A stretch of 64,000 bases of DNA from Solirubrobacterales bacterium (GTDB lineage: Bacteria; Actinomycetota; Thermoleophilia; Solirubrobacterales; Solirubrobacteraceae): the NCBI GenBank assembly GCA_027315115.1, contig DAHUYQ010000024.1:124001-188000 (forward strand). Direction: 5' to 3'. The stretch's first letter is position 1; each line of letters starts with the position of its first letter. Under the pieces are notes generated by a model. It worked only from the letters and a program-made list of their open reading frames with translations. It ran no database searches and was not told where the DNA came from. Shown one piece after another: positions 1 to 64,000 of the stretch. The translations under genes and the position numbers were made by a program.

Positions 1-674
1 TGCCCAAGCTGACGATGCCGGGCGCGGTGCTGGTCGGCGACTCGGCCGGCATGGTGGACACGGTCGCACTGAAGGGCGTGCACCACTGCATCCTCTCCGG
101 CAAGCTCGCGGCTGAGGCGATCTACAAGGCGCTGGCCGCGGGTGAGAGCAGCTTCGACTCCTACCAGCAGGCGATCGAACGGTCTCAGACCGGCCGTGAG
201 CTCTACCAGGTCAGGAACACGCGCCAGCCGTTCCAGAAGGGCTTCATCAAGGGTGCGCCGCTGGTCAACCTCGCGATCGCCTCCAAGGGCAAGCTGCCCT
301 CCGGCCGGATGGAGTGGCACCGCAACGACGCCAAGCCGATGTTCATCGGCAACACCGCCAAGGGCTATCCCAAGCCGGACGGCAAGTACACCTTCGACAA
401 GCTCTCCTCGGTGTTCATCACCGGCAACGCGACCAGGGACGACGCTCCCAACCACATCCGCGTGCGTAAGAACGTGCCGCGTGAGATCGCCGAAACGTGG
501 CGGTGGATGTGCCCGGCGGGCGTGTACGAGATCCCCGAGGACGCGCCCGAGCACGGCAACGTCGACCTGATCGTCAACTACACCAACTGCGTGCAGTGCG
601 GCGCGATCACGGCCAAGGGTGGGCGTCTCACGACTCCCGAGGGTGGCGACGGCCCCCTGTACCAAATCACCTGA
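1..674 (+). CDS. Electron transfer flavoprotein-ubiquinone oxidoreductase, C-terminal part (5' end outside window)
   Basis: The frame is already open at the window edge (residues PKLTMPGAVLVGDSAG match the FAD-domain segment of ETF-QO), so the first methionine at 15 is internal. ETF-QO passes electrons from reduced ETF to the membrane quinone pool during fatty-acid and amino-acid oxidation. The last 100 residues are the FixX-like iron-sulfur domain (WMCPAGVYE, then NCVQCGAI, then TPEGGDGPLYQIT). The usual ligand pattern is one Cys in CPAG followed by C-x2-C-x2-C. Here the last Cys position is Ile, leaving three of four cysteines. The quinone-binding region lies outside the window. A hairpin repeat follows the stop. 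Family assignment is firm; cluster type is uncertain. Confidence 0.93.
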   Translation, partial: PKLTMPGAVLVGDSAGMVDTVALKGVHHCILSGKLAAEAIYKALAAGESSFDSYQQAIERSQTGRELYQVRNTRQPFQKGFIKGAPLVNLAIASKGKLPSGRMEWHRNDAKPMFIGNTAKGYPKPDGKYTFDKLSSVFITGNATRDDAPNHIRVRKNVPREIAETWRWMCPAGVYEIPEDAPEHGNVDLIVNYTNCVQCGAITAKGGRLTTPEGGDGPLYQIT

Positions 675-698
675 GGCCCATTTACCGGCGCATTCCGG

Positions 699-749
699 CG
701 TCCTCGCTCGCTCGCGTACGGTTCGTACGCCACGCTCGCTGCGTCCTTG
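699..749 (+). repeat. Intergenic hairpin repeat, copy 1 of 3 (REP-like)
   Basis: A 51-bp unit lies 24 bp after the ETF-QO stop. It opens with CGTCCTCG, contains CGCTCGCGTACG, has a perfect hairpin (GCGTACG at 714-720, loop GTT, CGTACGC at 724-730), and closes with CCACGCTCGCTGCGTCCTTG. Near-identical units occur at 27771-27821 and 32354-32400, also just after stop codons. Confidence 0.8.
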
Positions 750-877
750 GACTGCTTGGTCTATGAGCCTCAGGAAGCGTCGTGTGGCAATCGAGGCCGA
801 TGAGTTGGACACGTTCGGCGTCGGCGCGGTGACACCGGCGCAACATGTGACGTGCCGGCCGTGTTTAGCGCATTGCC

Positions 878-1552
878 ATGGATTCCGTGAGACACCGCCG
901 CTGGGGCGCCGCGCGTATCGTGCTGCCGGTCGCGTGCTGCGCGCTGGCGATCGCCGCCACCGGCCCGGGCGCGCTCGCGGATCCGGGGCAGGCGCGGGAC
1001 ATGACCGGTGGGGGTGCGCCGCTGTCGCATCCGGCCGGTGTGGCGGATGCCATTGCCGCGACGGCAGGCATGAGCCGGTCACGGGGGCTGTCCCGCGCCA
1101 CGGGGGCGCCGCGCTCCACGGGCGCGACCGACGAGCGCACGGCGGCGAGCGCGACGCTGGAAAAGTGCGTGACCTCGCCCGAGCCGTCAGAACGCTACGC
1201 GACCTTCGCCGGCCACATGATCGCGGTGCTCGGCAGCACGGGGATGGCGATGCGGATCGGGATCGAAGATCGCCTCGCGGGGGAGCGCTTCCATCTCCTG
1301 GAAAGCGTGAGCGCTCCGGGGCTCGGGGCCTGGCGCGGCGCCGAAACGGGCGTCAAGAGCTTCAAGGACCTCAAGCAGGTAACCAACCTCAGCGTGCCGG
1401 TCGACTATCGCGGCGTCGTGCGCTTTCGCTGGACCAACTCGAAGGGCATCGTGATCAAGCACGAGACGCTCCGGACTCCCGTCTGCCGCGAGGTCGCGCC
1501 CGAAGGCAATGTTGGCGGGCAGGCGCCGACCGCTAGAATGCCCTCACGATGA
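878..1552 (+). CDS. Secreted protein of unknown function
   Basis: A 224-residue protein with a signal-peptide-like N-terminus: basic residues near 5-12, then a hydrophobic stretch [15 protein letters not shown], then an Ala/Asp cleavage region near ALADPG. An unstructured Gly/Thr/Ser/Arg stretch follows to about residue 95. The C-terminal 125 residues look like one folded domain with two cysteines, near residues 100 and 207 (...[10 protein letters not shown]..., ...[10 protein letters not shown]). I do not recognise the domain, though it resembles exported proteins I associate with Solirubrobacterales. The stop overlaps the start of rpmE (ATGA), so the two may be translationally coupled, which is odd for a secreted protein and a ribosomal protein. 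No function is assigned. Confidence 0.7.
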
Positions 1553-1791
1553 AGTCTTCGATACACCCCAACTACGTAGAGGCGCACGTGCGTTGCACTT
1601 GCGGCAACGAGTTCACGACTCGTGCGACCAAGCCGGACCTGCACGTCGAGGTCTGCTCCAACTGCCACCCGTTCTACACCGGGCGCCAGAAGCTGATCGA
1701 CACCGGTGGACGTGTCGAGCGCTTCCAGAGGCGCGTGGCGAAGGGTCGCCTGCGCCAAGCGCAGGGCGCCGCCCAGCAGACCGCCAGCTAG
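1549..1791 (+). CDS. rpmE: 50S ribosomal protein L31
   Basis: An 80-residue L31 of the zinc-binding (C+) type: MKSSIHPNY at the start, ligand cysteines at 16, 18, 36 and 39 (CTC and CSNC), and the [17 protein letters not shown] signature. It sits on the large subunit at the inter-subunit bridge. The start ATG overlaps the stop of the upstream secreted protein. Four bases separate its stop from the next gene. The C-terminal tail ([14 protein letters not shown]) is a short extension. Zinc-type L31 is replaced under zinc starvation by a Cys-less paralogue in many bacteria; none is visible here. Confidence 0.97.
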
Positions 1792-1795
1792 AGCG

Positions 1796-2914
1796 ATGGC
1801 CTCCCGTCTCGTCGCCGCATCGCAGCGCGAGACCGAGGCGGCAGCCTCAGAGATCGACGGGCTGCTCACAGCCTCGCGGGACGCGCCCGTGGGCGGTCAG
1901 GCCGTGCTCGAGGGAGTGATGATGCGCGGCATCTCCAACTGGGCGGTCGCCGTGCGCAAGCCGGTCTCGCAGGCGCCGACCACCGACCCCGCGGCGCAGC
2001 CCGTCGACCCCGCGGCGCAGACCGACTCGCAGGCCGCCGGCGCGGGCGAGGGTGGCGCGCAGAGCGGAATCGGAGACATCGAGGTCACCTGCTTCCCGCT
2101 CGAATCGGCGCTTGCTCGCCACCGTTGGCTGCGGCTGCCGATCATCAGGGGCGTCGTCGCGCTGGGCGGCTCGCTGACGATCGGCTTCAAGGCGCTTGGG
2201 ATCGCCGCCAACGCGCAGTTGCCGCAGGAGGAGGGGGAGACCCAGGAGACGCCGCAGGAGATCCCGGGCGCCGTCTGGTTCGGCACGATCGTTGTGGCGC
2301 TCGCGTTCGCGGTCGGCGTGTTCTTCCTGCTGCCGCTCGGCCTGACGAGCCTCGTCAAGAGCCAGCTTCACTCCTCCGTGCTCTTCTGGGTCGTGGAGGG
2401 CGTGCTGCGCACCGCGATCTTCCTCGGCTATCTGCTGCTGCTGACGCGCATCAAAGACCTGCGCAGAGTCTTCGAGTACCACGGAGCCGAGCACAAGACG
2501 ATCTCCTGCTTCGAGGCGGGCCTCCCGCTCACGCCGATCAACGCGCAGCGCTTCTCGCGCCTGCACCCGCGCTGCGGCACGAGCTTCCTGCTGGTCGTGA
2601 TGGTCGTCTCGATCTTCCTCTTCGGCGCGATCGGCATGCACGCCTGGTACTGGCTGATCCTGATTCGTGTGCTCGGCGTGCCGCTGATCGCCGGCATCTC
2701 CTTCGAGCTGATCAAGTTCGCGGGCCGCAACCGCCGTCGTGGCTGGGTGCGCGCGATGATGTGGCCAGGTCTGAAGCTGCAGCTTCTGACCACTCGCGAG
2801 CCCGATCTCAGCCAGCTTGCCGTCGCGATCGCGGCGCTGCAGGCGATCCTGGAGCGCGAGGACTTCGAGGGACTGACCGCCGAGGACCTCGTCGGCGTCG
2901 AGGTCGTGGCCTAA
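1796..2914 (+). CDS. DUF1385 (YqhQ-type) membrane protein
   Basis: A 372-residue member of the DUF1385/YqhQ family, named in databases as a possible metal-dependent enzyme but without a proven function. The start ATG at 1796 is chosen because upstream codons lie inside rpmE. Features are VGGQAVLEGVMMRG near residue 38, an Ala/Gln-rich spacer (residues 60-90), paired hydrophobic segments around 155-185 and 195-220, the signature FEYHGAEHKTI near 225, HPRCGTSF near 255, and two more membrane segments near 262-305. Its place between rpmE and prfA is a recurring gene order in actinobacteria and Firmicutes. The His/Glu motif could bind metal, but this is not shown. Confidence 0.9.
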   Translation: MASRLVAASQRETEAAASEIDGLLTASRDAPVGGQAVLEGVMMRGISNWAVAVRKPVSQAPTTDPAAQPVDPAAQTDSQAAGAGEGGAQSGIGDIEVTCFPLESALARHRWLRLPIIRGVVALGGSLTIGFKALGIAANAQLPQEEGETQETPQEIPGAVWFGTIVVALAFAVGVFFLLPLGLTSLVKSQLHSSVLFWVVEGVLRTAIFLGYLLLLTRIKDLRRVFEYHGAEHKTISCFEAGLPLTPINAQRFSRLHPRCGTSFLLVVMVVSIFLFGAIGMHAWYWLILIRVLGVPLIAGISFELIKFAGRNRRRGWVRAMMWPGLKLQLLTTREPDLSQLAVAIAALQAILEREDFEGLTAEDLVGVEVVA

Positions 2915-2999
2915 CGCGCCGCGCGCCTGCGTGTCGCCGCCGGCCACGGCTCGAACGCGGGCCGCTGGACCGTTGGCCGCCTGCCTTAAGCTGGGGACG

Positions 3000-4049
3000 A
3001 TGATCGAAGACCTCGTTGCCCAGATAGAGACCCGCTTCGCCGAGCTTGCGGCGCAGATGAGCGATCCGGAGGTGATCGCCGACCGTGACCGCTACACGGA
3101 TGTCGCGCGCGCCTACCGGCAGCTCGAGCCCGCGGCGCAGCTCGCGGTCGAGTGGCGGCGCGCCTGCGATGACGCCGCGGGCGCCGAGGAGATCATCGCC
3201 GAGAGCGGAGAGGACGCCGAGATGCGCGAGCTGATGCGATCGGCGCGCGAGCGGATCGAGGAGCTCGAAGAGGAGATCCGTCTGGCGATGCTCGAGCGGG
3301 ACCCCAACGACTCCAAGAACGTGATCGTCGAAGTCCAGGGCGGGGCCGGTGGCGACGAGGCGGGGATCTGGGCCGGCGACGTCTATCGGATGCTGACCAG
3401 GTATGCCGAACGGCGCGGCTTCTCCACCGAGCCGATCGAGATCGGGGAGGGTAAGTACACGCTGGCGATAAAGGGGGACGGCGCCTATTCCGTCTTCAAG
3501 TTCGAGGGTGGCACCCACCGCGTCCAGCGCGTGCCCGTCACCGAGTCGCAGGGCAGGATCCACACCTCCACCGCCACGGTCGCGGTACTGCCGGAGGCCG
3601 AGGACGTCGACGTGCAGATCGACTCCCAGGACCTGCAGATCGACGTCTACCGCTCCTCCGGGCCCGGCGGGCAGTCGGTCAACACGACCGACTCGGCGGT
3701 GCGTATCACCCACAAGCCGTCGGGGATCGTCGTCTCGATGCAGGACGAGAAGTCCCAGTTGCAGAACCGCGAGAAGGCGATGCGCGTGCTGCGCGCGCGG
3801 CTCTACGAGCGCGCTCTGGCCGAGCAGCAGGCCGAGCTTGCGGCCGACCGGCGCTCACAGGTGGGCACGGGGGACAGGGCGGAGAAGATCAGGACCTACA
3901 ACTACGGCGAGCGCCGCGTCACCGACCACCGCATCAAGCTCACCACCTACAACCTCGACCAGGTGCTGGCCGGTGAGCTGGACGAGTTCACCGACGCCCT
4001 GACCGCGGACGAGCGGCGCCGGCGCCTTGCGGCGCAGGCCGCGGCGTGA
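3000..4049 (+). CDS. prfA: Peptide chain release factor 1
   Basis: RF1 (349 aa) reads UAA and UAG stop codons. The class-defining tripeptide lies in HRVQRVPVTESQGR (PxT form, here PVT), distinct from the SPF of prfB further on. The catalytic GGQ is in RSSGPGGQSVNTTDSAVRITH-type context near residue 225, and the N-terminal domain is helical. The start ATG at 3000 gives the normal MIEDLVAQIETRF beginning; longer readings upstream lack family similarity. The stop overlaps the GTG start of prmC, whose product methylates the Gln of this GGQ motif. Confidence 0.97.
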   Translation: MIEDLVAQIETRFAELAAQMSDPEVIADRDRYTDVARAYRQLEPAAQLAVEWRRACDDAAGAEEIIAESGEDAEMRELMRSARERIEELEEEIRLAMLERDPNDSKNVIVEVQGGAGGDEAGIWAGDVYRMLTRYAERRGFSTEPIEIGEGKYTLAIKGDGAYSVFKFEGGTHRVQRVPVTESQGRIHTSTATVAVLPEAEDVDVQIDSQDLQIDVYRSSGPGGQSVNTTDSAVRITHKPSGIVVSMQDEKSQLQNREKAMRVLRARLYERALAEQQAELAADRRSQVGTGDRAEKIRTYNYGERRVTDHRIKLTTYNLDQVLAGELDEFTDALTADERRRRLAAQAAA

Positions 4050-4888
4050 GCGTCCGCACCGGCACCCCGGTGCGCGAGGCGCTGGAGGGCGCGATCTTCG
4101 CGATCGCGGCCGCGGGCTGCCAGACGCCGCGCCTGGACGCGGAACTGCTGCTTGCCCACGCACTCGGCGTGAGCAGGGAGCGGCTCTTCCTGGACGCCGA
4201 CCTGGAGGTCGAAGGCGGGGCCGTCCATCTGCTGCGCGAGGCGGTGCGCCGTCGGGCCATCGAAAGGGAGCCGGTTGCCTACATCACCGGCAGCAAGGGC
4301 TTCCGGCGCCTGGATCTGGCGGTCGACGCGCGCGTGCTGATCCCGCGCCCGGAGACCGAGCTGCTCGTCGAAGCCGCGCTGTCCCTGCCACGGGGCGCCC
4401 GCGTCCTGGACCTCGGCACCGGCAGCGGCGCGGTCGCGCTGGCTCTCGCCGACGAGCGGCCAGACCTCACGGTGTGGGCCAGCGACCTGAGCGAAGAGGC
4501 GCTCACGGTCGCCCTCGCCAACGGGCAACGGCTCGGCCTCTCCGTGCGCTGGCTGCACAGCGACCTGCTGGAGGACGTGCCTGACGAGATCGACGCGCTG
4601 GTCTCAAACCCGCCATATGTGGCGAGATCCCAGACCGCCGAGCTCGCCCCGGAGATCCTCAGGCACGAGCCCGAGCAGGCGCTCTTCGCAGGAGCGGACG
4701 GTCTGGCGACCATCGCTGCGCTGCTGGCGCAGGTCGCCGGCAGGAGCCGCCTGCGCTTCGTCGCGCTGGAGATCGGGGCGGGGCAGGCCGATGCGGTCGA
4801 GCGGCTCATGCGGGAGGCAGGCTTCGCGCGCGTGGAGCGACTCATGGACCTGGCAGGCATCGAGCGCGTGATGGTCGCTCAGCGGTGA
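4046..4888 (+). CDS. prmC: Release factor glutamine methyltransferase PrmC (HemK)
   Basis: A SAM-dependent enzyme that N5-methylates the GGQ glutamine of release factors; 280 residues. The N-terminal helical substrate domain covers residues 1-85. The methyltransferase core follows, with the SAM-binding glycine loop LDLGTGSGAVALALA near 118-132, acidic motif ASDLSEEAL, and the catalytic NPPY motif (LVSNPPYVARS) near 188. The GTG start overlaps the prfA stop in a GTGA, and its own stop overlaps the GTG start of tsaC, so three genes are translationally coupled. Confidence 0.96.
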   Translation: MSVRTGTPVREALEGAIFAIAAAGCQTPRLDAELLLAHALGVSRERLFLDADLEVEGGAVHLLREAVRRRAIEREPVAYITGSKGFRRLDLAVDARVLIPRPETELLVEAALSLPRGARVLDLGTGSGAVALALADERPDLTVWASDLSEEALTVALANGQRLGLSVRWLHSDLLEDVPDEIDALVSNPPYVARSQTAELAPEILRHEPEQALFAGADGLATIAALLAQVAGRSRLRFVALEIGAGQADAVERLMREAGFARVERLMDLAGIERVMVAQR

Positions 4889-5589
4889 GCGGCGCCTCGG
4901 GGGCGGGCGGGCCGCTCGACAGCGCGGACGCAGGCGGATCGCTCGACAGCGCGGACGCGGCGGCGCTGCAGGAGTGCCTCGCGAGCGGCGGCGTGGCGGT
5001 CTTTCCCGCAGACACCGTCTACGGGCTGGCCTGCGATCCCCGCAGCCGGAGCGCCTTTGCGCGCATGTACGAGATGAAGGGACGTCCGGCGGCCAAGCCC
5101 GCCGCGGTCATGTGGCTCTCGCTGAGGGCGGCCGCCGACGATCTCGCCCGGTTGCCGCAGCGCACGCGGCAGGCTGCACAGGCGTTGCTCCCGGGACCGG
5201 TCACGCTGCTGCTGCCAAACCCCCAGCGCCGGTATCCGCTGGCCTGCGAACCGGACGGCGATGGCTCCGGGCCGCCGGCTCCGCTGGGGCTGCGAGTGCC
5301 GGCATGGCCGCCGCGACTGGCGGCGCTGGAGCTCGTGGAGGCGCCCGCGCTGCAGTCCAGCGCCAACCTCTCGGGGCAGGCGCCGGCGCGACGACTGAGC
5401 GATGTTCCCCGGCAGATCAGGGACGCCGCCGATCTCGTGATCGACGGAGGCGATCTGCCGGGGCTGGCTTCGACGGTGATCGACCTGCAGCACTTCGAGG
5501 CCGACGGCAGGCTCGCGATCGTGCGCGAGGGCGCTCTGAGCGAGGCACAGGTGCGTGCCGCGCTTACAGCCGTCACGTCACGCTGCTAG
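4885..5589 (+). CDS. tsaC: L-threonylcarbamoyladenylate synthase (TsaC/YrdC/Sua5 family)
   Basis: A 234-residue protein that makes threonylcarbamoyl-AMP from threonine, bicarbonate and ATP for the t6A37 modification of ANN-decoding tRNAs. The YrdC fold is recognised by FPADTVYGLACDP near residue 50, EMKGRPAAKPAAVM near 72, LPGPVTLLLP near 107, SSANLSGQAP near 158 and LASTVIDL near 194. It is the short TsaC form without the Sua5 C-terminal domain. The first 30 residues contain a repeated LDSADAG/A element and are probably disordered. Start is a GTG overlapping the prmC stop. Confidence 0.94.
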   Translation: MSGASGAGGPLDSADAGGSLDSADAAALQECLASGGVAVFPADTVYGLACDPRSRSAFARMYEMKGRPAAKPAAVMWLSLRAAADDLARLPQRTRQAAQALLPGPVTLLLPNPQRRYPLACEPDGDGSGPPAPLGLRVPAWPPRLAALELVEAPALQSSANLSGQAPARRLSDVPRQIRDAADLVIDGGDLPGLASTVIDLQHFEADGRLAIVREGALSEAQVRAALTAVTSRC

Positions 5590-5597
5590 CCTCAAGG

Positions 5598-5670
5598 CAC
5601 GTCGCAACTGGCGCTTGGGTGGAATCGACCACCGGGGAGCGACGGACGGGACCTGCCGCGCGCCTGGGCA
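5598..5670 (+). promoter_or_regulatory. ZTP riboswitch (pfl motif) upstream of glyA
   Basis: The 5' part has the conserved GTCGCAACTGGCG (5601-5613). A stem GGTGG/CCACC (5618-5622 with 5629-5633) follows, then CGGGGAGCGAC, and CGTCGC (5600-5605) pairs with GCGACG (5639-5644). The 3' part has the diagnostic GCGCCTGGGCA (5660-5670). These are the conserved elements of the pfl RNA, which senses the purine intermediates ZMP/ZTP that rise when 10-formyl-THF is short. It commonly precedes glyA, as here. The glyA Shine-Dalgarno lies 20 nt downstream. I cannot tell whether control is by termination or by ribosome-site masking. Confidence 0.9.
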
Positions 5671-5702
5671 CCAGATAGTTGTCCCTGCCGGAGGAGAACG
5701 TC

Positions 5703-7091
5703 TTGTCCCAGATGCCATCTGACTACTTCAACCGCCCGCTCGAGGAGGTCGACCCCGAGGTCGCGGAGGCAGTCTCGCGCGAGCTCACGCGCCAGCGCGA
5801 CACCCTGGAGATGATCGCCTCGGAGAACTTCGTGCCGCGGGCGATCCTCGAATGCCAGGGCTCCGTGCTCACCAACAAGTACGCCGAGGGCTACCCGGGA
5901 CGCCGCTACTACGGTGGCTGCGAGTGGGTCGACGTCACCGAGCAGCTCGCGATCGACAGAGCCAAGGCGCTCTTCGGCGCCCAGCACGCCAACGTCCAGC
6001 CACACTCCGGCGCGCAGGCCAACACGGCGGTCTACCACGCGCTGCTGGAGCCCGGCGAGACGATCATGGGCCTCTCCCTCGCCCACGGCGGGCATCTCAC
6101 GCACGGCATGAAGATCAATGTGTCGGGGCGGTTGTACGACATCGCCGCCTACGAGGTCGACCCGCACACCAGCCTGATCGACATGGACGAGGTGGCTCGC
6201 ATCGCCCGCGAGCGGCGCCCGAAGCTGCTGCTCGCCGGCTGGTCCGCCTACCCGCGCCAGCTCGACTTCGCCGCGTTCAGGCAGATAGCCGACGAGGTCG
6301 GCGCCCTGCTGATGGTCGACATGGCGCACTTCGCGGGCCTGGTCGCGGCCGGCCTGCACCCGAGCCCCGTCCCGTATGCCGACGTGGTGACCACGACCAC
6401 CCACAAGACGATCGGCGGGCCGCGCGCGGGCATGATCCTCTGTCGTGAGGAGCACGCCAAGAAGATCGACTCAGCCGTCTTCCCCGGGCAGCAGGGAGGC
6501 CCGCTCCAGCACGTGATCGCAGCCAAGGCCGTGGCCATGCGGATCGCCGCCAGCGAGTCCTTCCGCGAGCGTCAGCGGCGCACCGTGGAGGGCGCGCGCG
6601 CACTGGCGGAGGTGCTGGTGGCCGAATCGGAGCCTGAGACCCAGGGCGTCGCGAATCCGGCGGCCGCGCCGGGCGTGGCACAGCTTCCGGGCGTCGCGGC
6701 CGGCCTCGGTCAGCAGCAGGCGGTCAGCCCCGGCGTCAAGGTGCTCACAGGTGGGACCGACGTGCACCTGGTGCTGGTCGATCTGCGCGACGTGCGCCCG
6801 GAGCTCACCGGCAGGCAGGCCGAGGACAGGCTGCACGGCATCGGCATCACGGTCAACCGCAACGCGGTGCCCTTCGACCCGCGGCCGCCGATGCAAGCAT
6901 CGGGCCTGCGCATCGGCACCGCGGCGCTGGCCACCCGCGGGCTGCAGCGCGAGGACTTCGTGGAGATCGGCGAGATCATCGCCGACGCGCTCAGCGACGA
7001 GTTCGAGCAGCTCGCTCCCGAGCTGAGCGCGCGCGTGAAGGCTCTCGTAGAGCGCTACCCGCTCTACGAGAGCCTCGCCGCAGCCGTATAG
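5703..7091 (+). CDS. glyA: Serine hydroxymethyltransferase
   Basis: PLP enzyme interconverting serine and glycine while making 5,10-methylene-THF. A strong GGAGGAG (5690-5696) sits 6 nt before a TTG at 5703, so that start is preferred over TTG 5679 and ATG 5712; the product is 462 aa. Visible motifs are [34 protein letters not shown], and the PLP-lysine region [16 protein letters not shown] near residue 230 (most homologues have LRGPRGG). Unusual is a 35-40 residue Ala/Pro/Gly/Gln-rich insertion near residues 306-345, between ALAEVL and [16 protein letters not shown]. Expression is probably under the ZTP riboswitch just upstream. Confidence 0.96.
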
Positions 7092-7150
7092 CCTCCGCCC
7101 GGGGCCGAGCCTGCGCGGGGCCGGGGTCCGAGCCTCCGACGCAGCCGTCT

Positions 7151-7171
7151 GAGCCTCCGATCCCGAGGCTC
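7151..7171 (+). other. Perfect hairpin between glyA and the next gene
   Basis: GAGCCTC (7151-7157), loop CGATCCC, GAGGCTC (7165-7171): a 7-bp perfect stem 59 nt after the glyA stop. There is no T-run, so it is not a canonical intrinsic terminator. The decamer GAGCCTCCGA also occurs just upstream at about 7131-7140. Confidence 0.5.
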
Positions 7172-7191
7172 TGCGATGCTGTTGGCAGCCG

Positions 7192-8511
7192 ATGCGCCAA
7201 CCGACTGAGCTAGAAGCGCTTTACGCCTTCCTAGCAGCGGCGGCGGTGGCCGCGCTGCTGACGCCGATCACCATGCGACTCGCGCGGATCGTCGGCGCGA
7301 TCGATCGCCCGCGCGAGCGCGGCCTCTCTCAACGCGCCACGCCGCTGCTCGGGGGCCTTGCGATCTTCGCGGGCGTGCTGGTCGCCGGGTTGATCTGGCT
7401 GCCTGCCGGGTACCAGGAAAGCTTCGAGCTCTGGCACGGCGTGCTGATCGCGGCGGCCCTGATCACGTTCGTGGGCGCGATCGACGATCGCGTCGAATTG
7501 CCCCCGTGGGTCAAGCTTGCCGGGCAGATCGCGGCGGGAGCGATCGTCGTCCACTACGGGGTCGTGATCCACTTCCTGACGATCCCGTTCCTGGGGCGGC
7601 TGAACTTCCCCAACGCCGGCGGGCCGATCACCGTCGTGGGGCTCGTGGCGCTGATGAACGTCGTGAACTTCTCAGATGGCGTAGACGGCCTGGCGGCGGG
7701 CGTCTGCGCGATCGTCGCAAGCGCGTTCGCGGTGATCGCCTTCGACCTGCACAGGGCGGCGCCGGGGGTGCTGGCGGCGCTCACGGCCGGCGCGGCGCTC
7801 GGCTTCCTGATCCACAACTTCCCGCCGGCCTCGAGCTTCATGGGCGACTGCGGCTCCAACCTGCTCGGGCTGCTGATGGGCTGCGTGATGGTGGAGGGCG
7901 CGATCAAGACCACCGCGGTGGTCTCCTTCGTGGCGCCGCTGATCCTGCTTGCGGTGCCGTTCCTGGACACCACCTTCGTGGTCCTCAAGCGCCTGAAGTA
8001 CCGGCGCCCGATCTACGCGCCCGACAGCGAGCACTTCCACCATCGAATGGCGAGGATCGGCTTCTCCAGCAGACGCACCATCGCCTACCTCTACGGCTGG
8101 ACGCTGATGCTCGCCGGGCTGGCGCTCGCGCTGCGCTTCGTGCCCTACAGCGATCACCACGGTCACTACCGGGTCGGCTGGCTGGTGGTGATGGTCCTGA
8201 TCGGCGCGATCGTGGTCGCGGCGAGCGCCTATCTCGTCTACGTGCTGGAGATCCTGAAGTTCCGCCGCGTCGCCACAGCGCGCCTGCGCCTGCTGCGGCC
8301 ATACGCCTCCGCGGACGAGATCGAGCGCACGGTGATCGAGGACTTCGAGACCGGAGAAATGAACGTCGTCTCCTTCGCCCCCGACCAGCAGCCCGCGGAG
8401 CAGGCCACGCCACCGGGCCGGGGCGATCAGGCTCCCCGCTCGGCGTCCTCGGGCTCCGAGCCGCCACACCCGGCGCCGCCATCGGGCTCCATCCCCGAGA
8501 TCGGGCGCTGA
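7192..8511 (+). CDS. Polyprenyl-phosphate N-acetylhexosamine/hexose-1-phosphate transferase (WecA/TagO/MraY family)
   Basis: A 439-residue integral membrane enzyme that loads a sugar phosphate from a UDP-sugar onto undecaprenyl or decaprenyl phosphate, the first step of a surface glycan. Diagnostic motifs in order: RGLSQRATPLLGG near residue 43, FVGAIDDRVELP (DD motif) near 90, NVVNFSDGVDGLAAGV near 152, FMGDCGSNLLGLLMG near 210 and the HxHH loop EHFHHRM near 280. About ten to eleven hydrophobic helices are visible. The C-terminal 100 residues are a soluble, Pro/Ser-rich cytoplasmic tail. Position upstream of the atp operon matches the rfe/wecA gene of other actinobacteria. Confidence 0.93.
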   Translation: MRQPTELEALYAFLAAAAVAALLTPITMRLARIVGAIDRPRERGLSQRATPLLGGLAIFAGVLVAGLIWLPAGYQESFELWHGVLIAAALITFVGAIDDRVELPPWVKLAGQIAAGAIVVHYGVVIHFLTIPFLGRLNFPNAGGPITVVGLVALMNVVNFSDGVDGLAAGVCAIVASAFAVIAFDLHRAAPGVLAALTAGAALGFLIHNFPPASSFMGDCGSNLLGLLMGCVMVEGAIKTTAVVSFVAPLILLAVPFLDTTFVVLKRLKYRRPIYAPDSEHFHHRMARIGFSSRRTIAYLYGWTLMLAGLALALRFVPYSDHHGHYRVGWLVVMVLIGAIVVAASAYLVYVLEILKFRRVATARLRLLRPYASADEIERTVIEDFETGEMNVVSFAPDQQPAEQATPPGRGDQAPRSASSGSEPPHPAPPSGSIPEIGR

Positions 8512-8554
8512 GCCGCGCTCAGAGGCAGGGTCATCGCCGAGGCCGCGATCTCCG

Positions 8555-10033
8555 TCAAACGCCGGGGTGCAGCAGCGGTTCTGCGACCGGAAGCCTGGTG
8601 GCCACGGCGTAGGCGCAGAAGACCAGCACCGCGGCACGCAGCCTGCGGCTTGGCGAGACGGCCGCCAGCGGCAGTGCCCAGACCGCGTACCAGGGCAGCA
8701 GCCAGGCTGTCGAGATGACCAGCGCGAGCGTGCTCCAGCCGGCGGCCGTGCGCCAATCGGAGCCTTTCGCGGTGCGCCACAGAGAGATCAGCACAACGCA
8801 CACGAAGCCGGCGAGGTACAGGTAGCGCCACCACGCCGGCGTACCGCCGAGGCTCAGCAGCCGCGCGGTCTCGGCAGGAATGCTGTGGATCGCGATCTGC
8901 TGCTGCTCTTCCGCGATCGGCACCACGAAGCCGGCGAGGCTCAGGCCGAAGCCGACGGCTCCGATCGCCACGACCGCCAGCAGCCCGCCCGTCGCGTTGA
9001 GCAGGACCTTCAGGCGTTCGGTCGCGGTGCGCGGCGCGAGCACCAGGAAGGGCAGAAGCAGCCCGGCCGAGACCTTGAAGCCCACGGCTGCCACCAGCGG
9101 CCAGGCAGCGGCGCGAAGGCGCGGCGAGGCTCCGGCGGCGAGCACCAGCGTGGCGCCGAGCAGCACCAGCGTGATCATGTCGTTGTGGGCGCCGCCCACC
9201 GCGAATACGAGCATCACCGGGTTCAGCCCCAGAAAGGCTGCGGCGATCTGCGGGGAGCGTCCGTCGCGAATCGCCGTCTTGGCCACGAACGCCACCGCGC
9301 CGAGGCTGCAGAGCACCGCGCCCACCTTGAACGCCCAGAGATCGGCCGCGAGCCCCAGTGGCGCGATCGCATAGCTGGCGAGCGTGAACAGCGGCCCGTA
9401 GGGACTGTGCTGGAAGGGCCAGCCGATATAGGAGAAGGTCGGGTCCGCGGGCGCTTCGACAGGGACGTGCGTGTAGGGGTCCAGGCCGTGCAGGGCTCCC
9501 ATGCGTGCGTAGGAGATGTAGCCGAAGACGTCCTGGGAGAGCATCGGCGGCCCCAGCAGCAGCAGCAGATGCGCCGCCACTATCGCCGCACCCACGACCG
9601 CGAGCGGCAGGCTGCGGGCGCAGATCAGCACCAGCGCGTAGCAGCCGACCATGATCAGGATCAGCGTTTCGAAGCTGCCCTTGCCGATGGCCAGGCCGAG
9701 CGCGTGGTAGGGCCCGGATATCCAGTCGGACCATTGCGCGTCGCGCACCCGCACGTACAGCGATGGGGCGCCGGCGGCTCGGGCGGCCAGCAGGAACGCG
9801 CTGGCGATGATGCCCAGCAGCCCGAGCCCTCCCATGGCGCGCAGCGGCAGCGTCCCGGACAGCGCTTCCAGTCCGGCGGGGCGCTCTGCGCGGGGCTCTA
9901 CGTATGCGGCGCCTGACGCCGATTGCAGGACACGGGGTGTTTGGCGCGTGCTCGTTATGGGCCAATTGTGGCGGCCCGCGCGGCGAGAGGAAGGCACATC
10001 GCCGTGCGTGCGCTGCGACGTCGCGGTGGTCAT
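8555..10033 (-). CDS. Polytopic glycosyltransferase, GT-C fold (MptB/GT87-like mannosyltransferase)
   Basis: A 492-residue membrane protein with about 12 hydrophobic segments. It carries the loop motif LSQDVFGYISYARMG near residue 165, which resembles the acidic catalytic loop of polyprenol-phosphomannose-dependent mannosyltransferases, followed by LDPYTHVP and, near 280, GGAHNDMI, typical of the same group. It probably adds a hexose (mannose) to an envelope glycolipid outside the membrane using a lipid-linked donor. Donor and acceptor are not deducible. The first 60 residues are polar and may be over-extended; the ATG at 10033 is only 48 bp from the divergent neighbour, which leaves little room for two promoters. 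It is convergent with the upstream glycan gene. Confidence 0.83.
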   Translation of the reverse strand: MTTATSQRTHGDVPSSRRAGRHNWPITSTRQTPRVLQSASGAAYVEPRAERPAGLEALSGTLPLRAMGGLGLLGIIASAFLLAARAAGAPSLYVRVRDAQWSDWISGPYHALGLAIGKGSFETLILIMVGCYALVLICARSLPLAVVGAAIVAAHLLLLLGPPMLSQDVFGYISYARMGALHGLDPYTHVPVEAPADPTFSYIGWPFQHSPYGPLFTLASYAIAPLGLAADLWAFKVGAVLCSLGAVAFVAKTAIRDGRSPQIAAAFLGLNPVMLVFAVGGAHNDMITLVLLGATLVLAAGASPRLRAAAWPLVAAVGFKVSAGLLLPFLVLAPRTATERLKVLLNATGGLLAVVAIGAVGFGLSLAGFVVPIAEEQQQIAIHSIPAETARLLSLGGTPAWWRYLYLAGFVCVVLISLWRTAKGSDWRTAAGWSTLALVISTAWLLPWYAVWALPLAAVSPSRRLRAAVLVFCAYAVATRLPVAEPLLHPGV

Positions 10034-10080
10034 GTACTCTGTGCGGCGTCGTGCTCGCCTAGGAGCTCGCGAGATTCCCT

Positions 10081-12291
10081 GTGCGCACGATGGTCAGGGG
10101 AAGGTCAACAGCAAGCCGCATGCGACTTCGCAACAGCAAACCAACCCAGGCCGCCGGCGCCACGCGCAGGGTCCTGATCCTTTCCGCCGACGTCGGAGAG
10201 GGGCACGCCGCTGCGGCACGCGCGCTCGCGGAGCAGATCGAGACCTCTCCCGAGCCCGCGGAGGCGACCGTGATCGACGGTCTGGCGGCGATGGGGCCGT
10301 TGCTGCACCAAGTCGTCCAGGACGGCTACCGCATCCAGCTCAAGCTGATGCCGTGGACCTACTCCGTGGTCTACTGGCTGCTGGAGAGCGTGGCGCCGGT
10401 GCGGTGGGTCGCCCGCAAGGCGCTCTGCCTGCTCGGCGGCCGGCTGCTCGCCAAAAAGATCGCCGAGCACACTCCGGACGTGATCGTCTCCACGCATCCG
10501 GCGATCACGGTCGTGCTGGCCTGGCTGCGCCGCCGCGGCGTGATCGATTGCCCGACTGTCGCGACGATCACCGATCTGACCGGGCTGTTCTTCTGGGCTC
10601 AGCCCGGCATCGACCAGCACCTGGTGATGTACGACGCTTCGATCCCCGCGGTGGAGAGAATCGCCGGCGCGGGCAGCGTGACGCTCGTGCGCCCGTTGAT
10701 CTCGGCCGAGTTCCTGCGTCCGCGCTGCCCGCTGGACGCGCGCCGCTGCCTGGGCCTGCCGGAGGACGGGCGCATGGTCGTCGTCTCGGGCGGCGGCTGG
10801 GGCGTGGGCGACATCGAGGGCGCCGTCAAGGAGCTCTGCGAGGCCGACGGCATCGGCTGCGTGGTGTGCCTGGCCGGGCGCAACGAGCAGCTCTACGACC
10901 GGCTGACCAAAGTGTTCGCGCAGGAGCCCAGGGTGCACGTCTACGGGTTCACCGACCGCATGCCCGACATCCTCACCGCCGCCGATGCGCTGGTGCACGC
11001 GACCGGCGGCGTGACCTGCCTGGAGGCGCGCGCGACGGGAACTCCCGTGGTCTCCTACGGCCTGCCCGTGGGCCACGCGCGCCTGAACACCCGCGCGATG
11101 GCGGATCTCGACCTGCTGCGGCTGGCGGGGGACACCCAGGACCTCGTCGAACAGGTGCGCGCCTCGTTTGCCGAACGAGCGCCTGTGCGTGAGCGCGCCC
11201 TGGCCGTCGCCCAGCAGAGCGCCGAGCACGGTCCGGCGCTGCGCCGGCTGCCCGGCGTGGGAGATCTCAGAGCAGCGGGCGGAGCCGACTGCCCGTCGGC
11301 GATGCCGACGGGCATCGCCTTCGACCGCCACGCGGCAGGGCAGGGCGACCCCGAGAGCGTCGCCGGCCAGGTGCCCGCCAGGCCGCAGGCGAGCCTGGCA
11401 AGCGAGGATCTGATCGGTCAGAGGACCGCGGTGGACATCGTGCTGGACCCTCCCCGACGGGTGCTGCAACGGCCCGTATGGCGCGTCGCGGTCTTGACGC
11501 TGGCAGTGCAGTTGCTGATGCTCTTCGGCGTCGGCACCTGGATCATGTCGACCGACGAGATCAGCGCGGTCGCGAGCATGATCCTGCAGGCCGAGCCGCT
11601 CACGCACGTCAAGACCGATCAACGCGCGGTCGCGATCATCGTGCGGGCGCCGGTCGCCGACATGAGCCGCATCGCCGCGAGTCTCGCGCATCGCGGGGTG
11701 CACGTCTCCTTTGCGGACGACGGCCATGCGCCTGCGCACGCGACGGTGGTGCGGATGCACAGGCTCGGACAGCAGATAGTCCCGCAGATGCCGGTCTCGG
11801 CGACTCTGCTGCGCTGGCTTCGCACGCGCGGGATCCTCGGCGCGCAGGCACGCGCGCTGGGGCTCCGCCACAACTACTACTTCCTGCAGCCGGCGGGCGG
11901 CATGACAGTTGGGCAGATGGTGCTCGCGCGCAGCGCCGACGCCACTCCGGTCGCCGGCGCTGCGAGGTTCTCCGCGACCTCGTCCGCTGCTCAGTGGTCG
12001 GCGCGCGCCGGTGAGGTGCTGGTGGTGAGCGCTGACGGGTCGCGCGCCTCGCTGCTTGGGGTGGAGCGGCTGGCCGGCCGGCTGCGCTCCGAGGGGCTTG
12101 CGCCGGAGTCGCTGGGCGCGCTCGTGCGCTCCCCTTCCATGAGCGCGATCAACAGCGGCGAGCGGGCCAGGAGCGCCGCTCCGGCGACCAGCACCGCCAG
12201 TGACAGCGCCAGTCCCACGCCGCCGAAGTCCGTGCTCGGGAAGCTTTCGCCTAGCACGGTCAGCGCGAGCACCACGGGCACGACCGTCTGA
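10081..12291 (+). CDS. MGDG-synthase/GT28-like glycosyltransferase fused to a degenerate NodB deacetylase domain
   Basis: A 736-residue fusion. Residues 30-385 are a GT-B glycosyltransferase: [20 protein letters not shown] at the N-terminal domain, [17 protein letters not shown] linking the domains, and [27 protein letters not shown] as donor-binding end, as in monogalactosyldiacylglycerol synthase and MurG-like enzymes. A linker (385-475) leads to a transmembrane helix near 478-500. Residues 505-690 follow the layout of a NodB polysaccharide deacetylase, but TFDDGP, the HxxxH pair and RPPYG are all missing, so that domain should be inactive. The last 50 residues are read through the 3' end of the convergent transporter gene. 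Start is uncertain (GTG 10081, ATG 10090 or ATG 10120). Confidence 0.82.
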
Positions 12292-12983
12292 GTGACGAAC
12301 ACGACGGGCGCGACCTGGATCGCCGGACGCGCCTGCAGAGCGCTGCCCTCGCTGAGCGTGGCCACCGCCGAGGCGGCGCCTGTCGCCAGCGCCCAGCCCA
12401 GGGCGGCGCCGAGATGCCCGAGCTGGAGCCCATCCGAGACGAGCTTCGTCGTCACGCCGCTGAGGCCGAACGCGAAGCCGGCCGCCAGGATCGTGATCGG
12501 TGGAGCGGGATGGTGAAAGAGGCTCAGCGCGTAGGGCAGCAGGCTCACGAGCGCGATGCAGCCGAGCACGATGTAGAGCTCGCTGCTGCCCGTGAAATGG
12601 TGGATGTCGTTGGGAGCGGAGATCGCGATGCCCGCGACGCCGGCCACGATCGCCGCCATCGCGACATGCTCGTTGCGCCCCGCCGGCTCGCCGAGCATCC
12701 GCTCTCCCGCGACCAGCAGCACGAGCAGACCGGCCGCGAGCGTGGGCTGCACGACCACCAGAGGCGCGAGTTTGAGCGCCGCGACCTGCAGTGGCCAGCC
12801 GAGGATCGAGAGCCCTGTGCCGAGCAGCCATCGCCTGCCTCGCAGCAGTCGTGCCGCCAGGGCGAGGCGCAGATGCGCGTGCGCCGGCGCCTCCTTGGCG
12901 TCCATCGCCTGGAAAGCGACCCCTATGCTGTAGAGGATCGAGGCGCCGACCGCCGCGAGCAGCCCAAGGATGAGATTGAACAT
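11991..12983 (-). CDS. DMT-superfamily (EamA-like) membrane transporter
   Basis: About nine to ten hydrophobic segments starting with [21 protein letters not shown], two EamA-like halves, and a segment [25 protein letters not shown] typical of drug/metabolite transporters. Substrate is unknown. The ATG at 12983 (MFNLIL) is preferred to one at 13013 because it starts directly before the first helix; it shares a CATG with the start of the divergent deacetylase. The real fold seems to end near 12130 ([11 protein letters not shown]). The last 45 residues are Ser/Pro/Arg-rich antisense sequence of the convergent glycosyltransferase, giving a 301-bp overlap of the two genes. Confidence 0.8.
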
Positions 12984-13728
12984 GCCCGCCGATGATCGCA
13001 GCCTCGGCGCCAAGGCGGCGGGAACGGTGGCCGCTCTTGCGGGCTTGTCCTATCTGATGCCGGCTCTGACGGGAATCGGCTATCCCCTGCCGGCGCTCGC
13101 TCCCGCGTCCGCGAGGCTGCGAGGCATCTTGGGCGTGGAGGACTCCACGGCCGACGGCGTGGGCTGCGCGCTGACCTTCGACGACGGTCCTCACCGGCAG
13201 GGGACCCCGGCGGTGCTCGACGCGCTCGCGGCCGCGGGAGCCAGAGCGACCTTCTTCCTGGTCGGCGAGCAGGTGCGTGCCAATCCGGCGTTGGCCCGGG
13301 AGATCGTCGCGCAGGGGCATTGGGTCGGCCTGCACTGCGATCGCCATCGCAATCTCCTGCGGCTGACGCCCGGCCAGCTCCGGAGCGACATCGATCGCGC
13401 CCATGAGACGATCGTCGAGGCCACCGGCGTGTCGCCTGCGATCTACCGTCCGCCCTACGGCATCCTCAACGCCGCCGCGCTGCGGATCGCCCGCGGGCGT
13501 GCGTGGCGGACCATGCTGTGGAGCCACTGGGGGCGCGACTGGGAGGCCCGGGCGACTCCCGAGTCGATCGCGGCGCTGGCGAGCGCCGGCCTGCGGCCAG
13601 GGTCCGTGGTGCTGCTGCACGACGCCGACGACTACGGGGCGTCAGGATCGTGGCGCAACACCGCGGCCGCGCTGCCGCGTATCCTGGAGCGGGTCGGCGA
13701 GGCGGGCCTGCCGCTCAGGGCGCCCTGA
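12982..13728 (+). CDS. NodB-type polysaccharide deacetylase
   Basis: A 248-residue protein; a hydrophobic stretch near residues 15-40 suggests a signal anchor. The catalytic set of carbohydrate esterase family 4 is complete: LTFDDGPHRQG near residue 56 (catalytic and metal Asp), LHCDRHRNL near 112 (metal HxxxH), RPPYGILN near 151, WSHWGRDW near 175 and VLLHDADD near 206. It probably removes N-acetyl groups from GlcNAc in peptidoglycan or a surface polysaccharide. The start ATG overlaps the antiparallel start of the transporter. It is an active counterpart of the degenerate domain in the glycosyltransferase fusion nearby. Confidence 0.9.
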   Translation: MPADDRSLGAKAAGTVAALAGLSYLMPALTGIGYPLPALAPASARLRGILGVEDSTADGVGCALTFDDGPHRQGTPAVLDALAAAGARATFFLVGEQVRANPALAREIVAQGHWVGLHCDRHRNLLRLTPGQLRSDIDRAHETIVEATGVSPAIYRPPYGILNAAALRIARGRAWRTMLWSHWGRDWEARATPESIAALASAGLRPGSVVLLHDADDYGASGSWRNTAAALPRILERVGEAGLPLRAP

Positions 13729-13769
13729 ACCGCCGTCCGGGTCAGCGGTGGCGGGATACCATCAGCGAC

Positions 13770-14576
13770 TTGGCAACCGAGATCGGCACGGAGACCGAGA
13801 CCCTCACCCTGCGGCGCAGGATCGCCGTCTCGGCGGGATGGCTGCAGGACGCGCGCGCGGGTCGCTCGCCGATCTGGGGCGAGGCGATCGTGATCGCCTG
13901 GCTGTGCTGGCTCTACGACATCCTCACCAACCTCGCGCCCACCCGGCGCTCGCTCGCCCTTCACCACGCCGCCTCGGTGCTGCGCATCGAGCGTGCGCTC
14001 GGCATCGCTCCCGAGCTATCGCTCAACCACTGGTTGGCCGCCCAGCACTCTTTCGCGCTGGTCCTCTCCGACTACTACGACAACGCCCACTTCGTGGTGA
14101 CGCTCGGCCTGCTGGGCCTGCTCTGGTGGCGGCGCTCGGACATCTATCCCTCGCTGCGCAACGCGCTGGTGGCCATCAACCTGATCGGGTTCGCGGTCTT
14201 CTGGCTGTGGCCGATGGCGCCGCCCCGGATGCTCGTCCACAACGGGTTCACGGACGTCGTCGCCGCCACCGGCGCCTTCGGCTCCTGGCACACGGGGAGC
14301 CTGGCCTCGGAGGCCGACCAGTACGCGGCGATGCCCTCGCTGCACATGGCATGGGCCGTCTGGTGCGCGATCGTGATCTGGCGCCTGTCCAAACGGCGGT
14401 GGCTGCGGGCGCTGGGCGTGGCGCACGTGACCATCACCGCGTTCGCGGTGCTCAGCACAGGCAATCACTTTGTGCTGGACGTGCTCGCGGGCGTGCTGAC
14501 CGTGGCGCTTGCCTTCGCGATCGTGGAGCCGATTCGCAGGCAGGTCGCCCGAAAGTGGCCTTTGTTGACCGGATGA
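13770..14576 (+). CDS. PAP2-superfamily membrane phosphatase/phosphotransferase (inositolphosphotransferase-like)
   Basis: The coding signal begins near a TTG at 13770 (LATEIGTETETL); no good ATG is available and no clear Shine-Dalgarno is seen. The 268-residue protein has about six hydrophobic helices and the PAP2 catalytic motifs AAMPSLHMAWA (His motif) near residue 190 and STGNHFVLDVLAG (final His/Asp) near 228. The arrangement, with SLHM and GNHF, is that of the PAP2_3/inositol-phosphorylceramide-synthase-like group seen in actinobacteria. It may dephosphorylate or transfer a head group to a lipid-linked intermediate in this envelope cluster. Confidence 0.82.
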   Translation: MATEIGTETETLTLRRRIAVSAGWLQDARAGRSPIWGEAIVIAWLCWLYDILTNLAPTRRSLALHHAASVLRIERALGIAPELSLNHWLAAQHSFALVLSDYYDNAHFVVTLGLLGLLWWRRSDIYPSLRNALVAINLIGFAVFWLWPMAPPRMLVHNGFTDVVAATGAFGSWHTGSLASEADQYAAMPSLHMAWAVWCAIVIWRLSKRRWLRALGVAHVTITAFAVLSTGNHFVLDVLAGVLTVALAFAIVEPIRRQVARKWPLLTG

Positions 14577-14619
14577 CGTCCTATTTGGCTTTGCCAAGCC
14601 AGTAGCGAACGTCACAAAC

Positions 14620-14648
14620 TTGTCACGAAGTGGCGCATCATGTAGACT
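14620..14648 (+). promoter_or_regulatory. Sigma-70-type promoter of the ATP synthase operon
   Basis: TTGTCA (14620-14625), 17-nt spacer, TAGACT (14643-14648) preceded by TG. It lies about 115 nt upstream of the first atp-linked gene, with no other gene start between. A matching -35/-10 pair with ideal spacing is notable in such GC-rich DNA. Confidence 0.7.
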
Positions 14649-14662
14649 CGCGCCTCGGCCGC

Positions 14663-14694
14663 CGCGGATCCCGATCGACTGATCGGCCGCCGCG
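14663..14694 (+). other. Stem-loop in the atp operon leader
   Basis: CGCGG (14663-14667) pairs with CCGCG (14690-14694), then a 3x3 internal loop, then CCGATC/GATCGG (14671-14676 with 14681-14686) closed by GACT. It would lie in the transcript from the promoter just upstream. The dodecamer TCGGCCGCCGCG also occurs twice (14655 and 14683). Confidence 0.5.
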
Positions 14695-14762
14695 AGACAG
14701 AGAGCCGGCTTCCTACCCAAAGAGCAAGCTGGGACTTCCCTCTATAGGCTGGCCGCCATCAA

Positions 14763-15239
14763 ATGCGAGACAACGAGGCAACAGCAACGCGCGCTGGCGC
14801 GGCTTCCGTGGAGTGGGGGACGAATGTCCTCCTCCATCTGGACGTCGTGGCCGTGATCCTGGTGACCGCACCCGCGATCATCCTCGGTGCGCCCGTGCTC
14901 GGCTACGTGATCGGAGCGGTCGCGTGGATCGTGCAGCGCATCCTCGCCAAGACCGATCGACGCTGGATCAAGCAGGCGCGCGAGCCGCGCACCCAGCTTG
15001 GCCTGAACCTCTTCGAGGCCTTCGGGCGGATCTGGCTGCTGGCCGGCGCGATCGTCGCCGCCGGCGTGATCGGCGGGCGCGCCGACGGGCTGACGTGCGC
15101 CCTGACGATCTTCGGCGCCTACTCGATCGCGTTCGTCATCAAGGTATTCAGTGGCCCGCCCGCCCGTCCCCTGGCCGCCGGGCCCGACAAGCGTGCAGGC
15201 GCTCAGGCAGGCACACCGTCCAGGAGGACCGCACCATGA
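14763..15239 (+). CDS. Membrane protein in the AtpI position of the atp operon
   Basis: A 158-residue protein with four hydrophobic segments (about 24-42, 45-62, 92-108 and 112-128) separated by a basic cytoplasmic loop (AKTDRRWIKQAREPR). It starts the atp transcription unit, where many bacteria encode AtpI, a small four-helix protein implicated in c-ring assembly or magnesium supply. I see no sequence motif that proves AtpI, so the identity rests on position and topology. The stop overlaps the atpB start (ATGA). Confidence 0.72.
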   Translation: MRDNEATATRAGAASVEWGTNVLLHLDVVAVILVTAPAIILGAPVLGYVIGAVAWIVQRILAKTDRRWIKQAREPRTQLGLNLFEAFGRIWLLAGAIVAAGVIGGRADGLTCALTIFGAYSIAFVIKVFSGPPARPLAAGPDKRAGAQAGTPSRRTAP

Positions 15240-16201
15240 GTGCCGTCGAAGCACATCCCGCCGGCAGTCCCGCAGCCGGCGGCGGCCCCTCGAGGGGGCC
15301 CTTCAGCCGCATGAGCAAGGGCAAGAAGATCGGTTGGAGCATCGCGCTCATATACGTGCTCGGCTTCGTGGCCTTTGGCGTCGCATACGGCATCAAAGGA
15401 CACAAAAACGAAACCTTCAACGTCATCGACTCCTTCCACCTGCTGACCTGGTTCAGCGTCGGGCCGATCGCGTTCAACAAGGGCGTCCTGTACCTGCTGA
15501 TCACCACGGCGCTGACGATCGGGGTCATGCTCAGCGTCGCCAGGCGCATGAAAGCCCGTCCCGAAGGACGCATGCAGGTCGCGGTCGAATGGCTCTACGA
15601 CATCGCGATGGGCGTGACCCGCGACAGCATGGACGAGGAGATGACCAAGCGGTGGTTCCCGGTGATAGCCACCCTCTTCGTCTTCATCCTGATCACCAAC
15701 CTGATCGGCTACATCCCGCTGCCCGTAGACTCCGCGCAGAGCTTCGACGTCTTCGGCGCGAAAATACCCGCCTTCCAGATCTACGCCGCCGACACCAATG
15801 TCGCGGTTCCGCTGATCCTCTCGCTTGGCGTCTTCATCGCCTTCAACGTCGAAGGCATCCGCGCGCATGGCTTCTTCGGCTACATCAAAAGCCTCATCCC
15901 GGCCGGGATGAAAGGCCCGATGTTGATCCTGATCTATCCGCTGGAGATCGTCTCGACCTTCCTGCGGCTGCTGTCGCTGACGATCCGGCTCTGGGCCAAC
16001 CTGCTCGCCGGCCACCTGTTGATCGACTTCATGGGCGGCGCGCTGGCCGTGCTGCTCGGCCTGCAACTGATCGGTTGGCTCACGCTGCCGATCGGAGTGG
16101 CGATCTACCTGCTCGAGGCAGTCCTGATCGCCGGCCTGCAGGCGTTCATCTTCGCAATCCTCACCGCCATCTATATCGGCGGGGCCGCTTCCCGCCACTA
16201 G
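15236..16201 (+). CDS. atpB: ATP synthase Fo subunit a
   Basis: A 321-residue membrane subunit forming the proton half-channels against the c-ring. The start ATG at 15236 follows AGGAGG (15222-15227) by 8 nt and overlaps the upstream stop. Hydrophobic helices are visible, and the family hallmark SLTIRLWANLLAGHLL near residue 250 carries the essential arginine equivalent to E. coli Arg210. The N-terminal 30 residues are Gly/Pro/Ser-rich, followed by the first helix at about 37-52. First core subunit in the order B-E-F-H-A-G-D-C. Confidence 0.96.
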   Translation: MSAVEAHPAGSPAAGGGPSRGPFSRMSKGKKIGWSIALIYVLGFVAFGVAYGIKGHKNETFNVIDSFHLLTWFSVGPIAFNKGVLYLLITTALTIGVMLSVARRMKARPEGRMQVAVEWLYDIAMGVTRDSMDEEMTKRWFPVIATLFVFILITNLIGYIPLPVDSAQSFDVFGAKIPAFQIYAADTNVAVPLILSLGVFIAFNVEGIRAHGFFGYIKSLIPAGMKGPMLILIYPLEIVSTFLRLLSLTIRLWANLLAGHLLIDFMGGALAVLLGLQLIGWLTLPIGVAIYLLEAVLIAGLQAFIFAILTAIYIGGAASRH

Positions 16202-16224
16202 CACCCACAAGGAGCCTCAAGACA

Positions 16225-16527
16225 ATGCTGACCCAAATCATTCCCGCGCTCGCAACGGCGCTCCACCCGATCCTCGCGGCCGCGAGCTCGTCCGTGGAAG
16301 TGGGCAAGGACGCCGGTCGCGCGATCGCGCTGGGCGTCGGCGCCGGCGGCGGCGCCGCGGGCGCGGGCGCAGGCATCGGCATGCTGTTCGGCAAGGTGAT
16401 CGAGTCGGTCACCCGCCAGCCCGAGATGCGCGACGAAATCACCTCGATCCAGTGGCTTGGATTCGCGCTCACCGAGGCCACCTTCTTCTACGGTCTCGTC
16501 GGCGGGTTCATCGCCTTCTTCCTCTAG
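16225..16527 (+). CDS. atpE: ATP synthase Fo subunit c
   Basis: A 100-residue hairpin protein that forms the rotor ring. AAGGAG (16209-16214) precedes the ATG. The first helix is the glycine-rich AIALGVGAGGGAAGAGAGIG segment (two stretches, residues 33-52). The polar loop is RQPE (64-67). The second helix carries the ion-binding carboxylate Glu84 in ALTEATFFYG. The N-terminus (MLTQIIPALATALHPILAAA, 1-20) is longer than in E. coli and could act as a short leader. Neighbouring residues fit a proton-binding rather than a sodium-binding ring, which is inference. Confidence 0.96.
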   Translation: MLTQIIPALATALHPILAAASSSVEVGKDAGRAIALGVGAGGGAAGAGAGIGMLFGKVIESVTRQPEMRDEITSIQWLGFALTEATFFYGLVGGFIAFFL

Positions 16528-16531
16528 ATCG

Positions 16532-17089
16532 ATGGCACTGCTCTCAAGCACACCGATCGCCGCGTCCTCGAGCAACTCCTGGCTGATCACGCCCAACGTC
16601 GGGCTGACGGTCTGGACGCTGGTTGTGTTCACGATCTGCCTGCTGATCCTCAGCAAGCTCGTCTTCCCGCGCATCCGCCAGGCGCTTGACGACCGCCGCA
16701 AGGTGATCACCGACTCGATCGACGCCGCGCAGCACACCCGCGAGGAGGCCGAGAAGGTTCTGGTCGAATACCGCGAGCGTCTGAAGGAGGCACGCGAGCA
16801 GGCCGAGGAGATCGTGCAGCGCGCACGTGCCACGGCTGAGGCGCAGGCGCGTGAAGCGCATGCCGAAGCCGAAGCGCGACGCGAGCACCTGCTCGAGCAG
16901 ACCAAGCGCGACATCGAGGCCGAGACCCGGCGCTCGATCGACCAGATCCGCCGTGAGGTGGCAGACCTGACCGTGATGGCGACAGAGAAGGTGACGCGCA
17001 GGGTGCTCACAGAGGACGACCAGCAGCGCCTGGTGGCCGATGCTCTCTCGGAGCTCGACTTCGAGACGCTGAGCAGCGGGGCGCGGTAG
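16532..17089 (+). CDS. atpF: ATP synthase Fo subunit b
   Basis: A 185-residue peripheral stalk subunit. One membrane helix (LTVWTLVVFTICLLILSKLVF) at about 26-46 is followed by a long, charged coiled coil rich in Glu, Arg and Ala through residue 150. The start ATG at 16532 lies 4 nt after the atpE stop; longer in-frame readings overlap atpE and are rejected. It pairs with the delta subunit that follows 5 nt later to hold F1 against Fo. Confidence 0.95.
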   Translation: MALLSSTPIAASSSNSWLITPNVGLTVWTLVVFTICLLILSKLVFPRIRQALDDRRKVITDSIDAAQHTREEAEKVLVEYRERLKEAREQAEEIVQRARATAEAQAREAHAEAEARREHLLEQTKRDIEAETRRSIDQIRREVADLTVMATEKVTRRVLTEDDQQRLVADALSELDFETLSSGAR

Positions 17090-17094
17090 CTCTG

Positions 17095-17625
17095 ATGGAG
17101 CGGATCGCCGAGGTATATGCGCGCGCGCTGTTCGAGGCGGCGCAGGGCAGGGGCGCGCTGGACGCCGTGCGCGAGCAGCTCGCCGCGTTCGTGGACGCGC
17201 TGCACGGCAACCGCAACCTGATGATCTTCTTCTTCTCTCCCTACTTCTCCACTCAGGAGAAGAAGGAGGGGCTGCAGCGCGCCGTCACGGGCGCTGACGA
17301 GACGTTCATGAACTTCCTGGAAGTTCTCCTGGAGAGCCACAGGATGCCCGCGATCTTCGCGATCAAGGACCGCTACGAGCGCTTCTGGCGGGAGGAGAAG
17401 AAGCTGCTGCCCGTGGAAGTGACCAGCGCGGTCGGACTCGACTCGCAACTGGTGGCAAGCCTCGGCGAGCGGATCGGTCAGCAGACCGGCCGCGAAGTCG
17501 AGCTCGCAAGTCGCGTGGATCCCGAGATCCTCGGCGGAATCGTGCTGCGCGTCGGTAACTTCGTGCTCGACGCCTCGATTAGAAACCAGCTCAACCAACT
17601 TCGCAAGCAAGTCGCGCAGGCCTGA
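17095..17625 (+). CDS. atpH: ATP synthase F1 subunit delta
   Basis: A 176-residue OSCP/delta subunit linking the peripheral stalk to the alpha3beta3 head. The N-terminal helical domain begins MERIAEVYARALFEAA; the C-terminal signature is GREVELASRVDPEILGGIVLRVGN followed by LDASIRNQLNQLR. Start ATG at 17095, 5 nt after atpF. Confidence 0.95.
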   Translation: MERIAEVYARALFEAAQGRGALDAVREQLAAFVDALHGNRNLMIFFFSPYFSTQEKKEGLQRAVTGADETFMNFLEVLLESHRMPAIFAIKDRYERFWREEKKLLPVEVTSAVGLDSQLVASLGERIGQQTGREVELASRVDPEILGGIVLRVGNFVLDASIRNQLNQLRKQVAQA

Positions 17626-17652
17626 TCCACTCGCCTGCCAAGGAGCCAACTG

Positions 17653-19263
<1,611 letters not shown>

Positions 19264-19299
19264 CGCCGCGGATCGCCGAACCGGAGCCTCAGGAGCCTC

Positions 19300-20238
19300 A
19301 TGGCATCACAGCGCGACGTCAGGAACCGCATCGGAGCGGTCAAGAACATCCAGAAGATCACCCGTGCGATGGAGATGGTCGCGGCCGCGCGGCTGCGCCG
19401 CTCCGAACAGCGGATCGAAGCGCTGCGCCCGTATGTGGGGGCGATCAGGCGGATGACCAGGGACGCGGCCCAGGCGGCCGGCTACGTGCCCAGCGTGCCG
19501 ATCCTCGCCGAGCACGAGAGCCTCGACGCGGTCGGCCTGCTGCTGGTCGCCGGCGACAGGGGCCTCGCGGGCGCGTTCAACTCGAACATCGTCCGGGCAG
19601 GCGTGACCGCCGGGCGCGACTACGTCGGCGAGAGCAAGAAGGTGCTCTACTTCGCCTCCGGGCGCCGGCCGGCATCTTCGCTCACCTTCCGCGGGCTGGA
19701 GCCGACGGAGAGCTTCATCGGCTTCACCGATCGCCCCGCCTACGCCGACGCGCGGACGATCGCGGAGCGGCTGATGGCTGCCTACGTCGACGGCGAGGTC
19801 GACCGGGTCGAGGTCTTCTACAACCACTACATCTCGCCGATGTCGCAGATCGTGCGCCGCGAGACGCTGCTGCCGCTCGCGCAGGCGACCCTGCTCGCCG
19901 AGGGGGAGCAGGAGAGCGCCCAGCAGCAGCCCGAGGGGCTTGCGATCCCGGGCGCGGAGGAGGCGGCAAAGCCGCGCCGCATCAACGTCGAGTACGAGCC
20001 GGACGCCGAAGCGGTGCTGAAGCGGCTCGTGCCCGACTACGTCAAGCTCTCGATCTACAGGGCCCTGCTCGAGTCCACGGCCTCGGAGCACGGCGCTCGC
20101 ATGACCGCGATGCGCAACGCCTCCCAGAACGCGGGCGATCTGATCAAGGACCTGACCCTGGAGATGAACCGCGCCCGCCAGGCCGAAATCACCCAGGAGA
20201 TCATGGAGGTAGTCGCGGGTGCGGAGGGCTTGGGCTAG
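19300..20238 (+). CDS. atpG: ATP synthase F1 subunit gamma
   Basis: A 312-residue central rotor shaft. The N-terminal helix VRNRIGAVKNIQKITRAMEMV and the C-terminal helix (RNASQNAGDLIKDLTLEMN, then RARQAEITQEIMEVVAGAE) form the coiled coil. The mid domain holds GDRGLAGAFNSN. Residues 200-225 (EGEQESAQQQPEGLAIPGAE) are a Gln/Glu/Pro-rich loop extending the Rossmann-like domain. Confidence 0.96.
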   Translation: MASQRDVRNRIGAVKNIQKITRAMEMVAAARLRRSEQRIEALRPYVGAIRRMTRDAAQAAGYVPSVPILAEHESLDAVGLLLVAGDRGLAGAFNSNIVRAGVTAGRDYVGESKKVLYFASGRRPASSLTFRGLEPTESFIGFTDRPAYADARTIAERLMAAYVDGEVDRVEVFYNHYISPMSQIVRRETLLPLAQATLLAEGEQESAQQQPEGLAIPGAEEAAKPRRINVEYEPDAEAVLKRLVPDYVKLSIYRALLESTASEHGARMTAMRNASQNAGDLIKDLTLEMNRARQAEITQEIMEVVAGAEGLG

Positions 20239-20276
20239 TGTGGACCACGAACTTGAATAGAGACCAGGAGAACTGA

Positions 20277-21779
<1,503 letters not shown>

Positions 21780-21782
21780 ACG

Positions 21783-22190
21783 ATGGCGCACGCAAAGTTC
21801 CCAGTCGAGGTGCTGACGCCCGAGGGCGAGGTGTTCGCCGAGGAGGTCGAGATGATCTCCACGCGCACCGGCCTCGGCTCGATCGGAATCCTGGCCAGGC
21901 ATGAGCCGCTGCTCGCCACGCTCGTGCCCGGCGAGCTTCGCATCTACCGCTCGCAGGACGAGATCGTCCGCTTCGCGGCCGCCGAGGGATACCTGCAGTT
22001 CATCGAGAACCGGGCGCTGCTGCTGGTCGAGGAGGCGATCCCGCCCGACCAGCTCGACCGCCCGGTGCTGGAGAGCAAGCTCTCCGACGCTCGCGGCGTG
22101 GCCGAGCGTGCGCAGGAGGGCAGCGAGGAGCGGGCCAGCGCGCTGCGCGACATAGCCCGCTACGAAGCCTTTCTTGCGATCGGGCAGTAG
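21783..22190 (+). CDS. atpC: ATP synthase F1 subunit epsilon
   Basis: A 135-residue last subunit of the operon, 3 nt after atpD. The N-terminal beta-sandwich shows FPVEVLTPEGEVFAEEVEMIS and GSIGILARHEPLLATLVPGE. The C-terminal helical part, which inhibits the enzyme in other bacteria, is present (ESKLSDARGVAERAQEGSEE). Confidence 0.95.
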   Translation: MAHAKFPVEVLTPEGEVFAEEVEMISTRTGLGSIGILARHEPLLATLVPGELRIYRSQDEIVRFAAAEGYLQFIENRALLLVEEAIPPDQLDRPVLESKLSDARGVAERAQEGSEERASALRDIARYEAFLAIGQ

Positions 22191-22201
22191 CCTTTCCGGT
22201 C

Positions 22202-22678
22202 ATGGAGGGCAACGGCGAAGCCGCCGCCCACTTCCAGCGCAAGCGCCCCGGCTGGCTCACGGCGCACGTCTTCAATCCGCTGGTCGGGGCGATCACGGGG
22301 ATGGGCATAAGCCTGCTCGGCTCCAGGGTGCTGGAGGTGCGCGGGCGCTCCAGCGGCAAGCCACGTCGCACCCCCGTGAACCTGCTGACCTTCGAGGGAG
22401 AGCGCTATCTCGTGGCGCCGCGCGGCGAAACCCAGTGGGTGCGCAACCTCAGAGCCAGCGGAGAGGGCAGGCTCCTGCTCGGAAAGCGCAGCGAGAGCTT
22501 CCGCGCCGTCGAGGTGCCCGACGATCGCAAGGCCCCGATCCTGCGCGCCTACCTGACGCGCTGGAAGGCCGAGGTCGGCGTCTTCTTCGACGGTGTCGGC
22601 CCCGACTCGCCCGAGGAGCAGGTTCGGGCCGCCGCGCCGAAGCATCCTGTGTTCAAGATCTCCAAGGCAGCCGGCTGA
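22202..22678 (+). CDS. Deazaflavin-dependent nitroreductase-family protein
   Basis: A 158-residue protein of the Ddn/F420H2-dependent reductase family (DUF385/PF04075 type). Recognised by VLEVRGRSSGKPRRTPVNLL, GERYLVAPRGETQWVRNLRA and the following GEGRLLLGKRSESFRAVEV, which together form the split-barrel that binds coenzyme F420. Members reduce quinones, enones or nitro compounds; the natural substrate here is unknown. It begins 11 nt after atpC and may ride on that transcript. It implies F420 synthesis elsewhere in the genome. Confidence 0.85.
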   Translation: MEGNGEAAAHFQRKRPGWLTAHVFNPLVGAITGMGISLLGSRVLEVRGRSSGKPRRTPVNLLTFEGERYLVAPRGETQWVRNLRASGEGRLLLGKRSESFRAVEVPDDRKAPILRAYLTRWKAEVGVFFDGVGPDSPEEQVRAAAPKHPVFKISKAAG

Positions 22679-22688
22679 GGTGCGCGAG

Positions 22689-23990
22689 GTGAATCGTGAG
22701 CGCGAGCCGGTCGGGGTGATCGGCACCGGATACGTCGGACTCGTCACCGCCGCGGGCTTTGCCTCGCTGGGCAGCGAGGTCTTCTGCGTGGACACCGATG
22801 CCGCCAAGATCGATCGTCTGCTCGCCGGCGAGGTGCCGATCTACGAGCCCGGCCTGCGCGAGCTGATCGAGCAGCACCGTGCCAGGATGCATTTCTCCAC
22901 GCAGCTCTCCGACGCCGTGCAGCACGCCAGGCTGCTGTTCGTCGCTGTGGGCACGCCGCCGACGGCCTCCGGCGATGCCGACCTGACCGCGGTCAACCAG
23001 GTCGTCGACGCGATGCCGGCGTCTGAGAGCCATGCGCTGGTGATGAAGTCGACCGTGCCCTGCGGCACCGGCGCGACAATCCAGCGGGTGCTGCGCGAGC
23101 GCGCACGCGACGGCCTGCGCTACGTCTCCTGCCCGGAGTTCCTGAAGGAGGGCTCCGCGGTGGAGGACTTCCTGCGCCCCGATCGCGTGGTGGTCGGCGA
23201 CGAGGGCGACTGGGCAGGTGACGCGGTGGTTGGCCTCTACGAGCCCCTGCAGGCGCCGTTGGTGCGCACCGACGTCGCAAGCGCCGAGATGATCAAGCTC
23301 GCCGCCAACGCCTTCCTGGCCACCAAGATCTCCTTCATCAACGAGATCGCCAACGTCTGCGAGCAGCTCGGCGCGGACGTGGTCGAGGTCGCGCAGGGCA
23401 TGGGACTGGACAGCCGGATCGGGCCGAAGTTCCTGCAGGCAGGCATCGGCTACGGCGGGAGCTGCTTCACCAAGGACGTCAGCGCGCTGAAGCTGCTGGC
23501 CGGCAACTCCGGCTACCACTTCCAGCTCCTGAGCTCGGTGATCGAGGTCAACGAGCTGCAGAAGCGCCGCGTGGTCAGCAAGCTGCAGCGGCATCTGGGC
23601 GAGCTCGCCGGCCGCCGCATCGCGCTGCTGGGCCTGGCCTTCAAGCCGAACACCGACGACATGCGCGGCGCCTCCTCGCTGGTGCTGGCCGCTCGCCTGC
23701 AGGCTGAGGGGGCGCACGTGCGCGCCTACGACCCGGTTGCCGAGCACGAGGCCCGCAAGCTGATGCCAGATCTCGACTACGCAGACTCCGCCGAGGATGT
23801 GCTGCAGGACGCTGACGCGGCGATCCTGGTCACCGAGTGGCCGGAGCTCCTCCAGGTAGACTGGCGCGATGTCGCGATCAGGATGCGGGGGGACCTTGTG
23901 ATCGACGGGCGCAACGCCCTGGACGGGCAGGCCGTGCGTCAGGCAGGGCTCACATACGAGGGAATGGGGCGCAGACCATGCAGGCAGTGA
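22689..23990 (+). CDS. ugd: UDP-glucose 6-dehydrogenase family protein
   Basis: Oxidises UDP-glucose to UDP-glucuronate with two NAD+. The N-terminal NAD domain starts VGVIGTGYVGLVTAAGFA. KLAANAFLATKISFINEIAN and the catalytic-cysteine motif GYGGSCFTKDV near residue 258 mark the middle domain. The C-terminal domain has GLAFKPNTDDMRGASS. The GTG at 22689 has GAGG 8 nt upstream and is preferred; a GTG at 22680 is also possible. The 3' end overlaps the next gene by 13 nt. UDP-glucuronate would feed surface glycans. A related sugar-nucleotide dehydrogenase (UDP-ManNAc type) cannot be fully excluded. Confidence 0.92.
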   Translation: MNREREPVGVIGTGYVGLVTAAGFASLGSEVFCVDTDAAKIDRLLAGEVPIYEPGLRELIEQHRARMHFSTQLSDAVQHARLLFVAVGTPPTASGDADLTAVNQVVDAMPASESHALVMKSTVPCGTGATIQRVLRERARDGLRYVSCPEFLKEGSAVEDFLRPDRVVVGDEGDWAGDAVVGLYEPLQAPLVRTDVASAEMIKLAANAFLATKISFINEIANVCEQLGADVVEVAQGMGLDSRIGPKFLQAGIGYGGSCFTKDVSALKLLAGNSGYHFQLLSSVIEVNELQKRRVVSKLQRHLGELAGRRIALLGLAFKPNTDDMRGASSLVLAARLQAEGAHVRAYDPVAEHEARKLMPDLDYADSAEDVLQDADAAILVTEWPELLQVDWRDVAIRMRGDLVIDGRNALDGQAVRQAGLTYEGMGRRPCRQ

Positions 23991-25078
23991 TCCTCGTCGG
24001 CGGGGAGGGAACGCGACTCCGCCCGCTCACCTCGACGGTCCCCAAGCCGGTCGTGCCGCTCGTGGACAGGCCGTTCATCGCCTACATGCTGCAGTGGCTG
24101 GCCGAGCACGGCGTGGACGACGTGATCATGTCCTGCGGCTTCCTCGCGACCAGCGTGCGCAACGTGCTCGGCGACGGCTCGGCCTACGGGCTGCGGCTGC
24201 GGTTCGTCGAGGAGCCCGACCCGCGTGGCACCGCGGGCGCGCTCAAGTACGCCGAGTCGATGCTGGACGAGCGCTTCCTGATGCTGAACGGCGACGTGCT
24301 CACCGACATCGACCTGACCGCCCAGATCGCCCAGCACGAGCGCACAGGCGCCAAGGCGACGCTTGCTCTGGTGCCGGTCGAGGACCCGAGCGCATACGGC
24401 CTGGTGCACCTGGACGGCGAGAACGCCGTGCTCGACTTCCTCGAGAAGCCCAGCCCCGACCAGATCGACACCAACCTGATCAGCGCCGGAGCCTACGTGC
24501 TGGATCGTGAGGTGCTGGATCTCGTCCCGCCGGATCGCAAGGTCTCGATCGAGCGCGAGGTCTGGCCGCTGCTCGTCGGCAACGGCCTCTACGGCTTCCC
24601 CTCCGACAGCTACTGGCTGGACATCGGAACCCCCGACCGCTACCTGAAGGCGACCTTCGACATCATCGAGGGCAACGTCGCCACCGAGGTTCGCGAGCGG
24701 CTCGGCAACGACTATCTGGCGGTGGCGAGCGAGGCCGAGCTGCTGGGGCGGGCGATCCCGCCGGCGGTGCTCGAACGCGGCGTCAGGGTCGCGGCGGGCG
24801 CGCACGCCGGCTCGCTGGTCGTGCTCGGCCAGGGCGTCAGCATCGCCGAGAACGCAACTGTGGAGCGCGCGGTGGTGCTCGACGGCACCGAGATCGGCGA
24901 GGGCGCGATGCTGCGGGACTGCATCGTCGCCGCCGGCTGCCGGATCGGCCCGCGGACGCAGATCAGCGACGGCGTGGTGCTCGGCGAGGGCGTGACGATC
25001 GGGGCGGACAACACGATCGCCGGCGGTGCCCGTATCTTCCCGGGCGTCACGATCCCCGACGGCGCGATCAAGTTCTGA
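23978..25078 (+). CDS. NDP-sugar pyrophosphorylase (mannose-1-phosphate guanylyltransferase-like)
   Basis: A 366-residue protein. An N-terminal nucleotidyltransferase domain (MQAVILVGGEGTRLRPLT, PKPVVPLVDRPFI, LNGDVLTDID, FLEKPSPDQ) is followed by a C-terminal left-handed beta-helix of hexapeptide repeats (GVSIAENATVERAVVL, GEGVTIGADNTIAGG). The layout matches GDP-mannose pyrophosphorylase of actinobacteria, which makes GDP-mannose from Man-1-P and GTP. A glucose-1-phosphate specificity cannot be ruled out. The following isomerase gene, which can supply mannose-6-phosphate, supports mannose. Confidence 0.88.
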   Translation: MQAVILVGGEGTRLRPLTSTVPKPVVPLVDRPFIAYMLQWLAEHGVDDVIMSCGFLATSVRNVLGDGSAYGLRLRFVEEPDPRGTAGALKYAESMLDERFLMLNGDVLTDIDLTAQIAQHERTGAKATLALVPVEDPSAYGLVHLDGENAVLDFLEKPSPDQIDTNLISAGAYVLDREVLDLVPPDRKVSIEREVWPLLVGNGLYGFPSDSYWLDIGTPDRYLKATFDIIEGNVATEVRERLGNDYLAVASEAELLGRAIPPAVLERGVRVAAGAHAGSLVVLGQGVSIAENATVERAVVLDGTEIGEGAMLRDCIVAAGCRIGPRTQISDGVVLGEGVTIGADNTIAGGARIFPGVTIPDGAIKF

Positions 25079-25091
25079 GAGCCTCTGTGCG

Positions 25092-25107
25092 GGGGCGCAG
25101 CCCCTTT
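25092..25107 (+). terminator. Intrinsic-terminator-like hairpin
   Basis: GGGGC (25092-25096), loop GCA, GCCCC (25100-25104), then TTT. It lies 13 nt after the pyrophosphorylase stop. The short T-run makes it a weak candidate. Confidence 0.5.
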
Positions 25108-25132
25108 GCCGCGATTACGGGAGAATGAGCAC

Positions 25133-26215
25133 ATGAGCGACGGTGGATCCGCAGCGACCCCTACAACCGAAGAGCTCTCTCGCGAGGCGATCGCCCGCGT
25201 GGACCCGTCCGGGCAGCTTCGCGAGGTGCTGGCGCTGCCGGAGCACCTGCGAGACGCGCTCTGGCGGGTGGAGTCGGCGATCATGTCCGAATGGGACACC
25301 CCCGGCGGCCTGGTCGTCGCCGGCATGGGCGGCTCGGCGATAGGTGGGGCGCTGGCGCGCGCCGCGCTCGGCGATCACTCCTCCCGACCGATCTTCGTGA
25401 CGCGGGCCTACGGCCTCCCGTCCTGGACCACGCCGGACACGACGGTGCTCTGCGCCAGCTACTCGGGAAACACCGAGGAGACGCTCGCCTGCTACGAATC
25501 GGCCGGTGCGCTCGGCGCTCAGCGGGTCGTGGTCACCACCGGCGGCAGGCTCGCGGCGATGGCCCGCGACGACGGGATCCCCGTGATCCCTGTGCCCGGC
25601 GGCTTTCAGCCGCGGGCGGCGGTCGCCTACATGACCGTCGCGGCGCTCGAGGTGGCGGCGCTGTGCGGCGCAGGGCCGCGGCTGACATCGGAGATCGACG
25701 TGGCGGCCGCGCACACCGAGCAGCTCGTCGCGGAGTGGGGGCCCGAGGCATCCGAGGACAGTCTCGCCAAGGCGACCGCACGGGCGCTGCACGGGACGAT
25801 CCCGCTGGTCGCGGGGGCCGGCCTGACCGCGCCGATCGCCTACCGCTGGAAGACGCAGATCAACGAGAACGCCAAGCAGCCCGCCTTCTCGCATGAGCTG
25901 CCCGAGCTCGATCACAACGAGATCGTGGGCTGGGAAGGCTCCGGCGAGCTCGGTCGCTTCGCCGCGGTCTTCCTCGACGACTCCGACGCGCACCCTCGCG
26001 TGAAGGAGCGGATCGAGCTGACCGAGCGCCTGATCGCTCCCTTCGCGGCTGCGTGCCTGCGCATCGAGACGCGGGGAGAGAGCGCGTTCGAGCGGGTGAT
26101 CTCGCTCGTGCTGCTCGGCGATCTGATCTCGATCTACATGGCCGCGCTGCGTGGGGTGGACCCGGGCCCGGTCGAGGTGATCGAGCGCCTGAAGGCCGGC
26201 CTCAGCGAACGCTGA
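25133..26215 (+). CDS. Bifunctional phosphoglucose/phosphomannose isomerase
   Basis: A 360-residue SIS-fold protein. The first SIS domain has [12 protein letters not shown] near residue 64 and SYSGNTEET near 107 (sugar-phosphate binding), and the second has [22 protein letters not shown] near 230. The family-specific histidine motif [13 protein letters not shown] near 260 distinguishes it from classical Pgi. It interconverts fructose-6-P with glucose-6-P and mannose-6-P, linking central metabolism to the GDP-mannose gene just upstream. ATG at 25133 is chosen; the preceding GGGAGA supports it. Confidence 0.9.
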
Positions 26216-26241
26216 GCACCTTCTGAGGGCCGCGAGCGCCG

Positions 26242-26263
26242 AGGGCCATTGGGCCCAGGCCCT
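26242..26263 (+). other. Hairpin directly upstream of ahcY
   Basis: AGGGCC (26242-26247) pairs with GGCCCT (26258-26263); the loop contains the palindrome TGGGCCCA. It ends just before the AAGG ribosome-binding site of ahcY. Role unknown; it lacks the conserved core of the SAH riboswitch. Confidence 0.4.
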
Positions 26264-26279
26264 TGGTAAGGTGGCCCGC

Positions 26280-27740
<1,461 letters not shown>

Positions 27741-27770
27741 CCAGGAACCCCGCGAGCCAGCGCCATGCTG

Positions 27771-27821
27771 CGTCCTCGGCCGCTCGCGTGCGTCAAGCAC
27801 GCCACGCTCCCTGCGTCCTTG
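27771..27821 (+). repeat. Intergenic hairpin repeat, copy 2 of 3 (REP-like)
   Basis: A 51-bp unit 30 bp after the ahcY stop. It has the same CGTCCTCG and TGCGTCCTTG ends as copy 1, with hairpin GCGTGC (27786-27791), loop GTCAA, GCACGC (27797-27802). The stem differs from copy 1 by an A-T to G-C exchange that keeps pairing. Confidence 0.8.
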
Positions 27822-27853
27822 CCTGGCTTGACTGGCGGGCCCCTGGTGATCGC

Positions 27854-28837
27854 ATGAGGGCGATGGTCCTTGCGGCGGGGCTCGGCACCCGGCTGCGCCC
27901 GCTCACCTACGAGATCCCCAAGCCGATGGTGCCGGTGCTCGACCGGCCGGTGATGGCGCACATCCTCGACCTGCTCGGCCGGCACGGCTTTGACGAGGTG
28001 ATCGCCAACCTCCACTACTTCCCGGACACGATCACCGAGCACTTCGGAGACCGGCTGACCTACCGCTTCGAGCCGGAGCTGCTCGGCACCGCGGGCGGGG
28101 TTCGCAACTGCGCCGACTTCTTCGGAGACGAAAGCTTCCTGGTGATCTCGGGCGACGCGCTGACCGACATCGACCTCACCGCTCTGATCGCGCGGCACGA
28201 GCAGGCCGGGGGAGTGGCCACGCTGGCGGTCAAGAAGGTGAGCGACACCCGCGAGTACGGCGTGGTCCTGCACGACCGCGAGGGACGGATCACCGGCTTT
28301 CAGGAGAAGCCGGCGCCCGAGGAGGCGCTCTCGGACCTCGGCAACTGCGGAATCTACGTCTTCACGCCGGAGATCTTCGACTACTTCCCGCAGCGCCCGT
28401 TCGTGGACTGGGCCAAGGATGTCTTTCCGACGCTGCTGGAGGGAGACATTCCCTTCCACATCCACGAGACGCGCGAGTACTGGAACGACGTGGGCTCGCT
28501 GGCCGAGCTGCGCGAGGGAACCTTCGACGCGCTGCGCGGGGAGCTGCACCTGCAGATGCAGGGGGTGCAGCGCAGCCCCGGCGTGATCGTCGCCGAGGAC
28601 TGCGAGCTGCCGGACAGCGTGCAGGTCGATGGCCCGCTCTGGATCGGCTCTGGGGCGCAGATCGGACCGGAGGTGCGGCTGACGGGGCCGATGGTGATCG
28701 GAGACGGAGCGAGCGTCGGCGCCGGCGCACAGCTACGCGAGAGCATCGTCTTCCCCGGCACGCAGATCGCTGCCGGGGCGGTGCTGATCGGCGCGATCGC
28801 CGGTCACGCGCAGATCGCCGCAAGCCTGCGCCGCTGA
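27854..28837 (+). CDS. NDP-sugar pyrophosphorylase with beta-helix domain
   Basis: A 327-residue second nucleotidyltransferase of the same family as the gene at 23978: MRAMVLAAGLGTRLRPLTYE, PKPMVPVLDRPVM, ISGDALTDIDL, FQEKPAPEEAL, then hexapeptide repeats (GSGAQIGPEVRLTGPMVIG). It is shorter in the C-terminal helix. Substrate is most likely glucose-1-P or mannose-1-P. The start is the first of two nearby ATG codons (27854; the second is 27863). It stands alone between the hairpin repeat and the hpf leader. Confidence 0.85.
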   Translation: MRAMVLAAGLGTRLRPLTYEIPKPMVPVLDRPVMAHILDLLGRHGFDEVIANLHYFPDTITEHFGDRLTYRFEPELLGTAGGVRNCADFFGDESFLVISGDALTDIDLTALIARHEQAGGVATLAVKKVSDTREYGVVLHDREGRITGFQEKPAPEEALSDLGNCGIYVFTPEIFDYFPQRPFVDWAKDVFPTLLEGDIPFHIHETREYWNDVGSLAELREGTFDALRGELHLQMQGVQRSPGVIVAEDCELPDSVQVDGPLWIGSGAQIGPEVRLTGPMVIGDGASVGAGAQLRESIVFPGTQIAAGAVLIGAIAGHAQIAASLRR

Positions 28838-28856
28838 GCGCCGAGGATTCGCGATC

Positions 28857-28900
28857 GTCCATCCGTGGAAACACGGTGGACAGACGCCGCAGCGCGGCGT
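28857..28900 (+). other. Tandem hairpins in the hpf upstream region
   Basis: Hairpin 1: GTCCA (28857-28861) with TGGAC (28877-28881) and CCGTG (28863-28867) with CACGG (28872-28876), one bulged T, and a GAAA tetraloop. Hairpin 2: ACGCCGC (28884-28890), loop AGC, GCGGCGT (28894-28900). There is no T-run after either. They lie between the pyrophosphorylase stop and hpf, in a likely leader RNA. Confidence 0.6.
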
Positions 28901-28947
28901 ACCATCGAAATCCCTTCACATCTCCAGACCAAGAATGGAGGCCGATG

Positions 28948-29334
28948 ATGCAAATGGACATCAAGGGCCGCAACGTCCCGGTCACCGACGAGATGCGCGC
29001 GCGGACAGCGCGCCGGCTCGAGAAGATCTCGCGTCAGGTCTCGCCATTGGCGCGAGTCGAGCTGGAGATCTTCAGGGAGCCCAATCCCTCGATCCCAGAC
29101 CGCGAGGTGGCTGAGGCAACGCTCTATCTGAAGGGTGTGACCCTGCGGGCGCGCAACGCCTCGGCGGACATGCAGCACTCGCTGAACCTCGTGACCGAGG
29201 AGCTTGCCCGCCAGGTCAAGCGCCATCGCGACAAGCGCCGCCGTCGGCGTGAGCAGCGCGCCGCCACGCCGGTCGCCGAGCAGGCGCCGCCGCTGCCTCG
29301 GCCGGTGCCCGCGGTGATGTTCCTCGGCGGCTGA
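28948..29334 (+). CDS. hpf: Ribosome hibernation promoting factor (HPF/RaiA family), short form
   Basis: A protein of about 128 residues that binds the decoding centre of idle ribosomes. The S30AE-type domain shows MQMDIKGRNVPVTDEMR and the VELEIFREPNPS, REVAEATLYLKGVTLRAR strands, then DMQHSLNLVTEELARQVKRH. It is not the long form: in place of a dimerisation domain there is a basic, Pro-rich tail (RRRRREQRA...PLPRPVPAV). GGAGG (28937-28941) fits ATG 28948 (6 nt) better than ATG 28945. Confidence 0.9.
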   Translation: MQMDIKGRNVPVTDEMRARTARRLEKISRQVSPLARVELEIFREPNPSIPDREVAEATLYLKGVTLRARNASADMQHSLNLVTEELARQVKRHRDKRRRRREQRAATPVAEQAPPLPRPVPAVMFLGG

Positions 29335-29375
29335 GCAGACCGGCGGAGAGGCCGGCAGGGAGGCCGCGGCAACAG

Positions 29376-32327
<2,952 letters not shown>

Positions 32328-32353
32328 GACGGCCGCATACCGGCGCGATCCTA

Positions 32354-32400
32354 CGTCCTCGCACGCTCGCGTACGAAGCGCCACGCTCGCTGCGTCCTTG
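32354..32400 (+). repeat. Intergenic hairpin repeat, copy 3 of 3 (REP-like)
   Basis: A 47-bp unit 26 bp after the secA stop with the same CGTCCTCG start and CCACGCTCGCTGCGTCCTTG end as copy 1. The central arm is shortened (GCGTACGAAGCGC), so its hairpin is weaker. Confidence 0.78.
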
Positions 32401-32473
32401 CCTCGCTCGATCCACGGCCCTCTCAGCGTGCTCGGACAGGGCCTGCGCCTGAGGCGCTGATATCGTGGCGCTC

Positions 32474-33590
32474 ATGGCCACCGCACCAGCAGAGACCACG
32501 CCGCAGCGCATTGCGGCCGTCCGTGGGCAGCTCAAGCTGCTTGCGGACTATCTTTGACCCCGCTGGCCTGAGCGAGCGTGTCGCGGCGCTCGAAGCGCAG
32601 ATGGAAGCGCCCGGCTTCTGGGATGACGCCGAGGCTGCCGCGAAGGTCTCGGCGGAGCATGCCAAGACCACCAAGCGTCTGCAGACCTTCACGACCCTGC
32701 AGAGCGACATCGAGGACCTGGAGGGGCTTGTGGAGCTCGCCCAGGAGGACGACTCGCTCCAGGACGAGATGCAGGAGCACCTGCGCTCCGTCGAGGCTCG
32801 GCTGGCCGAGATGGAGGAGCAGCGCCTGTTCTCCGGCCGCTACGACAGCGGCGACGCGCTGGTGAGCATCAATGCGGGCGCCGGCGGAACCGACGCCCAG
32901 GACTGGGCGGAGATGGTGCTGCGCATGGAGATGCGCTGGGCCGAGCGGAGAGGGTTCGCCGTCGAGCTGCTGGAGGTCGGCCCCGGCGAGGAAGCGGGCA
33001 TCAAGTCGGCGACCTTCAGGGCGCAAGGCGAGAACGCCTACGGTCTCTTCGGCGCCGAGCGCGGCGTGCACCGGCTCGTCCGGCTCTCGCCGTTCGACTC
33101 CGCGCATCGCAGGCAGACGAGCTTCGCCGGCGTCGAGGTCGCGCCGGTGGTGCAGGAGGCGGGGGAGATCGAGATCTCCGACGACGATCTTCAGGTGGAC
33201 ACCTACCGGGCCTCCGGCGCCGGCGGCCAGCACGTCAACAAGACCGACTCCGCGGTCCGCATCACCCACCGTCCCACCGGGATCGTGGTGCAGTGCCAGA
33301 ACGAGCGCTCGCAGTCGGCCAACAAGGCGACCGCGATGGCGATGCTGATGGCCAAGCTGGTCGAGAAGCAGGAGCGCGAGAGACGCGAAGAGATCGCGCG
33401 CGAGAAGGGGGAGGCCCAGGACGTGAACTTCGGCTCCCAGATCCGCTCCTACGTCCTGCACCCGTATTCGATGGTCAAGGACCACCGCACCAGCCACGAG
33501 ATGGGCGACGTCCAGCGCGTGCTCGACGGGGACCTCGACGGGTTCGTGCGCGCCTACCTGCTGAGCGCCGCCGCCGCAGGCAACAACTGA
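32474..33590 (+). CDS. prfB: Peptide chain release factor 2, with programmed +1 frameshift
   Basis: RF2 reads UGA and UAA. Translation starts at ATG 32474 (MATAPAETTPQRIAAVRG...), reaches an in-frame TGA at 32555-32557 after 27 codons, and continues in the +1 frame from GAC 32556 (DPAGLSERVAALEAQ) for 344 codons; total 371 aa. The RF2 tripeptide SPF is in RLSPFDSAHRRQTSF, and GGQ is in SGAGGQHVNKTDSAVRITH. This is the classical autoregulation: low RF2 lets ribosomes pause at the UGA and shift. Annotating from 32511 or 32556 would lose the true N-terminus. Confidence 0.96.
32546..32558 (+). promoter_or_regulatory. prfB programmed frameshift site
   Basis: GAC TAT CTT TGA C, with the CTT-TGA slippery codon and stop at 32552-32557 and in-frame resumption at GAC 32556-32558. 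It has the same CTTTGAC core as E. coli, but without the strong internal AGGGGG Shine-Dalgarno; only a weak GCGGA precedes it. Confidence 0.93.
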
Positions 33591-33631
33591 AAGCCAAGGC
33601 CCGGGAACGCGCCGCCGACGGCGGCTGCGAA

Positions 33632-34324
33632 TCAGCTCCGCTTGCCGGCGACCTTGGCGGCCACGAAGAGCTCGGCCTCGGTCGAGCCCAGGAACGGCGC
33701 CAGCGCGCTGCGCGTGAGCTCTGGCACAATCGCGGGCAGCGTCCGTGCGGAGGAATGCACGAGGCGCTCGCGCAGCATCGCGAAGATCTCCGAGCCGACA
33801 GCGGCATCCAGCGAGCCGACCGGATGGCGGCTCACGTCCACAAGCTCGTAGCCGGGAGCCAGGAAGACGCAGAAGGCGTCCATCAGAGAGTCCATCAGGT
33901 CGCGCGCGGGCTGGCCCGCCTCGAACATCTCCACCAGCGCCAGCCTTGCGAAGGACGGCTCAGACGCGCACCAGTCGGTCAGCGTCGCCAGCACCGCCCA
34001 CACGCTCTCGGGCCAGTCGATGCGCGCTTCCGCGGCAGCCCAGCAGTCGGCCATGATGTGGTCGAAGAGCGCTTCGACGGCCGAGAGCGCAGCCTCCGGC
34101 TTGCCGCGAAAGTGCTCGTGAAAGATCGCGGGCGTCACTTCCGCCCCTGCGCAGATCTCCTCCACGCTGGCCTGCGCGTATCCGCTGGCCGTCACCGCGG
34201 CGGCTGTCGCGGCGTGGATGCGCTCGTGGACGTTGGGCGTCGGGAAGCACCTGGGCTTGCCACGGATGCCTCCATGCGCCCCCTCTGCTGCGAGCAGCGG
34301 GCCTGGTCGGCCACCGATCGGCAT
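33632..34324 (-). CDS. TetR-family transcriptional regulator
   Basis: A 230-residue protein (start uncertain; the first 30 residues look non-conserved and an internal start such as the codon for VHERIHAAT may be used). The N-terminal helix-turn-helix is ASVEEICAGAEVTPAIFHEHF followed by RGKPEAALSAVE, typical of TetR. The rest is a helical ligand and dimer domain. It is divergent from nadC with about 170 bp between; it may control itself, nadC-nadA, or neither. Ligand unknown. Confidence 0.82.
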   Translation of the reverse strand: MPIGGRPGPLLAAEGAHGGIRGKPRCFPTPNVHERIHAATAAAVTASGYAQASVEEICAGAEVTPAIFHEHFRGKPEAALSAVEALFDHIMADCWAAAEARIDWPESVWAVLATLTDWCASEPSFARLALVEMFEAGQPARDLMDSLMDAFCVFLAPGYELVDVSRHPVGSLDAAVGSEIFAMLRERLVHSSARTLPAIVPELTRSALAPFLGSTEAELFVAAKVAGKRS

Positions 34325-34492
34325 CGAGCCTCAGCGCGCCGGCGGGGCCGGAGGGGCTGCGCGGATCTCTGGGGCTGGAAGGTGGGCGAGCGGCATCGAG
34401 GGTTGGTAACAGCGTACACGAGCTATCGCAGCTCTCTGGTGTTTCCCTGGGCTCGGACCCTGTGCGGCGCCGGCGTTGCATATCCTGGCGGG

Positions 34493-35344
34493 ATGTCTAT
34501 GCAGATCTCCGCAGAGGAGTTGACGGCACTCGTGCAGCGAGCGCTGGCCGAGGACCTCGGAACGGGCGACGTGACCACGGAGGCGATCGTCTCGCCGGAC
34601 GCCCGCGCCCGGGCGCTGATCAGCCAGAAGGCCCCGGGCGCCGTCTATGGCCTGGATGCCGCCGAGACCGCCTTCCGGCTGCTCGACCCGGGTGTGCGCT
34701 GCGAGCGACTGGTGAGCGAGGGTCGCTGGCGCGATGGTCGCGGGCCGGTGCTCTCGATCGAAGGGTCGACCAGGGCGCTGCTGAGCGGCGAGCGCACCGC
34801 GCTGAACTTCCTCGGCCGGCTCTCAGGGGTGGCGAGCATGGCAGCCCAGGCGGCAGCGGTCGTGCAGGGCACGCGCGCGCGAGTGCTCGACACCCGCAAG
34901 ACGACCCCGGGGCTGCGTGCGCTGGAGAAGGCGGCGGTGGCGGCCGGCGGGGCCTCCAACCACCGCTTCGGGCTCTTCGACGCGCTCCTGATCAAGGAGA
35001 ACCACATCGAGGCCGCCGGCGGCATCGGCAACGCCATCGCGATGGCAAGGAGCGCGGCGCCGCGGCTGGCGGACACGCTGGAGGTCGAGGTGCGCGACCG
35101 CCAGGAGATAGAAGAGGCGCTGGAGGCGGGCGCGCCGCGGCTGCTGCTGGACAACATGGACCTCGACGAGCTCGCCGCCTCGGTCGCGCTGGTGGACGGC
35201 AGAGCGCTGCTTGAGGCCAGCGGCGGCGTCACGCTCGCCGATCTCCGGCAAGTCGCAGAGACGGGGGTAGACTTCATATCGCTGGGCGCGCTCACCCATT
35301 CCGCGCCGGCGCTAGACCTCTCGATGCTCTTGGAGGCGCTGTGA
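34493..35344 (+). CDS. nadC: Nicotinate-nucleotide diphosphorylase (carboxylating)
   Basis: Quinolinate phosphoribosyltransferase, 283 aa: makes nicotinate mononucleotide from quinolinate and PRPP in de novo NAD synthesis. Motifs: [50 protein letters not shown] (PRPP-binding arginine and lysine), [17 protein letters not shown] and LLLDNMD, then EASGGV. Start ATG 34493; a second ATG follows two codons later. The stop overlaps the GTG start of nadA. Confidence 0.95.
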
Positions 35345-36384
35345 TCGATCTTCCGATGTCCCCTCTTGCCGCTCCCTCCGCCGGTCTCTCGCCCGATGAG
35401 ATCGACGCCATGAAGAAGGAGATCCGCGCGCTGGCGGCCGAGCGCGATGCGGTGATCCTCGCTCACAACTACCAGGTCCCGGAGGTCCAGGACGTCGCCG
35501 ACTACACGGGCGACTCCCTCGGCCTCTCGCGGCAGGCCGCCGCGGCGGAGCAGGAGCGCATCGTCTTCTGCGGCGTGCACTTCATGGCCGAGACCGCCTC
35601 GGTGCTCTGTCCGAGCAAGACGGTCCTGATCCCCGACCTCGACGCCGGCTGCTCGCTGGCGGAGAGCATCGACGCGGAGCAGCTACGCGCCTGGAAGCAG
35701 GAGCACCCGGACGCGGTGGTGGTGATGTACGTCAACACCTCCGCGGAGGTGAAGGCGCTCACCGACTACTGCTGCACCTCGGCCAACGCGGTGCAGGTGG
35801 TCAGGCACATCTACGAGAAGCGCGGGCCCGACACCGAGATCCTCTTCGGCCCCGACATGTGGCTCGGAGCCTACGTGGAGAAGGAGCTCGGCAAGCCGAT
35901 GCATGTCTGGGACGGTGAGTGCCACGTGCACGCGTCGATCAGGCCCTCGGACATCGAAGCCACGCGCGCTGCGCACCCGGGTGCCGACTTTCTGATCCAC
36001 CCCGAGTGCGGCTGCACCACCAGCGTGATGGAGTACGTCGCCGCCGGGGACGTAAAGGCCGAGGACGTGAAGATGCTCTCGACCGGCGGGATGCTGCGCT
36101 ACGCCAAGGACGCCGAGCCGGATGCCGCGCGGGAGGCGGCGCACGGGCATCCTCGCCAGGCCGTCGTGGCCACCGAGGTCGGGATGCTCTATCCGCTGCA
36201 GATGGCGGCCCCGGACGTCGAGTTCGTGCCCGCCAACCCGGAGGCGAGCTGTCAGTTCATGAAGATGATCACGCTGCCCAAGCTGCTTGCGAGCCTGCGC
36301 GAGAACAAGTTCGAGGTGAAGGTCCCGCAGGAGATAGCCGACGCCGCGCGGGTGCCCATCGAGCGCATGGTCGCTATAGGTTGA
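35341..36384 (+). CDS. nadA: Quinolinate synthase
   Basis: A 347-residue [4Fe-4S] enzyme condensing iminoaspartate with dihydroxyacetone phosphate. Motifs: [22 protein letters not shown] near residue 40, [12 protein letters not shown] near 79, [21 protein letters not shown] near 128, [11 protein letters not shown] near 220 and [11 protein letters not shown] near 300; the cysteines in the last three motifs include the cluster ligands. GTG start within nadC's stop. nadB (aspartate oxidase), often in this operon, is not present in the window. Confidence 0.95.
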
Positions 36385-36422
36385 TCCGCGCGCTGCGGCC
36401 TGCGCGGCGGGAATCGACGGCC

Positions 36423-37676
36423 CTACGCGAAATCGCCGACTTCGTGGGGCCCCACGCAGGCGATCGCCAGCTCGTCCGCGACCGCCTCGGCGACTTCGCG
36501 GACGTCCTCGAAGCTCACTTCGTCGAGCGCGGCGATCGCGGCGTCGGGGTCGATCGACTCGCCGAAGACGATCGAGGTGCCGGCGGCATAGCGAGCGACC
36601 GCGCCCGTGTTCTCGAAGGCGAGCACGAGCCGGCCTGCCGCGTAGGCGCGCGCACGCGCGACCTCCGACTCGGTCGGTCCCTGCTCACGCAGCTCGGTCA
36701 CGATCTCGCGCATGCGCTCATACGCCTCCACGCACTTGCTGGACTCCAGGCCAGAGCCAAGCTGCAGGATCGGGACGTCGGCGAAGGCGTGGTCGAACGC
36801 GTAGACCGAGTAGCAGAGGCCGCGACGCTCTCTGATCTCCTCGAAGAGCCGTGAGCTCATCGAGCCGCCCAGCAGCGTCGCATAGATGCTCAGTGCCGCG
36901 CGCCTGTGGATGTCGCCGATCTGCACATGCGGCCGGTAGATCATCCGCAGGTGCGACTGGTTGGTGTCCCGCTGCTCCACGAGCGTCTGGGGCGCGAAGC
37001 CGGGGGCGGGGTCATAGGGCTCGGGCTCGGGCAGCGCCGGGAAGCGCCCGAGCATCTGCTCCAGCTCGGCATCGTCGGGCAGGTGCTCGAGGTTGCCGAC
37101 CAGGAACGCTCCGCCGCGCGCCGGCGACCAGCGCCGGCTGCGGAACGCGAGGATCTCCTCGCGCTGGAAGCTGCGCAGGTGCTCCTCGGGGCCGAGCACG
37201 GTGCGGCCCAGCGGATGCTCGCCGAAGGCCGCCTTGTCGATCAGGTACTCCGCGACCGTCGAGGGCTGGTCGTAGGCCCGGTTGATCTCCTGGATCACGA
37301 CTCCGCGCTCGCGGTCGAGCTCCTCGGGGTCGATCCGCGGACGGGCCACGAAGTCGCTCAGCAGGTCGATCGCCCGCTCGGCCGCCTCCGCTCTGACGGT
37401 GATGTGGAACGCCACCAAGTCATGGCTGGTGTAGGCGTTGAGCACTCCGCCGAGCTGCTCGGCCGTCTCGTTGATGTCCCGGTGCGTGGGGTACTTCTCG
37501 CCACCCTTGAAGACCAGGTGCTCCAGGAAGTGGGCCATCCCGTTCTCCTGAGGAGCCTCGGTGCGCGCGCCCGCGTCGAAGGCCAGCAGCACGGTCAGAG
37601 CACGGGTGCCCGGCAGCGATATGCGGTGCAGCGGCATCTCGTTTGCCGCCAGCACGCTCGAAGCGACGGTTGCCAT
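36423..37676 (-). CDS. M16-family zinc metallopeptidase (pitrilysin/MPP-like)
   Basis: A 417-residue protein. The inverted zinc motif HFLEH (GMAHFLEHLVFKGG near residue 50) and the downstream glutamate in RGVVIQEINRAYD near 125 define an active M16 N-terminal half; the second half contains RRGLCYSVYAF, the usual substrate-binding region. The start at 37676 (MATVASSVLAANEMP) is preferred; upstream codons are antisense to ctpA. No signal peptide, so probably cytoplasmic. It is divergent from ctpA with only 31 bp between. Confidence 0.92.
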   Translation of the reverse strand: MATVASSVLAANEMPLHRISLPGTRALTVLLAFDAGARTEAPQENGMAHFLEHLVFKGGEKYPTHRDINETAEQLGGVLNAYTSHDLVAFHITVRAEAAERAIDLLSDFVARPRIDPEELDRERGVVIQEINRAYDQPSTVAEYLIDKAAFGEHPLGRTVLGPEEHLRSFQREEILAFRSRRWSPARGGAFLVGNLEHLPDDAELEQMLGRFPALPEPEPYDPAPGFAPQTLVEQRDTNQSHLRMIYRPHVQIGDIHRRAALSIYATLLGGSMSSRLFEEIRERRGLCYSVYAFDHAFADVPILQLGSGLESSKCVEAYERMREIVTELREQGPTESEVARARAYAAGRLVLAFENTGAVARYAAGTSIVFGESIDPDAAIAALDEVSFEDVREVAEAVADELAIACVGPHEVGDFA

Positions 37677-37681
37677 TGCCC

Positions 37682-37703
37682 GTGCACAATAGTCTCTGTG
37701 CAC
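37682..37703. promoter_or_regulatory. Dyad in the 31-bp divergent gap between the M16 peptidase and ctpA
   Basis: GTGCAC at 37682-37687 and again at 37698-37703, extended to CGTGCAC...GTGCACG, a 7-bp inverted repeat with a 10-bp AT-richer centre. It fills almost the whole gap between the two start codons, so it is a candidate shared operator. Purely from symmetry and position. Confidence 0.4.
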
Positions 37704-37707
37704 GCAC

Positions 37708-38904
37708 ATGTCCCTGTTCCGCCGCTCCGCCGCGCTGCTCGCGCTCACCTTCGTGCTTGCCCTGGGTCTCCTGGCACTGGGCCTTTGGTTGGGAGGGCAC
37801 CCCGAAGATCTCCCGGGATTCCTGCGCAGCGCATTCGTCGCAAACGGACAGACGAAGGTGCTCGACGAAGCGATCAGCACGGTCAAAACGGACTACTACA
37901 GGCAGATCAAGACGCAGTCGCTGCTGACCTCCTCGATCAACGGCATGGTCTCCAGCCTGCATGACCCGTACTCGGTCTACCTGCCGCCAAGCTCGTTCAA
38001 GTCCTTCGACGAGCCCGAAAGCTTCACGGGGATCGGCGTCTCGGTCCAGCCCGACAAGCAGGGGCTGAGGATCCTGAGCGTCTTCGACGGCTCTCCCGCG
38101 GCGCGCTCCGGCCTGAAGAGCGGCGAAGTGATCCTGAAGGCAGACAGCCATTCGCTCATCGGCGTCTCTCTGCAAAAGGCGGTCTCCCTGATCGAGGGGC
38201 CGCCAGGCACCGCGGTGCATCTGCAGATCAGCCGCGCAGGCCATCCCCGCGCGGTCACGATCACGCGCGAGACGATCTCGCGGCCGATCGTGGCCTCCGA
38301 AATGCACACCGTCGACGGCGTGAAGGTCGGCTGGGTCTACCTTGCCGCCTTCAGCGAAGGCGCTCACGGCCAGCTCGCCGAAGCGGTGCGCTCGCTGCTG
38401 AAGAAAGGCGCCAAGGCGCTGGTGCTCGACATGCGCGGCAACGGCGGCGGCCTGGTCAGCGAAGCGCAGCTCGTCGCGAGCCTCTTCCTGCGCCAGGGCC
38501 AGACGATCGTGACCACCAGGGGTCGCGCTCAGCCGACGATCGTCCTGCGCGCGCTGGGCGGATCGATCCCGGCGAGCATCCCGATGGTCGTGCTGGTCGA
38601 CAAAGACACCGCCTCCGCGGCGGAGATCGTCACAGCGGCGTTGCAGGACAACCACCGCGCCAAGGTCGTCGGCACCCACACCTACGGCAAGGGCGTCTTC
38701 CAGGAGCTGGAGCCGCTGAGCAACGGCGGCGGCCTGAAGATCACGGTCGGCGAGTACTTCACCCCCGACGGCCGCAACCTGGGTGGCGGCGGCGTCCACG
38801 AGGGCAAGGGCATCACCCCGGAAGTCGTGGTCCCGAGCAATCAGGTGGACACCGAAAAGGGGCTGCGGAGCGCGCTGAAGACGGTCGCCGCCGAGGTTGG
38901 GTGA
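37708..38904 (+). CDS. ctpA: S41 carboxyl-terminal processing protease
   Basis: A 398-residue protein with a signal anchor (residues 7-30, LALTFVLALGLLALGLWLG), a short N-domain, a PDZ domain at about 105-190 (GIGVSVQPDKQGLRILSVFDGSPAARSG in two parts), and the serine protease core. The catalytic serine is in KDTASAAEIVTAAL near residue 300 and the lysine in THTYGKGVFQE near 325; MRGNGGG is the oxyanion-side motif. It would act outside the membrane on C-termini of envelope proteins. RNase R follows 10 nt later. Confidence 0.93.
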   Translation: MSLFRRSAALLALTFVLALGLLALGLWLGGHPEDLPGFLRSAFVANGQTKVLDEAISTVKTDYYRQIKTQSLLTSSINGMVSSLHDPYSVYLPPSSFKSFDEPESFTGIGVSVQPDKQGLRILSVFDGSPAARSGLKSGEVILKADSHSLIGVSLQKAVSLIEGPPGTAVHLQISRAGHPRAVTITRETISRPIVASEMHTVDGVKVGWVYLAAFSEGAHGQLAEAVRSLLKKGAKALVLDMRGNGGGLVSEAQLVASLFLRQGQTIVTTRGRAQPTIVLRALGGSIPASIPMVVLVDKDTASAAEIVTAALQDNHRAKVVGTHTYGKGVFQELEPLSNGGGLKITVGEYFTPDGRNLGGGGVHEGKGITPEVVVPSNQVDTEKGLRSALKTVAAEVG

Positions 38905-38914
38905 GTCAGGGCCG

Positions 38915-40825
38915 ATGAGCCAGGCGCTGGTCGCGGTTCTGCAGCGGCGCGGACGCTTCTGGATCGCCGAGCCGCTGTTCCCACGCGCGGCGGGAGCGGG
39001 GGAGGCGCATGCGAGGGGCGCCTCTCGACGGCTGACGCTCGGCTCCAACCGGCTTGCGCCGCCGCGCAAGGGCAGCGCCTCCGAGGGGCAGCTCGTGCTC
39101 GTGCGGGCGCCGGGCATGAGCAGGCCCACCCACCGCGGGCGCGATGGGGGCGGCCGGGCCGCCCGCCCCGGCCGGGCGAGCATCGCGCGCGTGATCGGCC
39201 GGCCCGATATCGCGCGCGACGTGATCGAGGCGGCGATGCTCGACCGCGGCCTGGCGCGGGAGTTCGCTCCCGCCGTGGAACGCGAGGCCCGAGAGCTCGC
39301 GAGTGCGCCGCCGGCCAGGGAGGCCGCCAGGCGCGACCTGCGCAGCCTGCCCACGCTCACGATCGACCCCGTCACCGCACGCGACTTCGACGACGCGATC
39401 TCCGCCGAGCCGCTGAGCGACGGAGGCGTGCGCGCATGGGTCCACATCGCCGACGTGAGCGCGTTCGTGGCGGAGGGCTCGCTGCTGGACCGCGAGGCCC
39501 GTCGGCGCGCGACCAGCGTCTACGCGCCCGGCGCGGTCGAGCCGATGCTGCCGCACGCGCTCAGCAACGAGGCGTGCTCGCTGGTGCCTGGCCGCGACCG
39601 GCTGGCGGTGACCGTGGAGCTGGAGGTCCGCGACGGCAAGGCGCTGGGCGTGGCCTTCTACAGGTCGCTGATCCGCTCCGATGCTCGTCTGGACTACGAG
39701 CAGGTCGACCGGATCTTCGCCGGAGGCGAGCGAGCTCAGGAGCCGTGGGGCAAGCCGCTGCAGGCCGCGCGCGAGGCCGCCGCGCAGCTCGGCGCCGCGC
39801 GCGCGGCAAGGGCCGGCGCGCTGCAGCTCGACGCGCCGGAGCCGGAGCTCGCCTTCGACCGTGAAGGAAACGTCGCCTCCGTGACGGCGCGGGTGCAGAC
39901 AGAGTCCCACCGGTTGATCGAGCACCTGATGATCGCCGCCAACGAGGCGGTCGCCACCCTGCTCCAGCGTCGCGGCGTGCCGTGTCTCTACCGCGTCCAC
40001 GAGCAGCCGCAGCCCGAGCGCGTCGCTCGTCTGGTCGACCAGCTCGTTTCCCTGGGAGTCCAGACCCCGCCGGTGCCGGAGAGGATGTCGTCCTCGCAGG
40101 CGAAGGAGATGATCGGCGAGATCGGCAGGAACGTGGAGGCTCACCTGCGCAGCGCGGAGGCCCGCTCGCGGGCCGGCGATCCCTCGATACCCGCCACCGG
40201 TGGCAGGCTCGCGCTGACCTCGCTGGTGCTCAGGTCGCTACAGCAGGCCGTCTACTCGCCGCGCAACATCGGCCACGCGGGCCTCGGCTCCGACTGCTAC
40301 TGCCACTTCACCTCGCCGATCCGGCGCTACCCGGACATCGTCTGCCACCGCGCCCTGCTCTCGGCGGTGGGAGGCGGTGAGCATGCGCCACGGGCCGCGG
40401 GCATGGCCGAGCTGGGGGAATGGACCTCGACGAAGGAGCGCGAGGCGATGGCGATCGAGCGGGACACCGATGCGATCGCCTGCTGCTTCATGCTGGAGCA
40501 GACGCTGCGCAAGCAGGGCTATGACGAAGTCTTCGACGGTGAGGTGAGCGGCCTGATCTCGGCCGGCGCGTTCGTGGCGTTCGGCCCTCACACTGCGGCG
40601 CGCGGCACGGAGGCGACGGCGCCTCCCGCCTACGAGGGAATGCTGCCGGTGCGGCGCCTGCAGTCGGCGGATGGTGGACGAGAGTGGTGGGAGCTCAATG
40701 AGCAGGGCACGATCCTGCACGGCGAGCGCTCCGGGTCGATGCTGCGGCTCGGGCAGGCGGTGCGCGTGCAGGTGACGCGGGTCGACACCGTCCGCGGACG
40801 TGTCGATCTCGGGCTGGCAGGCTAG
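38915..40825 (+). CDS. rnr: Ribonuclease R / RNB-domain exoribonuclease
   Basis: A 636-residue 3'-5' exoribonuclease. The RNB core begins PTLTIDPVTARDFDDAISAE near residue 145 (metal-binding Asp cluster), continues WVHIADVSAFV, LPHALSNEACSL, HRLIEHLMIAANE and YCHFTSPIRRYPD near 465. The N-terminal 110 residues are Arg/Gly/Pro-rich and lack a clear cold-shock domain; a C-terminal S1-like segment ends the protein (GQAVRVQVTRVDTVRGRVDL). RNase R degrades structured RNA and works with tmRNA-SmpB in trans-translation, which fits smpB immediately downstream. Confidence 0.92.
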   Translation: MSQALVAVLQRRGRFWIAEPLFPRAAGAGEAHARGASRRLTLGSNRLAPPRKGSASEGQLVLVRAPGMSRPTHRGRDGGGRAARPGRASIARVIGRPDIARDVIEAAMLDRGLAREFAPAVEREARELASAPPAREAARRDLRSLPTLTIDPVTARDFDDAISAEPLSDGGVRAWVHIADVSAFVAEGSLLDREARRRATSVYAPGAVEPMLPHALSNEACSLVPGRDRLAVTVELEVRDGKALGVAFYRSLIRSDARLDYEQVDRIFAGGERAQEPWGKPLQAAREAAAQLGAARAARAGALQLDAPEPELAFDREGNVASVTARVQTESHRLIEHLMIAANEAVATLLQRRGVPCLYRVHEQPQPERVARLVDQLVSLGVQTPPVPERMSSSQAKEMIGEIGRNVEAHLRSAEARSRAGDPSIPATGGRLALTSLVLRSLQQAVYSPRNIGHAGLGSDCYCHFTSPIRRYPDIVCHRALLSAVGGGEHAPRAAGMAELGEWTSTKEREAMAIERDTDAIACCFMLEQTLRKQGYDEVFDGEVSGLISAGAFVAFGPHTAARGTEATAPPAYEGMLPVRRLQSADGGREWWELNEQGTILHGERSGSMLRLGQAVRVQVTRVDTVRGRVDLGLAG

Positions 40826-40834
40826 TCTCAGGCT

Positions 40835-41314
40835 GTGGCAAAGACCAAGAAGCGCAAGATCGGCGCCGGCGACGTCGCCAGCAACCGCTATGCCAGCTAC
40901 CGCTACGAGCTGCTCGAACGGATCGAGTGCGGCATCGTGCTGTACGGCACCGAGGTGAAGGCGCTGCGCGAGTCGGGCGCCCAGCTCAAGGACGGCTACG
41001 CGACGATCAAGGACGGCGAGCTGTGGTTGCAGGGCGTGCACATTCCGCCCTACGGTCCCGCCTCACGTGAGAACCACGATCCCGACAGGGATCGAAAGCT
41101 GCTGCTGCACAGGTTCGAGATCGATCGTCTCGCCGGCCGCGTGGCCGAGCGCGGGCTCACGCTCGTGCCGACGCGGATCTACTTCTCGGGGCCGCATGCC
41201 AAGGTCGAGGTGGCGCTGGCGCGCGGCAAGGATCTCTACGACAAGCGCCAGACGATCAAGGAGCGCGAGAGCCGCCGCGAGATGGACAGGGCGCTGCGCG
41301 AGGCGCGGCGGTAG
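40835..41314 (+). CDS. smpB: SsrA-binding protein SmpB
   Basis: A 159-residue partner of tmRNA in ribosome rescue. Motifs: NRYASYRYELLERIECGIVL, GTEVKALRESGAQLKDGYA, YGPASRENHDPDRDRKLLLH, and the basic tail KDLYDKRQTIKERE that probes the empty mRNA channel. GTG start at 40835. The tmRNA gene itself lies 2.4 kb downstream on the same strand. Confidence 0.97.
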   Translation: MAKTKKRKIGAGDVASNRYASYRYELLERIECGIVLYGTEVKALRESGAQLKDGYATIKDGELWLQGVHIPPYGPASRENHDPDRDRKLLLHRFEIDRLAGRVAERGLTLVPTRIYFSGPHAKVEVALARGKDLYDKRQTIKERESRREMDRALREARR

Positions 41315-41323
41315 GCCCGAACG

Positions 41324-41776
41324 TCAGGTCAGTTGGGTGCAGCTCGTGAAGCCGTCGCGCTTGGCGACCGGGGCGATGCGCTTCTCGACAGCGCCGATCT
41401 GCTTGAGCTGTTCGACGGCCGCCTTCTTTTTCTTGAGCTGAACGTCGGTGCTGAGGCTGCCCGCGTACTCGGCCACTTCTTCGGCGCCTTCGATCATCTG
41501 TTTCCAATCGGCGGCCAGCGACCCGGGGGGCTTGAGCTGCTTCATCGATTCGAGCTGCTGCTGCTCGAAGCCGGCGAGCTTGTGCGCGATCAGCGCGAGT
41601 CCCTGCACGGTCTTGGCTGTGCCGACGTGTTTCATCTTCATCTGGACCTGCATGCACAGCGCGTTGGCATGGCTGACGAGCTGTGCCCGCGTCAGCGGCT
41701 TGGTCGAGCCGCAACCGGCCACCGCCAAGCCAAGCGTCAGCGCCGCCAGCACGGCCAGCAGACGCACCGCGAGCAT
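41324..41776 (-). CDS. Small lipoprotein of unknown function
   Basis: Starting at ATG 41776 the protein begins MLAVRLLAVLAALTLGLAVAGCGS, a lipoprotein signal with lipobox LAVAGC, cysteine at residue 22. The mature 128 residues are mostly helical and Lys/Gln/Ala-rich (KMKHVGTAKTVQGLALIAHK, LKKKKAAVEQLKQIG) with two further cysteines. Not recognised as a named family. It is convergent with smpB (9 bp apart). Confidence 0.78.
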   Translation of the reverse strand: MLAVRLLAVLAALTLGLAVAGCGSTKPLTRAQLVSHANALCMQVQMKMKHVGTAKTVQGLALIAHKLAGFEQQQLESMKQLKPPGSLAADWKQMIEGAEEVAEYAGSLSTDVQLKKKKAAVEQLKQIGAVEKRIAPVAKRDGFTSCTQLT

Positions 41777-41898
41777 GCGCCAGGCCGTGCATCCCCGAGT
41801 CCCGCCTCGATCAAGTCCCCTGAACATCGTGCGACAGGCTACAACCTTCCGGCCCGTGCGCGCAAAGGTCAGAGCGTGCGTCAGGGCGGCCGATCATC

Positions 41899-42465
41899 AT
41901 GGTGGCCGTGAACGTCGACCCTCAGGAGCAGTCTCCGCCTGCTGCGAGCGGACGCAGCGTCTGGCGCCGGCTCGGCGCCGTGGTCATACGCTCGGTGTCT
42001 CCGAAGGTCGGCGAGATCGGGTCGATCTACGGCCTGATACTCGTGGGCTCGTTGATGGCGGCGGAGAGCTACAAGCACGAGAGTCATCTGGATGTGCTGC
42101 TCTCGATCATGCTGACGCTCGTCATCTACTGGCTTGCGCACGCCTACTCGCTCGCGCTGGGTCTGCGGATCGAGAGCAGCGCCTCGCTATCGCTGCGCTC
42201 GCTGTGGGAGGGCCTGCTCGGCAGCGCCTCGGTCATCCAGGGAGCGCTTACCCCGTTGATCGCGCTGCTCGTGGCGTGGGCGGCGGGAGCCTCTTCGCAG
42301 CTTGCGATCGACCTCGCGCTCTGGAGCGCGATCGCGACGCTCGTGGCGCTGGAGCTGCTCGCGGGCGTCCGCGCCAAAGAGAGGCCGCTGGAGCTGGTGC
42401 TGAGCTGCTGCGTGGGGGTGGGGATGGGCGCGGCCGTGCTGGCGTTGAAGGCGCTGCTGCACTGA
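41899..42465 (+). CDS. Small integral membrane protein of unknown function
   Basis: A 188-residue protein with five probable membrane segments (IYGLILVGSLMAA, LLSIMLTLVIYWLAHAYSLAL, ALTPLIALLVAWAAG, LALWSAIATLVALELLAGV, VLSCCVGVGMGAAVLALKAL). No catalytic motif seen and family not recognised. A GC-rich gap separates it from the divergent lipoprotein gene; it is convergent with the site-2 protease. Confidence 0.72.
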   Translation: MVAVNVDPQEQSPPAASGRSVWRRLGAVVIRSVSPKVGEIGSIYGLILVGSLMAAESYKHESHLDVLLSIMLTLVIYWLAHAYSLALGLRIESSASLSLRSLWEGLLGSASVIQGALTPLIALLVAWAAGASSQLAIDLALWSAIATLVALELLAGVRAKERPLELVLSCCVGVGMGAAVLALKALLH

Positions 42466-42484
42466 GGGAGCCGGGATCTCCTCC

Positions 42485-43375
42485 TCAGGAGATGGTGCGG
42501 GCGACGTAGGAGACGTCCATGCCCAGCGCGAGAACGGCGATCAGGCCGATGTACAGCAGCCCGATCACGAGCCGCGCCCGCGGCGGCACGCGGTAGTAGG
42601 CGGCGCTCTCCAGCGTGCGGGAGCGGCGGTGCTGCCAGCGCCGCCACAGCTCGTAGCCGGCAAAGGCCGCGACCAGCACCAGAAACGGGCTGTGCAGAGC
42701 GATCACGCCCGTGAGGATCACGCCGAAGCCGATGAACCACATCCACGGAGACATCGCTGCCATCGCACGGCCGCCGTCCAGCGGCACGACCGGGATGAGG
42801 TTGAAGAGGTTGACCAGGAAGCCGATGTAGGCCAGCGCCATGAACAGGCCGCTGCCGCTCGCCTCGCCGATCGCCAGGCATGCGGCCGCGCCCAGGGTGC
42901 CGAGCACCGGCCCCGCAAGCCCCACCTTGGCCTCGGCGTAGGCGTCGTCGCCCAGCGACCGTGAGGCGATCACCGCGCCGAGGAACGGGATGAAGGTGGG
43001 CGCGCTGGCCGGGATGCCTTCTCTGCGCAACTGGATCGCGTGACCCATCTCATGGATGAACAGCAGCACGACGAAGCCGACCGCGAACCGCCAGCCCCAG
43101 AGCAGCGAGTAGGCGGCGACCGAGACCAGCGCGCTGCCGGCCGTGACCAGCAGCTTGGCCTTCGGCAACAGGAAGAGCAGACCCTTGAGCTGAGCGGCGA
43201 ACTTCGCGATCAGCGCGCCGGCGCCGGCGATCGCGCCGCCGGCGCGACGCCACAGCGAGCGCTTGGCGGTAACAGGCTTCTCGGGGCCGAAGGGGTTGGC
43301 CGGCGGGGTGGCGGCGATCTGCCCGCTGGGCTCGGGCGCGACCGGCGGAGGCCACGTGAGATCGGTCTGATCCAT
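42485..43375 (-). CDS. Site-2 protease family (M50) intramembrane metalloprotease
   Basis: A 296-residue protein with about six membrane helices. The zinc motif is LLFIHEMGHAIQLRREG (HExxH) near residue 110 and the third ligand NLIPVVPLDGGRA near 200. There is no PDZ domain, so it belongs to the short SpoIVFB/Rv-type group rather than RseP. The N-terminal 40 residues are Pro-rich and cytoplasmic. Start ATG 43375 is preceded by GAGAG; longer readings are rejected. Substrate unknown; such proteases cut membrane-bound regulators. Confidence 0.88.
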   Translation of the reverse strand: MDQTDLTWPPPVAPEPSGQIAATPPANPFGPEKPVTAKRSLWRRAGGAIAGAGALIAKFAAQLKGLLFLLPKAKLLVTAGSALVSVAAYSLLWGWRFAVGFVVLLFIHEMGHAIQLRREGIPASAPTFIPFLGAVIASRSLGDDAYAEAKVGLAGPVLGTLGAAACLAIGEASGSGLFMALAYIGFLVNLFNLIPVVPLDGGRAMAAMSPWMWFIGFGVILTGVIALHSPFLVLVAAFAGYELWRRWQHRRSRTLESAAYYRVPPRARLVIGLLYIGLIAVLALGMDVSYVARTIS

Positions 43376-43757
43376 CTCTCCATTGTGGCATCGGCCATAA
43401 GCCCCGGATAAGAGAGCTCTGGGCGGGCGGGCCCGCGCATGTGCGGATGGCTCAGCGCGGCGCCTGCGGCAAAGCCGCAGAGGCGCGGGGGGAAGCCGCA
43501 AACAGGGAGAGAATGCTTGTAACGGCTATTGCAATCTCCGCGCGGTCGGCGTATGTTGATCTCAGACGCGGAACCGAGCCGCGAAAGAGCGAGGCCCAGA
43601 GGTGGAAGGCCGCGCCGCCCGTCACAGCAGAGCCTCTGGCTCGGCCGAGGCAGGGCCCTCAAAGCGGCCCGGGGCCGCGTCGGCTTGTTGTCTGGGCCCC
43701 GCTCCAGCCCACGGAGCCGCGGGCCCGGACGCTAAGCTGTGGTCATACAGCACACAT
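43376..43757. other. Gene-free interval upstream of tmRNA
   Basis: About 380 bp between the divergent site-2 protease and ssrA. I see no convincing coding signal. It must contain the tmRNA promoter; a CATACA at 43744-43749 is a possible -10, but there is no good -35. Several GC-rich inverted segments are present without clear terminator form. Confidence 0.5.
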
Positions 43758-44119
43758 GGGGACGACAGGCTTCGACGCGGTCGGCTCCGTGAGTGTGGTT
43801 GCGAGTCGAGGTGCCAGGAGGCCTCGCAAAACACCTGGCAAAACCATAAGTGCGGACTCTCACGAGTACGCCCTCGCTGCCTGATTAGAAACCAGGCGTG
43901 AGGTCTCGGCCCCCGCTCGCCTGTGGCGGGGATGACCGGGATCAGATAGCAGGCTAGCTCGGAAAGGCCCGCCTCCGCCGATCCGAGGACCACCCAGGAG
44001 GCTGGTCCCGCACAACCCGGCCGGCTAGGCGAGCGCGGGACGAGATCAGAGAGCCGGCTACGCTCGTAGACGCCATATTCACGCGACCGCGGACGCGGGT
44101 TCGATTCCCGCCGTCTCCA
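43758..44119 (+). ncRNA. ssrA: Transfer-messenger RNA (tmRNA)
   Basis: One-piece tmRNA of 362 nt. The 5' end GGGGACG pairs with CGTCTCC (44112-44118) as the acceptor stem; GCTTCGAC follows near the 5' end as usual, and the T-arm GCGGGTTCGATTCCCGC lies at 44094-44110. The resume codon GCG at 43852 opens the tag ADSHEYALAA and TGA at 43882-43884, matching actinobacterial tags ending YALAA. CCA is not encoded: after the discriminator A44119 the sequence is CTA. Works with SmpB (40835) to rescue stalled ribosomes. The 3' end is a common integration site. Confidence 0.96.
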
Positions 44120-44136
44120 CTATTGGAGTCAAGTAC

Positions 44137-44169
44137 AAACCCTGGCCGTCGGAAAGGTGGCCGGGGTTT
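44137..44169 (+). terminator. Hairpin terminator downstream of ssrA
   Basis: AAACCCTGGCC (44137-44147) pairs with GGCCGGGGTTT (44159-44169), an 11-bp stem with one T-G pair and an 11-nt loop. A T5 run follows at 44184-44188 beyond a short gap. Likely ends the tmRNA transcript. Confidence 0.65.
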
Positions 44170-44186
44170 GCTGCTTCGGGGCCTTT

Positions 44187-44414
44187 TTAGGCCGTCCAGG
44201 CGGTCTTTTGGCTGCCTCGGCCGTGGTGGTCTTGCCAAGGGGTAGGTGGGCGCCAGGCGGCGAGGGCGTCGTATACGGGCGTGAAGGTCGGTCCGAGTAC
44301 TGCGCCGTCTTCGCTGATCAGGATGCGCTTGAAGAATGCCTGGTTGAGCATGCGGTGCTCCAGCGGGCTGCTGGCTCTGTAGGTGGCGTGCGGCGTCGTC
44401 TCTCGGTGGTGTAT
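44187..44414 (-). pseudogene. Serine site-specific recombinase, C-terminal remnant
   Basis: On the minus strand an open frame ending with TAA at 44187-44189 reads HATYRASSPLEHRMLNQAFF, then KRILISEDGAVLGPTFTPVY, then DALAAWRPPTP. The pattern Y-x-A-x(5)-R-x(2)-NQAFF followed by a short beta-strand pair and a P(F/V)xxL end is the C-terminal signature of large serine recombinases. No catalytic domain or zinc ribbon lies upstream; the frame meets a stop at 44457-44459, and the abiEii gene begins its tail there. A possible frameshifted continuation (TEILLTL) is seen in another frame. Lying 68 bp from the tmRNA 3' end, it looks like the relic of an integrase. Confidence 0.62.
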
Positions 44415-44427
44415 ATCCGGTGCAGCG

Positions 44428-45681
44428 TCAGCAGGATTTCGGTCGGCGGCGGCGTCGCACTATGGACCGCTGGGACCGTGGTGCCCTCGGCCCTTGCCGC
44501 CCTGTACTGACGGGCAGCGCCACGGAGAGCTCGATGGCGTACTGCGGGACGAACGACCTGTTGGTGACGCGGACTCCCTGGATGCGGTCGACGCGGTAGC
44601 AGCGGACCTCTCCTGTGGATGCCTTGATCGCGTAGACGAGGAGGTTGCCGGCCTGTGAGCGGCGCAGTGCGTAGGGGGCGATGAGGCGCGTGGTGTCTTT
44701 GTAGGCCAACTCGACGAGGAGGTGGTTGGCTCCGGCGAAGCGGATCTGCTCGAGCGGGGCGCCACCTGGCCAGCGTGTGATCGTCGGCGGGGCCACCCAT
44801 CCTGGCTCAAGGCGTTCGCGTAGCGCCGGTACTGGCTGGAGCCGTGGCGGGATCGCTCCATCGAGCCAGGCGAACACGCCTTCGAGTGTGTCGATGAACT
44901 CCTCGATCGGAGGCAGGACAGGGAGCTGGTGCGCGAGCATCGCCTGCCAGTCGCCTCGAAGCTCGGTGAGCTTGTCGGCCGCGGTGACGAGCTCGAGTGT
45001 GGGCGCCGGCACATCCTTGTAGGCGCACTTGCGTTGCAGAACGGTGCGCACACGCTCACGGTTGTCGCGAAAGTCGGCGCGACGGTAGAGGTTGACCACG
45101 TCATATAGGTCTCGCGGGCGCGTCCGCTGCCCGAGCGCGCGCAGCTTCTCGGCGAACACCTCGACGAACGCGTAGCACTGGACGGCGCCGTCGCCGGGCA
45201 TCTCCTCGTCGTAGGCGTGAGCAATGCTGCGGCGCACGGTGGCCTCGACGACCGTCTCGTCGTATGTCAGGTCGAGCTTGACACGGGCATCTTCGGGAGC
45301 GCCCCGTGGTCCTCGGTAGTAGATGCGCCCCTCGGCCGACTGGCCGTCCGGGCGCATCCGCACGATTGGCGGGCGACTGGAGAGCATGATTCCCGTCTCC
45401 TGCTCGATCGTGTCGAGTACTTCGCTCAAGACCGGCACTAGATCATCGGGCCTGAGTGGACCGCCCTCAAGGACGGTGAAATCAAGGTCCTCGGAGAATC
45501 GGTAGGTCTCCACAAAGCACTTCTTCAAGCAGGTGCCGCCCTTGAAGATCCAGTGGTCGCGCAGGGCCGCGTGCGAGCCGATACCCCATAGCAGCCAACC
45601 CAGCACATAGTCCTTCTCCACGACCTGCTCGGTCAGTCCCCACTCGCGCGCTCGTACCTGCAGCGCCGCTCGCGAGATCAT
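44428..45681 (-). CDS. abiEii: AbiEii/AbiGii-type nucleotidyltransferase toxin with C-terminal WYL-like domain
   Basis: A 417-residue toxin of a type IV toxin-antitoxin/abortive infection system. The nucleotidyltransferase core has VEKDYVLGWLLWGI near residue 17, FKGGTCLKKCF near 46, the catalytic RFSEDLDF near 61, and FAEKLRALGQRTRPRDLYD near 175. Residues 307-384 are unlike classical AbiEii: LLVELAYKDTTRLIAPYALR, GNLLVYAIKASTGEVRCYRV, DRIQGVRVTNRSF. That order (ligand loop, EPY/APYxL, strand, RxYRxDRI) is a WYL-type domain. An Arg-rich tail (385-417) follows. ATG overlaps the abiEi stop (ATGA). AbiEii relatives add nucleotides to tRNAs or bind GTP; the present target is unknown. Confidence 0.85.
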   Translation of the reverse strand: MISRAALQVRAREWGLTEQVVEKDYVLGWLLWGIGSHAALRDHWIFKGGTCLKKCFVETYRFSEDLDFTVLEGGPLRPDDLVPVLSEVLDTIEQETGIMLSSRPPIVRMRPDGQSAEGRIYYRGPRGAPEDARVKLDLTYDETVVEATVRRSIAHAYDEEMPGDGAVQCYAFVEVFAEKLRALGQRTRPRDLYDVVNLYRRADFRDNRERVRTVLQRKCAYKDVPAPTLELVTAADKLTELRGDWQAMLAHQLPVLPPIEEFIDTLEGVFAWLDGAIPPRLQPVPALRERLEPGWVAPPTITRWPGGAPLEQIRFAGANHLLVELAYKDTTRLIAPYALRRSQAGNLLVYAIKASTGEVRCYRVDRIQGVRVTNRSFVPQYAIELSVALPVSTGRQGPRAPRSQRSIVRRRRRPKSC

Positions 45682-46478
45682 CCGCTGACCCGTGCGTTGA
45701 GACGCAGGCCCCACCTTGAGCTCGTCGGGCCGCTGACAGGACGTCCAGGGTCGAGGCTTCCGGTGCCTGCACTGCGGCGCGCCAGGCACGCCTGGATCAA
45801 CTCGTCGTCGGCCAGCCCCAACGTCTCGGCGAGATAGCCGAGGCGCTTGAACACCGTCCGGTTCCCGAGCTTGTCGCCGTAGCCAACCAGTCGCGGCCAG
45901 GCCACATCGGGAGCCTCCGCATAGACCGTCAGGGCGTCGACTGTGTGGCCTAGCCCTCCCCCGAGCGACGGATCGTCAAGGCAGTCCACCAGCGAGCGCT
46001 CTGGGTCCGACACCGCCACCGGCGTGCCGTCGCGCCACACCCGCCGCGTCCCGAACAACGCGGTCGCGGGCCGATGGCGCAACTCGAAGCGCATACCGCC
46101 GATCACCCTCTCCCGATGCGCGACCGGGCGAGCCGTGACGAATACGGTCGTGGCGAACACCTGGTCGGTCATGTCCCAATGGTGCAGCGCCGTCCATCCC
46201 CCCACATAGCCTGGTGCGAGCGCGGCCATGGCCACCGCCCACGGGTCGGCGACCCAGTGCGCCGGGTCCTCCGCTTCGAGCGGCACAGCTACGTAGAGAC
46301 CGCGCTGCAGCCGAGCTACCCAGCCCTGCTCGGCTAGATGTCGCAGCAGACGCGCGGCGCGTGCGTGCTCGACGCCAGCGACAACCGACGCATCCGCAGG
46401 CGTGAACGGACCCCGCAACTCGCGGTTCAGTCGCGACACGAATGCCCGATTTGCCGCCGATAGTCCAGCCGCCGCCAT
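45678..46478 (-). CDS. abiEi: AbiEi-type antitoxin/transcriptional regulator
   Basis: A 266-residue protein. An N-terminal winged helix (FTPADASVVAGVEHARAARL, LRHLAEQGWVARLQRGLYVA) at about 20-65 is followed by the AbiEi antitoxin domain (WAVAMAALAPGYVGGWTALH, GMRFELRHRP, VSDPERSLVDCLDDP). Antitoxins of this family both repress the operon and counter AbiEii. The stop overlaps the toxin start, so the pair is translationally coupled. An AT-rich stretch just upstream (46480-46500, with ATAGCTCTAT dyad) could be its operator and -10. Confidence 0.86.
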   Translation of the reverse strand: MAAAGLSAANRAFVSRLNRELRGPFTPADASVVAGVEHARAARLLRHLAEQGWVARLQRGLYVAVPLEAEDPAHWVADPWAVAMAALAPGYVGGWTALHHWDMTDQVFATTVFVTARPVAHRERVIGGMRFELRHRPATALFGTRRVWRDGTPVAVSDPERSLVDCLDDPSLGGGLGHTVDALTVYAEAPDVAWPRLVGYGDKLGNRTVFKRLGYLAETLGLADDELIQACLARRSAGTGSLDPGRPVSGPTSSRWGLRLNARVSG

Positions 46479-46578
46479 GCAATCATCATAGCTCTATAAG
46501 CGACGACGGGGCCGGCGTTTCTCTAGCGTCACTATACACCCGGTCAAAGGGCACGCTCTCCAAGCGCTCGGCAGACCG

Positions 46579-48336
46579 TCAGAGCGCGAGCGCTCGTGCG
46601 GCGACCCCGACCACGCTGAACAAAGCTCGGAGCCGCTCGGCGGCGGAGCCGAACACGCTTTTCGGATCGGCGCGCACGAAGCGATTCGCAGCGCGGATCA
46701 TCTCGTCCGCCGCTTGCTTCACGGGATCGTCTTGCGGGATCGAGAGGTTGGCGACGTTGGGCGCGAAGTCCTGGATCAGGCCCGGAAGCCGATCCTTGGT
46801 TGGGTTGACGTAGCCGGGAGGCGACTCGTCTTCGCCGACCGCGCGAGTTGCGCGCAGGGCGGCGACTCCCAGCTCGAAGATGCGTTCGCGCACAACGCCC
46901 AGGTCGCGCGGCTGCGCGGCGACCGCGTCGCCCAACACCTGCGCCGCGTCGGCGAGAAGCGTGGGAGCGGCGTGAGCTGACAGTCGTTGTGCCGGGACGG
47001 CGTCGCTGAGCTCGGCCAGGCGTTCTTCGTATACGACGGTCCGCATCGTGCGCGCCTTGGCCGCTTGGGGCAGTGTCGCGAGACACCGTTTTGCGCGGTC
47101 CGCCACGAGGTCGACGAGGCGCGTTGGAAGGGGCCTGTTCAATGCGGCGACGTCTGGCTCGTTGGCGGCGTCGGCAAACGCATCGGGTGCTGTCAGTGTG
47201 AGATGCGCCACGCGCTCGAGGACGGCGTCCGGGTCGAGACCGAGGTCCACGGCCGCTTTGTCCCACGTGTTGCGGTATGGGTGGACGCGGTAGTCGCCGC
47301 CGATCTTCATGGCGAATCTCAGTTCGCGCTCGTGTCGGTCGTATGGAAGCGCGGAGGCGATGTCGTACAGAGGCGCGAGACGCACGTCATCGTCGCTGAG
47401 CAAGAGCGAGTAGTTCTTCGCGTGCGCGTCGGTGCCGGCGATGAGCCAGTTCCATGCGAGCGCATCGAGGAAGCGCCACACGGCGTCCTCGGCTGCGCTC
47501 GGCGACATGACCGTGCGAAAGAGCGTGGCCAGGTCGCGCGCGGACGGGCCGCCTTCGTTCTGGTACTTCTTCTCTGGGGGCACGCCGAGGGCTTGGCAGG
47601 CGTCCTCCTGATGGATGCGCACAAGCTCACCCTTGACGATCCGGCGGTCATAGCGGTCGACGACGATGGCGCTCTCGTCGCCGAATCTGGCCACCCGAGT
47701 CCGGGCGACGACAAGCCCGGCCCGACGCGCGGCGTCAAGGCAGAGATGCTCGTTGAGGTCATGGTCGTCGAAGCCCTGGACGGCGGGCTTGAGGATGTGA
47801 CTGGTCGCGGCGGAGCCGCTGGGGACGCCCCAGCGGCCGTCCTTGAAGAGGAGTGCGGTCTTGGCTTGAGCGCCGGCGAGGCTGAACTGTCCTGTGAACT
47901 CGCGCCCCAGCCACGCCGTGCCGTCCTGTCGCAGCTCCTGGAGGCGCTGCGCGACCTGCTCGTCGGTGAGCCATGCGACCGCGCCCGGCGCTGCCAGGAC
48001 CTCGCCGGCTTCCTCGACGGGCGCGAAGCGCACGGCTCCGGCGCAGTCGTGGCCGATCGGCGTCGACAGAAGCGAGAAAGGTCTGGCGGGAACCTGGAAG
48101 TCGCGCGCCCAGCGTGCGAGGACGCGATCGTTGTCGGGGAGAAGGCCCCACAGCCACGGGCTGATCGCGGCGTCGAGATGGGAGCGGATGCTCGGCGGCA
48201 TGGAGACCGACAGCGGCGTGGCTGCGGGTCTCTGCCTGTAAGCGTCGTCGTAATCGAAGCGAAGGCGGCCTTGGCTGAGCCGGGTGATCGATCCGGCGAC
48301 GCTGTGATCGATGAGGACCGAAAGGGTGTCGGTCAT
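46579..48336 (-). CDS. hipA: HipA-family serine/threonine kinase toxin with long C-terminal extension
   Basis: A 585-residue protein. The N-terminal HipA domain (residues 1-110) is followed by the kinase: P-loop-like SLAGAQAKTALL near 152, HPILKP-type segment SHILKPAVQGF near 184, catalytic loop NWLIAGTDAHAKNYSLLL near 297 and metal-binding LAPLYDIASALPY near 320. HipA kinases phosphorylate aminoacyl-tRNA synthetases and arrest growth. The usual protein ends near residue 430; here 154 more residues run on in frame (from RTVVYEERLA to ARALAL), mostly helical, and not recognised. The start overlaps the hipB stop by 4 nt. Confidence 0.88.
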   Translation of the reverse strand: MTDTLSVLIDHSVAGSITRLSQGRLRFDYDDAYRQRPAATPLSVSMPPSIRSHLDAAISPWLWGLLPDNDRVLARWARDFQVPARPFSLLSTPIGHDCAGAVRFAPVEEAGEVLAAPGAVAWLTDEQVAQRLQELRQDGTAWLGREFTGQFSLAGAQAKTALLFKDGRWGVPSGSAATSHILKPAVQGFDDHDLNEHLCLDAARRAGLVVARTRVARFGDESAIVVDRYDRRIVKGELVRIHQEDACQALGVPPEKKYQNEGGPSARDLATLFRTVMSPSAAEDAVWRFLDALAWNWLIAGTDAHAKNYSLLLSDDDVRLAPLYDIASALPYDRHERELRFAMKIGGDYRVHPYRNTWDKAAVDLGLDPDAVLERVAHLTLTAPDAFADAANEPDVAALNRPLPTRLVDLVADRAKRCLATLPQAAKARTMRTVVYEERLAELSDAVPAQRLSAHAAPTLLADAAQVLGDAVAAQPRDLGVVRERIFELGVAALRATRAVGEDESPPGYVNPTKDRLPGLIQDFAPNVANLSIPQDDPVKQAADEMIRAANRFVRADPKSVFGSAAERLRALFSVVGVAARALAL

Positions 48337-48608
48337 CGCGTGCGATGCTCTTCGATGACTACGTCGAGGTCACGGGCCGGCCGGCCGGGGGTGGTCTGCT
48401 GGTCGCAGGTCACGTCGACGGCGAGGCCAAGGGCGTCGAGCACTCGAAGGATGAGGCGAAGCTCAGCGGTTGGCTTGCCTCCCTCGAACTGGTAGATCCA
48501 CTTGCGGGAGACGCCGGCGCGAGCGGCCAGCTCCGCCTGACTGAGGCGGAGATCCATGCGGCGGCCCCGGACGACGGCGGCCAGGTCTCTGATCGATCGG
48601 ACTTTCAC
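48333..48608 (-). CDS. hipB: HipB-type antitoxin, XRE-family DNA-binding protein
   Basis: A 91-residue protein. The helix-turn-helix is LSQAELAARAGVSRKWIYQFE (residues 22-42 in two parts), followed by GGKPTAELRLILRVLDALGL, the standard HipB dimer fold. It should neutralise HipA and repress the operon. The final residues (DLDVVIEEHRTR) could form the HipA-contacting tail. A strong promoter with paired CCG-box motifs lies directly upstream. Confidence 0.93.
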   Translation of the reverse strand: MKVRSIRDLAAVVRGRRMDLRLSQAELAARAGVSRKWIYQFEGGKPTAELRLILRVLDALGLAVDVTCDQQTTPGRPARDLDVVIEEHRTR

Positions 48609-48623
48609 GGGCGTCCTTTGCTA

Positions 48624-48664
48624 CCGTTCGGTTGCAAGTATACTATGATCCCGTACGGTGGCAA
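48624..48664 (-). promoter_or_regulatory. hipBA promoter with paired operator-like boxes
   Basis: Read on the minus strand: TTGCCA (complement of 48659-48664), 16-nt spacer, TATACT (complement of 48637-48642). The -10 lies in the perfect palindrome AGTATACT (48637-48644). Two similar boxes flank it: CCGTACGG (48651-48658, itself a palindrome) and CCGTTCGG (48624-48631). This fits HipB autorepression. Confidence 0.65.
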
Positions 48665-48978
48665 GCTGGTCGTGAGACCGGTCGGTGGCTGCTGGGGAAC
48701 TGGCGGCGCAGCCATAGGAGGTGCGCGACATCGGCGTTGGGACAGTCCGATCTCGCTGGTGCCCCAGCGCCGGCCGGCTACCGTCGAACAGATGGACGCC
48801 TCGCTATCTAACATCTGGTCACCCATCTGCGCGACGTTTGGACGCCAGGAGAAGGCTGCCGAAGCAGCATCAACCGGCCCGAGCCGGTCGTCGGCCAGGC
48901 CGCCTGACTCCTGCCTGGCTCGCACAGGCGTCGCGAGTCGGACGGGCGCTCACCGTGAGCCGCGCCGGCGCGCGATCG
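48665..48978. other. Gene-free interval after the toxin-antitoxin segment
   Basis: About 310 bp between the hipBA promoter and the ArsC-like gene's stop. No convincing ORF, RNA gene or repeat is seen. A copy of the ssrA 3' end, which would mark the far border of an integrated element, was looked for and not found. Confidence 0.5.
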
Positions 48979-49350
48979 TCAGCCGTCGCAGAGCAGCTCG
49001 AGCGCCCGCTCGATCGGGCGAGCCAGGACGGCGCGCTCGCCGTTCACCACGATCGGGCGCTGCACGAGCGCCGGATTGCCGCTCATCAGCGCGATGAGCT
49101 CGTCGTCGGACATCTCGCTCTCCCGCAGGCCGAGCTCCTCCACGAGCGGCTCTCGCAGGCGCAGCACCTCGCGCGGGCCGCTGCCCATCTTGCACAGCAG
49201 CTCGCGCAGCTCGCTCTCCCCGATCCCGGTCGCGTGATAGTCGATCGACTCGAACTCGGCGCCGTGCTCGGCCAGTAGCGCACGCAGCTTGCGACAAGTG
49301 GTGCAGGTCGGCTTTTCGTAGACCTTCAGGGGGGGCACGGGACCGATCAT
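48979..49350 (-). CDS. ArsC/Spx-family thioredoxin-fold protein
   Basis: A 123-residue protein starting MIGPVPPLKVYEKPTCTTCR. The ArsC-family active-site loop is PTCTTCRKLRALL (CxxC form; the first Cys is the arsenate reductase nucleophile). The family arginine region is ALVQRPIVVNGERAVLARP. YfgD-like arsenate reductases and Spx-type regulators share this fold; the CxxC and short length do not separate them. No arsenic transport gene is nearby. Start at ATG 49350. Confidence 0.85.
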   Translation of the reverse strand: MIGPVPPLKVYEKPTCTTCRKLRALLAEHGAEFESIDYHATGIGESELRELLCKMGSGPREVLRLREPLVEELGLRESEMSDDELIALMSGNPALVQRPIVVNGERAVLARPIERALELLCDG

Positions 49351-49466
49351 ATGCGTGGCGCTCCTGCGTCGCGCGACCCCGTCGCGGACGCGATGGCGCC
49401 GCACTCAGGAAACTCCCAGCTTTCTCGCCATACTCGTGACATATGTGGCGAACATGGCGGATGCGC

Positions 49467-49570
49467 GGATTCGAGCGAGATTCAGGCGGCGGCGATGCCT
49501 GAGGAGCCGCACGGCGGCGAGGTTAGGCATCTGTTCATAGGATTCGAGCGAGATTCAGGCGGCGGCGATG
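49467..49570 (+). repeat. 31-bp direct repeat covering the response-regulator start
   Basis: Identical 31-bp segments at 49467-49497 and 49540-49570 (beginning GGATTCGAGCGAGATTCAGG, ending GGCGGCGATG), 73 bp apart, with similarity continuing seven bases further (CCTGAGG versus TCTGAGG). Each copy ends in an ATG; the second is the response-regulator start. Confidence 0.9.
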
Positions 49571-49575
49571 TCTGA
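49495..49575 (+). CDS. Possible 26-codon leader ORF overlapping the response regulator start
   Basis: From the ATG in the first repeat copy (49495) the frame reads MPEEPHGGEVRHLFIGFERD then SGGGDV and stops at TGA 49573-49575, inside the first codons of the response-regulator gene. It probably arose by duplication of the gene start. Translation could couple to the downstream gene; coding status is unproven. Confidence 0.3.
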   Translation: MPEEPHGGEVRHLFIGFERDSGGGDV

Positions 49576-50266
49576 GGCCGCCAAGCATCGCGTTCTCGTC
49601 GTAGACGACGAACCGAACATCGTCGAGCTTGTCTCGATGGCGCTCGTGTTTCACGGGTTTGCCGTGGAGGGCGCCGGCGACGGTCGCGAGGCGATCGCCA
49701 AGGCGGCCAGCTTCAAGCCCCACCTGATGATCCTCGACGTGATGCTGCCCGACATGGACGGCTTCGAGGTCGCCCGACGCCTCGGCGCCCAACGGGCGGG
49801 CATCCCGATCATCTTCCTGAGCGCGCGCGACTCCACGCAGGACAAGGTCAGGGGACTGAGCGGCGGCGGCGACGACTACATGACCAAGCCGTTCAGCCTC
49901 GAGGAGCTGATCGCGCGCGTGCAGACGGTTCTGCGGCGCAGCGGCCAGGCTTCGCCCGAGTCCTCGCAGCTCGTCTTCGGCGATCTGGAGCTGGACGAGG
50001 AATCCAGGGAAGTCAGGCGTGCCGGAGAGCCGATCGAGCTGACGCCGACCGAATACCGGCTGCTGCACTACCTGATGATCAACCCGCGGCGGGTGCTGAC
50101 GCGCGCGGAGCTGCTCGATCACGTCTGGGAGTACGACTTCGGTGGCGACAGCCGCGTGCTGGAGACCTACATCAGCTACCTGCGAAAGAAGATCGACGCC
50201 AGCGGTCCCTCGATGATCAGGACCGTTCGCGGGGTGGGCTACGGCCTGCAGCGTCCGAAGGGGTAG
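49568..50266 (+). CDS. OmpR/PhoB-family response regulator
   Basis: A 232-residue protein. The receiver domain (residues 8-120) has acidic pair VVDDEP, phosphoacceptor Asp57 in MILDVMLPD, Thr/Ser in FLSARD and Lys in MTKPFSLEEL. The C-terminal winged helix (135-228) has ELTPTEYRLLHYLM, VLTRAELLDHVW and TYISYLRKKID, RTVRGVGYGL. It is followed 5 nt later by its histidine kinase. Similar to MprA/TcrA/PrrA of mycobacteria; the regulon is unknown. The ribosome-binding site is weak, and the start region is duplicated upstream. Confidence 0.95.
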   Translation: MSEAAKHRVLVVDDEPNIVELVSMALVFHGFAVEGAGDGREAIAKAASFKPHLMILDVMLPDMDGFEVARRLGAQRAGIPIIFLSARDSTQDKVRGLSGGGDDYMTKPFSLEELIARVQTVLRRSGQASPESSQLVFGDLELDEESREVRRAGEPIELTPTEYRLLHYLMINPRRVLTRAELLDHVWEYDFGGDSRVLETYISYLRKKIDASGPSMIRTVRGVGYGLQRPKG

Positions 50267-50271
50267 CCGCG

Positions 50272-51783
50272 ATGGCCGCGGCGCTGCGCAGGATCTCGAC
50301 GGCCTCGTTGCACACGCGGGTGCTTGCCAGCGTGCTCGCGCTGTCCGCCGTCGGGCTGATCGCCCTCGCGGCGGTCACGTACTTCGAGCAGCGCTCGTTC
50401 CTGGAGAGTCGTGCCAACCAGCAGGCCAAGGCGGCGGTGCCTGTGATCTCCGACGCTCTGGAGGGCGGGCACGACACCGGCGACGCGCAGGGCGGCCGCG
50501 ATGGCGCGCCGGCCCAGGGAGGCTCCGGCGGCGGCCTGAGCCCGAGCACGAGCACGAGCCCGGCCCCCAGCCTGCCCCCAGGCACCTACGGTCAGCGCCG
50601 CACCTACGCCGGCAAAGTCACCGGCTCGCTCTTCATCACCTACGGCGAAAGGCAGCCGCCGGCGCCCAAGCTGCCTGCGAGCGTCCCGATCGGGACGCTC
50701 TTCACGGTCGACGCCGCCGGCTCCTCGGGCCTGCAGTACCGCGTCTATGCCACGCGGGACCCGGACTCGCGGGAAGTCACGATCGCGGCGGTGCCGTTGA
50801 CCGACGTGGAGGAGACGCTGAGCCGGCTGCTGCTGGTCGAGGGCCTGGTGATCCTCGGCGTGCTGCTCGCGCTGGGGCTGAGCGCGTTCTTCGTCGTGCG
50901 CCTGGGCCTGCGGCCTCTGGACCGGATCGAGGCGACGGCGGGCCAGATCGTCGCCGGCGACCTCACAAAGCGCGTGAGCCCCGCCGAGCAGCGCACGGAG
51001 GTGGGACGGCTGGGGTTGGCGCTGAACGCGATGCTCGACCGTCTGGAGGAGGCCTTCGCCCAGCGCAAGCGCAGCGAGGAGCGCCTGCGCCAGTTCCTGG
51101 CCGACGCCTCACACGAGCTGCGTACGCCGCTGGCGTCGATCCGCGGCTACGCCGAGCTCTTCCGGATGGGCGCGACCGAGCAGGCCGGCGGCGCCGAGGC
51201 CGCGATGCGGCGGATCGAGGACGAGTCCAAGCGCATGGGCCTGCTGGTCGAGGACATGCTGCTGCTCGCGCATCTCGACGAGGAGCGGGAGCTGCGCACG
51301 GCCTCGGTGGACCTCGCCCAGCTCGCTCGCGACGCCGCCGCCGACGCATCGGCGATCCAGCCGACGCGCACGATCGGCGTGGATGCTCCCGAGCACGCCT
51401 TCGTGGAGGGGGACCCGCATCAGCTCCGCCAGGTGCTCGGCAACCTGACGCGAAACGCGCTCGTGCACACGCCGGTGTCCGCGGCGATCGAGATCTCCGT
51501 CGCCGAGACGGACGATCACGTGAGCATCCGCGTGCGCGACCACGGGCCGGGGTTGCCGGCCGGCTCCCGCGAGCATCTCTTCGAACGCTTCTGGCGCTCC
51601 GAGGCCGGGCGAGAGCGTGGCAAGGCCGGCGCCGGGCTGGGCCTGGCGATCGCGAAGAGCATCGTGGAGGCGCACGGCGGCTCCATCAGCGCCGGCGACG
51701 CGCCCGGTGGCGGCGCCGCGTTCGTGGTCGAGCTGCCGCGCGTCTCGCCCCGGCCGCAGTCGCGCAACAACAGCGTTCGGTAG
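50272..51783 (+). CDS. Sensor histidine kinase
   Basis: A 503-residue membrane kinase. First membrane helix at 17-37 (VLASVLALSAVGLIALAAVTY), an extracytoplasmic sensor (38-185) holding a Gly/Ser/Pro/Thr low-complexity stretch (about 75-105), second helix near 190-212 (LLLVEGLVILGVLLALGLSA), HAMP domain 213-265, H-box ASHELRTPLASIRGYAE near 285, N-box NLTRNALVHT, G1 RDHGPGLP, F-box FERFWR and G2 GAGLGLAIAKS. Architecture is that of MprB/TcrY-type actinobacterial kinases. Cognate to the preceding regulator. Confidence 0.95.
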   Translation: MAAALRRISTASLHTRVLASVLALSAVGLIALAAVTYFEQRSFLESRANQQAKAAVPVISDALEGGHDTGDAQGGRDGAPAQGGSGGGLSPSTSTSPAPSLPPGTYGQRRTYAGKVTGSLFITYGERQPPAPKLPASVPIGTLFTVDAAGSSGLQYRVYATRDPDSREVTIAAVPLTDVEETLSRLLLVEGLVILGVLLALGLSAFFVVRLGLRPLDRIEATAGQIVAGDLTKRVSPAEQRTEVGRLGLALNAMLDRLEEAFAQRKRSEERLRQFLADASHELRTPLASIRGYAELFRMGATEQAGGAEAAMRRIEDESKRMGLLVEDMLLLAHLDEERELRTASVDLAQLARDAAADASAIQPTRTIGVDAPEHAFVEGDPHQLRQVLGNLTRNALVHTPVSAAIEISVAETDDHVSIRVRDHGPGLPAGSREHLFERFWRSEAGRERGKAGAGLGLAIAKSIVEAHGGSISAGDAPGGGAAFVVELPRVSPRPQSRNNSVR

Positions 51784-51883
51784 CGCTTTCGGTCTCTCAG
51801 GCTGCTATCAGCGGAGCTCAAAGCTCGTCTGAGGCTCGCGGGCAACCCTGTGTGCACAACGCAAACGACAGGAAGGAACGCGG

Positions 51884-52078
51884 ATGTCAATCGCGCTCGT
51901 GATCGCACTCAACTTGATCTTCGTGCTGCTCGCCGCGGCGCCCGTGCTCGGAATGGCCCTGAGGGCGGCGTCGCAGGAAGCTCGCGGGGAGCGTCGTGCC
52001 GTCCGCCCGCGCGGCGTCCGCGCAGGCAGGCCCGCACGTGCCTATGGCCTGCCCGCCGCGCCGGCTAGCATCCGGTGA
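51884..52078 (+). CDS. Small single-span membrane protein
   Basis: 64 residues with one N-terminal hydrophobic helix (IALVIALNLIFVLLAAAPVLG) and a basic Arg/Pro/Ala-rich tail. AGGAAGG (51870-51876) sits 7 nt before the ATG, a better ribosome site than most genes here, which supports expression. Its stop abuts the GTG start of the DUF1697 gene. Function unknown. Confidence 0.62.
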   Translation: MSIALVIALNLIFVLLAAAPVLGMALRAASQEARGERRAVRPRGVRAGRPARAYGLPAAPASIR

Positions 52079-52654
52079 GTGAGCGTCGGCGATCGAGATG
52101 CCCCGAGGATCGCCGCGCTGCTGCGGGGAATAAACGTCGGCGGAGCAAACAAGATCGCGATGGCCGAGCTTCGCGCACTGGTCGCGGAGCTCGGCTTTCT
52201 GAGCGTGGCGACCCACCTGCAGAGCGGCAACGTCGTCTTCTCCGCCCCCGGGAAGTCGCCTGATCAGGCCGCGGCGGCGATCGAAGCGGCGATCCGAGAG
52301 CGCTTCGGGCTCGCCATCCCCGTGCTCGCGCGCACCGGGCAGGAGCTTTCGCGGATAGTGGACGCGCATCCGCTGCGCGATCTCGCGAGCAACCCCTCCC
52401 GGATGCTGGTCGTCTTTCTGTCCGCGCCGGTGGACGATGCGCGCATCGCCGAGGTGCAGGAGCAGCAGTTCGCGCCGGACCGCTTTCTCGCCGGCGAGCG
52501 CGAGATCTACGTCTGGGCGCCAAACGGCGTGAGCGAGAGCAAGCTCACCTACGCCTTCTGGGAGAAGCAGCTCGGCGGCATCACCGCGACCGCCCGCAAC
52601 TGGAACACGGTGGAGCGCCTGCGCGAGCTGACCGCCGCCGCGACGGCAGGCTGA
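52079..52654 (+). CDS. DUF1697 family protein
   Basis: A 191-residue protein of the DUF1697 family: RIAALLRGINVGGANKIAMAEL, THLQSGNVVFSAPGKS, and the C-terminal YVWAPNGVSESKLT and TARNWNTVERL. All four typical conserved blocks are present, so the protein appears intact. Biochemical role is not established for the family. GTG start directly after the small membrane protein's stop. Confidence 0.92.
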   Translation: MSVGDRDAPRIAALLRGINVGGANKIAMAELRALVAELGFLSVATHLQSGNVVFSAPGKSPDQAAAAIEAAIRERFGLAIPVLARTGQELSRIVDAHPLRDLASNPSRMLVVFLSAPVDDARIAEVQEQQFAPDRFLAGEREIYVWAPNGVSESKLTYAFWEKQLGGITATARNWNTVERLRELTAAATAG

Positions 52655-52695
52655 CCGCCGCCACGGCGCCTGCGCGAGCTGACCGCCGCCGCGAC
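52615..52695 (+). repeat. Tandem duplication of the DUF1697 gene end
   Basis: A 30-bp segment at 52615-52644 recurs exactly at 52666-52695 (period 51 bp). The first copy is the coding end of the DUF1697 gene; the second lies after its stop and stays open until TGA near 52710. Confidence 0.8.
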
Positions 52696-52715
52696 CGCTA
52701 CGGCAGGCTGAGAGC

Positions 52716-54416
52716 CTAGCCGCCGAGCCGGTAGGCGACGAGCGCCGGTTTCTGGCTGCTCGTGGCGGCCTTGCCGGCGCCGATGATCACGGTGCCGCCT
52801 TCGACGGCGACACCCGCGTTGCTGCCCGCCGGCAGTTCGCTTTCCCACGCGACTTCGCCGTTGCTCGCGTTCAGCCCGTAGAGCTCGCCGTCGAAGGTCG
52901 CGACCAGTACCACGTTGTTCACCACGGTCGTGGCGCCGAAGGCGGGGGAGGCGAATTTGTGCGTCCACTCGATCTTGCCTGTCGCGACGTTCACGGCCAC
53001 GACTTCGCCGCTCGCTTCGGGTCCTTCGCTGGGGGCGGACTGGCCGTTGAAGGTGGCCGGCATGTTGACGACGGGCGCGAAGACTGTGGTGCCGTTGCTC
53101 GCCATCTGGGCGATCACGCCGCCGAGCTCGCCCGGGTAGATCGTCTCGGGCGTCTTCAGCTTCGAGTATTCGTGGCGCATCGCGTAGAGGCCGTCGTTTT
53201 CGTGGCCGTTGTGGATGCCGACGTTTCGCCTCCACAGCAGCTTGCCGGTCTTGCGATCAAGCGCCACGAGCACACCGGACTTGCCGCCGCTTATGACCAC
53301 CGGCTTGCCGCCGACTTCGGCGAGGATCGGCGGGGCCTGCTGGTCCCAGTCGTAGAGGTCGTGCGGGGTCACCTGGTAGTACCACCGCAGCTTGCCGGTG
53401 GTGGCGTTCAGCTTCACCACGGAGTCGTTGTAGAGGTTCGGCCCCGGTCTGCTGGAGCCCCACGGGTACTGTTCGGTGCCCGGCACAGGCTCCGGGTTGC
53501 CGGTCCCGAAGTACATGTTGCCTTCGTTGTCGAACGCCGGCGGGTACCAGACGCCGCCGCCGGAGTTCACCGAGGTGCCCGAGGGAGCCCAGAGGTCCGG
53601 TGGGGAGGTGTTGAAGTGCCAGAGCTTCTTGCCGGTCTTGGCGTTCAGCGCCCAGAGCACGCCGTTGCCGCCCGGCGCGTAGAAGTTGTTGACGTTGCCG
53701 GGAACGGTCGAGACGTACACGATGCCGTTGTGGTAGCCGGGCGCCATGTCGATGCCCTCGTGTTCGTTTTCCACCAGCGAGACCGACCAGAGCTCTTTGC
53801 CGGTCTTCTGTTCCAGCGCGAACGCGGAGGTGCCGGTCGTGCCGAAGACCTCGCCGTTGGCGACCGCGAGCCCGTTGGGACCGTAGTCCTCCGCTTTGAG
53901 ATCGTTGCTCCAGAGCACCTGTCCGGTCTGCAGGTCGATGGCCTGCACGTTCGAGTCGAGGTCGATCGAGTAGACCACGCCGCCCGCGATCACAGGCGTG
54001 GAGGCATAGGCGCCGAAGAGGCTGTTGGCTTCCAGCGGGATGCTCCACGCGAGCTTCAGCTTGGAGACGGTCGAGGCGTTGATCGGCCCGCCCGTGGAGC
54101 GCGTGTTGGAGGTGTTGATGTTCTCGTAGCCCGTGCCGGTGAACGACGCGCCCGGCCCGCTCGCCGTTTTGGAGGAGCCGAGCACGAGGACCAGCACCAC
54201 GACGACCACGACCACGAGCGCGGCCGCGCCGCCGATCTGCCATGGTCCCAAGCGCCTTGCGTTCTGGGCCGGCTTGGCCGAGGCGCCGCCGCCGCTCTGG
54301 CGCTTGCGCGGCTGCTGCCCGCCACCGGAGCCGCCGCCGGCGCGCGCGCCCTGGGCGCCGTGGGTCTGGCGCGTGGCGGCTCCGCCGACTCGCGCTCCGC
54401 GAGAGCGTTTGCTCAT
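52716..54416 (-). CDS. Membrane-anchored PQQ-type beta-propeller (quinoprotein dehydrogenase-like)
   Basis: A 566-residue protein. The cytoplasmic N-terminus is Gly/Arg/Gln-rich (1-55), followed by a very hydrophobic anchor ALVVVVVVVLVLVLG at about 63-80. The rest is a propeller with many tryptophan-docking repeats (TGQVLWSNDL, TGKELWSVSL, TGKKLWHFNT, TGKLRWYYQV, TGKLLWRRNV, TGKIEWTHKF). The segment HDLYDWDQQAPPIL resembles the active-site region of PQQ alcohol dehydrogenases. There is no cytochrome domain and no vicinal Cys pair, so an actual PQQ enzyme is possible but not certain. Confidence 0.82.
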   Translation of the reverse strand: MSKRSRGARVGGAATRQTHGAQGARAGGGSGGGQQPRKRQSGGGASAKPAQNARRLGPWQIGGAAALVVVVVVVLVLVLGSSKTASGPGASFTGTGYENINTSNTRSTGGPINASTVSKLKLAWSIPLEANSLFGAYASTPVIAGGVVYSIDLDSNVQAIDLQTGQVLWSNDLKAEDYGPNGLAVANGEVFGTTGTSAFALEQKTGKELWSVSLVENEHEGIDMAPGYHNGIVYVSTVPGNVNNFYAPGGNGVLWALNAKTGKKLWHFNTSPPDLWAPSGTSVNSGGGVWYPPAFDNEGNMYFGTGNPEPVPGTEQYPWGSSRPGPNLYNDSVVKLNATTGKLRWYYQVTPHDLYDWDQQAPPILAEVGGKPVVISGGKSGVLVALDRKTGKLLWRRNVGIHNGHENDGLYAMRHEYSKLKTPETIYPGELGGVIAQMASNGTTVFAPVVNMPATFNGQSAPSEGPEASGEVVAVNVATGKIEWTHKFASPAFGATTVVNNVVLVATFDGELYGLNASNGEVAWESELPAGSNAGVAVEGGTVIIGAGKAATSSQKPALVAYRLGG

Positions 54417-54713
54417 GTGCCCGCCCGGGCGTCGTCGCGCTGCGCCGGATAGCTTCGGACATGAGAGGTCATGCGGCGAACCTAACCGCCGCGGTCGCGC
54501 GGCGTCAAAGCCGGCGCCCGGGGCGTCGCCGGCGGCGCCCGTGACCCGCGCTCCCGCGGCCGGTTTCGGCCTGTCTGAGCGGAAACACCGCTTGACTTGC
54601 AGTCGGATGCATTTGTTTCCAGACGCGGCTTGCCGGCGCCGCCGTCGAGGCCCGTCGGGCTCGGCCGCCGACGCGCGTCGGGCGGAGCGCCGGCGCGCTT
54701 CCGACGGGACGCT

Positions 54714-55946
54714 TCAGCGCGCCTGCGCGCTCACGTGCGGCGCCAGCTCGCTGCGCGCGATGCTCATCTTGTGCACCTCGTCGGGGCCGTCGGCCAGGCG
54801 CAGCGTGCGCAGGTGCGCGTAGGCCCAGGCCAGCCCGAAGTCCTCGGAGACCCCGCCGCCGCCGTGCACCTGGATCGCGCGGTCGATCACCTTCAGCGCG
54901 ACGTTCGGCGCCGCGACCTTGATGGCCGATATCTCCATCCGCGCCTGCCGGTTGCCGACCGTGTCCATCAGCCAGGCCGCCTTCAACGTCAGCAGGCGCG
55001 CCATCTCGATTTCCACGCGCGACTCGGCGATCCAGTCCTGGATGTTGGCGCGCGAGGCCAGCGGCGCGCCGAAGGTCACGCGCGAGGCGGCGCGCGCGCA
55101 CATCGCCTCCAGGGCGCGCTCGGCGGCGCCGATCGAGCGCATGCAGTGGTGGATGCGGCCGGGGCCAAGCCTTGCCTGGGCGATCATGAACCCGTCGCCC
55201 TCGCCGGCGATCAGGTTGGCGGCCGGCACGCGCACGTTCTCGAACAGGATTTCGGCGTGGCCCTCGTGGTCGAGGTAGCCGAAGACGGGCAGGTTGCGCA
55301 GCACGCTCACGCCCGGGGTGTCCAGCGGCACGAGAATCATGCTCTGCTGCCTGTGGCGCGGTTGACCGGATCCCCCGACCCCACCCCCGGTCTTGCCCAT
55401 CACGATCATCACCCGGCAGTGCGGGTGATAGGTGCCCGAGATCCACCACTTGCGCCCGTTCAGGACGTAATGCTCGCCGTCCCGCTCGATCGAGAGGCTG
55501 ACGTTGGTCGCGTCGGAGCTCGCGACCTCCGGCTCGGTCATGGCGAAGGCCGAGCGGATCTCGCCCGCCAGCAGCGGCGCAAGCCAGCGCTCGCGCTGCT
55601 CCGGGGTGGCGAAGAGGTGCAGCACCTCCATGTTTCCGGTGTCCGGCGCCGAGCAGTTGCACGCCTCGGATGCGATCGGCGAGCGGCCGAGGATCTCCGC
55701 GAGCGGCGCGTACTCGGCGTTGGAGAGCCCGGCGCCGTCCTTCTCGTCGGGCAGGAACATGTTCCAGAGCCCGAGCGAGCGCGCCTGCTCCTTGAGCTGC
55801 TCCATGATCTGCGGCTGATGATGGGGGTCCCCGGACTCGCGCAGCTCGCGCGCGTAGGTCTCCTCCGCGGGCACCACGTGCTCCTCCATGAAGGTGCTCA
55901 GGCGCCCCATGAATTCCCTGCAGCGCTCGCTGTGCTGGAAGTCCAT
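54714..55946 (-). CDS. Acyl-CoA dehydrogenase family protein (ACAD10/11-like)
   Basis: A 410-residue FAD enzyme of fatty-acid beta-oxidation. Motifs: [15 protein letters not shown] near residue 145 (FAD/substrate), [21 protein letters not shown] near 172, [19 protein letters not shown] near 265, and [20 protein letters not shown] near 365 with the C-terminal helix. RIHHCMR is characteristic of the ACAD10/11 and bacterial long-chain group. ATG 55946 follows GGAGAGG; the longer reading overlaps the divergent purM-like gene region. Electrons would go via ETF to ETF-QO, whose gene lies at the start of the window. Confidence 0.94.
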
Positions 55947-56007
55947 CGCCTCTCCTCTCGCTCTTTGCAGGCCGCTTCGGCCACGAGGAGGATAGGCTGC
56001 CCCGCAG

Positions 56008-57123
56008 GTGAGCGACGGCCAGGGCAAAGCAAGCAGCTACCGCGACGCGGGCGTCGACTACGAGGCGCTGGACGCAGGCAAGCGCAGCGCAGTCGCGAGC
56101 GCGCTTGCGACCTCCGCGCTGCTGAGCGCGCGCGGCGGCCGTGCGGTCGACGCCTCCCGCGGGGAGCCCGCGTTCGTGTTCGAGCACGGGGGGCAGAGTC
56201 TCGCTTTCGTGGTCGAGGGCCTTGGCACCAAGTCGGTGATCGCCAGGCAGGTCGAAGAACAGCTCGGCGTGGACCGGTTTGCCGACGTCGCCTACGACAC
56301 CGTCGCGGCGATCGTCAACGACCTCTGCTGCGTGGGGGCGCTGCCGCTGGTGTGCGCCGCCTACTTCGCCACGGGCGCCTCGGAGTGGTACGGACAGGGC
56401 ACGCGGGGCGCCTCGCTGCTGCGCGGATGGCAGCAGGCCTGCGAGGCCGCCGGCTGCACGTGGGGCGGGGGAGAGTCCCCCTCGCTGCCGGGCCTGCTGG
56501 CCGAGCCCGACATCGAGCTCGCCGGCTCGGCGGTGGGCGCGGTCCCCGAGGGCTGCTCGCCGATCCTCGGCGCCGATCTTGCGCCCGGCGACGAGATCGT
56601 CCTGGTCGCCTCCAGCGGCCTGCACGCAAACGGCGCATCGCTCGCGCGCCTGATCGCGAGCAGGGCGCCGGACGGCTATGCGACAAAGCTGCCCAGCGGC
56701 GCGAGCTTCGGGGAGGCGTTGCTTGCGCCGTCGATCATCTACGTCCCGCTGGTGCAGGCGCTGCTGCGGGAGCATGTGCCCGTGGTCTACCTCAGCCACA
56801 TCACCGGCCACGGCCTGCTGAAGCTGATGCGGCCGCCGGCGCAGCTTCGCTACAGGGTCAGCGAGCTGCCGCCGGTGCCGGAGGTGCTCTCCTTCCTGGT
56901 GCAGCAAGCTGGCCTGGACGCCGAGGCGGCGCACTCCACGTTCAACATGGGCGCGGGCTTCGCGGTCTACTGCCGGCCGGGCGCGGGAGAGCGGGTGGTC
57001 GCTCTGGCGCGCGAGCTGGGTCTCGACGCGCTGCTTGCGGGCAGCGTCGAGGAGGGAGCGCGAGAAGTCGTGCTCGAGACGGTCGGAGTGCGGTATGGCA
57101 GCGAGCGTTTGGAGCTCGGATAA
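56008..57123 (+). CDS. PurM-family protein (phosphoribosylformylglycinamidine cyclo-ligase-like)
   Basis: A 371-residue protein with the AIR synthetase layout: [17 protein letters not shown] at the start, [11 protein letters not shown] near residue 70, [19 protein letters not shown] near 95, [12 protein letters not shown] near 155, [21 protein letters not shown] near 195 and [12 protein letters not shown] near 265. Several positions differ from canonical PurM (GGETAEMPG becomes [16 protein letters not shown] becomes HITGHG), so it may be a divergent PurM or a paralogue with another ATP-dependent reaction. GTG start. Divergent from the acyl-CoA dehydrogenase with 61 bp between. Confidence 0.82.
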
Positions 57124-57474
57124 GACCATGGCAGCTAGGTCTTAGCCTCGACTTCAGGGTTAGGCTTGACGCGGAATGCGACCACGTGATCCCGCTTCGC
57201 ATGCAGGATCACGCGATCATCGCCCCGGGGCGCGATGGAGTCGCAGGCATTTTGTCGCGCCCGACGCATAAAAACGCCCCGTGGCGGTAAGTTCTAGCCT
57301 CGAACCTTCTCGCACGGATGGCTTGAACTTGAACGCAACCGGCCGTAGAGGTATGGTTCCAAGTGGTTCTCCATGTCGAATGGCATGGAGGTCTCGATGT
57401 CGCCGGGCCGTCATGGTCTCGGAGCTACCCGGATCGAGGCGGATCTGCAAAACAGACCAGAGGAGAGAGACGAC
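57124..57474. other. Gene-free interval before the Mce locus
   Basis: About 350 bp without a coding signal. It contains short imperfect repeats (TAGCCTCGA at about 57143 and 57297) and the promoter listed separately. Confidence 0.5.
57329..57357 (+). promoter_or_regulatory. Candidate promoter for the Mce locus
   Basis: TTGAAC (57329-57334), 17-nt spacer, TATGGT (57352-57357), about 110 nt upstream of the first gene. A second TTGAAC overlaps immediately upstream (57323-57328). Good spacing in GC-rich DNA. Confidence 0.6.
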
Positions 57475-58311
57475 ATGATGCGAAGGGCATCCATATGTCT
57501 GGCGCTGCTTGGCGCAGCGGTCCTTGGGCTCCCGGCGGCTGCGTCGGCCGTACCCACGGTGACCTTCAAAGCCAAGGTGGTGCCGGTTCCCAAGAACCTG
57601 AAAGCGAAGAAAGGGCCGAGCTGGCCCGGGACGGGCAACCTGCTTGGCAAGCCCGCCGCCGTCGAAGGGACGTTCACGATCAAAGGCACCGAATACCCGG
57701 CAGCCAGCGAAGGCTGGACGGCGGGCACGCTGCTGAACGTCGGCCCGCCGCCGCTGCGGCGCGTGGAGGTCTACCTGCCCAAAGGCACGAAGATCAACGC
57801 CAAACCCTTCAAGACGTGCCCGCAGAGCAAATTCGAAAACCACCTCGAACCGCCCTGCCCCAAGGGCTCTGAAGCGAGCCCGCCCGGCGAAGCCGGCGGC
57901 AAGGTGTTCTTCGGCGAATCCGAGGTGCAGGAGAAAGTGCTCGTGCAGGCGTACTTCACGAGCCGCGGGCTGACCTTCTGGATCGAAGGCAAGAGCCCGG
58001 CTTCGATCGAACAGTACGCGACCGGCGGCATCAAGGGCGCATCCGGCCCGTTCAGCAAGAAGCTCGAATCCAACGTCCCGCTGATCAGCACCGTCACAGG
58101 CGCGCCGTACGCGATGGCCGAACAGATCAAAGTGACGGTCGGCGCCGTCATGAAGAAGGGCAGCAAACTCATTTCTTATGGCACCGTGCCGACCACCTGT
58201 CCGAAGGGTGGCTTCCCCGTCAGAGCCGAACTGTGGTTTGGCGGCGGCGAATCCGAATCCGGCTGGCAGAAGGTGGTCAAGACGTCCAAGACGCCGTGCC
58301 CGAAGAAATAG
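57475..58311 (+). CDS. Secreted protein of unknown function preceding the Mce genes
   Basis: A 278-residue protein with a signal peptide (MMRRASICLALLGAAVLGLP, cleavage near ASAVPT). The mature part has strands such as TVTFKAKVVPVPKNLK and VEVYLPKGTKINAKPF and four cysteines (FKTCPQ, PPCPKG, TTCPKG, TPCPKK). It resembles exported proteins I associate with Thermoleophilia genomes; function unknown. AGGAG (57461-57465) supports ATG 57475. It has high use of GAA for glutamate, like the Mce genes that follow. Confidence 0.78.
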   Translation: MMRRASICLALLGAAVLGLPAAASAVPTVTFKAKVVPVPKNLKAKKGPSWPGTGNLLGKPAAVEGTFTIKGTEYPAASEGWTAGTLLNVGPPPLRRVEVYLPKGTKINAKPFKTCPQSKFENHLEPPCPKGSEASPPGEAGGKVFFGESEVQEKVLVQAYFTSRGLTFWIEGKSPASIEQYATGGIKGASGPFSKKLESNVPLISTVTGAPYAMAEQIKVTVGAVMKKGSKLISYGTVPTTCPKGGFPVRAELWFGGGESESGWQKVVKTSKTPCPKK

Positions 58312-58443
58312 GCCAGAGCAGGATGTAGCTGTGCGCGCGGCTCGCTACGAGGGCGGGCCGCGCGTAAAGCAGCGACGGCGCGGGGGCGGCTCCCTTGGAC
58401 GGGACCGCCCTCTACGCTGCCGGGGATCGAGGAAGGGAACGGG

Positions 58444-59985
58444 GTGAAGAAGACCGCTAGGTGGAGGAGAGGAGCGACGGGGTTCGTCGCGGTCGCGTCA
58501 GGCGTGGCCGCGATCGTTGTCGTGATCCTGCTCAGCGCCGCCGGCGGCGGGGGCGGCTCCTACACGGTCCGCGCGATCTTCGACGACGCCAACAACGTCA
58601 CCGAAGGCGAGGAAGTCAAGGCCGAAGGGGCCAAAATCGGCAAAGTCGGCGAAGTCTTCCCCACGCCGAACGGCAAGGCGGCGGTCCAGCTCAACATCGA
58701 AAACCCCGGCTTCCAGGACTTCCGCCAGGACGCCTCCTGCACGATCCTGCCCCAGTCGCTGCTGGGCGAGCAGTACGTCGACTGCAGGCCCACCCAGCCG
58801 CATCCCGAAGGCGTCGCGCTGCCGCCGGCGCTCAAGCGCATACCGGCCGGCCAGGAAGGCGAAGGCGAAGTGCTGCTGCCGCTCGGCAACACCTCCAGCC
58901 CCGTAGGCGTCGACCAGCTTCAGAACATCACGCGCCTGCCGCAGTCGCAGGGGCTGAGGATCATCCTCAACGAACTCGGCGTCACCTTCGCCGGTCGTGG
59001 CGACGAACTGCACGAAGTGATCCAGAGGGCAGACCCCGGCCTGCGCGAACTCAACGAAGTGCTGCACATCCTCGCCCAGCAGAACCAGGTGCTTGCGAAC
59101 CTCGCTGTGGAAGGCGACCGGGCGCTGGCGCCGGTCACCGCCAACCGCGAGCATCTCGCAGGCTTCATCGAACACAGCAGTGCGGTCGCTCAGGCAACCG
59201 CGAGGCACCTGCCCGAGCTCGAAAAGGACCTCGCCCGCCTGCCCGGCTTCCTCAAGCAGCTCAGCCCCGCCACCGAACGCGTGCAGCATTTCGCGGAACA
59301 GACGACCCCGACCTTCGAAGACCTCGGCCAGGCGGCTCCCTCGGTCGACCAGCTCTTCGAAAACCTCACGCCGTTCTCGAAAGCCACCGATCGCTACCTC
59401 ACAAGCCTCGGAAAGACGAGCAAGGTCACGGGGCCGGCACTCAAGGGCACCACGAAGCTGCTCGACCAGCTCGAACCGCTCGGCGCATCGGCGGAACCGT
59501 TCTCCAAGAGCCTCGCGACGCTGCTGACGAAGTTCAAGAACACCGGCGGCATCGAGCGCCTGATGGACTTCATCTTCCTGGGCGCAGGCTCCACAAACGG
59601 GTATGACGCGCTGGGGCACTTCCTGCGGGCGGAAGTTGTGGCCGATCCCTGTGTGAACTACAAAATCGCGGTCCATCCAGGCGAAACATGCAGCGCCAAT
59701 TTCACGAAGTCCGAAGAAGAAGGCAAAGCCACAAAGGCCAGCGTCGCAAGCGCACGGGCCGACGAAAGCACGGTCATGGCTCGCACGCTGGCCGTGATCG
59801 AAGGCAAGACCGCCGCACAGGCCATCGCCGAGTACCCGGGCAGCGAAGGGCTCGCGAGCTCCACTGCGAACGTGGGCTCGACGCGGCCGGCCGACGGCAG
59901 CTCGGGGCACACCACGTACTACAAGCCGGGCGCCGAAACCACCGGGGTCAGCGAACGGCTCCTCGAATACCTGCTGGGAAGCTGA
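58444..59985 (+). CDS. MCE/MlaD-domain lipid transport protein
   Basis: A 513-residue protein. One N-terminal membrane helix (GFVAVASGVAAIVVVILLSA, residues 13-32) is followed by the MCE domain (SYTVRAIFDDANNVTEGEEV, KAEGAKIGKVGEV, ILPQSLLGEQYVDCRP) at about 40-115, then a long helical region (170-390) that in Mce proteins forms a tube for lipid passage, and a low-complexity Ser/Thr/Gly tail. It would belong to a lipid-importing Mce complex in the envelope. AGGAAGG precedes the GTG start. No YrbE permease or Mkl ATPase gene precedes it in the window. Confidence 0.9.
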   Translation: MKKTARWRRGATGFVAVASGVAAIVVVILLSAAGGGGGSYTVRAIFDDANNVTEGEEVKAEGAKIGKVGEVFPTPNGKAAVQLNIENPGFQDFRQDASCTILPQSLLGEQYVDCRPTQPHPEGVALPPALKRIPAGQEGEGEVLLPLGNTSSPVGVDQLQNITRLPQSQGLRIILNELGVTFAGRGDELHEVIQRADPGLRELNEVLHILAQQNQVLANLAVEGDRALAPVTANREHLAGFIEHSSAVAQATARHLPELEKDLARLPGFLKQLSPATERVQHFAEQTTPTFEDLGQAAPSVDQLFENLTPFSKATDRYLTSLGKTSKVTGPALKGTTKLLDQLEPLGASAEPFSKSLATLLTKFKNTGGIERLMDFIFLGAGSTNGYDALGHFLRAEVVADPCVNYKIAVHPGETCSANFTKSEEEGKATKASVASARADESTVMARTLAVIEGKTAAQAIAEYPGSEGLASSTANVGSTRPADGSSGHTTYYKPGAETTGVSERLLEYLLGS

Positions 59986-62219
59986 TGCGCCGCCGAGCAT
60001 TCACAAGCCGCATGATCGCAGGCGCAGTCGGAGCGCTCGCGCTGTGCATCCCGGCGGTCGCGCTGGCCGACGGCAGCGCAACCGTGAGCGAATCCACGAC
60101 GTCCAGCACCCTCACGGCTGGCACGACGACGTCGACCTCGGACGCTGAAGAATCGGTATCGACGACCACCTCGGAATCGAGCAGCACGCTGACGCAGAGC
60201 ACGTCGAGCGCGGTCTCCACGAGCGCGGCGCCGGAAGTGCAGGCGCAGGCGCCCCAGCGGCAGACCACCGCTTCGCATGCCTCCAGCACGCAGACCAACT
60301 CCGCCAGCGGCGGCCCGGCCCGGCATGGCACGAGGACGTCAGGCTCCAGAGGTGGATCCAATACCGCCTTGCCCCCAGGCATAGCCGGGAGGAACGGCGC
60401 GGCGCCGCTGCCGTTCTCGCTGCGCACCCCGATCTCCGGGCTGCCGAGCCTCTTCCTCGAATCCTACGACGTGCCGCCCTTCTTGCTGCCGATCTACCAG
60501 GCCGCAGGGATCGCCTACGGCGTTCCCTGGCAGGTGCTGGCGGCGATCAACGAAGTCGAGACCGACTACGGTCGCGACCTCAACGTCTCCAGCGCCGGCG
60601 CCGAGGGGTGGATGCAGTTCCTGCCCTCGGAGTGGCGTCAGTGGGGCGTGGACACCACGAGCACCGGTTACATGGACCCGTACAACCCGGCCGACGCGAT
60701 CTTCGCCGCCGCTCGCTATCTGAGCGCCGCCGGCGGCGCCGCCCACATCCGTACCGCCGTCTACGCCTACAACCACTCTCAGGCCTACGTCGAATCGGTG
60801 ATGCTCCGGGCTCAGCTCCTCGGCGGCATGCCACCGGAAATGCTGGGCGCCGTCACGGACCTGGCCGAAGCACGCTTCCCGGTGCATGCGGCCGCGCACT
60901 TCGCCGACGCATACGAGAAGGGGCCCGGAGGGAAGACTCTGGTCGGCACCACGATCTACAGCGAACCCGGGGCGCCCGTGATCGCGGTGAAGGACGGCAC
61001 CGTCGTTGCGATCGGAAGCTCGCCGTCGCTGGGGCTGCACATATCGCTGCGCGACGCCAACGGCGACGTGTTCACATACGCCGACCTCGGCGAAGTCGCC
61101 TCGCTCTATCCGGTGCTCGCGCCCCGCGCGCACCCGAGTCGCCTCGCCCGCGCAGCCGCCCGCAAGCCGGCGTCCGTCCCAAGCCAGCCCGCCACCGCGG
61201 GCGTGCAGCCACATGCGCCACTGAGCATGGCCGCGGTCCGCTCTGGCTTCACGTTCGGCGTCACCGAAGAGCTTGGCCAGCCCTCAAGTGCAGCGGTCCC
61301 GAAGCATTCCGTCAGGCCGCTCGCCACGCGGCGTCGCCAGCGCCCTACCTCGTTCCTCGAAGGCCCTGAGCGCGTCTACCTGCGAACCCTGCGCCCAGGC
61401 GTGACGGTGATCGCCGGCACGGTACTCGGGCATCTCGCCGGCACGCCCGAACCGCACATCCTCTTCCAGGTGCGACCCAGCGGCAGCCAGTCGCCATTGA
61501 TCGACCCCAAGCCGCTGCTGGATAGCTGGGTCGCGCTGGAAAGCACCGGCGTCTACGCCGCAAAGGGAGAGAGCCCCTTCCTGTCGGTCTCGCCTTCCGC
61601 CGGACAGGCGCTGTTCGAGTCCAGAGGCGAGTTGCAGCAGCAGGTGCTCCGCAACGAGAGCATCGCGATGGCCTCATGCGAGCGCCACGAAGTCGAGGCA
61701 GGCCGCATCGACAGGCGGGTGCTGGCCACGCTCGAGCTGCTCTCCGTCTCGGGCCTGCGACCGACAGTGGGGGGGCTCAGGTGCGACGTGCCCAGCGGCG
61801 CCCGCCGGGAACTGAGCGGCTACCGCAAGGGCGACGCCTTCGACGTGACCGCCGTCAACGGGACGATGATCGCCGGCCACGCGGCGCCTGGCGCGGTGGC
61901 CGATCTGCTGGAGCGCAAGTTGCTCGACCTGCAGGGCACGATGAAGCCGCAGCAAATCGCCGGGCCTGTCACCTATCTCGGTGCGCGCGACGCCGTGTCG
62001 CTGCCTGTCAGCCAGGATCTCGTGCATGTTGCCTTTGCGCCTGCCTCCACAGTCAGGCAGGACAACGCCAAGATCACGCGCGCCGCCACTCCGCTTGCCG
62101 GCAGCGAGTGGACGGCGCTCGACGAACGTCTCGCCGAGATCCCTGACCCCGGCGTCGCTCAGAGCACGTCCTCAGCCGCGGTTCCGGACCCCGCCGGTAT
62201 GCAGGAAGGAGCCGGGTAG
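59985..62219 (+). CDS. Multidomain cell-wall hydrolase: lytic transglycosylase, degenerate M23-like domain, C-terminal M15-like domain
   Basis: A 744-residue exported protein. Signal peptide (ALALCIPAVALADG), Ser/Thr-rich linker (25-130), then an MltB/SLT_2-type transglycosylase at 155-290: AAINEVETDYGRDLNVSSAG (catalytic Glu in NEVE), GWMQFLPSEWRQWGVD, YNPADAIFAAARYLSAAGG. Residues 325-515 follow an M23/lipoyl-like fold (GAPVIAVKDGTVVAIGSSPS, VTVIAGTVLGHLAG) but the zinc motif HxH reads HILF and YAHL reads YADL, so it is likely inactive. Residues 565-690 (GRIDRRVLATLELLSVSGLR, GDAFDVTAVNG) resemble a wall-peptidase-like domain. The ATG overlaps the MCE gene stop (TGATG). Confidence 0.85.
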   Translation: MRRRAFTSRMIAGAVGALALCIPAVALADGSATVSESTTSSTLTAGTTTSTSDAEESVSTTTSESSSTLTQSTSSAVSTSAAPEVQAQAPQRQTTASHASSTQTNSASGGPARHGTRTSGSRGGSNTALPPGIAGRNGAAPLPFSLRTPISGLPSLFLESYDVPPFLLPIYQAAGIAYGVPWQVLAAINEVETDYGRDLNVSSAGAEGWMQFLPSEWRQWGVDTTSTGYMDPYNPADAIFAAARYLSAAGGAAHIRTAVYAYNHSQAYVESVMLRAQLLGGMPPEMLGAVTDLAEARFPVHAAAHFADAYEKGPGGKTLVGTTIYSEPGAPVIAVKDGTVVAIGSSPSLGLHISLRDANGDVFTYADLGEVASLYPVLAPRAHPSRLARAAARKPASVPSQPATAGVQPHAPLSMAAVRSGFTFGVTEELGQPSSAAVPKHSVRPLATRRRQRPTSFLEGPERVYLRTLRPGVTVIAGTVLGHLAGTPEPHILFQVRPSGSQSPLIDPKPLLDSWVALESTGVYAAKGESPFLSVSPSAGQALFESRGELQQQVLRNESIAMASCERHEVEAGRIDRRVLATLELLSVSGLRPTVGGLRCDVPSGARRELSGYRKGDAFDVTAVNGTMIAGHAAPGAVADLLERKLLDLQGTMKPQQIAGPVTYLGARDAVSLPVSQDLVHVAFAPASTVRQDNAKITRAATPLAGSEWTALDERLAEIPDPGVAQSTSSAAVPDPAGMQEGAG

Positions 62220-62221
62220 CC

Positions 62222-63625
62222 ATGGCTACAGTCAGCCGTCCTCCTCAGCCACCCGCCGGCGCCTCCGGCGGCAACGGTGGCGCACCCAACCGCAACCCCG
62301 TCTTCACGTGGCCGCGAGTGCTCGCGGTCGGCGGGCTGGCGCTGGTCGCGCTGGTCATCCTCTACCTGCTGCTATCCGGCACCAGCAGCGCCCGTTACCA
62401 GCTTCTCTTCAAGAACGCCGGCCTGCTCGTGCGCGGCGACCAGGTTCAGGTGGGGGGCGTGCCGGTCGGCAGCGTCAAGGACATCGAGCTCACCTCCAAC
62501 TACGACGCACGCGTCACGATCGAAGTCGAATCCGCGCTGCTGCCGCTGCATCAGGGCACGACCGCGCAGATCAGGGTGCCCGACCTCACCAGCGTGGCGG
62601 GCCGCTACATCTTGCTCTCGCCCGGCCCCAACAACACGCCGGCCCTGCCCTCCGGCTCCTCCCTTCCAACGACCGCCACCGAATCGCCGGTGGATCTCGA
62701 CCAGCTCTTCAACACGCTCAACCCGCGCACGCGCAAGGGCCTGCAGGAGTTCGTCGAAGGCACGGCCACCCAGTACCAGGGTGTCGGCAAGGAGATCAAC
62801 GCGGCGACTCCCTACTTCAGCCCCGCACTGCGCGCCACCAGCCACGTCTTCAACGAGATCACGCGCGAAGAACCGGTCCTCACCGCGACGCTGGTCGACG
62901 GGGCCAAGACGCTCGAAACGCTCGGCAACCACGGCTCGCAACTGAGCAGCCTGATCCGCAACGCCGACACCACCTTCGGCGCCGTCGCCTCGCAGGCCTC
63001 CAGTCTCGAATCGGGTCTCAAGGCGCTGCCCGGCGCGCTGCACGAAGGCAACAAGGCGCTCAACGGCCTGCCCGCCACCGTAACGGCGCTGCGCAGGCTC
63101 GTGGACGCATCCAAGCCCAACTTCAAGGAACTTGCGCCCTTCCTGGCGCAGCTCGAGGCTCTGTTCAAGGCGGGCACGCCGGTCTCCTCCGAGCTGGCCA
63201 GCGCCTTCTCCAAGCCCGGCCCAAACAACGACTTCACCGACTTCGTGCGCGATGTCCCCAGCCTTTACAAGTCTCTGCAGACGGCCTCGCCGGACAGCGT
63301 GAAGGCGCTCGACCAGTCGGTGCCGATCACCAACTTCTTCGGCCCTTACTCGCCTGATCTGATCGGCCTGTTCAGGACCTTCGGCCTGACGACCGGCTAC
63401 CGGGACGCGAACGGTCAGTACGCGCGCTTCAGCCCCGATTTCGCCGCCTTCGCGGCCAACGGCGACAAACTCACCCCCGTCACCTCCCCGCAGCAGGGTC
63501 TCGAAGACCTCAAGACCAAACAGCTTCGGCGCTGCCCGGGTGGCGCCACCCAGCCCGCCGAAGACGGCTCCTCGCCGTTCACCGACGAAGGCCTGCTCGG
63601 CTGCGAACCATCGGAGGTGCCATGA
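62222..63625 (+). CDS. MCE/MlaD-domain lipid transport protein
   Basis: A 467-residue protein. Cytoplasmic Pro/Gly-rich N-terminus, membrane helix at 31-52 (VLAVGGLALVALVILYLLLSG), MCE domain 58-135 (YQLLFKNAGLLVRGDQVQVG, GVPVGSVKDIEL, VPDLTSVAGRYILL), then a long helical part (155-400). The C-terminal 45 residues include two cysteines. It begins 2 nt after the hydrolase and ends overlapping the next MCE gene (ATGA), so the genes form one operon. Confidence 0.92.
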   Translation: MATVSRPPQPPAGASGGNGGAPNRNPVFTWPRVLAVGGLALVALVILYLLLSGTSSARYQLLFKNAGLLVRGDQVQVGGVPVGSVKDIELTSNYDARVTIEVESALLPLHQGTTAQIRVPDLTSVAGRYILLSPGPNNTPALPSGSSLPTTATESPVDLDQLFNTLNPRTRKGLQEFVEGTATQYQGVGKEINAATPYFSPALRATSHVFNEITREEPVLTATLVDGAKTLETLGNHGSQLSSLIRNADTTFGAVASQASSLESGLKALPGALHEGNKALNGLPATVTALRRLVDASKPNFKELAPFLAQLEALFKAGTPVSSELASAFSKPGPNNDFTDFVRDVPSLYKSLQTASPDSVKALDQSVPITNFFGPYSPDLIGLFRTFGLTTGYRDANGQYARFSPDFAAFAANGDKLTPVTSPQQGLEDLKTKQLRRCPGGATQPAEDGSSPFTDEGLLGCEPSEVP

Positions 63626-64000
63626 GCCGCCGCCGTGGATCGCTCGCGGGCAGCCCGCTTCTGATCGGCGCCATCACGGCCCTGATCGCGGTGGTGGCCG
63701 TCTACATCTCCTACAACGCCAACCACGGCTTGCCGTTCACGCCCACCTACGACATCAGGGTCGAACTGCAGAGCGCGGCGAACCTGTTCCCCGGCAACGA
63801 CGTGCGGATCGGCGGCACGCGCGTGGGGATCGTGGAAAAGCTCGTGCCGGTCCAGCAGAAGAACGGACGGGTCGTCGTCTACGCCTACCTGAAGCTCGAA
63901 AAGAGCGTGGAACCTCTGCCCGCGGACACGACCGCCACCGTTCCCTCGATCTCCTCGATCGGGCTCAAGTACCTGGGGTTGGAACGGGGCGTCTCCAAGC
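63622..64000 (+). CDS. MCE/MlaD-domain lipid transport protein, N-terminal part (cut by window end)
   Basis: At least 126 residues: MSRRRGSLAGSPLLIGAITA, a membrane helix (10-29), then the MCE domain (TYDIRVELQSAANLFPGNDV, RIGGTRVGIVEKL, ATVPSISSIGLKYLGLERG). The third MCE gene of this operon; it continues beyond the window. Start ATG overlaps the previous stop, with GGAGG 7 nt upstream. Confidence 0.93.
   Translation, partial: MSRRRGSLAGSPLLIGAITALIAVVAVYISYNANHGLPFTPTYDIRVELQSAANLFPGNDVRIGGTRVGIVEKLVPVQQKNGRVVVYAYLKLEKSVEPLPADTTATVPSISSIGLKYLGLERGVSK

Follow-up and report, generated by a model that had tools for sequence, protein, structure and literature searches.

A fixed C-terminal WYL domain in a subclass of AbiEii toxins and its possible role in nucleic-acid sensing

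An AbiE operon with an extended toxin

The window, by which we mean the whole 64,000-nucleotide stretch of DNA analysed here, carries a two-gene operon in which a complete abiEi gene lies upstream of an abiEii toxin gene and overlaps the toxin start with its stop codon (ATGA; Table 1). The predicted toxin matched the AbiEii family of Pfam (PF08843, E 6.3e-42), and the four DUF1814 motifs, as defined in PMC3985639 (Dy et al. 2014), were all present: motif I (G48-G49), motif II (R61/D65/D67), motif III (K179/R186) and motif IV (R190-D191-x-x-D194), with a spacing of 15 residues between G49 and D65. In an alignment of 29 sequences, the motif columns were invariant or at least 90% conserved, G48, G49, K179, D191 and D194 being among the fully invariant positions. 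AbiEii and WYL were the only Pfam families matched in the toxin chain (E <= 1), and no HTH was found among these matches. The original prediction of an AbiEii core followed by a WYL-like segment in the same frame thus held: the minus-strand frame is open over its entire length, PF08843 and PF13280 both exceeded their cut-offs, and the four segments quoted from the tail are all there in the order given. The Arg-rich end that follows the WYL segment is a further feature, which the original prediction did not contain. A chance or mis-framed tail was ruled out, since the tail continues the toxin frame and is conserved across 20 proteins.

The product of the upstream gene was recognised as AbiEi by two Pfam families above their cut-offs (PF13338, E 6.7e-8; PF09407, E 1.5e-4) as well as by PADLOC (E 5.8e-67). 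Judged by sequence, the operon is an AbiE type IV toxin-antitoxin system with a toxin from an AbiEii subclass that bears a WYL domain, and the toxin core and the antitoxin both look intact.

Table 1 Features of the AbiE operon and its surroundings (positions within the window)
Feature	Position	Strand	Remarks
abiEii-WYL toxin gene	44428..45681	-	open frame, ATG 45681, stop at 44428, 417 aa
AbiEii nucleotidyltransferase core	44896..45594	-	residues 30-262, Pfam
WYL domain	44566..44751	-	residues 311-372 by Pfam; about 307-383 by conservation
Arg-rich C-terminal end	44431..44526	-	residues 386-417, 10 R or K in last 32 residues
abiEi, antitoxin and autorepressor type	45678..46478	-	266 aa, HTH and C-terminal AbiEi domain; Pfam and PADLOC
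Short palindromes and 8-base inverted repeat	46560-46599		upstream of abiEi, overlapping 3' end of HipA gene
HipA-type kinase toxin gene	46579-48608	-	HipA_C 7.2e-52, Couple_hipA 2.6e-17; with small HTH gene
tmRNA gene	43758-44122	+	tag ADSHEYALAA
Direct repeat, 38-base	49467-49577		97% identical, starts 73 bases apart, at response-regulator gene start

The HipA gene pair directly precedes the AbiE operon on the same strand, and a HipA-family gene is likewise annotated near the AbiE operon of a Rhizobium plasmid (L011). The palindromes and the inverted repeat upstream of abiEi are a possible AbiEi operator. On the other side, the tmRNA gene lies just past the 3' end of the toxin gene and is convergent with it; as for a possible integration into the tmRNA gene, the repeats listed for positions 43700-52000 included no copy of the gene's end of 15 bases or longer.

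Assignment of the tail to the WYL family

Pfam assigned the tail of the window toxin to WYL (PF13280) with an E value of 4.4e-5 and 23.8 bits, 2 bits above the gathering score of 21.8. Within the AbiEii clade to which the toxin belongs (clade A, see below), six of the seven proteins scanned passed this cut-off (window, L002, L011, L012, L013 and L020), while a Rhodothermales protein (L009) remained under it with 11.9 bits. Comparison of 15 tails with 17 canonical WYL domains of the same class by hhalign gave a probability of 99.4% and an E value of 7.5e-22 over 76 columns, a comparison that is not wholly independent because the 17 canonical domains had first been picked by the tail profile. 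All ten canonical domains scanned out of the 17 proved to be PF13280 (E 2.9e-15 or better). Among structures in the PDB, the tail profile matched seven chains at E <= 1, the best being PafBC (only 0.0015); CapW followed at 0.12, and the others were two named WYL-domain proteins, two chains called 'transcriptional regulator-like' (family not checked) and one lectin. Five tail columns, Y327, P336, Y337, F377 and P379, were identical in 15 of 15 tails. The eponymous W-Y-L tripeptide is absent from the window tail, which has L347-L348-V349 instead. According to PMC4012209 and PMC11804915, the tripeptide occurs in just a subset of WYL domains and therefore does not define the family.

The narrow Pfam margin of this single protein, the weak PDB matches and the sub-threshold scores of L009 and of a second set of tailed proteins (group B, see below) would all be in line with an unrelated extension that resembles a WYL domain. 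Against such an extension speak the hhalign result, the retrieval of PF13280 domains by the tail profile and the six clade A proteins above the Pfam cut-off, and we consider it highly improbable. As far as profile and alignment data go, these comparisons show that the C-terminal segment is a true WYL domain whose basic set is conserved, and the predicted assignment to this family is thereby upheld.

Occurrence of the tail among AbiEii proteins

The original prediction had called for a search for further AbiEii proteins with the same tail and had stated that classical AbiEii proteins lack it. Such proteins do exist: we found 17 in clade A and three in the distant group B. In a tree of 43 cores, the 17 proteins formed a single, well-supported clade (100/99), each with the tail, and the next-joining rows (L086 and L112; 97/90) were tail-less. 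The tail was absent from all 23 neighbouring AbiEii proteins of the tree and from 24 of 30 AbiEii loci fetched with PF08843 from 119 genomes of the class, in agreement with the statement on classical proteins; the remaining six loci had it (two of them as broken copies), and these proportions are no census because the loci fetched were the best-scoring ones. Tail-less relatives were open frames of 268-330 aa. A core profile built from 12 tailed proteins separated the two sets as well, with at least 289 bits for intact clade A cores and at most 257 bits for intact tail-less ones. A tail common to the whole AbiEii subclass had been named in advance as an observation that would speak against a switch added to the toxin, and this is what we observed: since 17 of 17 intact members found have the tail, it is a constant feature of the subclass.

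Members of clade A came from genomes of the same class and phylum, from Rhodothermales (L009 and L010, 42 and 41% identity), from Rhizobium and Thiodictyon plasmids (44-45% identity over 94%) and from two IMG/VR contigs (L121 and L122). One of these contigs has the gene near an integrase gene, the other near primase/helicase, DNA methyltransferase and ParB-like genes. Two of the members from the phylum (L109 and L110) belong to two genomes of one other family. Among 101 genomes of the family, three contained full-length relatives, the own genome at two places, and a fusion private to the window genome was ruled out by this paralogue (L002) together with the relatives elsewhere. The own genome (G000, 3.3 Mb) gave thirteen AbiEii matches at E <= 0.001, eleven of them over the Pfam cut-off and two WYL-tailed. 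On the Rhodothermales contig of L009, two AbiE operons stand in tandem (1555-5155, plus strand); the first has a short, tail-less toxin frame (224 aa) and the second a full-length one.

A scan of 249 genomes of the class with the tail profile yielded 12 places of at least 103 bits in 10 genomes, followed by a gap to 47.6 bits, where the next-best match belonged to the canonical WYL group. All 12 strong matches were AbiEii, comprising the two own copies, nine loci checked by tblastn and G105:C92 (L119), so that a tail freely shared with other proteins was ruled out. Frame changes break five of these 12 copies (L043-L046 and L119), by decay or assembly error. Plasmid tail queries matched AbiEii in 4/4, 7/7 and 7/9 records; the two non-AbiEii records of the last set were an unannotated stretch and a WYL protein with a short, weak match. 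Among annotated phages three records matched, with the core only and no tail, and IMG/VR scans with the single window protein and with group B were unproductive.

AbiEi was encoded directly upstream of the toxin in 17 of 17 clade A loci, in five of which it is cut by the end of the locus (L010, L040, L041, L042 and L047). A five-sequence AbiEi profile gave matches in 15/15 clade A and 20/20 tail-less loci, 35/35 of those tested, its five member sequences being excluded from these counts. Single-query tblastn had missed AbiEi in two tail-less loci (L021 and L022), both of which the profile detected.

A distant group of tailed proteins

Group B consists of three plasmid-borne proteins from Sinorhizobium (L014), Streptomyces (L015) and Sphingomonas (L016), which stood apart from clade A in the tree. 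Scored with a tail profile of which they were part, their tails reached 102-105 bits, while Pfam WYL scores were under the cut-off (14.4 bits for L015 and 12.6 for L016) and no match was reported for L014. The five-sequence AbiEi profile that matched 35/35 loci elsewhere found no AbiEi in any of the three stretches of about 25 kb (best E 0.42-0.49). Since these are three records, two of them close (L014 and L016 are 78% identical), the pattern is too thin for a rule. A single origin of all 20 tails was not rejected (p-AU 0.42 with 43 rows and 0.197 with 29 rows).

The surroundings of the three genes differ. On the Streptomyces plasmid, a gene for a SMODS-domain protein (CBASS-type cyclase, E 5.7e-11; 1529-2653, plus strand) directly precedes the AbiEii-WYL gene on the same strand. 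The Sinorhizobium record has a DUF3800-like protein (below cut-off) and another nucleotidyltransferase downstream, and the Sphingomonas copy stands by itself, its neighbours being annotated as hypothetical or unrelated.

Basic residues and C-terminal ends

Residues of PafB were placed on the tail by alignment to 6sj9 and by the spacing of M. smegmatis PafB given in PMC11804915. PafB R181, R208, R211 and R214 corresponded to R332, R360, R363 and R366 of the window toxin, whereas Y196 and R204 corresponded to L348 and T356. Arg occupied the four positions in 15, 15, 14 and 13 of the 17 clade A proteins, respectively (12 aligned rows; L010, L109, L110, L121 and L122 read by eye), and the Y196 position was hydrophobic in all 12 aligned rows. 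For PafB, PMC11804915 reports that ssDNA binding is abolished by R181A, by Y196A, by R211A and R214A combined, and by the triple mutant R181A/R204A/R208A; R208 was tested solely together with R181 and R204, and a PafC mutant pair did not abolish binding. The basic set is not universal: all four Arg positions are lost in the Rhodothermales proteins L009 and L010, which keep the fold columns, and two are lost in L109. In group B the first two positions are occupied by R and K, R363 and R366 are both missing, and L015 has K at the last position. Because of these losses, nucleic-acid binding via these Arg residues cannot be general.

Beyond the WYL domain, the 20 proteins differ in their ends (frames of L109, L110, L121 and L122 taken stop to stop). 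Nine have a CxxC...H...C motif, which we label zinc-finger-like although Pfam finger models match it below their own cut-offs, four including the window toxin have an Arg-rich end, six end at once or within seven residues, and one has another extension.

A real but degenerate WYL domain, carried along as a passive passenger that now plays no part in control, would accommodate the L-L-V in place of the tripeptide, the variable basic positions and the broken copies in the class. Yet every intact clade A protein has retained the tail across deep divergence, and its five identical columns likewise speak against a mere passenger, which is very unlikely. Alternatively, the WYL domain could be a protein-protein module that serves dimerisation or the docking of AbiEi or another partner and contacts no nucleic acid. 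The constant company of AbiEi in clade A and the retention of the fold columns in L009 and L010 without the basic set would suit this role. On the other hand, AbiEi accompanies tail-less AbiEii equally (20/20 tested), group B is tailed and lacks a detectable AbiEi, and the toxins and antitoxins of type IV systems are defined as non-interacting, as stated in PMC3985639; we therefore regard such a module as unlikely.

A putative nucleic-acid gate

It is most likely that the tail binds single-stranded nucleic acid and either gates or targets the toxin. We favour, tentatively and at somewhat less than an even chance, the first of these versions, in which ligand binding at the WYL domain would gate the nucleotidyltransferase within the AbiE operon. 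The domain would grip single-stranded DNA or RNA via R332, R360, R363 and R366, perhaps aided by the Arg-rich end. AbiEi would hold the system quiet during normal growth, and when a phage infects or a plasmid enters, the single-stranded nucleic acid produced would free the toxin or guide it. The toxin could then halt growth, possibly through nucleotide addition at tRNA 3' ends, as in its MenT relatives. There are precedents for the binding step, since ssDNA that binds the WYL domains of PafBC switches this regulator (PMC11804915) and the WYL domain of RspWYL1 binds ssRNA (PMC6547453). The tRNA step is borrowed from the MenT relatives of AbiEii, which modify tRNA (PMC11375011), because S. agalactiae AbiEii is described in PMC3985639 as binding GTP, with no target shown.

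In support of a gate, the four PafB Arg positions are mostly kept in clade A, including those whose exchange alone (R181A) or together (R211A/R214A) abolished ssDNA binding by PafB (PMC11804915). The tail is moreover fixed in clade A, its strong matches in the class all lie on AbiEii, and tails end in a zinc-finger-like motif (9/20) or an Arg-rich stretch (4/20). Against it stand the replacement of PafB Y196, which is required for ssDNA binding according to the same source, by L348 and of R204 by T356, as well as the six proteins of 20 that end at the WYL domain or within seven residues of it.

The same contacts could, however, serve a substrate tether. Here the WYL domain would hold the RNA target of the toxin, for example tRNA, near the active site and set the choice of substrate without sensing infection, and the zinc-finger-like or Arg-rich end would be a second grip. 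The C-terminal WYL domain of the TePif1 helicase, reported in PMC9964779 to bind ssDNA and to be crucial for activity, offers a parallel, and tRNA is the substrate of MenT relatives (PMC11375011). The coupling of the tail to one enzyme family (12/12 in the class sample) and the retention of AbiEi in clade A would also be expected of a tether. Tail-less AbiEii sisters with full-length cores exist, however, also with AbiEi, so that a tether is not needed for core activity. The loss of the basic set in Rhodothermales speaks against a common RNA grip, and the lack of AbiEi in group B is easier to understand with a gate. Overall, a tether is a serious but somewhat doubtful possibility. Between the two, group B leans towards the gate and the coupling to one enzyme family towards the tether, while the Arg losses weaken both alike.

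The original prediction went further in proposing that the toxin may have a switch of its own and that a phage-derived ligand, rather than AbiEi alone, would govern it. A switch in the toxin tail is plausible, and the idea is not new (cf. PMC4012209). As regards the governing role of the ligand, the adjacent AbiEi in 17/17 clade A loci argues against it; because AbiEi is kept throughout, a second switch is not required in this clade. The WYL-like tails of group B, with AbiEi undetected in 3/3, argue for it. In its boldest form, the tail would make AbiEii a one-protein sensor-effector switched by single-stranded nucleic acid or a nucleotide messenger; group B would then have dispensed with AbiEi, and the SMODS cyclase of the Streptomyces plasmid could supply the ligand. 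We judge this extension of the gate to be improbable.

Comparison with known systems

The AbiEii-WYL architecture has been in print since 2014. Makarova et al. listed a fusion of WYL to an 'AbiGII-like nucleotidyltransferase (DUF1814)' and predicted that WYL domains sense ligands such as modified nucleotides (PMC4012209). As AbiEii is a DUF1814 protein (PMC3985639), the listed fusion pairs the domains seen in the window toxin, and the idea of ligand sensing is shared as well. The fusion takes up one sentence of that paper, in which the name AbiE does not occur. In our literature search, which covered few subscription journals, it was the sole paper found with both DUF1814 and WYL, and no paper was found that tests the AbiEii-WYL fusion or the role of the tail for the toxin. 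The PADLOC model PDLC02317 (396 positions) likewise spans core and tail; it aligned to residues 1-391 of the window toxin (E 5.7e-133), so the WYL-tailed subclass is already in a defence database, there labelled AbiEii only, with the WYL part unmarked in the table.

With AbiE (PMC3985639) and MenAT (PMC11375011), the window operon shares the AbiEi-AbiEii gene pair and the four DUF1814 motifs, and it differs from both in the extra C-terminal WYL domain and the Arg-rich end. PafBC (PMC6789036, PMC11804915), DriD, CapW, BrxR and Pif1 (PMC9964779) have a homologous WYL domain, with basic groove positions as in the window toxin. An HTH is present in over 90% of WYL proteins (PMC6789036). Unlike the WYL regulators PafBC, BrxR and CapW, the window protein has no HTH, bears its WYL domain on a toxin and has kept neither the tripeptide nor the Tyr that corresponds to PafB Y196.

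What may be new, modestly, is the constancy of the tail within one clade, the Arg positions and their loss in Rhodothermales, the alternating zinc-finger-like and Arg-rich ends, and a group B without AbiEi. To our knowledge, the trigger of AbiE toxins on phage infection is not settled. An AbiEii subclass with a domain of the nucleic-acid-sensor type, together with a small group that apparently manages without the antitoxin, would allow a direct test of nucleic-acid sensing by AbiE. Because its architecture has long been described, the window toxin is a well-placed test case and not a discovery.
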